From NCBI GenBank assembly GCA_913041665.1, contig CAJWKT010000010.1, forward strand, positions 1 to 37,165: a stretch of 37,165 nt of DNA, in the 5' to 3' direction. This document shows, piece after piece, positions 1-37,165 of the stretch (positions are counted from its first letter, which is position 1; each line of letters opens with the position of its first letter). The notes beneath the pieces were generated by a model. The model had not been told where the DNA came from and made no database searches. It saw only the letters and a program-made list of their open reading frames with translations. Source of the DNA: an uncultured Gammaproteobacteria bacterium (GTDB taxonomy: Bacteria; Pseudomonadota; Gammaproteobacteria; Steroidobacterales; Rariloculaceae). A program made the position numbers and the translations under genes.

Positions 1-1
1 A

Positions 2-481
2 GTGGGCCCCATGAACGGGGCCCAAGTAGTGGCACGCGCCTGGAAAGACCCAAACTATAAAGAACGCTTGCTGAAAGACGGTTCTGGTGCCATAACAGAA
101 CTCGGATTCACGGGGTTTCAGGGGGAAGACCTGCTTGTGGTTGAGAATACCCCTGCTGTGCACAACGTGGTCGTGTGTACCCTTTGTTCCTGCTATCCCT
201 GGTCTGTGCTGGGATTGCCCCCGGCTTGGTATAAGTCCAATGCCTATAGGGCCAGGATCGTTATCGAGCCGCGTGAAGTATTAAAGGAGTTTGGCCTTGA
301 GCTTCATGAGGATGTGGAAATTAAGGTCTGGGACAGCACGTCAGAAATGCGCTACCTGGTATTGCCCGAAGCTCCACAGGGTGCGGTGGATATGGGTGAA
401 GACGAACTGGCAAAGATCGTCACACGAAACTCAATGGTAGGTACAGCGAAGGTTTTCCCGCAGACGATGGGGAAGGAATGA
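2..481 (+). CDS. nthA: Nitrile hydratase alpha subunit, cobalt type (5' partial)
   Basis: Catalytic subunit that hydrates nitriles to amides in the cytoplasm. The visible 159 residues carry the metal-binding claw VCTLCSC (Cys59, Cys62, Ser63, Cys64 counted from base 2). Thr between the first two cysteines is typical of the cobalt (non-corrin) type; iron enzymes usually have Ser. The following [14 protein letters not shown] and the later [14 protein letters not shown] also match the family. The frame is open at base 1, and the first residues ([14 protein letters not shown]) align to the interior of known alpha subunits, so roughly 40-50 N-terminal residues lie outside the window; the GTG at base 2 is not a real start. 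Its stop overlaps the beta-subunit start, so the two are translationally coupled. A thiocyanate hydrolase gamma subunit is related, but the neighbours favour nitrile hydratase. Confidence 0.95.
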
Positions 482-1146
482 TGAATGGTGTTCACGACAT
501 GGGCGGCATTCGGAATATGGGGCCGATTGAATTAGAAGAAAATGAGCCCGTTTTTCATTTCAAGTGGGAAGGTCGTGTATTCGCGTTGAATATGGCAACT
601 GGGCCACTGCGCCTCTGGAATCTGGATATGAAACGTCAGGCGACTGAGAGTATGCAGCCGCCAGAGCGGTACCTCAGCGCCCCTTACTACGAGCGCTGGC
701 TTGAAAGCCTGATCAGATTACTCAAGGAGCGTGACGTCATAACCGAGGAGGAGCTGGTAACTGGGGAGGTGAAGCTGAAAGAAATTGTTGAGACGCCATC
801 GGCTGCATCACCCCATGAGGTACTAGCTTTGGTGGAAAAGGGGCGCAGTGCAAGGGTTAAGACTAATATCAAGCCTCGATTTAAAGTCGGCGACAAGATT
901 GTTACTCGCAACATCAATACCCCAACCCATACTAGATTACCCCGATACGTGCGTGGCAAGTGTGGCCGGATTGAGCGGGATCATGGAGTTTTCATTTTCC
1001 CCGACACGCATTCACAGAATTGGGACCAGTCGCCACAGCATGTTTACGTGGTGAGTTTTACGGCCCGCGAGTTGTGGGGTCCCGACGCTTCACCACGCGA
1101 CAGGGTATTTGTGGATCTGTGGGACAGCTATATGGATATTATTTAA
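481..1146 (+). CDS. nthB: Nitrile hydratase beta subunit
   Basis: Structural partner of the alpha subunit; the two form the alpha-beta unit whose interface holds the cobalt site. The protein opens with the family signature MNGVHDMGG. The C-terminal SH3-like barrel is clear: FKVGDKIVTRNIN, HTRLPRYVRGKCG, then HGVFIFPDT, HVYVVSF and RELWGPDASPRDRVFVDLW. Its 221 residues are normal. I prefer the ATG at 481, which gives the classic N-terminus and lies just after the alpha TGA with a GGGGAAGGA Shine-Dalgarno at about 469-477; the ATG at 478 would add one Met. The activator gene follows after 2 bp. Nothing is missing from the subunit. Confidence 0.96.
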   Translation: MNGVHDMGGIRNMGPIELEENEPVFHFKWEGRVFALNMATGPLRLWNLDMKRQATESMQPPERYLSAPYYERWLESLIRLLKERDVITEEELVTGEVKLKEIVETPSAASPHEVLALVEKGRSARVKTNIKPRFKVGDKIVTRNINTPTHTRLPRYVRGKCGRIERDHGVFIFPDTHSQNWDQSPQHVYVVSFTARELWGPDASPRDRVFVDLWDSYMDII

Positions 1147-1148
1147 AG

Positions 1149-1523
1149 ATGACACCACCACGGAATGAAAACCCAGAAGCTATTTCACTATTCGCCGGAC
1201 AAGAAGAGACACCCACTTTTTCGGCGCCCTGGCAAGCACAGGCTTTCAGTATGACCATAAAGCTTTATGAAGAGGGGCATTTTGACTGGAAGGAGTGGAC
1301 TCATCACTTAGGTGCGGAGATTGCTTTGGCAAAGAAATGTAGCGACCCTCACACCAACGATACTTATTACGCCTGCTGGCTACAGGCCTTGGAGCGACTA
1401 GTCACAGAAAAGGGGCTGGCCTCGCAATTAGAACTCCAATCTCGTCGTGATGCCTGGGCACGAGCGGCTCGGGTGACACCCCACGGCGAAGTAATTCATC
1501 TTGAACAGAAAGCCAGAATTTAA
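1149..1523 (+). CDS. Nitrile hydratase accessory/activator protein
   Basis: Small protein (124 residues) of the nitrile hydratase accessory family, related to the N-terminal half of the beta subunit. In characterised cobalt enzymes this partner delivers the metallated alpha subunit by subunit exchange. Visible family features are FSAPWQAQAFSMTIKLYE (about residues 24-41), FDWKEWTHHLGAEI, the DTYYACWLQALERLV block and the C-terminal ARVTPHGEVI. The ATG at 1149 lies 2 bp behind the beta stop; a longer reading from 1020 would run inside the beta gene and is not needed. The order alpha-beta-activator is standard for cobalt nitrile hydratases. Function is from family knowledge. Confidence 0.92.
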   Translation: MTPPRNENPEAISLFAGQEETPTFSAPWQAQAFSMTIKLYEEGHFDWKEWTHHLGAEIALAKKCSDPHTNDTYYACWLQALERLVTEKGLASQLELQSRRDAWARAARVTPHGEVIHLEQKARI

Positions 1524-1802
1524 CAGATATTTGAAGTAGATCGAAGATAATAAGAGAAATTAACCGATATTTTGGACAATAACAGGGGTTTGGCCAAGAA
1601 ATCCGAGGCTTGGAGGTGAGCTCGGAAAAGACTCTGATCAATTATTCAGTTGCTTTTTTTAGAATGAAGTTTCTTAGTGGCGCCTTAGTCGTGGTAACGC
1701 GCCTTTATCCCATGGCATGTAAGTTCGCTGATGGGATTGGCTTGTGAAATTATCCATAGTTAGAATTGCGCGCTCAGTTTGGATATTAACTTCGGCTTAT
1801 TT
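1524..1802 (+). other. Intergenic region between nitrile hydratase and MoxR operons
   Basis: About 280 bases without a convincing gene. A short GGCGC...GCGCC inverted repeat (1679-1683 and 1699-1703) followed by TTTA could be a weak terminator, but the stem is only 5 bp with a 15-base loop. A possible sigma-70 promoter is TTGGCT (1737-1742), an 18-base spacer and TAGAAT (1761-1766), which would start transcription some 30 bases ahead of the MoxR ATG. Both are guesses from visual inspection; no operator or riboswitch is recognisable. Confidence 0.3.
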
Positions 1803-2777
1803 ATGTCGCTACAGCAAAAATTTCTCTCGCTAGAAAACCATTTGAAATCCTTGGTCGTTGGGCAGGACTTGCTCCTAAACCGAATGCTGGTAGCAGTACT
1901 TTGTGATGGCCACTTGCTTGTGGAGGGTGCGCCAGGTCTCGCAAAGACCCGTGCCATCAAGGTACTCAGTTACAGCATTGAAGGTGACTATCATCGGGTC
2001 CAGTTTACGCCTGATCTTCTTCCTGCCGATCTTACCGGGACCGAAATATACAGGCCTCAGGATGGAACATTTGTTTTTCGTAAAGGACCTCTTTTCCATA
2101 ACCTAATTCTTGCTGATGAGGTCAATCGGGCCCCTGCAAAGGTGCAGTCAGCTTTATTGGAGGCGATGGGCGAGAGACAGATCACGGTGGGTTCGGTAAC
2201 TTACGAACTGCCACCGTTTTTTATGGTGATGGCCACACAGAACCCGATTGAGCAAGAGGGCACATATCCATTACCGGAGGCTCAGTTAGACCGTTTTTTG
2301 CTTCAAGCTTTGGTGGATTATCCTGATCTTGAGGGTGAGCGCAGCATACTGAAACTTAATCGGGAGGAGGAAAAGCAGGCGACTTCGGATGAGGAATTGT
2401 TCCGGCCTAAGCAGGTACTTGCTCAGCATGAGGCAATGAGCGCACGTATGGAAGTTCTCGATATGCATTTGGCGGAACCGCTTCAGGAATACATTGTACA
2501 AGTGGTTCTTGCGACACGATCTGCTCAGCGTTACGGGGATGATCTTAAGGACTTTATTCAATACGGTGCCAGTCCTCGGGCCACTCTCGCGCTCGATCGG
2601 TGCGCTCGGGCTCATGCCTGGTTAGCCGGCAGGGACTACGTTACCCCGGAAGATATTCAATCCATGGCCCACGATGTGCTGAGGCATCGAATTTTACTCA
2701 GCTTTGAGGCTGAAGCGGCCGGGCGTACATCAGACGAGGTCGTAGATATATTACTTGACCGAATAGGGGTGCCTTAA
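1803..2777 (+). CDS. MoxR-family AAA+ ATPase
   Basis: ATPase of the MoxR group, thought to act as a chaperone together with von Willebrand A proteins encoded beside it. From the ATG at 1803 (MSLQQKF, 324 residues) the Walker A motif GAPGLAKT lies at 42-49, Walker B LILADEV with Asp105-Glu106, sensor 1 MVMATQNP at 141-148 and the EAQLDRF motif at 159-165. All ATPase residues are present. A TTG at 1779 in the same frame would add eight residues; neither start has a strong Shine-Dalgarno, and I prefer the ATG because the family normally begins close to this point. It is the first gene of a six-gene set, and its stop TAA shares one base with the next ATG. The substrate is unknown. Confidence 0.92.
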   Translation: MSLQQKFLSLENHLKSLVVGQDLLLNRMLVAVLCDGHLLVEGAPGLAKTRAIKVLSYSIEGDYHRVQFTPDLLPADLTGTEIYRPQDGTFVFRKGPLFHNLILADEVNRAPAKVQSALLEAMGERQITVGSVTYELPPFFMVMATQNPIEQEGTYPLPEAQLDRFLLQALVDYPDLEGERSILKLNREEEKQATSDEELFRPKQVLAQHEAMSARMEVLDMHLAEPLQEYIVQVVLATRSAQRYGDDLKDFIQYGASPRATLALDRCARAHAWLAGRDYVTPEDIQSMAHDVLRHRILLSFEAEAAGRTSDEVVDILLDRIGVP

Positions 2778-3718
2778 TGGAAGTGATGCCCTCTTCAAAT
2801 GTGGGTGCGATTAGTTCTCCGGCGCGCATAGAACTAGAGGAGATGATAGGCCTCAAGCGGGCAGGAGAGTCATTTGACCTGACAACGATTCGGGCACGGG
2901 CAATCTCTTCAGGTGGTCACCTGTCACCCTTCAAGGGTCGCGGGGTAGAGTTTGATGAGGCTAGGCCCTATGAATCGGGCGACGATCTGAGAACCATAGA
3001 CTGGCGAGTAACAGCGCGCACCGGAAAACCATACACGAAAGTTTTTAGGGAGGAGCGGGATCGGCCAGTAATTGTCTGGGCAGATATGCGGGAGCCGATG
3101 CTGTTTGCAACACAGGGGGTCTATAAGGCAGTGCAGGCTGCTCGAACAGCCGCTCTTATCGCTTGGAGCACGGTGGCTCATTCGGATCGCTTTGGTGGAC
3201 TGATTTTTTCGGAGACTGAGCATGTCGAACTGCGACCTAGGCTGGGCCGTAAAGCGGCATTGCATTTATTGAAGGTTCTGAGTCAGGAAAAGATCTGGAG
3301 TCGCGGGCAGTCACAGGATGCAAAGCTTCAGCATGCTGAGCACGCACTCGCCCGACTTATGCGTGTAGTCCGGCCGGGAAGCCTAATTTTTTTGCTAAGT
3401 GATTTCCGTGATCTGAGTTTAAAATTTGAAACGCAGTTGCGTCAGCTGGCGCGGCATTGCGATCTTTTCTTGGTGCATTTTTTTGACCCTGTTGAGAAAG
3501 ATCTTCCTCCGCCTGGGCGGTACCGGGTGAAGCTAGGCACTCGGACCATGGCAATTGATACAGACTCGCCCTTAATCCGACAAGGCTACCGAAAACAGTT
3601 CGAGCAACGACAGAAGAAACTTCGTGACATCGCCCGTTCAGTGGGTATCCATTTTTTGGAATGCTCAACCACGGACGATCCTAGGGAGCTATTGGCAGGG
3701 TGGTTTGAAAATAGATGA
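2777..3718 (+). CDS. DUF58 domain-containing protein
   Basis: Protein of 313 residues whose central block is the DUF58 signature: RGVEFDEARPYESGDD (about 55-70), then LRTIDWRVTARTGKPYTKVF and REERDRPV (to about 97). A divergent von Willebrand-A-like fold follows (VRPGSLIFLLSDFRD). No signal peptide or membrane segment is evident, so it is probably cytoplasmic or peripheral. DUF58 genes are nearly always next to MoxR and vWA genes, as here, and are regarded as part of the same assembly, but no biochemical activity is established. The ATG overlaps the MoxR stop by one base, which implies coupled translation. The C-terminus overlaps the next start by 4 bp. Confidence 0.93.
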   Translation: MEVMPSSNVGAISSPARIELEEMIGLKRAGESFDLTTIRARAISSGGHLSPFKGRGVEFDEARPYESGDDLRTIDWRVTARTGKPYTKVFREERDRPVIVWADMREPMLFATQGVYKAVQAARTAALIAWSTVAHSDRFGGLIFSETEHVELRPRLGRKAALHLLKVLSQEKIWSRGQSQDAKLQHAEHALARLMRVVRPGSLIFLLSDFRDLSLKFETQLRQLARHCDLFLVHFFDPVEKDLPPPGRYRVKLGTRTMAIDTDSPLIRQGYRKQFEQRQKKLRDIARSVGIHFLECSTTDDPRELLAGWFENR

Positions 3719-4200
3719 ATCCGGCTTTGAATCCAAGTTTGCTTCCGCTAAGAGATATCCATCTCCCTAGTGCGGTTACTTGGTGGCCACTAGCGTCTGG
3801 CTGGTGGGTTCTGGCAGGCTTAGTCTTGGTCTTAATGGTAATAGCTTGGATTCGTTACCGTTGTGGTTGGCGCCATCGCGCTGCACTTAAAGCCCTCAAT
3901 GTGGTTACGGAACAGCTACGTAACGGAGCCGATTGTGTGGTTTGTGTGCAGAGGGTGTCTGAAATTCTGAAACGTTTTGTTATGACCACGGCAGCGGACT
4001 CAAAATCAGTTGCAGGTTTAACCGGTGATGGGTGGCTTCAATTCCTTGACGATTGTTGGAATAAGACTTCCTTTACTGGGGGAAGTGGGCGGCTGCTCTT
4101 GAAATTGCCATATTCTGGTTTTCCCGCGGACCGGGCAGAGGCATTGAAGCTTAGCCGGTTATGTGTGGACTGGGTCAAGTCGCAGCCCCGAGGGAAATGA
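3715..4200 (+). CDS. DUF4381 domain-containing membrane protein
   Basis: Small protein of 161 residues with one membrane segment at about 24-45 (WPLASGWWVLAGLVLVLMVI), preceded by a short N-terminal part containing LRDIHLPSAVTWWPLA and followed by a cytoplasmic helical domain with RYRCGWRHRAALKAL. This layout, with a conserved PxxxxWWPLAPGWW-like entry to the membrane helix, is that of DUF4381, a regular member of MoxR/Bat operons in Gammaproteobacteria. The ATG overlaps the DUF58 stop as ATGA. It probably anchors or links the cytoplasmic MoxR/DUF58 pair to the vWA membrane proteins, which is inference from neighbourhood only. Confidence 0.88.
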   Translation: MNPALNPSLLPLRDIHLPSAVTWWPLASGWWVLAGLVLVLMVIAWIRYRCGWRHRAALKALNVVTEQLRNGADCVVCVQRVSEILKRFVMTTAADSKSVAGLTGDGWLQFLDDCWNKTSFTGGSGRLLLKLPYSGFPADRAEALKLSRLCVDWVKSQPRGK

Positions 4201-4203
4201 TCT

Positions 4204-5247
4204 ATGTGGCAGCTTGCTTGGTGGTGGATATTGGTCTTTTTCCCGGTGCCATGGTTGGTAAGAATTTGGACGTCGACAGATCTACTTGACGGTGATGCAG
4301 CGCTCCGGGTGCCTGCTCCGAGGGAGTTTGAGAATCTTACGGGTCGGCATACATTAAGGGATTTGTCTTCCTGGCGATTGGGGTTGTTGTGGTTACTTTG
4401 GGCGTTGGTACTGGTCGCTGCGGCTCGACCACAGTTTGTAGGGGAGGCTGTTGCAATGCCTATGAGCGGGCGTGATTTGCTTATGGCAGTAGACCTCTCA
4501 GGCAGCATGGAGGAGCAAGATTTTCAATTAGCCGGGCAGTGGGTGGACAGGTTAACGGCGACCAAAGCGGTAGCCCAGGAGTTTATTGAAAGGCGATTGG
4601 GCGACCGAATTGGTCTTATTCTCTTTGGGCGCGAAACATACTTGCAGATTCCTCTTACATTTGACCGTCCTACTGTACAGACGCTGCTGGATGAGGCCGT
4701 CATCGGGCTGGCGGGGCAAGAAACTTCTATCGGGGATGCGATTGGGCTCGCTATAAGAACTCTGAGCGATGCCGGGGTTGAAGAAAACCGCCGAGTTTTA
4801 ATTCTACTCACTGACGGGGCTAACACCGCTGGTGCAGTAGAGCCACTTAAAGCTGCCCAACTTGCAGCTGAGCGTGGCATGGTTATTTACACTATTGGAA
4901 TCGGCGCAGATGCTTTGACGGTCCGCTCGTTGTTTGGCGTTCGCCAGATCAATCCATCCGCTGATCTCGATGAAGATGTTCTCAGGGAGATTGCCGTGCT
5001 GACCGGTGGCGCATATTTTCGCGCGCGAGACATCAGCGAACTAGAACAAATCTATTTTGTATTGGATCAACTCGAACCCGCCGCTTCAGACGAAGAAGGG
5101 TTTCGCCCCACTGAAGAGCTTTTCTTCTGGCCACTTGGTACCGCCGCATTATGTGCTTTGCTTTGGTTAGTATTTGGAGTGTTAAGAGCGAGAGGCTACT
5201 CAACTCCGTTTTTAATGAGCCAGATGACGGGAGAGCGTCATGGATGA
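4204..5247 (+). CDS. batA: von Willebrand A membrane protein (BatA-like)
   Basis: Inner-membrane protein of 347 residues. Membrane segments are at about 3-22, 58-74 and 309-327, and a von Willebrand A domain lies between the last two, placed outside the cytoplasm if the usual topology holds. The metal-ion-dependent adhesion site is intact: DLSGS (Asp97, Ser99, Ser101), a Thr in LTFDRPT, and LLTDGAN further on. BatA of Bacteroides and Leptospira has this architecture and was linked to aerotolerance, but its client is not known. The gene starts 3 bp after DUF4381 and overlaps the next gene by 8 bp, so all six Bat genes probably share one transcript. Confidence 0.92.
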   Translation: MWQLAWWWILVFFPVPWLVRIWTSTDLLDGDAALRVPAPREFENLTGRHTLRDLSSWRLGLLWLLWALVLVAAARPQFVGEAVAMPMSGRDLLMAVDLSGSMEEQDFQLAGQWVDRLTATKAVAQEFIERRLGDRIGLILFGRETYLQIPLTFDRPTVQTLLDEAVIGLAGQETSIGDAIGLAIRTLSDAGVEENRRVLILLTDGANTAGAVEPLKAAQLAAERGMVIYTIGIGADALTVRSLFGVRQINPSADLDEDVLREIAVLTGGAYFRARDISELEQIYFVLDQLEPAASDEEGFRPTEELFFWPLGTAALCALLWLVFGVLRARGYSTPFLMSQMTGERHG

Positions 5248-7012
5248 GTTTCATTTTATAAGACCATGGTGGCTTTTAGGGCTCCCTGCAGGGGCTTGGC
5301 TGATTTGGCAGATAACACATGGTGATATCGCTCGTGGCCGCTGGCGGTCTTGGGTAGATGAGGCCCTACAACCATTTGTGCTGGAGGGATTCGAAAGCGG
5401 TTTGAGGGAACGCCGTTGGCTACTTATTGGGGCATTTGCGGCTTGGGTTTTGGCAATGCTAGCACTTGCTGGACCCACTTGGTCTCGACTTCCGGTGCCC
5501 GCTTTTCGGTCTGAGGAGGCATTGGTGGTAGTGATGGACTTGTCCCGATCAATGGATGCTGCTGATCTGGAGCCCAGCCGGCTTTCAAGGGCAAAGCTCA
5601 AGCTCCTTAATCTTTTAGAGCGGCGTTCGGCGGGACAAACTGCGTTGGTGGTTTTTTCGGCACATGCTTTTACCGTGACACCCCTCACTACAGACACGAG
5701 AGCTATCTCGTCATTGGCAACGAGCCTTTCGACCGACATGATGCCAAGCCGAGGCAGCTATCCAGAGGCCGGGCTCACCAAGGCTGGCCAGCTTTTGAGA
5801 CAGACGGGGCTGCTGGATGGTCAAATTCTTTTGGTTACAGATGCGGATGTTTCTCCTGCCAGTTTGCGAGTGGCTAGGGAACTAAACCAGGAAGGCTATG
5901 CGGTGAGCGTATTAGGGGTGGGTACTGTCGAGGGTGGGCCGATTAGACAGCCCGGCGGCGGTTTTCTTACGGATGGAGGAGGCCAAGTTGTGATTCCTCG
6001 GCTAGACGAAAAAAGTCTCAGAAATTTAGCTTTGATCGGCGGTGGAAACTTTGCCAGATTGAGTGCGGGCGAACAGGATCTCGATTTACTTTTTTCGAAC
6101 AATCGCGCTGCCGAGGGGAGGGCGCTGTCAGGAGGTAACGATGAGGAGCAGTTTGAGACAGAAATCTGGCAAGACCAGGGTCTTTGGCTGGTGTTAGCAC
6201 TGCTGCCTTTTGTTGCACTTACGTTCCGTCGTGGATGGCTTGCTCTTTTGTGGGTCTGGGTGGCGTTACCTTTGCCACAGGCCCAGGCCCTAGGGTGGGC
6301 TGACCTTTGGCAGCGGCCTGATCAAAGGGGCTATCAGGCGTTTCAATCCGAGGAGCCTGAACGAGCTGCAACCCTTTTCAAGGACCCGGAATGGCTGGCT
6401 GCCGCGCTTTACCGTGCCGGAGATTACCAGACCAGTGCCAATGCTTTAAAAGGCATCGATACGGCAGACGGTCACTACAATCGGGGGAATGGACTCGCGA
6501 AGTTAGGCGACATAGAGGGGGCTATCGAGGCTTATAATCGTGCACTTGAACTGGACCCAGCATATGAAGACGCGATCTTTAATAGGGATCTACTACAACA
6601 GTCGCAGCCACCGGAAGAGCAACCAGTCACCGCCGATGATGAACAACAGCAAGATAGTGCCTCAGACCAGTCTCAGCAGCCTCAGAATACATCCGATCAG
6701 TCTGACCAGAGTGAGCAGGTGCAGAACGGTGAAGATCAATCTGAGCAAATGGATAGTCAGAATGAAGAAAGTGAGCAGGCTGGTGCTCAGTCTGATGTAG
6801 CAGAGCAGGGTGATGCGCAGGGCCAGCCAGCGCTCAGTCCTGATGATTTGGAAGAATGGGCTTCGGAGCAGGCTGCAGAGCAGTGGCTGAGGAGAATACC
6901 CCAAGATCCGGGGGGGCTTCTAAGAAGGAAGTTTCTCTACCAATACCAAAGGCTCGGAATCGATCAGGATGGTAATTATGTGTGGCCCGGTGATGAGGTG
7001 CAGCCCTGGTGA
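5240..7012 (+). CDS. batB: von Willebrand A + TPR membrane protein (BatB/BatC-like fusion)
   Basis: A 590-residue protein that joins what are two separate proteins in Bacteroides. The N-terminal part is BatB-like: membrane segments near 8-25 and 60-78, a vWA domain with DLSRS (Asp100, Ser102, Ser104) and LLVTDAD, and further membrane segments at about 312-328 and 334-349. The C-terminal part is BatC-like, with a TPR unit at about 411-453 (HYNRGNGLAKLGDIEGAI, then YNRALELDPAYEDA). A tail very rich in Gln, Ser, Glu and Asp follows (about 454-533), then a conserved-looking end with EEWASEQAAEQWLRRIPQDP. Fused forms occur in proteobacteria, so this is not a broken gene. The acidic tail is likely disordered. 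It overlaps batA by 8 bp and batD by 4 bp. Confidence 0.92.
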   Translation: MDEFHFIRPWWLLGLPAGAWLIWQITHGDIARGRWRSWVDEALQPFVLEGFESGLRERRWLLIGAFAAWVLAMLALAGPTWSRLPVPAFRSEEALVVVMDLSRSMDAADLEPSRLSRAKLKLLNLLERRSAGQTALVVFSAHAFTVTPLTTDTRAISSLATSLSTDMMPSRGSYPEAGLTKAGQLLRQTGLLDGQILLVTDADVSPASLRVARELNQEGYAVSVLGVGTVEGGPIRQPGGGFLTDGGGQVVIPRLDEKSLRNLALIGGGNFARLSAGEQDLDLLFSNNRAAEGRALSGGNDEEQFETEIWQDQGLWLVLALLPFVALTFRRGWLALLWVWVALPLPQAQALGWADLWQRPDQRGYQAFQSEEPERAATLFKDPEWLAAALYRAGDYQTSANALKGIDTADGHYNRGNGLAKLGDIEGAIEAYNRALELDPAYEDAIFNRDLLQQSQPPEEQPVTADDEQQQDSASDQSQQPQNTSDQSDQSEQVQNGEDQSEQMDSQNEESEQAGAQSDVAEQGDAQGQPALSPDDLEEWASEQAAEQWLRRIPQDPGGLLRRKFLYQYQRLGIDQDGNYVWPGDEVQPW

Positions 7013-8670
7013 ATGGTTTTTGTTTACTGCGGGTATTGGTATCAATCGCCATTACTTTTGCGGTATCGCTGGCTATTAGCCAAGATATTTCCCTGCAGGC
7101 CAGCATTGATCGTCCTAGTGTTCGGGAGAACGAATCCTTCAGTTTTGTCCTGCGTGCCTCGGGCCAGGTGCGTGAAGAGCCAGATTTTACTGTTTTAGAT
7201 TCCATGTTCGAGATTTTGCAGCGTTCTCGCAACACACAAATTCAAATGTCGGGGGGCCAGACGGCACAGGTCACGGAGTGGTTATTACAGTTGATGCCAA
7301 AGGGTGCAGGTACGTTTGTATTGCCCCCGATTAGTCTAGCCGGTGCACTGTCCAGTCCCATTGATATTGAGGTGTTGCCTTCCCTACCCGGAGATGTACC
7401 GGGAGACATATTCTTAGAGCTTCAAGCCTCGCCTTTGACCCCCTACGTTCAGTCTCAAGTTATTTATAGTTTGCGTTTGTTTCGTAGTGTTCGTACGGGG
7501 CGATCTACCCTAACGCCGCCAGCGGTAAATGGTGGTGAGGCACTCATCGAACGATTAGGCGGAGATCGTGAGTATCAAGTTGTTCGTAATGGGCGCAATT
7601 TCAGTGTTCTTGAGCGCCGCTACGCAATTTTTCCCCAATCTTCAGGTTTGCTAACTATAGAGCCGGCCACCTTTGAAGCCGTTGTTATTGCTCCTTCAGG
7701 TTTTTCCAGCGTGCAACGGTTCCGAGCAGAGCCCCTGGAGCTGACCGTGAAACCCGCAATTCAACCCCCTGCCGCGTTTCCTAATGCCTCTTGGTTGCCA
7801 GCTAGCAACGTGACTCTTTCTGAGCGATGGAGTCTTGGTACCGGCGCATTCACCGCAGGTATCCCCCAGACTCGCACCTTGGTTTTGGAAGCAGAAGGCT
7901 TGTTAGAGACTCAACTCCCCGAGCTTCGTCTCGATCAGACCGATGGCATCAAGCAGTATGCAGATATGCCGGAGCTTAGCCGAGAAACTGATGAAAAGGG
8001 ACTTAAAGCAGTTCGGGTTGAGCGTCTTGCCGTCATCGCCCAGGCACCCGGAGAACTTGAACTGCCTGCGGTGGAAGTACCATGGTGGAATATACAAGAA
8101 CAAAGCTGGCATGTAGCCCGGCTTGAGGCCAGTATCCTCTTTGTAGCGCCTAATTCCGAGCAGGGAAATGTTGCGACAGCGCTACCTGTTCTAAATGGCG
8201 AAGAAGAGAGGCCTGCTTCCGGGTCTGCGGAACAGTTTTGGCAGGCTATTAGCGGTGCTATTGCAGCTATATGGCTAGCTACATTGGTCTTTTGGTGGCA
8301 GAGCCGTCATCAAAAGAAACGCAAGTATTTGTATCCTTCAAATGAGGTGCTCGGATATGAGTCGAGTCGTAGAATCCTGCGTCGGCTCCGGAGGGCCTGT
8401 AATGATAATCATGCGGGCCGAGCAAGAGAGTTGCTTTTGGAGTGGGGAGGGCTTCAATTTTCCCAATCGCCGCCAAAAAATCTGGGCACCTTGGCAGAAA
8501 TGTTGCCTGAAAATGCATCGTGTTCTGTCCGGGATCTGGAAAGAAACCTCTATGGTCCGGGGGCTGAGCAATGGGAAGGTGCCGGACTTTGCGCTAACCT
8601 ATCCCAGTTGAACGCCACCATTCCTGCTGTTAGTGCGTCTCGCGAGGAGCTTCTGCCACTTTATAAATAA
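7009..8670 (+). CDS. batD: BatD-family protein
   Basis: The last gene of the Bat set, 553 residues. A signal peptide is visible (MNGFCLLRVLVSIAITFAVS, cleavage near residue 24), followed by a long periplasmic beta-rich part beginning ISLQASIDRPSVRENESF, typical of BatD, and one C-terminal membrane helix at about 410-430 with a basic stop (RHQKKRKY) and a short cytoplasmic tail. The start is GTG at 7009, overlapping the previous TGA (GTGA). An ATG at 7013 is in another frame and gives only a short shadow reading. The BatD role in the complex is undefined; interaction with the vWA proteins in the periplasm is inference. The gene runs convergently towards gloA, with 47 bp between their stops. 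Confidence 0.9.
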   Translation: MNGFCLLRVLVSIAITFAVSLAISQDISLQASIDRPSVRENESFSFVLRASGQVREEPDFTVLDSMFEILQRSRNTQIQMSGGQTAQVTEWLLQLMPKGAGTFVLPPISLAGALSSPIDIEVLPSLPGDVPGDIFLELQASPLTPYVQSQVIYSLRLFRSVRTGRSTLTPPAVNGGEALIERLGGDREYQVVRNGRNFSVLERRYAIFPQSSGLLTIEPATFEAVVIAPSGFSSVQRFRAEPLELTVKPAIQPPAAFPNASWLPASNVTLSERWSLGTGAFTAGIPQTRTLVLEAEGLLETQLPELRLDQTDGIKQYADMPELSRETDEKGLKAVRVERLAVIAQAPGELELPAVEVPWWNIQEQSWHVARLEASILFVAPNSEQGNVATALPVLNGEEERPASGSAEQFWQAISGAIAAIWLATLVFWWQSRHQKKRKYLYPSNEVLGYESSRRILRRLRRACNDNHAGRARELLLEWGGLQFSQSPPKNLGTLAEMLPENASCSVRDLERNLYGPGAEQWEGAGLCANLSQLNATIPAVSASREELLPLYK

Positions 8671-8717
8671 ATAAGCTAGCCTTTGATTTAATGTGCAGGC
8701 GTAACGGGTTCCTTGTC

Positions 8718-9137
8718 CTACCAGTGCCCAATGCTTTCCATAGAGCTCCATGGCTCCTTTTTTTCCAGTGCCAATCCCTTTTGCAGTAGTTCGATGGACA
8801 CGTTATCAGGCGAGCGAATAAAAGCCATTTTTCCATCACGGGGTGGGCGATTGATGACAACACCCGCGTCACTCAGCTGCTGGCAGGTTTCATAGATGTC
8901 GTCCACCTCATAGGCTACATGGCCAAAGTTACGACCTTCGTTGTATGCCCCCGGGTCCCAGTTATAAGTGAGTTCTAGGGGACACTCCTCCTGTCCTTCC
9001 GGGGCGACGAAGATAAGTGTAAAGCGTCCCTCCTCGTGGTCCACGCGACGCGTTTCCTTGAGCCCAAGTTTATTGCAATAAAAATCTAAAGATTTTTCAA
9101 GATTGCTTACTCTGACCATGGTGTGAAGATATTTCAT
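8718..9137 (-). CDS. gloA: Lactoylglutathione lyase (glyoxalase I)
   Basis: Isomerises the hemithioacetal of methylglyoxal and glutathione to S-lactoylglutathione, the first step of methylglyoxal detoxification in the cytoplasm. The 139-residue protein begins MKYLHTMVRV and keeps the four metal ligands of the family: His5, Glu55 (PLELTYNW), His73 (FGHVAYEV) and Glu116 (VSIELLQ). Short proteins with this ligand set are usually the nickel-type bacterial enzyme. Start and length agree with Escherichia coli GloA, apart from a few extra C-terminal residues. It stands alone, with 79 bp separating it from the OmpA-family gene behind it on the same strand. Confidence 0.96.
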   Translation of the reverse strand: MKYLHTMVRVSNLEKSLDFYCNKLGLKETRRVDHEEGRFTLIFVAPEGQEECPLELTYNWDPGAYNEGRNFGHVAYEVDDIYETCQQLSDAGVVINRPPRDGKMAFIRSPDNVSIELLQKGLALEKKEPWSSMESIGHW

Positions 9138-9216
9138 GATCTGGCTCCCGCAAAGTTACTTCAAAGCGAGGGGACTATACATCTCCATGATCCAAGGTTG
9201 TAAGTGCTGAGCTGAG

Positions 9217-10662
9217 TTACTGGAGTTGTGGTTCGATGCGGATGTTGATTCTGCGATTGTTTGTGCGGCCCTGCTCTGTTTCATTGTTTGCGATAGGCTG
9301 AGTCTGCCCATAGCCTACGGCACCGATCCGATGAGCCGGCAGTGCAAACTTGTTGGTCAAATGTTGAGCTACGGCTTCTGCGCGGTTTCTGGACAGTACC
9401 ATGTTAGATCTCGCGCCACCTCGGGAGTCTGTATGGCCTTCTACGGTAACCTGTGATCGGGGAAAAACTTCAATAGCCTCGCGAACTTTCTGTAGTAGTG
9501 GATCATAAGTAGCCCTTATGTCGATTCCACCACTCTCAAAAGATAGTCCTAGAAGACGTAAAATGATGTCGTTGCCTTCCCGGGATACTGTAGCTTCTTG
9601 GGGGAAGAAGATTGTATTTATTTTGGCAAACTGGTCTCTAGTGCGGGCCTCGTCTTCAATGCGCTGAATTAGTAATGAACGCTCTTGGTATAGGGTTCCC
9701 AACTGTTCATCAAGATCACGAATTTCCTCTTCTAGGCCAGCGTTGCGTTGCTGTTCATTTTTTATGTCCGCCTGCATTTGCTGTTCCCGATCGTGCAGCA
9801 TTCTTATGTAACCAGCCATCTCGTTCGCCGCTGGCTCCGATCCTTTATCTAACATCAATGTTTTGTCAGCTGCCGCCGCGATTTCCAGGATCGATTGTTC
9901 GTACAGCAGAATGATATCCTCTACACCCCAGGCTTCAGTTTCTGCCCCACGTATGTAATTGGCAATTAATTCGGCGTGTCTCGTCTCGTAGTCCGCCTGT
10001 TTAGTTAATTCCCCGGGTAGCCCGACCTCATAGCGATTCTTGTTCAGCTCCGCTTCGGCTTGGGCCAGAAGGGATTTTGCTTTTGCAAACGTTTTAGGTG
10101 CGTACTGGGGCACCTCAATCTGCTCTGCCTGAGCAATAAGCGAGCGGGTATGGCTGAGATGCTGCGCTTTGATGCCCTCCAGCTCAGCATCCCGGTACAG
10201 GGATTCTGCTTTCTTAGCTCGTTCTGTCGCGGCCTCGGCATTGCCTGTTTCCAAATTTTTTGCAGATTCTCTGAAAAGTTCCTCCGCCTCATTCCAGAGA
10301 TCAACAGCAAAATTTTCTGCCAGTGCGGCAATAGCATCTTCTCTGGCTTGTATTGGGGATGCGAGACTGGTGCTTGCATTTTCTGCCGCTTCTTTTGCCT
10401 TAGTGAATGCTTCTATCGCAGAGGCAAGCTGGCCAGTGATACGGTTGAGGCTTCTGCCTCGCTCAAAATCGTTTTCGGCGTTGAGGTATGCCTTAGCGCC
10501 ATCAATGAAGTGATTAGGAGAAAGCAGGCGTGCATCGACCGCCTGAGCTGCGCCAAGCGCTTCATCTGTCTCTTTGAAGAGTGTCTCGCGCAACGTCGGT
10601 TCCTGTGCATATGTACAATGGAACGCGCCGATTGCCACTACAAGTGTTAGGTAGTGTTTCAT
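9217..10662 (-). CDS. OmpA-family envelope protein with long helical N-terminal region
   Basis: A 481-residue exported protein. A signal peptide ends near residue 19 (MKHYLTLVVAIGAFHCTYAQ). A long Ala/Glu/Lys-rich helical region follows (about 20-340) with repeated FTKAKEAAE, ELFRESAKNLE and AKSLLAQAEAELNK units, resembling the DUF4398-type helical regions found ahead of OmpA domains. A coiled-coil stretch (DIKNEQQRNAGLEEEIRDLDEQ) precedes the OmpA domain at about 365-481. That domain has VEGHTDSRG, LSRNRAEAVAQHL and VGYGQTQPIA, including the Asp and Arg that hold diaminopimelate, so peptidoglycan binding is expected. The exact role is unknown. It lies 19 bp after greB on the same strand and may be cotranscribed with it. 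Confidence 0.88.
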   Translation of the reverse strand: MKHYLTLVVAIGAFHCTYAQEPTLRETLFKETDEALGAAQAVDARLLSPNHFIDGAKAYLNAENDFERGRSLNRITGQLASAIEAFTKAKEAAENASTSLASPIQAREDAIAALAENFAVDLWNEAEELFRESAKNLETGNAEAATERAKKAESLYRDAELEGIKAQHLSHTRSLIAQAEQIEVPQYAPKTFAKAKSLLAQAEAELNKNRYEVGLPGELTKQADYETRHAELIANYIRGAETEAWGVEDIILLYEQSILEIAAAADKTLMLDKGSEPAANEMAGYIRMLHDREQQMQADIKNEQQRNAGLEEEIRDLDEQLGTLYQERSLLIQRIEDEARTRDQFAKINTIFFPQEATVSREGNDIILRLLGLSFESGGIDIRATYDPLLQKVREAIEVFPRSQVTVEGHTDSRGGARSNMVLSRNRAEAVAQHLTNKFALPAHRIGAVGYGQTQPIANNETEQGRTNNRRINIRIEPQLQ

Positions 10663-10681
10663 GATTTTTGTTGTGGACAGT

Positions 10682-11200
10682 TCAATCGTCTTGTAGCTCT
10701 AGACTGTGGTAACTAACTTGAACGATTCGATAAATGGTTTCTCCACCAGGTGCACGTACCGTAATCTTATCATCCACAGCCTTGTTCATAACTGCTTTTC
10801 CCATCGGTGAATCCATGCTGATGTAGCTATCTGATGAATCAAATTCGTCTGGACCGACCAAACGGAAAATTTTTGTTTGAGCATTTTGATCTTCAAGCTC
10901 AAACCATGCGCCAAAATAGATCTTGTTCATGTCTGACGGAACCTGATCCACTACCTGTATTCCCTCTAGGCGCTTTCTTAGATAACGAACTCGCTTATCA
11001 ATTTCCCTGAGCTGCTTTTTCCCATAGATATATTCAGCGTTTTCGGAACGGTCGCCCTGTGCCGCAGCTTCCGACACAGCTTTGGTCACTTTGGGGCGCT
11101 GACTAAGCCACAGATCATCGAGCTCCTCCTTCAGCATTGCAGCGCCCCCAGGAGTAATGTACTTTGAGCTTGGCTCAGCAGGTCGTCGGTATCGTCCCAT
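10682..11200 (-). CDS. greB: Transcription elongation factor GreB
   Basis: Binds the RNA polymerase secondary channel and stimulates cleavage of RNA in backtracked complexes. The 172-residue protein has the N-terminal coiled coil with the acidic tip AAAQGDRSENAEY (Asp50 and Glu53 in the catalytic positions). It continues with YIYGKKQLREIDKRVRYLRKRLE, whose basic character and YGKK sequence point to GreB rather than GreA, and a C-terminal FKBP-like domain with MDSPMGKAVMNKAVDD. The start ATG at 11200 gives MGRYRRPAEPSSKYITPGG, a good GreB N-terminus. It is divergent from lipA across a region with an inverted repeat (11216-11243). Confidence 0.95.
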   Translation of the reverse strand: MGRYRRPAEPSSKYITPGGAAMLKEELDDLWLSQRPKVTKAVSEAAAQGDRSENAEYIYGKKQLREIDKRVRYLRKRLEGIQVVDQVPSDMNKIYFGAWFELEDQNAQTKIFRLVGPDEFDSSDSYISMDSPMGKAVMNKAVDDKITVRAPGGETIYRIVQVSYHSLELQDD

Positions 11201-11215
11201 AAAACGTTTCGAAAA

Positions 11216-11243
11216 ATCTGAGATAATGCCTTTTACCTCAGAT
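11216..11243. promoter_or_regulatory. Inverted repeat between divergent greB and lipA
   Basis: ATCTGAG (11216-11222) and CTCAGAT (11237-11243) form a perfect 7-bp inverted repeat with a 14-base spacer, so the half-sites are 21 bp apart, about two helical turns. It lies 16 bp upstream of the greB start. This spacing suits a dimeric DNA-binding protein better than an RNA terminator, as there is no T-run. TAATAA at 11244-11249 may belong to a lipA-direction promoter. Which protein binds, if any, is unknown. Confidence 0.35.
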
Positions 11244-11381
11244 AATAAATGATTGGATAGAGTGTCGACTGAATTCCGCAGTATCCCTGTAGTTAGTACT
11301 GGTTCGAAGTATAGGACCGGGAGGGGCTTTTCTGCGATAAAAAATGGTGTGAAGGCGCGTCATTTGGAAGGCAGCACCGAT

Positions 11382-12275
11382 ATGGAAAGAAAACCTGCTT
11401 GGCTGAAGGTTCAGATACCGACAGGCGGCAAGTACAGTAAGGTTAAAGAGACGGTTCGTGAGCACCGTCTGGCCACCGTGTGTGAAGAGTCCATGTGTCC
11501 AAATATCGGTGAGTGTTGGGGAAACGGTACAGCCACCCTGATGCTCATGGGCGCTGTTTGTACCCGCGCCTGCCAGTTCTGTGCGGTGGATACGGGGAAT
11601 CCAGGCGGATGGCTAGATCCGGATGAGCCGGCTCATGCGGCTCGTTCTGTGGACCTCATGGGCCTTCGGTACGTGGTACTGACTTCTGTAGATAGGGATG
11701 ACTTGCCTGATGGAGGTGCCGGTCACTACGCGGATTGTATACGGGCGATTCGAGCCCGTTGTCCTGGGACGGTAGTTGAAGCGTTGACCCCTGATTTTTC
11801 GGGCAGAGTTTTCTGTGTTGAAAAGGTTGTAGATTCTGGTGTCACGGTTTACGCACAAAATCTCGAGACGGTTAGACGATTAACTCACCAAGTTCGGGAT
11901 CCTCGCGCAGGTTATCGACAGACCCTTGATGTGTTAGCACACGCTAAACGTTACAGGTCTGGGCTCTTAACCAAGACCAGTCTCATGTTGGGTCTTGGCG
12001 AAACGGAGTATGAAATTGTGGAGGCTCTAGAAGATTTGCGGAAAGTGGGTGTGGACATTGTTACATTTGGACAATATTTGCGTCCGACTGTGAATCATCT
12101 TCCGGTTCAACGTTATGTGTCGCCCGAGGAGTTTAACAGGTACCGTGACTTGGGCCTCGAGCGTGGTTTTATGGAAGTGGTTTCGGGTCCTTTGGTGCGT
12201 TCCAGTTACCGCGCTGACCGTGTTTTGGATAAAAACAATATCGGACTCAATCATTCAGGTGGTGGGTTGAACTAA
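11382..12275 (+). CDS. lipA: Lipoyl synthase
   Basis: Radical-SAM enzyme that inserts two sulfurs into protein-bound octanoyl groups to make lipoyl cofactors. Counting from the ATG at 11382 (297 residues), the auxiliary cluster motif is Cys34-X4-Cys39-X5-Cys45 ([12 protein letters not shown]), the radical-SAM motif is Cys60-X3-Cys64-X2-Cys67 (CTRACQFC), and the C-terminal RSSYRAD supplies the Ser ligand. I choose this ATG because it is the first in-frame ATG and has GGAAGG (11366-11371) upstream. Non-ATG starts at 11253 (TTG) or 11349 (GTG) would add an N-terminal stretch, as in many proteobacterial LipA proteins, and cannot be excluded. lipB is not beside it. Its stop shares one base with the sohB ATG. 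Confidence 0.96.
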
Positions 12276-13261
12276 TGGCAGCATTTTTCTCTGATTATGG
12301 ACTGTTTGTCGCCAAAGTCTTTACGGCTGCAATCATTGTGCTCATCTTTGTGGTGGTTGTTATTGTTTCAGCGAAGAAAAAGACACCTCCCGACGGGCTT
12401 AGCGTAGAGCATCTGAATAAGCGGTTCGAGCATTTCAGCAACGTGTTGCATGCTGCCGTTCTTGGAAAAGAGAAGTTCAAAAAATTACTAAAGGAAGACA
12501 AAAAAGAAAAGAAGAAAAAAAAGAAAAACCAAAACAAGGAGGGCGTAACCCGAAACTGTGTATATGTATTGGATTTCAAGGGTGACATTCGGGCAACTGC
12601 AACGGCCTCTTTGCGGGAAGAGGTTTCAGCAGTTCTTGCGGTGGCTACTAAGGATGATCAGGTACTCGTTCGCCTGGAGAACTCAGGTGGTACTGTGCAT
12701 GAGCACGGACTAGCTGCTTCGCAACTCATGCGGATCAAAGAACACGGAGTACCACTAGTGGTTTCGGTGGATAAGGTTGCTGCGAGCGGGGGATATCTGA
12801 TGGCCTGTGTGGCGGATCGGATTATTGCTGCCCCGTTTGCGATCGTAGGCTCTATCGGGGTTATAGCGCAGCTACCAAATTTTCACCGCTTTTTGGAGAA
12901 GCGCGGGATAGATTTTGAGCAGATCACTGCGGGACGGTTCAAGCGCACTTTAACCGTGTTTGGAAAAAATACGGAAGAGGGCCGAGAAAAAATGCAGGAG
13001 GAAATCGAGGACGTTCACACTTTATTCAAGCACCAGATTGCGGAACACCGCCCGAATGTAGAGCTTGAAGAAACTGCGACTGGGGAACATTGGTATGGAT
13101 TAAGAGCGCTAGAGCTGAAATTAATCGATGAAATTTCTACTAGCGACGATTATTTAATGGGTGTTTCAAAAAAATATGAACTCTATCGCGTCACCTATAA
13201 AAGACACCGATCCATTCCAGAGCGATTATTGGGGGGTGCAGAAAATTTACTTTCACGCTAA
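12275..13261 (+). CDS. sohB: SohB-type signal peptide peptidase (S49 family)
   Basis: Inner-membrane serine protease of the SppA/SohB group, 328 residues. One N-terminal membrane helix lies at about 10-31, then comes a very Lys-rich linker (about 66-89, including a run of seven Lys), and then the periplasmic protease domain. The catalytic Ser is in VAASGGYLMAC (Ser171) and the catalytic Lys is expected in GRFKRTL (Lys223); both are present, as is the NSGGTVHEHG block. The family makes Ser-Lys dyad endopeptidases acting on membrane peptides; the natural substrate of SohB is poorly defined. It overlaps the lipA stop by one base (TAATG), so it is probably cotranscribed with lipA. Confidence 0.93.
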   Translation: MAAFFSDYGLFVAKVFTAAIIVLIFVVVVIVSAKKKTPPDGLSVEHLNKRFEHFSNVLHAAVLGKEKFKKLLKEDKKEKKKKKKNQNKEGVTRNCVYVLDFKGDIRATATASLREEVSAVLAVATKDDQVLVRLENSGGTVHEHGLAASQLMRIKEHGVPLVVSVDKVAASGGYLMACVADRIIAAPFAIVGSIGVIAQLPNFHRFLEKRGIDFEQITAGRFKRTLTVFGKNTEEGREKMQEEIEDVHTLFKHQIAEHRPNVELEETATGEHWYGLRALELKLIDEISTSDDYLMGVSKKYELYRVTYKRHRSIPERLLGGAENLLSR

Positions 13262-13295
13262 TGTTCACGGCCTGGTATTGGTCAATAAATAAATT

Positions 13296-14300
13296 GTGAC
13301 TATAAAAAAATACTGGATTGAAGATACGAAGCAAGAGGATTTTTTCTCTTCTATCGATATTTCTTCAACATACATACCTTTCGATCCCAACATCGGGCAT
13401 TCACCAAGAGATATTCTTAGAGATTTATATGATTTATTTTTCAGGCGGAGAGTCTACCAATTTATTTATAAAAATTACTTCAAAAACCTGCCATATAAAT
13501 ATGATTATGCTTTACCGGCTAAAGGCTTCTCCAATAAAGCAAGAATCAATTGGCTAAATAGACACAAAAAAATTAAGGACTCCAGAGTATTAATCATTGG
13601 TGTTGGTAATGGGTATGGAATTCCAATGTGGCTAAGATATCAACCAAAGGAAATTGTCGGAAATGACATATTGAACTATGAAAAATCTTTTGAGGTTGTA
13701 AAAAAAGAATCCAAATCCATTATTGATATACCAATCAAACTTTTTCAAAGAGATATAGTGGACTTAGATACTAAAGAATTAGGTACGTTTGATATTATTG
13801 CTAGTGAAGCGGTGTTTGAGCATGCCAGAAATATGGAGCATGTAGCAGAAAAGTGTTACAGGTTACTAAGTACAAACGGCGTAATGTATGCCTCCTATGG
13901 GGGGCCTTTGTGGTATACCTGGGGAGGTGACCATTTTTCCGGGAGAGACAATAAGAATAACGGGTTCAATCATCTTTTGCTTGAACAGAAAGAATATTGG
14001 GAATACGTGAAAGCTAACATTAAACCGACCTTTGAAGCTGAACTCAAAGCGGGAGCAGGTGGGATTTTGGTCAAATTAGACCTATTCAGTAAATTAAACT
14101 CATCTCAGTATCTGGAAATTTTCCAAAAGGTAGGATTTACGGTCAAGAAACTGGTACTAGAGTTTTGCCCTATTGCAGTAGAAATTTTAAAAAATAAGGG
14201 GATAAGGGACAGATTAATTGCGGGTCATCCCGATTTTACTGAAGATGATTTCAAATGCAGGACACACATTATTTTGCTAGAAAAAACGGGTTCTAATTAG
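13296..14300 (+). CDS. Class I SAM-dependent methyltransferase, AT-rich
   Basis: Protein of 334 residues with a Rossmann methyltransferase fold. Motif I is VLIIGVGNGYG (98-108), an acidic ribose-binding residue is in IVGNDI (Asp124), motif IV is FDIIASEAVFEHARN (about 163-177), and GPLWYTWGGDHFSG follows. The last motif is usual in methyltransferases of polysaccharide or surface-glycan clusters, but the substrate cannot be told. The start is GTG at 13296 with a poor ribosome site. Base composition differs from its surroundings: two 60-base rows I counted are 30 and 35 percent G+C, against 60 percent in a row of lipA. Isoleucine, lysine and asparagine codons are frequent. It lies between housekeeping genes and is probably acquired. 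Confidence 0.85.
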   Translation: MTIKKYWIEDTKQEDFFSSIDISSTYIPFDPNIGHSPRDILRDLYDLFFRRRVYQFIYKNYFKNLPYKYDYALPAKGFSNKARINWLNRHKKIKDSRVLIIGVGNGYGIPMWLRYQPKEIVGNDILNYEKSFEVVKKESKSIIDIPIKLFQRDIVDLDTKELGTFDIIASEAVFEHARNMEHVAEKCYRLLSTNGVMYASYGGPLWYTWGGDHFSGRDNKNNGFNHLLLEQKEYWEYVKANIKPTFEAELKAGAGGILVKLDLFSKLNSSQYLEIFQKVGFTVKKLVLEFCPIAVEILKNKGIRDRLIAGHPDFTEDDFKCRTHIILLEKTGSN

Positions 14301-14310
14301 ATTTTTTCTA

Positions 14311-16371
14311 TTACTCCTCGGAAGCTGGCCGGAACGCCTTCTCTAGATTTTTTTGTACGCTGGGCGGGGTTTTTTCATAGTGATCAAACTCCATGGTGAA
14401 CGTGCCTTCACCTCCCGTGAGGGATTTAAGCATGGTTTGGTAGTCTCCTAGCTCAGCGAGGGGTACCTCGGCTGAAATTTTTACCCGATTTCCCGCCGTT
14501 GCAGCGCTACCAGCGATCCGGCCTCGAATTCCAGAGAGGTGACCGGTAATGTCACCCACATAATTGTTAGGGGTGGTGACCTCTATTTTAGCAATCGGCT
14601 CTAATACAATTGGTTTCGCTTTAGAGATAGCATCTGAGAAGGCACGTTTGCCAGCAGCTACGAAGGCAATTTCCTTGGAGTCCACCGGGTGATGTTTACC
14701 GTCGTACACGATGACCTTTACATCCTGTAGCGGGTAACCTGCGATAGCGCCGTCATCGAGGACTTGTCGGACGCCTTTTTCTACGGCCGGGATGAACTGT
14801 CCCGGTATTGTGCCCCCGACCACTTTGTTAGAAAATTCAAAACCACTGCCCCGTGGCAACGGCTCGATTCGAAGAAACACTTCTCCAAACTGTCCGGCGC
14901 CACCGGTCTGTTTTTTATGGCGATGGTGACCTTCCGATTTCCTAGTCACGGTCTCTAGGTAAGCGATTTTTGGTGGTTGTGTAGAAACATCGATACCAAA
15001 TTCGTTTTTCATGCGCTCAAGGATAATGCGGAGATGTAACTCGCCCATGCCCCGCAGCACGGTCTCATTTGTCTGAGCATGAAATTCTATTTTCAGGCTC
15101 GGATCTTCTGTGGTCAGTTTGTGCAGTGCATCTGATAACTTTTTTTCTTGGCCCCGTTGAGCCAACTCCAAAGCAACACCATACATGGGGGGTGGCATTT
15201 TTATAAATCCTAAATGCAAATCATCTTCATCATGACTGGAATGAATAACCGTATCAAAATGGAGCTCTTCTATTTTTGAGACCGAGCAAAAATTGCCTGA
15301 TAACACACTTGACACCTCTTCAAGATTTTTGCCTTGCACTCGATACAGATGTGCAAGTTTGACAGCCTTTCTGTGGTTGCCTACAAAAATTTGATCGCCA
15401 GTTTTGACGGTTCCTTGATGGACCCGAAAGGTTGCGAGCCGACCTACGTAGGGGTCGACATTGACCTTGAAAACGTGTCCCACGAAATGACCGTCCGCAT
15501 CGTCCGCATTAACGGTGACAGCTTTTTCTTCTGAAGTATTGTTAAAGAATTCTGGAGGATTTCCTTCCATGGGGTTTGGCATAAGCTCGGACAGAATACG
15601 CAGCAATTGCTTTATACCAGCACCCGTTTCTGAAGAGACGAAACAAACAGGGATTAAGTGACCAGCTCGCAACGCTCTCTCAAACGGATCATGAAGTTGC
15701 TCGAGGGAAAGTTCATCGCCCTGCTCGAGGTAGGCTTCCATGAGTTCTTCGTCGAGCTCTACAACTTGGTCTACAATTTCAGTGTGGGCAGCGTCAACGG
15801 AAGAAAAGTCTGGTGTTTGATCCGCCGGCTCGAAGAAGCAATCTGCTACAGCCTTTCCCTGTTGTGCAGGTAAATTTAGCGGCAGGCATTGTCGGCCAAA
15901 TGTTTCTCGAATTTCAGTTAATATTTTTTCCAGTTCTACGCCCTCTGCATCAATTTTATTAACGATAATAAGTTGACATAGCTTTCGTTGTGAACTGAAG
16001 TCCATCATGCGATGAGTAACCAGTTCTGGCCCCGTTTGTGCATTAATTACGATTGCCGCGGTCTCGACTGCTGACAATACACTTAAGGCCCGTCCCATAA
16101 AATCGGGGTATCCGGGGGTATCTAGAAGATTAATAGAGGTTCCGCCAGTTTCCAGATGACAAACACTCGCATCGAGTGAGTGCTGAAGGTGTTTTTCTTG
16201 ATCTAAAAAGTCACAAACCGTGGTACCCCTACCAACGCTACCAGCTGAATTAATTACCCCTGCTTTTTCCAGTAGAGTTTCAATCAACGTGGTCTTTCCC
16301 GAGCCCGCATGGCCCACTACGGCTATATTTCGAATATCTTTAGTGCGAAATAGCGTTTGAGATGTTGCCAC
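14311..16371 (-). CDS. Elongation factor G-like GTPase (EF-G2 type)
   Basis: A 686-residue paralogue of translation factor EF-G with the full domain order. The GTPase motifs are GHAGSGKTT (20-28), DTPGYPDF (84-91) and NKID (138-141); later domains include GMGELHLRII and the C-terminal LAELGDYQTMLKSLTGG. The switch regions are not those of canonical EF-G: the catalytic histidine of DxPGHxDF is Tyr88, and the effector loop reads CDFLDQEKHLQHSLD. The same change occurs in the EF-G-2 group (for example Thermus EF-G-2), whose role is unclear. It should not be annotated as the main fusA. It is transcribed alone and divergently from the transporter at 16732. Confidence 0.92.
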   Translation of the reverse strand: MATSQTLFRTKDIRNIAVVGHAGSGKTTLIETLLEKAGVINSAGSVGRGTTVCDFLDQEKHLQHSLDASVCHLETGGTSINLLDTPGYPDFMGRALSVLSAVETAAIVINAQTGPELVTHRMMDFSSQRKLCQLIIVNKIDAEGVELEKILTEIRETFGRQCLPLNLPAQQGKAVADCFFEPADQTPDFSSVDAAHTEIVDQVVELDEELMEAYLEQGDELSLEQLHDPFERALRAGHLIPVCFVSSETGAGIKQLLRILSELMPNPMEGNPPEFFNNTSEEKAVTVNADDADGHFVGHVFKVNVDPYVGRLATFRVHQGTVKTGDQIFVGNHRKAVKLAHLYRVQGKNLEEVSSVLSGNFCSVSKIEELHFDTVIHSSHDEDDLHLGFIKMPPPMYGVALELAQRGQEKKLSDALHKLTTEDPSLKIEFHAQTNETVLRGMGELHLRIILERMKNEFGIDVSTQPPKIAYLETVTRKSEGHHRHKKQTGGAGQFGEVFLRIEPLPRGSGFEFSNKVVGGTIPGQFIPAVEKGVRQVLDDGAIAGYPLQDVKVIVYDGKHHPVDSKEIAFVAAGKRAFSDAISKAKPIVLEPIAKIEVTTPNNYVGDITGHLSGIRGRIAGSAATAGNRVKISAEVPLAELGDYQTMLKSLTGGEGTFTMEFDHYEKTPPSVQKNLEKAFRPASEE

Positions 16372-16731
16372 TGAGTCCCCTTTATCGTTCTTAGTTAGGT
16401 TGTGAGAGGTAATCTCTTATCCTTATCCTAGCGCCAAGGGGGGGTAGGTTGTGCAGGGCACACAAAAAAAATGTTTTAGAACTAAGTTCAGCGCAGGATT
16501 GGTTACCCAAAAAATTAACTTTAAATAGTGTCATTTGAGAATAAATACTTTATTTATTAATAAATTATCATTTTTTAGTCTCTTTCGGTTATTGAAATAA
16601 AAAAGTCTGGCCCCTCGGTTTTTGAAGATCTTTTACACGTTATACTGGCGCTCATTCTGCCTTGGGTGCGCAATAGCGACTTAAAAAAATCTTGGAGCAA
16701 TAAAAAAAAATTCATAGAAATTGGAGTTCGG
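16372..16731. other. Divergent intergenic region, AT-rich
   Basis: Some 360 bases between the EF-G paralogue and the transporter, with no gene I can support. It must hold the promoters of both. On the plus strand TATACT at 16641-16646 is a good -10 element, but no convincing -35 sits at the right distance. The Shine-Dalgarno for the transporter (TTGGAG, 16721-16726) is at the right end. The part from about 16530 to 16575 is nearly pure A/T and contains a perfect palindrome, listed separately. No terminator or RNA gene is visible. Confidence 0.4.
16541..16564. repeat. AT-rich palindromic sequence in divergent promoter region
   Basis: ATAAAT (16541-16546) pairs with ATTTAT (16552-16557) across a 5-base loop, and TTTATTAATAAA (16553-16564) is a perfect 12-base palindrome that overlaps it. 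Such sequence could be a protein-binding site, an UP-type promoter element or easily melted DNA. Chance is a fair alternative in A/T-only sequence. Confidence 0.3.
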
Positions 16732-18120
16732 ATGATGATAAAAGAAACAAAGCAGTGGGTTGCACGCGCGCTCAATTTCAGATCTGGAGAGCTTTCTTTG
16801 GCGTTTCTTTCGGGTCTTTTTTACTTCTGTGTGCTCTGTGGTTATTTCTTTTTGCGTCCGGTGCGCGAGGCAATGGGTGTGTCGGGGGGTATGGGGCAGC
16901 TTCGATGGTTGTTCTTAATGACATCTGTTGTTTCGCTGATACTTGTTTTACTTTTCGGCGGAGTAGTCAGTCGCTTAGACCGGCGGCGCTTCATACCCGT
17001 TGGTTACCTGTTCGTTGTCATGTGCCTAATTGGATTTTCCGTCTTACTGATTGTTGACGCTGGTGCTGGTGGCGGGTTAATTGGAACTGATGCCGAGACA
17101 AGCCTCTCTCGTGGGGTGGGCTATACGTTCTATACCTGGCTGAGCGCGATTAATCTTTTTGTGAACAGTCTATTTTGGGCGTTCATGGTAGATATTTTTA
17201 ACGTTGACCAAGGTAAGCGTATGTTCGCGTTTATTGGCATAGGAGGCACGATTGGGGCGTTGGTCGGCGGTTGGGCTACCAATGTTATCAGCGGAATGAC
17301 AGATTCTGTTTATTTACCCGTTGGCCTGATGTTGACTGGCGCCGGTTTTTTTGCAGTGGCGATCGTGGTCATGCTTACGCTTGACAGGGCAGCGCTTCGT
17401 TCAGAGCATTCTAGTCTCACGAAAGATTACACGACGTCTACTGTTCCGTCCGGGGAGCGTATCGGAGGAGGTTTCTGGGATGGCGCGACCGCGGTGGTGC
17501 AGTCACCATATTTGCTGGGAATAGCTGCCTTCATTGTTTTTCTTGCCATTTCCAATACGCTCATTTATTTCACGCAGGCTAATATTATTTTGGATAACAC
17601 AGACACGTTTAGTCAGCGTGTTGGCGGTTTTGCCCAGTTTGATGCTCTTGCTCAGGGTGCAACACTGATCACGCAGATATTTATAACTACACGTGTTATC
17701 AAACGACTAGGAATTGGCTGGACTCTTGCTATCCTTCCCGTAGTGACCGTTATGGGATTTGCGGTTCTTGCTATTTGGCCGCTTTATGGTGTCATGGCGC
17801 TTTTTCAGGCGGTTCACAGAGCGACACGTTATGCTATTTCGCGCCCCGCTAGGGAATCCCTGTTCAGCGTAGTGTCTGTTGCGGAAAAATACAAAGCGAA
17901 GCCCTTGATTGATGTATTTCTTTATCGAGGGGGAGATGTTGCAGGCGCTGGAATCCAAAGTGCTTTGAGTGCTCTGGGTACGATGACCTTGATGGCAGCA
18001 GCAACCGTGCCTTTCGCAGCAATATGGTGTGTACTTTCCGTCACTCTAGGCAGAGCCCAGCAGCGAAGAGACCCAGCAGAGAAGCAGGCGACGGAAAGCC
18101 AAGCGACAGATGCCGCATAG
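16732..18120 (+). CDS. ATP/ADP-translocase-like (NTT/Npt) membrane transporter
   Basis: Multi-pass protein of about 462 residues from the ATG at 16732. Around 11-12 hydrophobic segments are visible. Features that recall the NTT-related branch of the major facilitator superfamily are FYFCVLCGYFFLRPVREAMG in the first segment, LFVNSLFWAFMVDIFN, FAFIGIGGTIGALVGG, and the late AISRPARESLFSVVS with KAKPLIDVFLYRGGDV. True nucleotide translocases belong to intracellular bacteria and plastids; the free-living relatives have unknown substrates, so ATP/ADP exchange should not be assumed. A Shine-Dalgarno (TTGGAG) precedes the tandem ATGs at 16732 and 16735; a GTG at 16666 is less likely. It converges on the DUF465 gene. 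Confidence 0.85.
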   Translation: MMIKETKQWVARALNFRSGELSLAFLSGLFYFCVLCGYFFLRPVREAMGVSGGMGQLRWLFLMTSVVSLILVLLFGGVVSRLDRRRFIPVGYLFVVMCLIGFSVLLIVDAGAGGGLIGTDAETSLSRGVGYTFYTWLSAINLFVNSLFWAFMVDIFNVDQGKRMFAFIGIGGTIGALVGGWATNVISGMTDSVYLPVGLMLTGAGFFAVAIVVMLTLDRAALRSEHSSLTKDYTTSTVPSGERIGGGFWDGATAVVQSPYLLGIAAFIVFLAISNTLIYFTQANIILDNTDTFSQRVGGFAQFDALAQGATLITQIFITTRVIKRLGIGWTLAILPVVTVMGFAVLAIWPLYGVMALFQAVHRATRYAISRPARESLFSVVSVAEKYKAKPLIDVFLYRGGDVAGAGIQSALSALGTMTLMAAATVPFAAIWCVLSVTLGRAQQRRDPAEKQATESQATDAA

Positions 18121-18155
18121 GGCACAACCTAATTCAGTACGCGTCAAGCTTTGTG

Positions 18156-18371
18156 TTAAGCGTTGAGATCTGGAATCTGGGCGCTTTCTAGCTGCGTGAT
18201 CATGTCCTTGAGCATAAGCTTCCGCTTCTTTAGGCGGCGGAGCATGATCTGATCCACGTCGGGATTGCCTGCTAGCTTAGAGATTATCTGGTCTAAATCC
18301 TGATGCTCTACCCGTAACTCTTTAAGTCGTTCCGCGTTTTTGAATATCTCAGTTTCGATTTTCTGATCCAC
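18156..18371 (-). CDS. DUF465 (YdcH-like) small coiled-coil protein
   Basis: A 71-residue, highly charged helical protein. LRVEHQDLDQIISKLAG followed by DVDQIMLRRLKKRKLMLKDMI is the typical DUF465/YdcH pattern: a helix, a short loop and a basic helix ending in KLKKRKLxLKD. The family has no assigned function. The start ATG at 18369-18371 overlaps the end of cysQ (stop at 18371) by one base, so it is probably translated from the same message as cysQ. Confidence 0.88.
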   Translation of the reverse strand: MDQKIETEIFKNAERLKELRVEHQDLDQIISKLAGNPDVDQIMLRRLKKRKLMLKDMITQLESAQIPDLNA

Positions 18372-19198
18372 TATCCACCGTTAACTGCCGCCAGCCAGTC
18401 ACGCTTTGCATCGCTGAATGCTAAAAAATGAGGGTTGGCGAAGTGCTTTTTAGTGTTATACCTAAGTGCGTTTCCATTGGTGTCAATCATACATCCACCG
18501 GCACTCTCCAAGATAGCCTGAGCTGCCGCTGTGTCCCATTCTGACGTTGGTCCTAGGCGCGGATAGATATCAGCTTGGCCCTCAGCAACAAGACAAATTT
18601 TTAGTGAGCTTCCCATAGGCTTAAATTCGTAGGGGCCTATGCGGTTAAGATAGGCTGCAAGCTTTGGATTCGAGTGACTTCTACTGCCTACTGCTCGCAC
18701 TGGATCTTGCGCAACGCGAGTCACGCTAATGGGGACGATTTGCCCAGCGACATTACGTTTCCATGCGCCCAAACCAAGGACGCCTGAGTATTCGAGTTGT
18801 AGTGCAGGTGCTACGACAACGCCCATAATCGCACGGGATTTTTTGATGAGCGCGATATTAACTGTGAATTCCCCATTTTTCTTAATGAACTCCTTGGTAC
18901 CGTCGAGCGGATCTATCAACCAATAATTTTGCCACGCGAGGTGTTCTCTCACTTCCTCCTCAATAGACTCTTCCGAGAGAACAGGTAAGGCGGGCTTAAG
19001 ATCGGCCAGACGAGCGAGAATCAACCTGTGCGAGGCATGGTCGGCCTCAGTGAGTGGAGAACTGTCACTTTTGTAGGTAATCTCGAAGCTGGACCTGTAA
19101 ATATCCATGATTACTTGGGCAGCATCTTGCGCAATTTCCCGAATCTCGTCCAGTTGTTGCTTGTACTTTAGGTATTCTTGCGAGCCCATAGGTATCAT
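18371..19198 (-). CDS. cysQ: 3'(2'),5'-bisphosphate nucleotidase CysQ
   Basis: Removes the 3' phosphate from PAP/PAPS, clearing the by-product of sulfate assimilation; inositol-monophosphatase fold, Mg dependent and Li sensitive. From the ATG at 19198 (275 residues) the metal ligands lie in LSEES (Glu76/77), IDPLDGTKEF (Asp96, Asp99) and SEWDTAAAQ near the C-terminus. These are the defining motifs, and the KKNGEFTVNIALI block fits CysQ. A longer open frame reaches 19336 but would overlap yrfG, and the family begins close to the chosen Met. An ATG at 19189 is an alternative. Neither has a clear Shine-Dalgarno. The start is only 8 bp from the divergent yrfG start. Confidence 0.92.
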   Translation of the reverse strand: MIPMGSQEYLKYKQQLDEIREIAQDAAQVIMDIYRSSFEITYKSDSSPLTEADHASHRLILARLADLKPALPVLSEESIEEEVREHLAWQNYWLIDPLDGTKEFIKKNGEFTVNIALIKKSRAIMGVVVAPALQLEYSGVLGLGAWKRNVAGQIVPISVTRVAQDPVRAVGSRSHSNPKLAAYLNRIGPYEFKPMGSSLKICLVAEGQADIYPRLGPTSEWDTAAAQAILESAGGCMIDTNGNALRYNTKKHFANPHFLAFSDAKRDWLAAVNGG

Positions 19199-19206
19199 AG
19201 TTTGCC

Positions 19207-19878
19207 ATGGAAATGGCCAGCCCGATCGTTCCTTGGTCAGAAATCGACACAGTCCTAGTCGATATGGATGGAACTTTACTAGATCTTGCTTTTGATAATT
19301 TTTTCTGGATGGACCTGATTCCTTCGCATTATGCAAAGCTGCATCAGCTTACCAAGGAGGAGGTGCGTGACCGTCTTTTGGAGCGCTACCGAGCAAAAGA
19401 GGGTACCCTAGCTTGGTATTGTATTGATCATTGGACAGAGGCCTTAGGCTTGGATATACGAGCACTCAAAAGGGCCAATCGTCACCGGATTAAGTATTTG
19501 CCAAAGGCAGTAGAATTTCTTGCGTCAGTTCGGGCACAAGGAAAGCGATTGCTACTGGTTACGAATGCACATCGAGATACTCTAGCCATAAAAGTGGGCC
19601 AGACTGATTTGGATAAGCGGGTGGACGGACTCATCTCTTCTCATGACTTCCATTTTCCAAAGGAAACGCAACAATTTTGGACTAAATTTGTAGCGCGTGA
19701 AAATATTGATCCTCAGCGAACCCTTTTCATCGAGGACAGTGTAGAAGTACTTCAAAATGCCCGTGCGTTCGGCGTGAAATTCCTGATAGCTATTCAAAAA
19801 CCGGATTCTCGATATCCAGCTAAGCCCGTTGATTTGTTTCCGGCAGTTGACGGGGTAGCCGATCTTTTGAGTGACTGA
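19207..19878 (+). CDS. yrfG: HAD-family GMP/IMP nucleotidase YrfG
   Basis: HAD hydrolase that dephosphorylates GMP and IMP in Escherichia coli. The 223-residue protein has motif I VDMDGTLLDLAFDNFFW (nucleophile Asp19, acid Asp21), motif II LLVTNAHRD, motif III Lys in FPKETQQFW, and motif IV FIEDSVEVL. LAFDNFFW and WYCIDHWTEALGLDI are specific to the YrfG group. Motif IV has Glu-Asp where Escherichia coli has Asp-Asp. The ATG at 19207 leaves 8 bp to the divergent cysQ start, so its promoter would lie inside cysQ. Its stop shares one base with the next gene. Confidence 0.93.
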   Translation: MEMASPIVPWSEIDTVLVDMDGTLLDLAFDNFFWMDLIPSHYAKLHQLTKEEVRDRLLERYRAKEGTLAWYCIDHWTEALGLDIRALKRANRHRIKYLPKAVEFLASVRAQGKRLLLVTNAHRDTLAIKVGQTDLDKRVDGLISSHDFHFPKETQQFWTKFVARENIDPQRTLFIEDSVEVLQNARAFGVKFLIAIQKPDSRYPAKPVDLFPAVDGVADLLSD

Positions 19879-22319
19879 TGACTGAAGCATCACGATCAAA
19901 TCGGGCGCTTGTTGCGTTGTTATTGTTTTTTTTGGGTAGTGGGTGCTCGGCATTAATCTATGAGGTGGTCTGGTACGAACTTTTACGTCAGGTGGTTGGG
20001 GCATCTTCGATCTCTATAGCTATTGTTCTAACCAGCTTTATGGGCGGACTTTTTCTTGGCAGTTGGGGTTTTTCCCGATTGATAATGCCCCGTTACCACC
20101 CATTGTTGATCTATGCGGTACTTGAACTAGGCATAGGGTTGTTCGGCCTACTCATTCTGGTGCTTTTGCCTTCGGTAAGGCTTCTCTATGTTTCTGTCGT
20201 GGGGTATGGGACGGCGGGTATTTTGCTGCGCGCTGTGGTTTGCTTAATTTGTTTGCTTCCTCCCACCATCATGATGGGTGCGACATTGCCCGCGGTTGCC
20301 CGATGGATGAGCGCGAGCCGCATTGGAATTTCCCGATTGGGTTTTCTGTATATGGCGAACACGCTGGGTGCCGTAGGCGGAACTCTCTTGGCAGGGTTCT
20401 ATCTTTTGCCAACGTACGATATGGTGACGGCTACCCAGTTTGCAGCCACAGTAAATATATTAGTGGCTGTTTTTGCAGCAGTGCTGGCTCGGCAAACCCT
20501 TCCTTTCCCTGTACCGCAAGCCTCAACGGCAGATACTGGCGGTTTGCAGCCTTTAGTCATTGAATTACCGAAATTCATTGTCTACGGAGCTATTGCTGTT
20601 TCGGGACTTACCGCATTGGGGGCCCAAGTGGTTTGGACGCGGTTGATGTCACTGATGTTGGGTGCAACTGTATACACTTTTACTATCATTCTGGCTGTGT
20701 TTTTAACTGGCCTCGCCGTCGGGTCAAGCATTGGATCGTATTTTGTGCGTGTTAATTCTAGGCCGGCACTGCTTTTTGGTTGGAGTCAGCTGGCTTTGGC
20801 AGGTGCAGTGCCTTTGGCTGCTTTTGCAATAAGTCAGATTCTCCCATTTTGGACTTTGGATCCCATCTCCCTTCAGGGCCCGGGCGCCAAGTTTGGCCAT
20901 GATTTAATTAGGACAGGCGCAGCAATTCTGCCAGCTACAATTTTGTGGGGTGCTAGCTTCCCATTGGCTTTGGCTTCTGCTGCGGAGCATACAGACGAAC
21001 CGGGCCGTCTCGTAGGGAGTATTTATGCATCCAACACACTGGGGGCAATCGTTGGGGCACTTGCATTTAGTCTAGTGATCATTCCATGGCTGGGTACCCA
21101 GCAGGCCCAGCAGGCCCTCACGTTATTGGCGGGTATTTCGGGGATTACAATTTTAATCGCTGCCAGTTCACGTTTAGGCAGGATTAGTTACTATCCTGCC
21201 ACCGCCATTCTGGTCTCGTTAGTCGCTTTTGTTGCATTGATGGTAACCCTAGTTTCGCCTACTGAGTCACGCTTGATTGGATTTGGTCATGAACTTTACA
21301 AGTGGGCTTGGGAGAACCGCTTTGATTATGTGGATGAAGGTAGGGTTTCGTCCGTTGCAGTGAGTAGGCTTCCAAATGGGTACCGATATTTTCATGTGGG
21401 AGGAAAAATTGTGGCATCAAGCGAACCGGTGGACATGCGGCTTCAGCGCATGTTGGCGCATCTTCCGGCGCTCTTACATCCGGACCCTAAGTCGGTGTTG
21501 ATTGTCGGCTTTGGAGCTGGTGTGACCGCGGGCTCTTTCGTGCGTTATCCGGGAATAGAGAGGATTGTGATTTGTGAAATTGAGCCGAGGGTAACTGAGA
21601 CCGCAAGTCTGTATTTCGCAAATGAAAACTACGATGTGCTGAATGACCCCCGGGTCGAGGTCATCTACGATGATGCACGCCATTTTATTGCAACCACTGA
21701 GGAAACATTTGACATCATAACGTCAGATCCCATTCATCCTTGGGTTAAGGGTTCTGCAGCGCTTTATTCTACTGAGTATTTCGAATTGATCAGATCGCAT
21801 ATAAACCCGGGCGGTCTGGTAACTCAATGGGTACCGCTGTACCAGTCAAGTGAAGAGGCCGTGAAAAGTGAGATTGCCACTTTTGTGGAAACATTCCCTC
21901 ATGCGAGTCTATGGCACAGTAACATCCTGGAAGAGGGTTACGACCTGGTACTTCTTGGGCAGAATGGGGCGTTAGAAATAGATGTATTGGCGCTTAGGAG
22001 CAGGCTTGATGAACTTGAATTGGTTGAGAGTTCACTGCGCCAGGTGGGTTTCGGTTCTCTAGCGCACTTTCTTAGCACCTACACCAGCCAAGCATCTGAC
22101 CTAAGCCCCTGGCTCCAAGACGCTCAAATTAACCGAGACGGAAGCCTGCGCTTACAGTATTTAGCGGGATTAGCTGCCAACAAATACAATGAGGAGACAA
22201 TTTTTAATCATTTAATTCCTTTCCGATTTTATCCTCAAAATATTTTTTTATTACCACCCCAGCAGGAGTACGATCTCCGTCGGGTATTTGAGGGTGAGCG
22301 CATCGATCTAGAAAACTAA
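19878..22319 (+). CDS. Fused membrane transporter-like / spermidine synthase-like protein
   Basis: An 813-residue protein. Residues 1 to about 470 hold some 12-14 membrane segments in two similar halves, each opening with a related pattern (GSGCSALIYEVVWYELLRQVVG and GLTALGAQVVWTRLMSLMLG). The rest is a soluble spermidine-synthase-like domain with the nucleotide motif VLIVGFGAG (about residue 541), ICEIEPRV, YDDARHFI and ITSDPIHPWVKGSAALY, keeping the Asp expected in the active site. Fusions of this type are widespread in bacteria and their real reaction is mostly unknown; polyamine synthesis is not shown. It begins at an ATG overlapping the yrfG stop by one base, so coupled expression is likely. 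Confidence 0.88.
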   Translation: MTEASRSNRALVALLLFFLGSGCSALIYEVVWYELLRQVVGASSISIAIVLTSFMGGLFLGSWGFSRLIMPRYHPLLIYAVLELGIGLFGLLILVLLPSVRLLYVSVVGYGTAGILLRAVVCLICLLPPTIMMGATLPAVARWMSASRIGISRLGFLYMANTLGAVGGTLLAGFYLLPTYDMVTATQFAATVNILVAVFAAVLARQTLPFPVPQASTADTGGLQPLVIELPKFIVYGAIAVSGLTALGAQVVWTRLMSLMLGATVYTFTIILAVFLTGLAVGSSIGSYFVRVNSRPALLFGWSQLALAGAVPLAAFAISQILPFWTLDPISLQGPGAKFGHDLIRTGAAILPATILWGASFPLALASAAEHTDEPGRLVGSIYASNTLGAIVGALAFSLVIIPWLGTQQAQQALTLLAGISGITILIAASSRLGRISYYPATAILVSLVAFVALMVTLVSPTESRLIGFGHELYKWAWENRFDYVDEGRVSSVAVSRLPNGYRYFHVGGKIVASSEPVDMRLQRMLAHLPALLHPDPKSVLIVGFGAGVTAGSFVRYPGIERIVICEIEPRVTETASLYFANENYDVLNDPRVEVIYDDARHFIATTEETFDIITSDPIHPWVKGSAALYSTEYFELIRSHINPGGLVTQWVPLYQSSEEAVKSEIATFVETFPHASLWHSNILEEGYDLVLLGQNGALEIDVLALRSRLDELELVESSLRQVGFGSLAHFLSTYTSQASDLSPWLQDAQINRDGSLRLQYLAGLAANKYNEETIFNHLIPFRFYPQNIFLLPPQQEYDLRRVFEGERIDLEN

Positions 22320-22327
22320 TCTGCGTT

Positions 22328-22345
22328 AGGTATCTGTACCTTTTT
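22328..22345 (+). terminator. Possible short Rho-independent terminator after the spermidine-synthase-like gene
   Basis: AGGTA (22328-22332), loop TCTG and TACCT (22337-22341) form a 5-bp stem, followed at once by a T-run (22341-22345). It sits 8 bp after the stop of the plus-strand gene and inside the short gap to the convergent rhlB. The stem is short, so efficiency may be low. Confidence 0.35.
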
Positions 22346-22358
22346 CTGCATCCTAGGC

Positions 22359-23651
22359 TCAAGATTTTTTTCTAGAGAATTTGGATCCTGTTTGCGTTTT
22401 TGTACGCTCTTTAGGTTTGCGCTTTTTCACAGGTGGGCGTTGCACATCAATCAACATTCCCATCTTGATACCTATAACAGGAATTGGCTTCCCGATGAAT
22501 TCTTCAATTTCAGGCAACGAGGTTACGTATTCCTCACACCCGAAGCTGACAGCGTGACCACTTGCACCAGCCCGAGCCGTTCGGCCTATACGATGCACAT
22601 AATCCTCAGAATCCTGTGGCAGGTCATAATTAAACACGTGACTCACGTCAGGTATATGTAGTCCACGCGATGCGACATCAGTTCCTACAAGAACAGGAAG
22701 CTCACCAGACTGGAATTTTTTAAGCATCCTCATCCGTTTGCTCTGAGGTACGTCGCCAGAAATTGCCTTTGCATAGATCCCGTTGTGGTTTAAATAATCC
22801 TGTAGACGATCTGCTTCCCGACGAGTGTTTACAAAAACCATGGTGCGTTGCGAACCTATTTTCTTCAGTAGGCTGATTAGTAGAGGGATCTTTTCATCAT
22901 TGCTTGGAAAGTAGATACTTTGCCGTACACTGTCCACAGTTACCTTATCTGGGTCAATCTGAATAAGTTCTGGTTCGTTCATGTGCTCATAAGCAAGTTC
23001 TAATACCCGATGGGAAAGTGTTGCGGAGAACAACATATTGAGGCGCTCCCTAGGTGCGGGTAAGCGTCGAAGGACATAACGGATATCGCGGATGAAGCCT
23101 AGATCAAACATGCGATCAGCTTCATCTAGCACCATGACTTGAATATTTTTGAGTCCGAAAATTTTTTGTTTGTAATAATCGATAAAACGTCCCGGAGTAC
23201 CGATTAAAACATCAACACCTGATGCGATATGCTGACGTTGTTTCTCGTAGTCCTTTCCTCCAAATACTAGGCCTAATTTGTAAGATAAATACTTGTTGAG
23301 AGCAGTAGCGTCTTCATGAATTTGAATTGCTAGCTCCCGGGTTGGCGCAAGCACCAAGGCTCTTGGGCCCGGCTTGCGATCCTCTGGCGGTAGTGAGCTC
23401 AATAAACGTTGAAACAGCGTGATCAGGTAGGCCGCTGTTTTGCCTGTGCCAGTCTGGGCTTGTCCTGCAACGTCTTTTTGCGCTAGGGTAAGCGGCAGAG
23501 TACTGGCTTGGATGGGCGTACAATGAGTGAACCCCGCGTCGGATATGCCTTGATGGAGCCTTGGTTCTAGCGGCAAAGCAGAGAACTTAAGCTCCGTAAG
23601 GTGGGTATGGTAAGTTGATCCAGACGTCGAATCAGAACTTAAGACTTGCAA
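22359..23651 (-). CDS. rhlB: DEAD-box ATP-dependent RNA helicase RhlB
   Basis: RNA helicase, in gammaproteobacteria a partner of the RNase E degradosome. The 430-residue protein has all motifs: Q motif FTHCTPIQ, motif I AQTGTGKT (65-72), Ia PTRELAIQ, Ib GTPGR, II DEAD (176-179), III SAT (209-211), V TDVASRGLHIPDV, VI HRIGRTARAG, and a basic C-terminal tail (KKRKPKERTKTQ). HLTELKFS near the N-terminus and NLPQ-type FNYDLPQDSEDYVHR are RhlB-like. No Met lies ahead of the Q motif, and an in-frame stop is close upstream, so the start is most likely the TTG at 23651. It is divergent from trxA, as rhlB is in Escherichia coli. Confidence 0.95.
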   Translation of the reverse strand: MQVLSSDSTSGSTYHTHLTELKFSALPLEPRLHQGISDAGFTHCTPIQASTLPLTLAQKDVAGQAQTGTGKTAAYLITLFQRLLSSLPPEDRKPGPRALVLAPTRELAIQIHEDATALNKYLSYKLGLVFGGKDYEKQRQHIASGVDVLIGTPGRFIDYYKQKIFGLKNIQVMVLDEADRMFDLGFIRDIRYVLRRLPAPRERLNMLFSATLSHRVLELAYEHMNEPELIQIDPDKVTVDSVRQSIYFPSNDEKIPLLISLLKKIGSQRTMVFVNTRREADRLQDYLNHNGIYAKAISGDVPQSKRMRMLKKFQSGELPVLVGTDVASRGLHIPDVSHVFNYDLPQDSEDYVHRIGRTARAGASGHAVSFGCEEYVTSLPEIEEFIGKPIPVIGIKMGMLIDVQRPPVKKRKPKERTKTQTGSKFSRKKS

Positions 23652-23881
23652 ATTACGCTCTCAACAGTTCAAAATAGGGCTAATAGGGTGAGGGTACTCG
23701 CTCTCCCAGATATCCACGAATTCCCCTCGAGCCTCGAAGGAGGCGGCCAGTGCCCACATTGTGCCTTACTGTGTAGGCTGCGTCACTTCTACTCGGAGCA
23801 CCGTCTGGCCTGAAAAATTAAGAACGTTGTGCTGGGCAAGGGTTCGAAGTGAGGGAACTAGATAACAGAGGATTTTGGACT
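23652..23881. other. Divergent rhlB-trxA intergenic region
   Basis: About 230 bases that must hold the promoters for rhlB (minus) and for trxA-rho (plus). An imperfect hairpin, GGGTGAG (23686-23692) with CTCTCCC (23701-23707), has one mismatch. AGAGGA at 23867-23872 is the Shine-Dalgarno of trxA. GGTTCGAAG near 23841 resembles a tRNA T-loop but has no partner arms. I see no gene here. Confidence 0.35.
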
Positions 23882-24223
23882 GTGAGTGATCGGATAGTAC
23901 ATACTACGGATGACGAGTTTGACGAAGATGTCGTTAATTCGCAGTATCCTGTTTTGGTTGATTTCTGGGCAGAGTGGTGTGGGCCGTGCAAGATGATTGC
24001 ACCAATACTTGATGTGATTGCAGAGGACTACAAAGATCGTCTGCGGGTGGTCAAGCTTAATTTAGACGAAAATCCACAGACTCCGGCAAAATATAATATT
24101 CGCTCCATACCAACTCTATTGTTGTTCAAGAATGGTACCGTAAATGCACAGAAGGTGGGTGCGGTTTCGAAGGCTCAACTAGAGTCTTTTTTGGGTGAAC
24201 ATTTGTCTTCCTCTGAGGATTGA
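23882..24223 (+). CDS. trxA: Thioredoxin
   Basis: General cytoplasmic disulfide reductase. From the GTG at 23882 the protein has 113 residues and begins [17 protein letters not shown], closely like Escherichia coli thioredoxin 1. The active site WCGPC is at 32-36, followed by [11 protein letters not shown]; the cis-Pro is in [16 protein letters not shown] lies 9 bases upstream of the GTG, which supports this start over an in-frame one at 23849. It is followed by rho after 33 bp and divergent from rhlB, the conserved gammaproteobacterial order. Confidence 0.96.
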
Positions 24224-24243
24224 GGTAGTTAGATTGAAAATTG

Positions 24244-24276
24244 ATGGAAAATATACGTGAGGGGATACTTGGGTAA
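24244..24276 (+). CDS. Possible leader peptide overlapping the rho start
   Basis: An ATG at 24244 opens a 10-residue reading frame ([10 protein letters not shown]) that ends with TAA at 24276, out of frame with rho and overlapping the proposed GTG start by 20 bases. Escherichia coli rho has a separate leader cistron (rhoL), but this one shows no visible relation to it. The upstream ribosome site is weak (TAGATTGAAAATTG). It may be chance. Confidence 0.2.
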
Positions 24277-25693
24277 TTCAACAAGAATCCGACCTAAGAA
24301 TGATTCGGGGCAGTCGAGAGACGGCAACGTCAAGAAAAGATCTTCCCGTAGAAAAAAATTTGTTCGGGAGGAATTTCCTGATGATGAGGAATTTGATGTG
24401 ATTCCTGCGGCTGAGCTCGAATTGACAAAACAGGCAATGAATCTCTCTGAGCTTAAAACACGTCCCGCTTCAGATCTAGTGGAGTTAGCTGAATCAATGG
24501 GTCTGGAGAACTTAGCGAGGTCACGAAAACAAGACATTATATTTTCTATTCTCAAGGAGCAAGCTAGGAATGGAGAGAATATTTTTGGAGAGGGTATTCT
24601 AGAAATCCTCCAAGATGGTTTTGGATTTTTGAGGTCAGCTGACTGCTCTTATCTTGCCGGACCTGATGATATTTATGTTTCTCCAAGTCAAGTACGTCGG
24701 TTCAATTTGCGAACTGGAGACACAGTTTCGGGTTTAATACGCCCACCTAAGGATGGTGAACGATATTTTGCTCTGCTAAAGATTGGTCAGATCAACCACG
24801 ATGCACCGGAAAATGCTAAAAGCAAGGTGCTTTTCGAAAACCTTACACCGTTTTTCCCTAAGGAGAGATTAAAGCTAGAACAGGGCAATGGAAGCACCGA
24901 AGATCTTACGGCTCGCATTATTGAAATGGTTGCGCCGATTGGCAAGGGCCAGAGAGGACTAATTGTTTCTCCTCCAAAGGCCGGTAAGACCATGTTGCTT
25001 CAAAATATTGCAGCCTCCATAGCTGCCAATGAGCCTGAGTGTATTCTAATGGTACTGCTTATCGACGAGCGGCCCGAGGAAGTCACAGAAATGGAGCGAA
25101 CAGTTCGCGGAGAGGTTGTCTCTAGTACTTTTGATGAACCAGCAACTAGACATGTTCAGGTCGCTGAAATGGTCATTGAGAAGGCAAAACGACTAACGGA
25201 GCACAAGCGTGATGTGGTAATACTTTTAGATTCTATTACTCGACTGGCGCGAGCTTACAACACAGTCGTTCCTTCCTCAGGAAAGGTTCTAACTGGTGGC
25301 GTTGATGCCAATGCGCTACAACGCCCGAAGCGCTTTTTCGGTGCTGCACGCAATATCGAGGAGGGTGGAAGTCTTACAATAATTGCCACGGCTTTGATTG
25401 ATACAGGCTCGAAAATGGATGATGTAATCTATGAGGAGTTTAAGGGTACTGGTAACTGGGAAACTCATCTAGACCGGCGTATCTCAGAAAAGCGTATTTT
25501 TCCGGCGATTAATATTAATCGTTCCGGAACTCGTAAAGAGGAGTTATTAACCGACCCCGACGAACTTCAGAAAATGTGGGTCCTTCGCAAAGTGCTTCAT
25601 CCAATGGATGAGTTGGCTGCAGTGGAGTTTCTGTTGAACAAAATGCAGGATACTAAAACAAATTCCGATTTTTTTAATGCTATGAAGCGCTGA
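24257..25693 (+). CDS. rho: Transcription termination factor Rho, with N-terminal extension
   Basis: Hexameric RNA-dependent ATPase that ends transcription. The canonical protein begins at Met61 here ([22 protein letters not shown] 24437). The cold-shock RNA-binding motif GFGFLRS is near 120, Walker [11 protein letters not shown] near 240, Walker [15 protein letters not shown], and the Q/R-loop region [26 protein letters not shown] is intact in shorter pieces. Ahead lie 60 extra charged residues ([30 protein letters not shown]) from a GTG at 24257. An alternative start is TTG 24269, with GAGGGG in front; ATG 24437 lacks a Shine-Dalgarno. The exact start is thus uncertain. The 3' end overlaps purD by 14 bp. 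Confidence 0.95.
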
Positions 25694-26978
25694 CACGTTC
25701 ACGGTCAATTGCGCGGTAGCCGATATCACGGCGGTAAATAGCACCGTCCCAGTCAATTTTTTTTACATTCTCGTACGCAAGAACTTGTGCCTCTCTTACT
25801 GTGTTTCCTAGCGCGACTGCGCACAGTACTCTCCCTCCATTTGTCAGTACTTGGCCCTCATTTATAACTGTGCCGGCTTGAAAAACCTTTACACTGTCGT
25901 CGTAGATTTTCTCAAGACCTTGAATGTTTAAGCCCTTTTTATAGTTGCCTGGATAGCCGTTGCTTGCCATTACAACTCCTAACGCGGCTCGAGAATCCCA
26001 TTCAACCGCGGCTCCACTCAAGGTACCGTCAAAACTTTTGAGACATAGTTCTGCGAGATCGGAGCGCAGGCGGAATAGTATAGGTTGGGTTTCCGGATCG
26101 CCGAAGCGGCAGTTGAACTCAAGTACTTGTGGCGTACCTTTTGAATCAATCATCAGGCCCGCGTAGAGGAAACCACGGTACTCTAATCCCTCGCTGCTGA
26201 GGCCGCGAATAGCAGGGATCATGACTTGTTGCATGACTTGCTCGTGGATATCTGGCGTGATTACAGGGGCGGGTGAGTAGGCTCCCATGCCGCCTGTGTT
26301 AGGTCCTTTGTCTCCGTCATCTCTGGTTTTGTGATCCTGGGAGCTAGCTAGGGGAAGGATGTTCGTTCCGTCCACCATTGCAATGAAGCTCGCTTCTTCA
26401 CCTTGGAGGTATTCCTCAATGACTACGATTGTTCCTGCTTCTCCGAAGGCACGGTTCTCTAGCATTTTGCGTACGGCTTGCTCAGCCTCCATTTGTGTCT
26501 GCGCGACAACAACTCCCTTTCCCTCAGCAAGTCCGTTTGCCTTTATTACCATGGGTAGCTCTACGGATTTAACGTACTCGAGCGCAACATGAAGTTTATC
26601 GAAGCTGGCGTAGTTTGCAGTGGGTATGTTGTGGCGTTGTAGGAAGCTCTTAGTGAAGAGCTTGGATCCCTCCAGCTGTGCCGCTGCTGCCCGCGGACCA
26701 AAACATTTGAGTCCTGCTGCTTCAAATCGGTCGGTGATTCCCGCTACCAGAGGTTGTTCAGGCCCGACTACTGTTAGGCCCACCGATTCAGAGATCGCTA
26801 ATGCAACGAGACTTTCTAAATCCTCTGGGTTGATTGGAATATTATGGGTGTTAGGCTCATTTTCTGTTCCTGCATTTCCGGGCGCAACCAGGACTTCAGA
26901 AACCAGGGGCGAGTGTCCAAGCTTCCATGCTAGCGCATGTTCTCTACCTCCCCCCCCAACCACTAACACCTTCATCAT
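25680..26978 (-). CDS. purD: Phosphoribosylamine-glycine ligase
   Basis: ATP-grasp ligase that makes glycinamide ribonucleotide, second step of purine synthesis. The 432-residue protein shows [15 protein letters not shown] (4-18), GPEQPL (72-77), [11 protein letters not shown] (146-156) and the PurD block [20 protein letters not shown] (about 217-236), then [10 protein letters not shown]. The tandem ATGs at 26978 and 26975 both work. It is the last gene of the minus-strand block, 13 bp after purH. Its final codons overlap the last 14 bp of rho on the other strand, so no terminator space exists between them. Confidence 0.97.
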
Positions 26979-26991
26979 GCGTTCCTTTGGG

Positions 26992-28554
26992 TTAGTGGCG
27001 GAAATGTCTCATGCCAGTAAAAAGCATTGCCATGCCATGTTCGTCAGCGGCTGCAATAACTTCTTTGTCACGCACAGAACCGCCCGGTTGTATAACACAT
27101 GTTATTCCATGTTCTGCGGCAACATCGATCCCGTCTCGAAACGGAAAAAAGGCGTCTGACGCCATGGCTGCTCCAGAGAGATTTAGCCCTTCATCAGTAG
27201 CCTTCATTGCCGCAATGCGTACGCTCATGACCCGACTGGTTTGTCCAGCGCCTATGCCCAGAGTGGTATTTTTGGTCGTATAAACGATAGCATTAGATTT
27301 GATAAACTTTACGACCTTCCATCCAAATTTTAGCGCTTGCAGTTCAGAGTTAGTCGGAGCACGTTTTGTTACAGTTGTTAATTCGAAATCATTCGAATTG
27401 GCTAAATCATCACTTTGCACTAGCAGACCACCCGAGATAGATTTCACGTTCCAATCGTGGTCAGTCATTTGGAACGGGCCAGTCTCTAGTACCCGAACAT
27501 TCTTTTTCTGATTCAACTCCTGATGCGCCCCCTGGGTAATTTCTGGAGCGATTATCAGCTCAACTAATTGATTTTGTAGAATAAAATTTGCGGTATCGGT
27601 GCCTAAAGGTCTGTTGAAAGCGATGATGCCGCCGAAGGAAGATTGCGGATCAGTAGCGAAAGCCGATTGGTATGCTGTTAGGAGATTTTTAGAAACGGCT
27701 ATCCCACAGGGGTTAGCGTGCTTAATGATTGCACATACTGGTTCAGAAAAAGTTTTTACGCACTCGAGCGCAGCTTCTGCATCAACTAGGTTATTAAAGG
27801 ATAGGGGTTTCCCTTGGCTTTGGTGTGATCCGACAATCGATCCAGATGATGTGAAGGAAGAACGAAAAAGTGCGGCTTCCTGATGGGGGTTTTCTCCGTA
27901 ACGAAGTTTTTGATCTCGCCGCCACCCAAGAACCAGTGGGTCTGATTTAATCAGACCTGATGCAGCGTGAAGTCCTCCAGCGCGGTGTAAATATTGCGAA
28001 ATGAGAGCATCATAGTAAGCAGTATGGGCAAAAGCCTTAGCCGCGAGTTCATTTCGCAAAATATTCAATGGTTTTCCTGATTGGAGTGCTTCGAGCACTA
28101 GCGGGTAGTCATCTGGGTCAACGACAACCGTTACTCTGCTATGATTTTTTGCGGCAGCCCTGACCATAGCCGGTCCACCGACATCGATTTCTTCAATTGC
28201 TTCCTCGTGTGTGCAGTTTGGACCAGCAATCGTGGATTCGAACGGGTATAGATTCACAACCAATAGATCGATCCAGTCGATACCGTGTTCTGCTGTTATG
28301 GTTTCGTCAACCCCAGTTCTTGCTAGTAGTCCACCGTGAACAAAGGGGTGCAGTGTTTTAACTCTCCCATCCATTATTTCTGGGAAGCCCGTTACATCGG
28401 AAACGTCCGTAACTTTTAGGTCAGCATCTCTAAGGGCCTTGGCCGTGCCGCCTGTGGAGATTATTTGAAATGACAATCGGAGCAGTCCTTCAGCGAAGGG
28501 GATCAAGTCCGTTTTGTCAGATACGCTTAGTAGGGCTCGTTGAGATCGATTCAT
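26992..28554 (-). CDS. purH: Bifunctional AICAR formyltransferase / IMP cyclohydrolase
   Basis: Carries out the last two steps of IMP synthesis. The 520-residue protein has an N-terminal cyclohydrolase domain (about 1-200) with STGGTAKAL (33-41) and [14 protein letters not shown] (57-70), and a C-terminal formyltransferase domain with LRYGENPHQ (218-225) and the catalytic Lys278-His279 in IIKHANPCG. Near the end, [17 protein letters not shown] and IQPGGSVRD are intact. Length is close to the usual 520-530. The ATG at 28554 lies 5 bp after fis and purD follows after 13 bp, the standard purHD pair. Confidence 0.97.
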
Positions 28555-28559
28555 CAGGC

Positions 28560-28841
28560 CTAGAGTTTGTGAATCTTTAATTTCTTTCGCAAAGTACCAC
28601 GGTTTATTCCGAGTATTTCGGCTGCCTCGCTTTGATTGCCCTTCGTGTAGTTTAGAACTGTTCTAAACAGAGGTTTTTCCACTTCCCCTAATACGAGTTG
28701 ATATAAATTGGCCGGTTTTTGGCCATTCAGGCTTATAAAATAGTGGCGCAGCGCCTCGTCAGTTAGTGCTCCCAATGGCTTGGTCTTGACTTCCATTCGT
28801 AGAGTATTTGAGAGTGCTTTACTTTTTTTGTTGGACGTCAT
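28560..28841 (-). CDS. fis: DNA-binding protein Fis
   Basis: Nucleoid-associated protein and growth-phase regulator. The 93-residue protein is of normal length, and its C-terminal helix-turn-helix (about 68-93) reads NQSEAAEILGINRGTLRKKL, almost the Escherichia coli Fis sequence. The N-terminal part, including EALRHYFISLNGQ and LYQLVLGEVEKPLF, has the dimer helices. It lies 47 bp after dusB, the ancient dusB-fis arrangement, but here purH follows after only 5 bp, so Fis and purine genes share a message. It is not the NtrC C-terminal domain, because no ATPase domain is attached. Confidence 0.95.
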   Translation of the reverse strand: MTSNKKSKALSNTLRMEVKTKPLGALTDEALRHYFISLNGQKPANLYQLVLGEVEKPLFRTVLNYTKGNQSEAAEILGINRGTLRKKLKIHKL

Positions 28842-28888
28842 TTTGTGTTCTATCTACCGCACTCTATCCATTAAACGCTTAATTGTGA

Positions 28889-29848
28889 TTATTGTTCAAA
28901 GAATCGCTGCGCAAGATTGAATTGCTGACGCCTCTCCCCTACAGCTACAATTTTTTCTCGGAACCCCCGCCATCCCTCTCGGCCTCGAGAGTACGAGATA
29001 AGATGTTTTCTACCAATCCGAACCCCTGTGAACTCACCGTAGAAGGAATATAAGCTCTCCAGATGGCGGAGAATGATATCACGGACATCACTTAATGGAA
29101 GGTCTGTTGCTTCAGTATCGCCGTTTAAATATGAATTGATTTGATTGAATATCCAGGGGCGTCCTTGCGCTGCGCGCCCAATCATTATTCCATCCGCACC
29201 GGTATGAGTTATAACTTCTAGTGCCTTCTGAGCAGAATCAATATCACCATTTGCAATTACAGGGATATTTACCGCTTTCTTAATTTCTCGGATGGTGTCG
29301 TATTCAGCGTTCCCAGAGAATTTGCAGGCGCGTGTCCGCCCATGGACAGTTAAGGCAGCAGCACCGCAATTTTCTGCAATTCGAGCAATCTCTACGCCAT
29401 TACGCTCATCTGGCGACCAGCCAGTGCGCATCTTAACGGTGACCGGAACATCTACTTCAGCCACCACTCGGTCTAAGATTTGTCCCACTAGAGACGGATC
29501 TCTCAGTAAAGAGGAGCCCGCCATGCGCCGACAGACTTTTTTTGCCGGACAGCCCATGTTTATGTCAATGATTTCAGCACCCCTCTCACAGCCGAGTTTA
29601 GCCGCTGTTGCAAGCATTTCAGGGCAAAAACCTACAATCTGCAGGATTCGTGGTAAGCAATTTTCGAAATTTTGGAGTCGGCGTTGCGTATTTGTAGTTT
29701 TCCAGCGTTTGACATCCGAAGTGATCATTTCACTTGGTGTCATACCAGCGCCTAGCTCGGCAGCCAGCTGCCTAAAAGGAGGGTCTGAAACCCCAGCCAT
29801 TGGAGCTAACGCCACCTGGTTCGGAAATTTGATGGGCCCGATCCTCAT
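28889..29848 (-). CDS. dusB: tRNA-dihydrouridine synthase B
   Basis: FMN-dependent enzyme that reduces uridine in the tRNA D-loop. The 319-residue TIM-barrel protein has VALAPMAGVSDPPFR (12-26), the catalytic Cys100 in NMGCPAKKV, KMRTGW, LTVHGRT and IANGDI, with FMN phosphate contacts in IMIGRAAQGRP. A second Cys106 stands where Asn is common (KKVCRRMAG). The ATG at 29848 follows a run of A residues without a Shine-Dalgarno, so translation may depend on coupling with prmA, whose stop is 22 bp upstream. DusB versus DusC/A was judged from operon position and motifs. Confidence 0.95.
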   Translation of the reverse strand: MRIGPIKFPNQVALAPMAGVSDPPFRQLAAELGAGMTPSEMITSDVKRWKTTNTQRRLQNFENCLPRILQIVGFCPEMLATAAKLGCERGAEIIDINMGCPAKKVCRRMAGSSLLRDPSLVGQILDRVVAEVDVPVTVKMRTGWSPDERNGVEIARIAENCGAAALTVHGRTRACKFSGNAEYDTIREIKKAVNIPVIANGDIDSAQKALEVITHTGADGIMIGRAAQGRPWIFNQINSYLNGDTEATDLPLSDVRDIILRHLESLYSFYGEFTGVRIGRKHLISYSRGREGWRGFREKIVAVGERRQQFNLAQRFFEQ

Positions 29849-29870
29849 TATTTTTTTTGGGCCATGATTG

Positions 29871-30758
29871 TTACTGGGGTATCTTGTGCCGCACTGATGA
29901 TAATCGGACCCAACCTTCGTTGGTCTCTAATACAAAAGCAGCAAACCACTTGGAAAGCATTGCCTCTAAGCGTCCAGTCTGGGATTCAAGTATTCCGCTG
30001 ATTACCAGCGAACCACCTGGCACAACAAACCGACTAAAATCGGAGGCAAGCTTCTCCAATGGATTTGCCAGAATATTGGCAACGAGTACATCTACTCTCA
30101 CTTCTCCTAGGGCTGTCGGAATACCCGCCCAGATTCTTTCTGATACCGTATTTATTGTCGCGTTATTTTTTGTGGCGTTGACCGCTTGTTTTTCAATATC
30201 CACTGCCCAGGCAAAACGTGCTCCGAGGCGCAGAGCAGCGATAGCGAGAATGCCGGAACCGCAACCGTAATCAAGTACCCGAGCGCCGGCCGGAAGGTTT
30301 CGATCGAGCCACTCCAGACAAAGTCCCGTGGTTGGGTGTTCACCTGTGCCAAATGCGAGCCCAGGATTCATTTTTACGGTCACAGTGCTAGAACCTTCTA
30401 ATGGTGCATCTAGCGTGCTTATAGCGAGCCGTTTTCCAAAATGGCGTACAGTCGTCAATTTTTTACGCCACGCTGATGTCCAGTTTTCCTCTTCTAGTCT
30501 AGTAGCACTGATTGATGCATCAGGCTGAAGTGTTTTGGTAATCAGAGGCACGAGTGTTTTTAGATCTGCGTCGCATGGGAAAATTGCGGTTAAGATCATT
30601 TTTGGCCAGAGAGGAGTCTGACCTGGTGCGGATTCAAGCAGCTGAACACAGCCAGCATCGGCTAGGGAAATAGATTGTGCGCCAGCTATCTGAAGAAGTT
30701 CTTCGATTCTCGGGAGTTCTTCACTTTTAAGCCACAGTTTTAGTTGTTGCCAGTACAC
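29871..30758 (-). CDS. prmA: Ribosomal protein L11 methyltransferase
   Basis: Trimethylates ribosomal protein L11 with S-adenosylmethionine. The 295-residue protein has an N-terminal L11-recognition domain (MYWQQLKLWLKSEELPRIEE) and a catalytic domain with MNPGLAFGTGEHPTT (about 130-144), motif I LDYGCGSGILAI (162-173) and the NILANPL active-site motif (228-234). These are diagnostic of PrmA. It lies 8 bp after accC and 22 bp before dusB, as in other gammaproteobacteria. Confidence 0.96.
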   Translation of the reverse strand: MYWQQLKLWLKSEELPRIEELLQIAGAQSISLADAGCVQLLESAPGQTPLWPKMILTAIFPCDADLKTLVPLITKTLQPDASISATRLEEENWTSAWRKKLTTVRHFGKRLAISTLDAPLEGSSTVTVKMNPGLAFGTGEHPTTGLCLEWLDRNLPAGARVLDYGCGSGILAIAALRLGARFAWAVDIEKQAVNATKNNATINTVSERIWAGIPTALGEVRVDVLVANILANPLEKLASDFSRFVVPGGSLVISGILESQTGRLEAMLSKWFAAFVLETNEGWVRLSSVRHKIPQ

Positions 30759-30766
30759 TTTTTGGC

Positions 30767-32110
30767 TTATTTGAGTCCAAGGCGTTTTTCAAGATAGTTA
30801 ATATCTGTGCCCCCTATTTTAAAGGCGGAATGTTGGAAAATTTCTTGGTGCAAGGAAATGTTGGTCTTTATGCCGTCAACTACGATTTCGTTGAGTGCAT
30901 TGTTCATGCGAGCAATCGTGCAGCCTCTGTTTTCTCCATGAGCAATGATTTTTGCAATCAGTGAGTCATAGTGGGGAGGCACTAGGTAACCACTGTATAC
31001 ATGGCTATCTACTCGTATGCCAGGCCCACCTGGAGCATGCCATAAATTTACTGTGCCTGGGGAGGGGAGGAATGTCTTTGGATCTTCGGCATTGATCCTG
31101 CATTCGACAGCATGGCCACTCCATCGGACATCTTTTTGCTTCAAATCTAGTGGTTCATTAGCAGCTATTTTGAGTTGTGCTTTGACAATATCAATGCCTG
31201 TTACCATCTCTGTTACCGGATGTTCTACCTGTATCCGGGTGTTCATTTCAATGAAGAAGAACTCACCGCCCTGATATAGAAACTCAAAAGTACCCGCCCC
31301 GCAGTAACCAATCTCTAGGCATGCTTGTACACACATTTCGCCGATGGCGTTTCTTTGTTCTAAAGTTATTCCTGGGGCGGGAGATTCTTCAACAACTTTT
31401 TGATGTCGCCGCTGCATTGAACAATCTCGCTCACCGAGATGGATTGCGTTACCGTGATTATCGGCGAGTATTTGGAACTCCACGTGCCGGGGGTGTTCTA
31501 GGAATTTTTCCATGTAAACTTCTTCATTTCCAAAGGCTGATAGTGCTTCGGTTTTCGTTATACTTATTGCATTAAATAGTGAAGCTTCGCTATGAACGAT
31601 ACGCATACCTCGACCTCCACCTCCTCCCGCAGCCTTGATAATGACAGGGTATCTTAGATTTTTTGCGAGCTCGCCATTCCTTTGCATATCGTCTGTTAGC
31701 GGTCCATCAGATCCGGTCACGCAAGGCACGCCCGCTTTTTTCATTGTCTGAATGGCAGACACTTTGTCACCCATCAGCTTTATGGTTTCTGATTTAGGCC
31801 CGATAAACACGAAGCCACTTTCTTCAACTCGTTCCGCGAAATCCGCATTTTCTGAGAGAAAACCATAGCCCGGATGTATGGCGACCGAGTCGGTAACTTC
31901 TGCCGCTGCGATAATAGCTGGCATATTGAGGTAGCTGTTTTGCGATGGCGGTGGGCCAATGCAGACAGTTTCATCGGCAAGAAGTACATGCTTCAAATTG
32001 CTATCGGCAGATGAATGCACCGCCACTGTCTTGATGCCGACCTCTGCGCATGCCCGAAGTACCCGAAGTGCGATCTCGCCGCGATTAGCGATAAGAACTT
32101 TGTCTAACAT
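30767..32110 (-). CDS. accC: Acetyl-CoA carboxylase biotin carboxylase subunit
   Basis: Carboxylates biotin on AccB with ATP and bicarbonate, first half of malonyl-CoA formation. The 447-residue protein is almost the Escherichia coli length (449). Visible are [15 protein letters not shown] (6-20), [12 protein letters not shown] (79-90), the ATP-grasp glycine loop [12 protein letters not shown] (159-170), [15 protein letters not shown], and [14 protein letters not shown] near 290. The ATG at 32110 is 5 bp after the accB stop. No anomaly is seen. Confidence 0.98.
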
Positions 32111-32115
32111 TAGTT

Positions 32116-32559
32116 CTATTCTTCGATAATTAGAAGAACCTGCCCAAACTCAACCGGCGCACCATTCTCCACGAGAATGCTAACAACTCGTCCATTTGTC
32201 TCGCATTCAATCTGATTCATCATTTTCATTGCTTCAATGATGCATAGAGTGTCACCAGATTTGACTTCGGACCCAATTTCTACGAAAGGTTTGGCGTTTG
32301 GGGCAGGCCCATTGTAGAAAGTGCCCACCATGGGAGCTGTGATTTCAGTACCAAATTTGTGTTCAGTTTCCGTAGATATGCGTGCACTGTCATGGGTCGT
32401 CTGGATTTCAGTTGTGTTCGAGTCTGATATTGTTCTGGTAGCCCTTGATGTCGAATGTCGGCTGATGCGAACGGATTCCTCCCCTTCAGAAATTTCGATT
32501 TCCTCCATGCTCGACTCTTCTAGCAGTTGGATCAGTTTTTTGACTTTTCTAATGTCCAC
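32116..32559 (-). CDS. accB: Acetyl-CoA carboxylase biotin carboxyl carrier protein
   Basis: Carries biotin between AccC and the carboxyltransferase. The 147-residue protein has the N-terminal [22 protein letters not shown] in outline, a Ser/Thr-rich linker (about 35-68) in place of the usual Pro/Ala linker, and the biotinyl domain with [18 protein letters not shown], the biotin site [10 protein letters not shown] (Lys112) and [10 protein letters not shown]. It lies 10 bp after aroQ and 5 bp before accC. Escherichia coli AccB represses its own operon by a translated N-terminal segment; whether this holds here cannot be seen. Confidence 0.97.
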
Positions 32560-32569
32560 TGCGTTTCTC

Positions 32570-33007
32570 TCAGCCTAAATGGTGTTTGGCTGCAAGCAAC
32601 GCCAAGTCATAACTAGCCATCCCGAATCCGGATATTATTCCGATAGCGATATCAGAAAAAAATGAGCGTTGCCGGAAGTCTTCCCGCGAAAATACATTTG
32701 AAAGATGAACCTCTATAAATGGAATCCCTACGGCGAGCAGGGCATCGCGGAGAACGACACTCGTGTGAGTGAAAGCGGCTGGATTGAAAATGATTAGGGC
32801 TATGTCTTCATCGCGGGCTTTATGAATTCTCTTAAGTAATTCATGCTCGGCGTCGCTTTGAAAGAAGAGCAACTCATGCCCGTCTGCCTTAGCCCGCTCT
32901 TCTAGATGACCCTCAGCTTCTTCCAGTGTTGTATGCCCATAAATCTCGGGTTCCCGTTCACCGAGTAAACTAAGATTCGGACCATTGATAATTAATAGAC
33001 GCGCCAT
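32570..33007 (-). CDS. aroQ: 3-dehydroquinate dehydratase, type II
   Basis: Dehydrates 3-dehydroquinate in the shikimate pathway. From the ATG at 33007 the protein has 145 residues with [18 protein letters not shown] (catalytic Tyr23), [18 protein letters not shown] and FIEVHLSN with the catalytic His. Two positions differ from the commonest sequence: Ser for Asn in NLxLLG, and FRQRSFFS where most have a His before Ser. The catalytic pair is kept, so activity is expected. A TTG at 33013 could add two residues. It heads the aroQ-accB-accC group seen in many gammaproteobacteria; an inverted repeat lies in its leader (33032-33067). Confidence 0.96.
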
Positions 33008-33031
33008 ATTCAAGTAAGATTGACGAAGATA

Positions 33032-33067
33032 GCCGCTAGTTTACATATTATCGTTGAATATAGCGGC
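33032..33067. repeat. Inverted repeat upstream of aroQ
   Basis: GCCGCTA (33032-33038) and TAGCGGC (33061-33067) form a perfect 7-bp G/C-rich stem across 22 bases, in the 72-bp gap between tlpA and aroQ. A run of six T follows on the plus strand (33069-33074), which would suit termination of rightward antisense transcription; in the sense (minus) direction there is no T-run after the stem. A leader structure, an operator for the aroQ-acc genes or a partial terminator are all possible. Confidence 0.4.
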
Positions 33068-33079
33068 ATTTTTTCTGCG

Positions 33080-33697
33080 TCACATCTTTTCAGCCAGCAT
33101 GGCTTTAGCAGCCCTTAAATCGGTGGCACCAGACTCTAAGCCGTTAAGCAGATTTAGCACTTTGTCAAGATCCCCTGATTTTAGTTCTCCCGTGTGGACT
33201 CCGAGAACGCTGCCATTGGTGTCAGTAAAAACACTGAATGGTAGGCCGTAGAAATCTACGCCGAACGCGTTTGCTGCATCCATGGCTTCTGATTGTCCGA
33301 TGAGCACCGGATAATTGAAGGCCATGTCTTTAGCGAAGTGTTTTACCGGCTCGAACCGATCTACAGCGATACCCACTACTTGGATTGGCTTATCGCTATT
33401 TGTTTCTTGAAATTCCTTTAGCAAGGGAATCTCCCTGATGCAGGGGGTGCACCAGGTCGCCCAAAAATTAATGATGAGTGCGTGTCCTGGCCAGCTTTTT
33501 ATCGACTGCGATTCCCCCGCTAAGTTGGTCAGGGTAAATTCCGGTAGGTTTGCGACTAATTCCGAGCGGACCGGCGAATTTAGCTGTTGTCCGGCGGTTG
33601 GTGCTGGGCTTAGCATGCGATACCCTAGATAAGTAATCATCGCCGCAACACTGAGTAGCAGGGTGATGGTTACTGGGTGCCCAACGCTGCGCATCAT
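33080..33697 (-). CDS. TlpA/ResA-family membrane-anchored thioredoxin-like protein
   Basis: A 205-residue thiol-disulfide protein held in the inner membrane by one N-terminal helix (about 8-29) and facing the periplasm. The fold is thioredoxin-like with LPEFTLTNLAGE, ALIINFWATWCTPC (Cys83 and Cys86) and FYGLPFSVF carrying the cis-Pro region. Family members reduce cytochrome c apoproteins or other periplasmic thiols. It begins 14 bp after dsbD on the same strand, so DsbD probably supplies its electrons. The substrate is not known, and a dedicated DsbE role is not supported because no cytochrome maturation genes are near. Confidence 0.9.
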   Translation of the reverse strand: MMRSVGHPVTITLLLSVAAMITYLGYRMLSPAPTAGQQLNSPVRSELVANLPEFTLTNLAGESQSIKSWPGHALIINFWATWCTPCIREIPLLKEFQETNSDKPIQVVGIAVDRFEPVKHFAKDMAFNYPVLIGQSEAMDAANAFGVDFYGLPFSVFTDTNGSVLGVHTGELKSGDLDKVLNLLNGLESGATDLRAAKAMLAEKM

Positions 33698-33711
33698 ACC
33701 CCTCCCAATAG

Positions 33712-35961
33712 CTACAGGGCCGCAGCTTGATGAATGTGATCGGAAAACTCTTCTGGGGAAATAAACCCAACCAGTCTAAATCCTGTCAGTTCTTCGCCTT
33801 CCCTGTTGAAGAAGGCTATCGTAGGAGGACCAAAGATTCCAAAATGTTGTAGCAGCTCCCTATCGGTTTGGTTGTTTTCCGTAACATCAGCACGCAAAGC
33901 AAGGTAGGGTGTTAGAGCTTCCTGGACCGACTGATCGGGGAAAGTATATTTTTCCATTTCCTTGCAGGAGACGCACCAATCAGCAGTAAAATCCAGCATT
34001 ACCGGTGTTTGATCCAGCCGGGCTTGGGCCAGCAAGCCCTCAAGTTCAGATAACGACTCCAGCTCCCGGAACGACACATATTCAGTTTCGGTTATATTTC
34101 CTGTATTGGCTAGAAATGCACCTTGGGGTATAGGACGCAAAGGATCTTTGCCACCAAGGGTTGCTCCCACCAACATTAGTGCAGCATAGAGGCAGGCGAC
34201 GAGTCCCACGCCCTTGCTCATCCTGTTCAGTGGAGAAGCAGGGATCGGCAGTGGTTTGTGTGCACCCAGAAGTAATCCCGTCAAAAGTACCAGCAGTGCC
34301 CAGCATATAAGTATCAGCTCGCTGGGCAGAATTCTCTCCAGCATCCAGATCGAGAGACCTATCATCATTACACCGAAACCTGCCTTGACAGTGCTCATCC
34401 AGGCCCCCGCTTTGGGTAGAAGTTTTCCGCCGGATGCTCCGATGAGTAGGAGAGGGGAGCCCATACCAAGGCTTAGTATGAAGAGAGCTCCGGCGCCCCG
34501 AAGCACTTCGCCGCTTTGCCCTATAACCGCTAGCGTGGCCACGAGCGGTGGGGCAATGCAAGTGGTGACGATTAAGGCAGATAGCGATCCCATCACTACG
34601 GTACCCGTGTAAGTTCCAGTTTTTTGACGGTTGGTTAGATTGCTCAAGCGCGTCTGAATGAAGTTGGGCATTTGTAATTCATAAGCACCCAACATTGAAA
34701 GTGCAAGAAAAAAGAACAGTCCCGCAAAAGTGCCTATGATCCAAGGTTTTTGAAACATTGCCTGGGCCTGTTGGCCAGCCATTGCAGCAAGTGCGCCGGC
34801 TACTGTGTAAGTGATTGCCATGCCCATGACATAGGCAAAAGACAAAGAAAATGCACGATTGGTTTTTTCATTCTCATGCTGGCGCCCGATGATGCTCGAA
34901 AGTATCGGCACCATTGGCAAAACGCAGGGAGTAAATGCCAATAGCAGGCCTGCTAGATAGAAGGTTCCGACCACTTTCCACCAGGAACCACCTAAGATCA
35001 CTGTTGCCAAACGATCCTGCTCAGATATAGGCATTTTTGGGTCTGCCAGAGCAGCACTGAAAGCACCGGAAGCCGGTAGTTGCAGGGAAGTGGTTTTTTT
35101 TACGGCCGGGTAGCAGATACTGCTTTCCTTGCAGCCTTGGTAAGTGGTGCTGATAACGATCGGGATTGCTTCTGGATTTGCTCTGGCAAAGGGGAGAGCA
35201 ATTTCTACATAGTTGAAGAAGATTTCGGTATCCCCGAAATATTCATCGTTATGGAATACGCCCGCAGGGATTCTGGGTGTGCCGAGTTGGATGTTACTGT
35301 CTGTGGTGAATTCGAAGTGGTCCCGGTAAAGATAGTAGCCGGGCTCAATTCTCCAACTCAAAGTGATTTGATTGGGCCCGTCCACTCGGCTGTCTAGTGC
35401 GAAAGCCTTGTCTACCGGAAGGATTTCATCATTGTCTATACGGGGCCCGAAGAAGTTCGCAAACGGTGATGCGTTACTGGGATCCGGAAGAGCAACTCCA
35501 CGAGCCCATCTCTGGGGTGGGTAGCAAAGCCCAATATCCGCACATCCCTGAAGTATCATTGTGACCGAAGCGTTATCCAGTCCAGCCGGGCGCTGATAGG
35601 GGATATCAATCTCAAAACCACCCCTGTAGATCTCCATCTTTCCAAAGAACTCATCCTCGTAGATTTTGCCTTCTGGAAATCTCGGTTCTCCCAGGGAAAT
35701 TTCGGGCGTAGAGCTTTCAAACTCAAATCGTTCGCGGTAGAGATAGTAGCCTTCTGGAATTTGGAAGCGAATTGTTAGTTCGTTGGAGGATGCATTGAGT
35801 TCATACGGGAAAGCTGCCTCGGGGCGAAGGATTTCCCCATCGCTGCGCGAATTCTGCCCAATAGCCGGTTTTTGGCCAAGGCACACGAACATTGCTGCAA
35901 ACAGAAGTGACAGCTTCGCAAAAGAACTCATCGACATACACCCTGAACTGGAACAACTCAT
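33712..35961 (-). CDS. dsbD: Thiol:disulfide interchange protein DsbD with doubled N-terminal domain
   Basis: Moves electrons from cytoplasmic thioredoxin across the inner membrane to periplasmic thiol proteins. From the ATG at 35961 it has 749 residues, well above the roughly 565 of Escherichia coli. After a signal peptide come two related N-terminal domains: the first with GYYLYRERFEFES and CADIGLCYPP (Cys140, Cys146), the second with GYYLYRDHFEFTT and CKESSICYP (Cys277, Cys283). The membrane domain has FTPCVLPMVPI (Cys346) and VTTCIAPPL, and the C-terminal thioredoxin domain has TADWCVSCKEME. All redox cysteines are present. Other starts at 35994 (TTG) or 35937 are possible. It lies 2 bp after cutA and 14 bp before a TlpA-like gene. 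Confidence 0.95.
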   Translation of the reverse strand: MSCSSSGCMSMSSFAKLSLLFAAMFVCLGQKPAIGQNSRSDGEILRPEAAFPYELNASSNELTIRFQIPEGYYLYRERFEFESSTPEISLGEPRFPEGKIYEDEFFGKMEIYRGGFEIDIPYQRPAGLDNASVTMILQGCADIGLCYPPQRWARGVALPDPSNASPFANFFGPRIDNDEILPVDKAFALDSRVDGPNQITLSWRIEPGYYLYRDHFEFTTDSNIQLGTPRIPAGVFHNDEYFGDTEIFFNYVEIALPFARANPEAIPIVISTTYQGCKESSICYPAVKKTTSLQLPASGAFSAALADPKMPISEQDRLATVILGGSWWKVVGTFYLAGLLLAFTPCVLPMVPILSSIIGRQHENEKTNRAFSLSFAYVMGMAITYTVAGALAAMAGQQAQAMFQKPWIIGTFAGLFFFLALSMLGAYELQMPNFIQTRLSNLTNRQKTGTYTGTVVMGSLSALIVTTCIAPPLVATLAVIGQSGEVLRGAGALFILSLGMGSPLLLIGASGGKLLPKAGAWMSTVKAGFGVMMIGLSIWMLERILPSELILICWALLVLLTGLLLGAHKPLPIPASPLNRMSKGVGLVACLYAALMLVGATLGGKDPLRPIPQGAFLANTGNITETEYVSFRELESLSELEGLLAQARLDQTPVMLDFTADWCVSCKEMEKYTFPDQSVQEALTPYLALRADVTENNQTDRELLQHFGIFGPPTIAFFNREGEELTGFRLVGFISPEEFSDHIHQAAAL

Positions 35962-35963
35962 CT

Positions 35964-36290
35964 TTACACGTCCTGAACTTCCCCTATAAGCCAATCGAGA
36001 AAATTTTGTGATCCATCCTGAATACGTACGGCCAAAATCTCTGGGAGTTCATAGCTGTGCTGCCTGCGGATCACTTTTTCCATTGCCTTGAAACGATCTT
36101 CGGTCGTCTTGATGAGCAACAGTATTTCCTGATCTTGCCGTATTTCTCCTTTCCACCGATACGTCGATACTACCCCTTCTAAACGATTCACGCAGGCTGC
36201 AAGCCGTCTTTTCAAGAGGCTAGTCGCAATTGCATCGGCTTCTTCCGCGTCATTGCAAGCAGTCAGCACAAGGATGGCTTTTGAATTCAA
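35964..36290 (-). CDS. cutA: Divalent-cation tolerance protein CutA
   Basis: Small trimeric protein linked to copper tolerance in Escherichia coli; its true biochemical role is unclear. The 108-residue sequence has LLKRRLAACVNRLEGVVSTY, YRWKGEIRQDQEILLLIKT and HSYELPEILAV, which are diagnostic. The start is TTG at 36290, supported by AAGGGGA eight bases upstream and the lack of any nearby ATG. It is the first gene of the eleven-gene minus-strand block, and dsbD follows 2 bp after its stop. CutA next to DsbD is a frequent pairing. Confidence 0.95.
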   Translation of the reverse strand: MNSKAILVLTACNDAEEADAIATSLLKRRLAACVNRLEGVVSTYRWKGEIRQDQEILLLIKTTEDRFKAMEKVIRRQHSYELPEILAVRIQDGSQNFLDWLIGEVQDV

Positions 36291-36540
36291 TTACAGCGTC
36301 CCCTTATCTTTTCCAAGCAGGGCATCTACGCGGCACTTGCTAATTTCATAAAAATCTAGAATTTTCCTAGGGTCGAATGATGCATAATTTTCTTAGCGCC
36401 TGTAAATCACTGTCTAAAAAAGACTATAGCGTAACTTCGGCAATTACTAAGTGAAAAAAATACTGTAATCGCTGAATCTTGGTTACATACGGCGATGAGG
36501 AGGTACTTAGCTCATACGAAAAATTCTATTCTTGCGCGCC
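36291..36540. other. AT-rich intergenic region upstream of cutA
   Basis: About 250 bases with no gene I can support. It should hold the promoter for the cutA block (minus strand). TTTACA-like and TATAGT-like hexamers occur on that strand near 36400-36430, but no pair has proper spacing. Nothing resembling a terminator or RNA gene stands out. Confidence 0.35.
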
Positions 36541-36936
36541 TCAAAAGTTGTATCGGTAGGCTAGACCCCAATCCGAACCGTTCTGACGGGTTACGTAATA
36601 CAGTGCCGCATTACCACTTGGGGCGTAGTCGCCCGTCCGTCGATTGTCTGTGACATTGTGGCCAAAGAGCGACACCTCCCAGTTGCCATCGATCGGCCTC
36701 AAAGCAGCCCGGGCGTTTATTCGCTTCCAGCTATCCTGCCAACCCAGCAATTGATCGCCAGCAGCCTGATTCTCGAAGACGTCCTCGTACGCGACTTGGT
36801 ATCCGTCGGCGAAGACCATCTCTGTATTCAGCGTGAGCTCGTAGTTATCCCCAACAGGCGCGCTGTACGTGGCACCGAAGGCTGCCGGCCAGTCAGAGGC
36901 CTGAATGAGCTCGCGAGGAGCGGCTCTTGGAGAATA
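36541..36936 (-). pseudogene. 3' remnant of a TonB-dependent receptor gene
   Basis: The open frame from 36936 to the TGA at 36541 encodes about 130 residues that look like the last strands of an outer-membrane beta barrel: FGATYSAPVGDNYELTL, WKRINARAALRP, GNWEVSLFGHNVTDNR, and the terminal DWGLAYRYNF, ending in the aromatic residue needed for barrel insertion. Full receptors have 650-900 residues with a plug domain; neither is present, and a TGA at 36937-36939 closes the frame. An ATG at 36819 could start a shorter piece, but without signal peptide. A gene remnant, or a frameshifted gene, is most likely. Confidence 0.6.
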
Positions 36937-37016
36937 TCAGCGAGATGGAATACCTCCAATTCCTGCACGGACACAACTTCCTATCTAGGTTCCTCCACAT
37001 TAAATCCCAAATAACA

Positions 37017-37165
37017 TCACAAATATGCCCGTTCTGCGATTGTTAAAGCAAGATTCACGGATTGTTCAACCACGATTACAGCGGTCCCATTCTCTGCGAT
37101 GCGTTTAATCACTGGTAGTAAACGTTCAACAACCGCTGGTGCCAAACCCAATGAGAGTTCATCGA
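37017..37165 (-). pseudogene. Truncated ABC transporter ATPase (LivF-like), cut by window edge
   Basis: Reading leftward from the right edge, 48 residues are visible: the end of Walker B and the D-loop (DELSLGLAPAVVERLL), then RIAENGTAVIVVEQSVNLAL and TIAERAYL before a TGA at 37017-37019. This is the C-terminal third of a branched-chain amino-acid type (LivF) ATPase, with the usual VEQ in place of VTH. Normal proteins continue some 25-35 residues past AERAY, so the gene appears to be cut short. The rest lies outside the window. It stands 77 bp from the receptor remnant, which supports a damaged or rearranged segment. Confidence 0.6.

Follow-up and report, generated by a model that had tools for sequence, protein, structure and literature searches.

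Two distinct N-terminal domain types in a widespread tandem form of gammaproteobacterial DsbD, possible parallel outlets of one electron pump

Results

The dsbD locus encodes a protein with two intact N-terminal domains

The window, by which we mean the whole 37,165-nucleotide stretch of gammaproteobacterial DNA analysed here, carries on its minus strand a CDS running from 35961 to 33712 whose 749-residue product is a DsbD bearing two intact N-terminal domains in tandem, here called A and B. The gene and its neighbours have the following features.

35964..36290, minus strand: cutA, directly upstream of dsbD with a gap of 2 bp; the same neighbour as in Escherichia coli K-12
33712..35961, minus strand: dsbD CDS with the N-terminal domain duplicated, 749 aa
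35854..35961, minus strand: putative signal-peptide-like N-terminal segment, residues 1-36, with a hydrophobic stretch seen by eye and a predicted helix at residues 12-27
35491..35838, minus strand: domain A, first DsbD_N (nDsbD) domain, residues 42-157; 101.1 bits, Z 17.3 to 6dps
35641..35655, minus strand: cap loop of A, DEFFG, residues 103-107, placed by alignment and from the E. coli cap loop at 68-72 given in the available part of PMC7347389
35524..35544, minus strand: catalytic pair of A, Cys140-X5-Cys146, with cysteine in both columns in 136 of 136 A domains
35431..35490, minus strand: flexible A-B linker, residues 158-177; pLDDT below 50 at 164-176, and again in mid-linker in the model of A and B only
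35080..35430, minus strand: domain B, second DsbD_N (nDsbD) domain, residues 178-294, adjoining the membrane domain; 106 bits, Z 17.1 to 1jzd_C
35233..35247, minus strand: cap loop of B, DEYFG, residues 239-243, placed by alignment
35113..35133, minus strand: catalytic pair of B, Cys277-X5-Cys283, with cysteine in both columns in 136 of 136 B domains
34327..34983, minus strand: DsbD transmembrane electron-transfer domain with Cys346 and Cys468, both invariant in 60 aligned proteins
33715..34080, minus strand: C-terminal thioredoxin-fold domain, W-Cys663-V-S-Cys666-K; Z 22.4 to E. coli cDsbD 2fwe
33080..33697, minus strand: TlpA/ResA-like thioredoxin-fold protein (WCTPC), 14 bp downstream of dsbD; a plausible client, not specific to tandem genes
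32570..33013, minus strand: aroQ, next in the cutA-dsbD-tlpA-aroQ-accB-accC block

Translation may begin at the ATG at 35961 or at an ATG 8 or 10 codons downstream, and the domains are unaffected either way. The protein scores 690 bits against the NCBIfam DsbD model NF001419 (curated cut-off 330), and Pfam finds in it two DsbD_N stretches, a DsbD_TM domain at residues 327-545 and a C-terminal thioredoxin domain; the membrane domain matches PF02683 at 300 bits, and C663 and C666 of the thioredoxin domain are invariant in the 60 aligned proteins. Upstream of cutA lies a truncated 92-aa frame (36541-36819, minus strand) ending in ...LAYRYNF, which by eye resembles the C-terminal end of an outer-membrane receptor.

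An earlier, sequence-only reading of this DNA had proposed two N-terminal redox units, each with GYYLYR, FEF, LGxPRxP, a (D/E)-(Y/F)FG-x-x-EI core and a C-X5-C pair (Cys140/146 and Cys277/283). All of these elements are present, the third as LG(E/T)PR(F/I)P and the core as E(F/Y)FGxxEI, and a Pfam search leaves neither unit without a match to the DsbD N-terminal domain (E 7e-29 and 2e-30). When the genome was searched in six frames, the DsbD_N matches fell at 35503-35835 for A (101.1 bits, E 6.8e-29) and 35083-35430 for B (106 bits, E 2.1e-30), both without a stop and above the family cut-off of 25 bits; two separate Pfam matches in a stop-free open frame rule out a chance repeat or a mis-call. 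Of 123 aligned positions, A and B have the same residue at 42 (34%), and they share 35 of 119 and 38 of 120 aligned positions, respectively, with the N-domain of E. coli. They are the only DsbD_N matches in their own genome (a 2.25-Mb assembly, 86% complete; six-frame search, E up to 0.001). The same genome holds a second, weak DsbD_TM match of 44.3 bits in a 452-aa frame (G000:C7:35574-36149).

Both domains are modelled with the nDsbD fold

Structure prediction bears out the proposal that both units are DsbD N-terminal domains, since each takes the nDsbD fold with Z about 17. The model of domain A aligns with Neisseria nDsbD 6dps (Z 17.3, rmsd 1.6, 115 residues aligned) and that of domain B with E. 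coli nDsbD 1jzd_C (Z 17.1, rmsd 2.3, 117 aligned), and the first solved structure outside the DsbD/ScsB group appears at Z 7.5. The model of the C-domain aligns with E. coli cDsbD 2fwe (Z 22.4, rmsd 1.0, 120 aligned). For the whole protein the mean pLDDT is 84.8 and pTM 0.60; for A and B modelled by themselves the values are 91.6 and 0.57, with weakness just in the linker and the last residues. The models thus suggest two well-defined domains with no fixed mutual arrangement, and the low pTM lends only indirect backing to their free movement.

The catalytic residues are retained in both copies

To compare the copies, 150 tandem reading frames were reduced to 136 by dropping identical domain pairs and aligned with 38 single-domain proteins. 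Both cysteines are present in every A domain (136/136), every B domain (136/136) and every single domain (38/38), as is the cap-loop Asp (136/136, 136/136 and 38/38), and the cap-loop Gly is found in 135 of 136 domains of either type. According to the available part of PMC7347389, the E. coli cap loop comprises residues 68-72, and Phe70 shields the disulfide. The F70 position holds an aromatic residue in 126 of the 136 A domains, in 76 of the 136 B domains and in 16 of the 38 single ones; counting an aromatic at either F70 or Y71, the figures rise to 135 of 136 A, 120 of 136 B and all 38 single domains.

B is therefore the more variable at the capping residue, a pattern that might also reflect lower activity of one copy. 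The lower conservation of the cap aromatic in B would fit a copy that is mainly structural or regulatory, its cysteines unused in turnover; we regard this as highly improbable, given that no cysteine has been lost from either copy in any of the 136 proteins. A degenerate copy, looked for as cysteine loss, was likewise found in none of these tandem proteins. Both domains look active by their residues, and the earlier suggestion that both pairs could exchange disulfides is strengthened by the DsbD_N profile, the nDsbD fold and the invariant catalytic residues.

The tandem form is widespread in the class

Among 58 genomes of the family and order, the window's own included, 57 have DsbD_N matches, 44 have two matches less than 700 bp apart on one contig, and 43 have an unbroken adjacent pair, the pair in G047 being broken by frame and stops. 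A class-wide draw gave a DsbD_N match in 168 of 185 genomes. From this draw, 80 regions around the strongest among the matches listed yielded 78 membrane-domain DsbDs, of which 41 are tandem and 37 have one N-domain; this sample is biased towards tandem genes, each of which has two chances of entering it, so that 41/78 overstates the tandem share. Because 88 of the 168 matched genomes have a single match only, the tandem form can be present in at most 80 of 168. The 80 loci kept from a contig scan (the best 80 of 218) are all tandem, a result biased by a query that is itself tandem. Cultured bacteria with the tandem gene include Povalibacter uvarum (locus L062) and Peristeroidobacter soli (L072).

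A phylum-wide draw of 120 genomes gave a DsbD_N match in 60. Read by eye, adjacent pairs occur in three genomes of the class besides our own (G221, G325 and G069) and in none of the 32 matched genomes outside the class. Outside the class, short DsbD_N reading frames of about 270-320 aa are numerous; they share the Pfam domain of A and B but, unlike the window protein, are too short for a whole DsbD. A plasmid search gave 1965 matching records; to judge by match span, the 15 listed would each have one N-domain.

The family, order and class samples rule out a duplication peculiar to this genome. The tandem DsbD is a widespread architectural variant, and the window protein is not exceptional. The sequence-only reading had considered that the duplication might prove both common and already described in this lineage. 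Common it is; a description was not found in the papers searched, in that no title or abstract start among the literature matches listed describes a duplicated nDsbD, and we do not claim its absence from print.

A and B are distinguishable types

Leave-one-out scoring assigned 132 of 136 A domains and 133 of 136 B domains to the correct type, and the nearest neighbour of a domain is the same copy of another protein in 134 of 136 cases for A and 129 of 136 for B. Over 3000 sampled pairs, mean identity between proteins is 42% for A-A, 40% for B-B and 36% for A-B. Within one protein, A and B average 39%, slightly more than between proteins, so their evolution may not be fully independent. Given this separation of types and these identities, the duplication looks old, perhaps with some shared change within the protein, and one old duplication is likely to lie behind A and B. 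In a tree of the domains (30 of the 136 tandem proteins plus the 38 single ones, 126 columns), A and B are separated in outline only: 59 of 95 inner branches are unsupported, and A requires 7 changes and B 14, so that neither is a clean clade. The spacing from B to the membrane domain has a median of 43 residues, equal to that in single-domain DsbDs, which identifies A as the added outer domain.

The duplicate might simply raise the local concentration of outlets, A and B being interchangeable. Their common fold and catalytic residues are what this explanation would predict, as is their slightly greater likeness within proteins than between them. Frequent switching between tandem and single forms also speaks for it: a core tree of 79 proteins needs 16 such changes, at least 7 of them forced by well-supported branches (this tree omits two class-survey proteins that had no thioredoxin match, and retains L146 and L182, tandem proteins whose extremely long branch probably stems from a bad segment). 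Yet A and B stay distinguishable across the sample, and type-specific residues lie near the active site, with Ser/Leu in A and Tyr/Phe in B before QGC. We therefore think dosage of interchangeable domains unlikely to be the whole purpose of the second copy.

Single-domain DsbDs are B-like in 32 of 38 cases and A-like in 6. Among the A-like singles, L207 is clear (log-odds +49) and the other five score under +9. The core-tree partner of L207 is a tandem protein (SH-aLRT 97), so L207 most likely lost B and kept A. Within the order, another full DsbD, L242, carries just one N-domain, of A-type (+51). L018 (G057) is perhaps one more: its only N-domain scores A-like (+36), but the regions for membrane and thioredoxin domains lie in a second frame that overlaps the first, and this dsbD may be split or frameshifted.

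These proteins bear on the earlier proposal that one domain passes electrons to the other. In such a series, the C-domain would reduce only B, near the membrane, and B would hand electrons to an outward-reaching A. B does keep the position of a single domain, and A is outermost and on a linker. This arrangement is weakened, however, by the existence of full DsbDs with only B-type or only A-type domains, including A-type singles with an intact core (L207 and L242). Transfer between two Ig-fold nDsbDs would moreover be new, the known partners of nDsbD being thioredoxin-fold proteins in the available part of PMC7347389. We consider the relay quite improbable. With DsbDs of both kinds, A-only and B-only, in existence, each domain seems able to do without its partner, which favours parallel outlets over transfer from B to A.

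The TlpA-like gene is a frequent companion of tandem and single-domain dsbD genes

The order cutA, dsbD, TlpA-like gene, aroQ, accB, accC recurs across loci. Class-survey loci with enough flank have cutA upstream of dsbD at 34 of 38 tandem genes and 28 of 36 single ones; aroQ follows within 2500 bp for 24 of 33 tandem and 21 of 33 single genes. Among loci with at least 1000 bp downstream, a TlpA-like gene starts within 400 bp of dsbD at 27 of 37 tandem loci, 17 of 30 loci with a B-like single domain and 3 of 5 with an A-like one; the 400-bp limit leaves out just the tandem L206 (545 bp) and the A-type single L207 (426 bp).

Tandem and B-like single loci do not differ significantly in this linkage (Fisher p = 0.20), and on these counts the TlpA-like gene does not seem to mark the second domain. 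It appears to be a common companion of dsbD whatever the N-domains, and the earlier idea that it encodes a client finds no support here in the form of a client of the extra domain. The TlpA-like protein could nevertheless serve as a client of A or of B. The same genome offers two more candidates, DsbC (a DsbC_N match) and a CcmG/DsbE match over the cut-off. Elsewhere in the window, a 133-aa open frame at 23909-24082 (plus strand) has a partial DsbE-family match of 28.4 bits, below the cut-off.

Some loci encode an nDsbD without its membrane domain

In three genomes of one genus in the window's family, G016, G019 and G020 (loci L239, L238 and L237, respectively), the dsbD locus consists of a short A-type nDsbD only, between cutA and the TlpA-like gene (L237:4608-5201). 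These stand-alone domains score +36 to +40 as A-type, have intact cysteines, and are apparently exported, to judge by eye from a signal-like N-terminus in all three. At each locus, their frame and the TlpA-like one have 17 bases in common; in L237, the two CDSs overlap by 8 bp. In the same genus, G008 has a full tandem gene and G012 is without a DsbD_N match. No DsbD_TM match in G016, G019 or G020 exceeds 78 bits, against 245-300 for six true DsbDs in the same search, and the best in G020 belongs to an ScsB-like protein of 724 aa with its own DsbD_N match.

B-type nDsbD frames without a membrane or thioredoxin domain also occur at the cutA-aroQ locus:

L243:4246-4773, B-type nDsbD frame
L244:4392-4901, B-type nDsbD frame
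L219:6405-7067, B-type nDsbD frame
L202:6535-7875, B-type nDsbD frame

Only L219 among these four has the TlpA-like gene. Among the genomes of these loci, the search for DsbD_TM covered G167, G204 and G141, where no match exceeds 68 bits; L202 lies in G117.

Stand-alone loci without a membrane domain indicate that an nDsbD can persist apart from its pump. We tentatively raise the idea, somewhat unlikely as it stands, that A is a specialised, detachable outlet with its own clients, and that its stand-alone form is a soluble shuttle that feeds the TlpA-like protein and is reduced in trans by an ScsB- or CcdA-like pump. If so, the tandem DsbD would be the fused form of a two-outlet system.

Discussion

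In E. coli, electrons flow from thioredoxin through the membrane domain, the C-domain and the N-domain to DsbC, CcmG and DsbG, and solved complexes have the N-domain meeting cDsbD, DsbC and CcmG with the cap loop open (PMC7347389, available part). For the window protein, we think it moderately probable that we are dealing with an E. coli DsbD orthologue that has gained a place for a distinct second nDsbD in front, and that the two N-domains are parallel outlets, each preferring different clients. Following the order in E. coli, cytoplasmic thioredoxin would reduce the membrane cysteines C346/C468, which would reduce C663/C666 of the C-terminal thioredoxin domain, and these would pass electrons to either A (C140/C146) or B (C277/C283). 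On their flexible tethers, A and B would work side by side, docking thioredoxin-fold clients, the candidates being DsbC, CcmG and the TlpA-like neighbour. That A and B stay divergent in sequence would then reflect different client preference rather than extra capacity alone; given that divergence, a split of clients seems more likely than mere dosage.

The mechanistic knowledge of DsbD that we read rests on proteins with a single N-domain, those of E. coli and Neisseria. If many Gammaproteobacteria use two different output domains per pump, the picture of nDsbD as the one hub needs a second hub. The natural A-only, B-only, tandem and stand-alone forms offer a ready set for matching domain to client, and the distinction between A and B, together with the stand-alone forms, brings what the second domain does within reach of experiment.

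Comparison with known systems

The window protein has the features that mark a DsbD: an N-terminal Ig-fold with C-X5-C and cap loop (here twice), a redox membrane domain, a C-terminal CxxC and the cutA-dsbD arrangement. By analogy, we infer that it moves electrons from cytoplasmic thioredoxin to periplasmic clients. With E. coli DsbD (b4136; nDsbD 1jpe, 1l6p and 3pfu, cDsbD 2fwe, complex 1vrs) it shares the membrane and C-terminal domains, the cysteine pairs and the cap loop. In E. coli K-12, cutA overlaps dsbD, whereas in the window it lies 2 bp upstream. The E. coli protein, of 565 aa, has one N-domain, which scores B-like (log-odds -23.7), and the window protein has two.

The full-length DsbD of Neisseria meningitidis likewise has one N-domain, and its PDB entries (6dps, 6dnv, 6dnu) are only single-domain constructs, whose N- and C-terminal folds are shared with the window protein. 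In the structural comparison, Neisseria nDsbD ranks first for domain A, with E. coli 1vrs_C within one Z unit.

ScsB combines a long N-terminal region, which includes a DsbD_N-like domain, with membrane and thioredoxin domains, as in the Proteus mirabilis protein (N-terminal region 6c29) and the 724-aa ScsB-like protein of L246. That region comprises two Ig-like subdomains and has one Cys pair. The window protein is not an ScsB, because both of its DsbD_N domains carry a Cys pair, where in L246 one pair and no second DsbD_N were found; against domain B, 6c29 reaches only Z 11.6. Nor is it a CcdA, which is the membrane domain alone (PMC4460558, available part), since three additional periplasmic domains accompany the membrane domain here.
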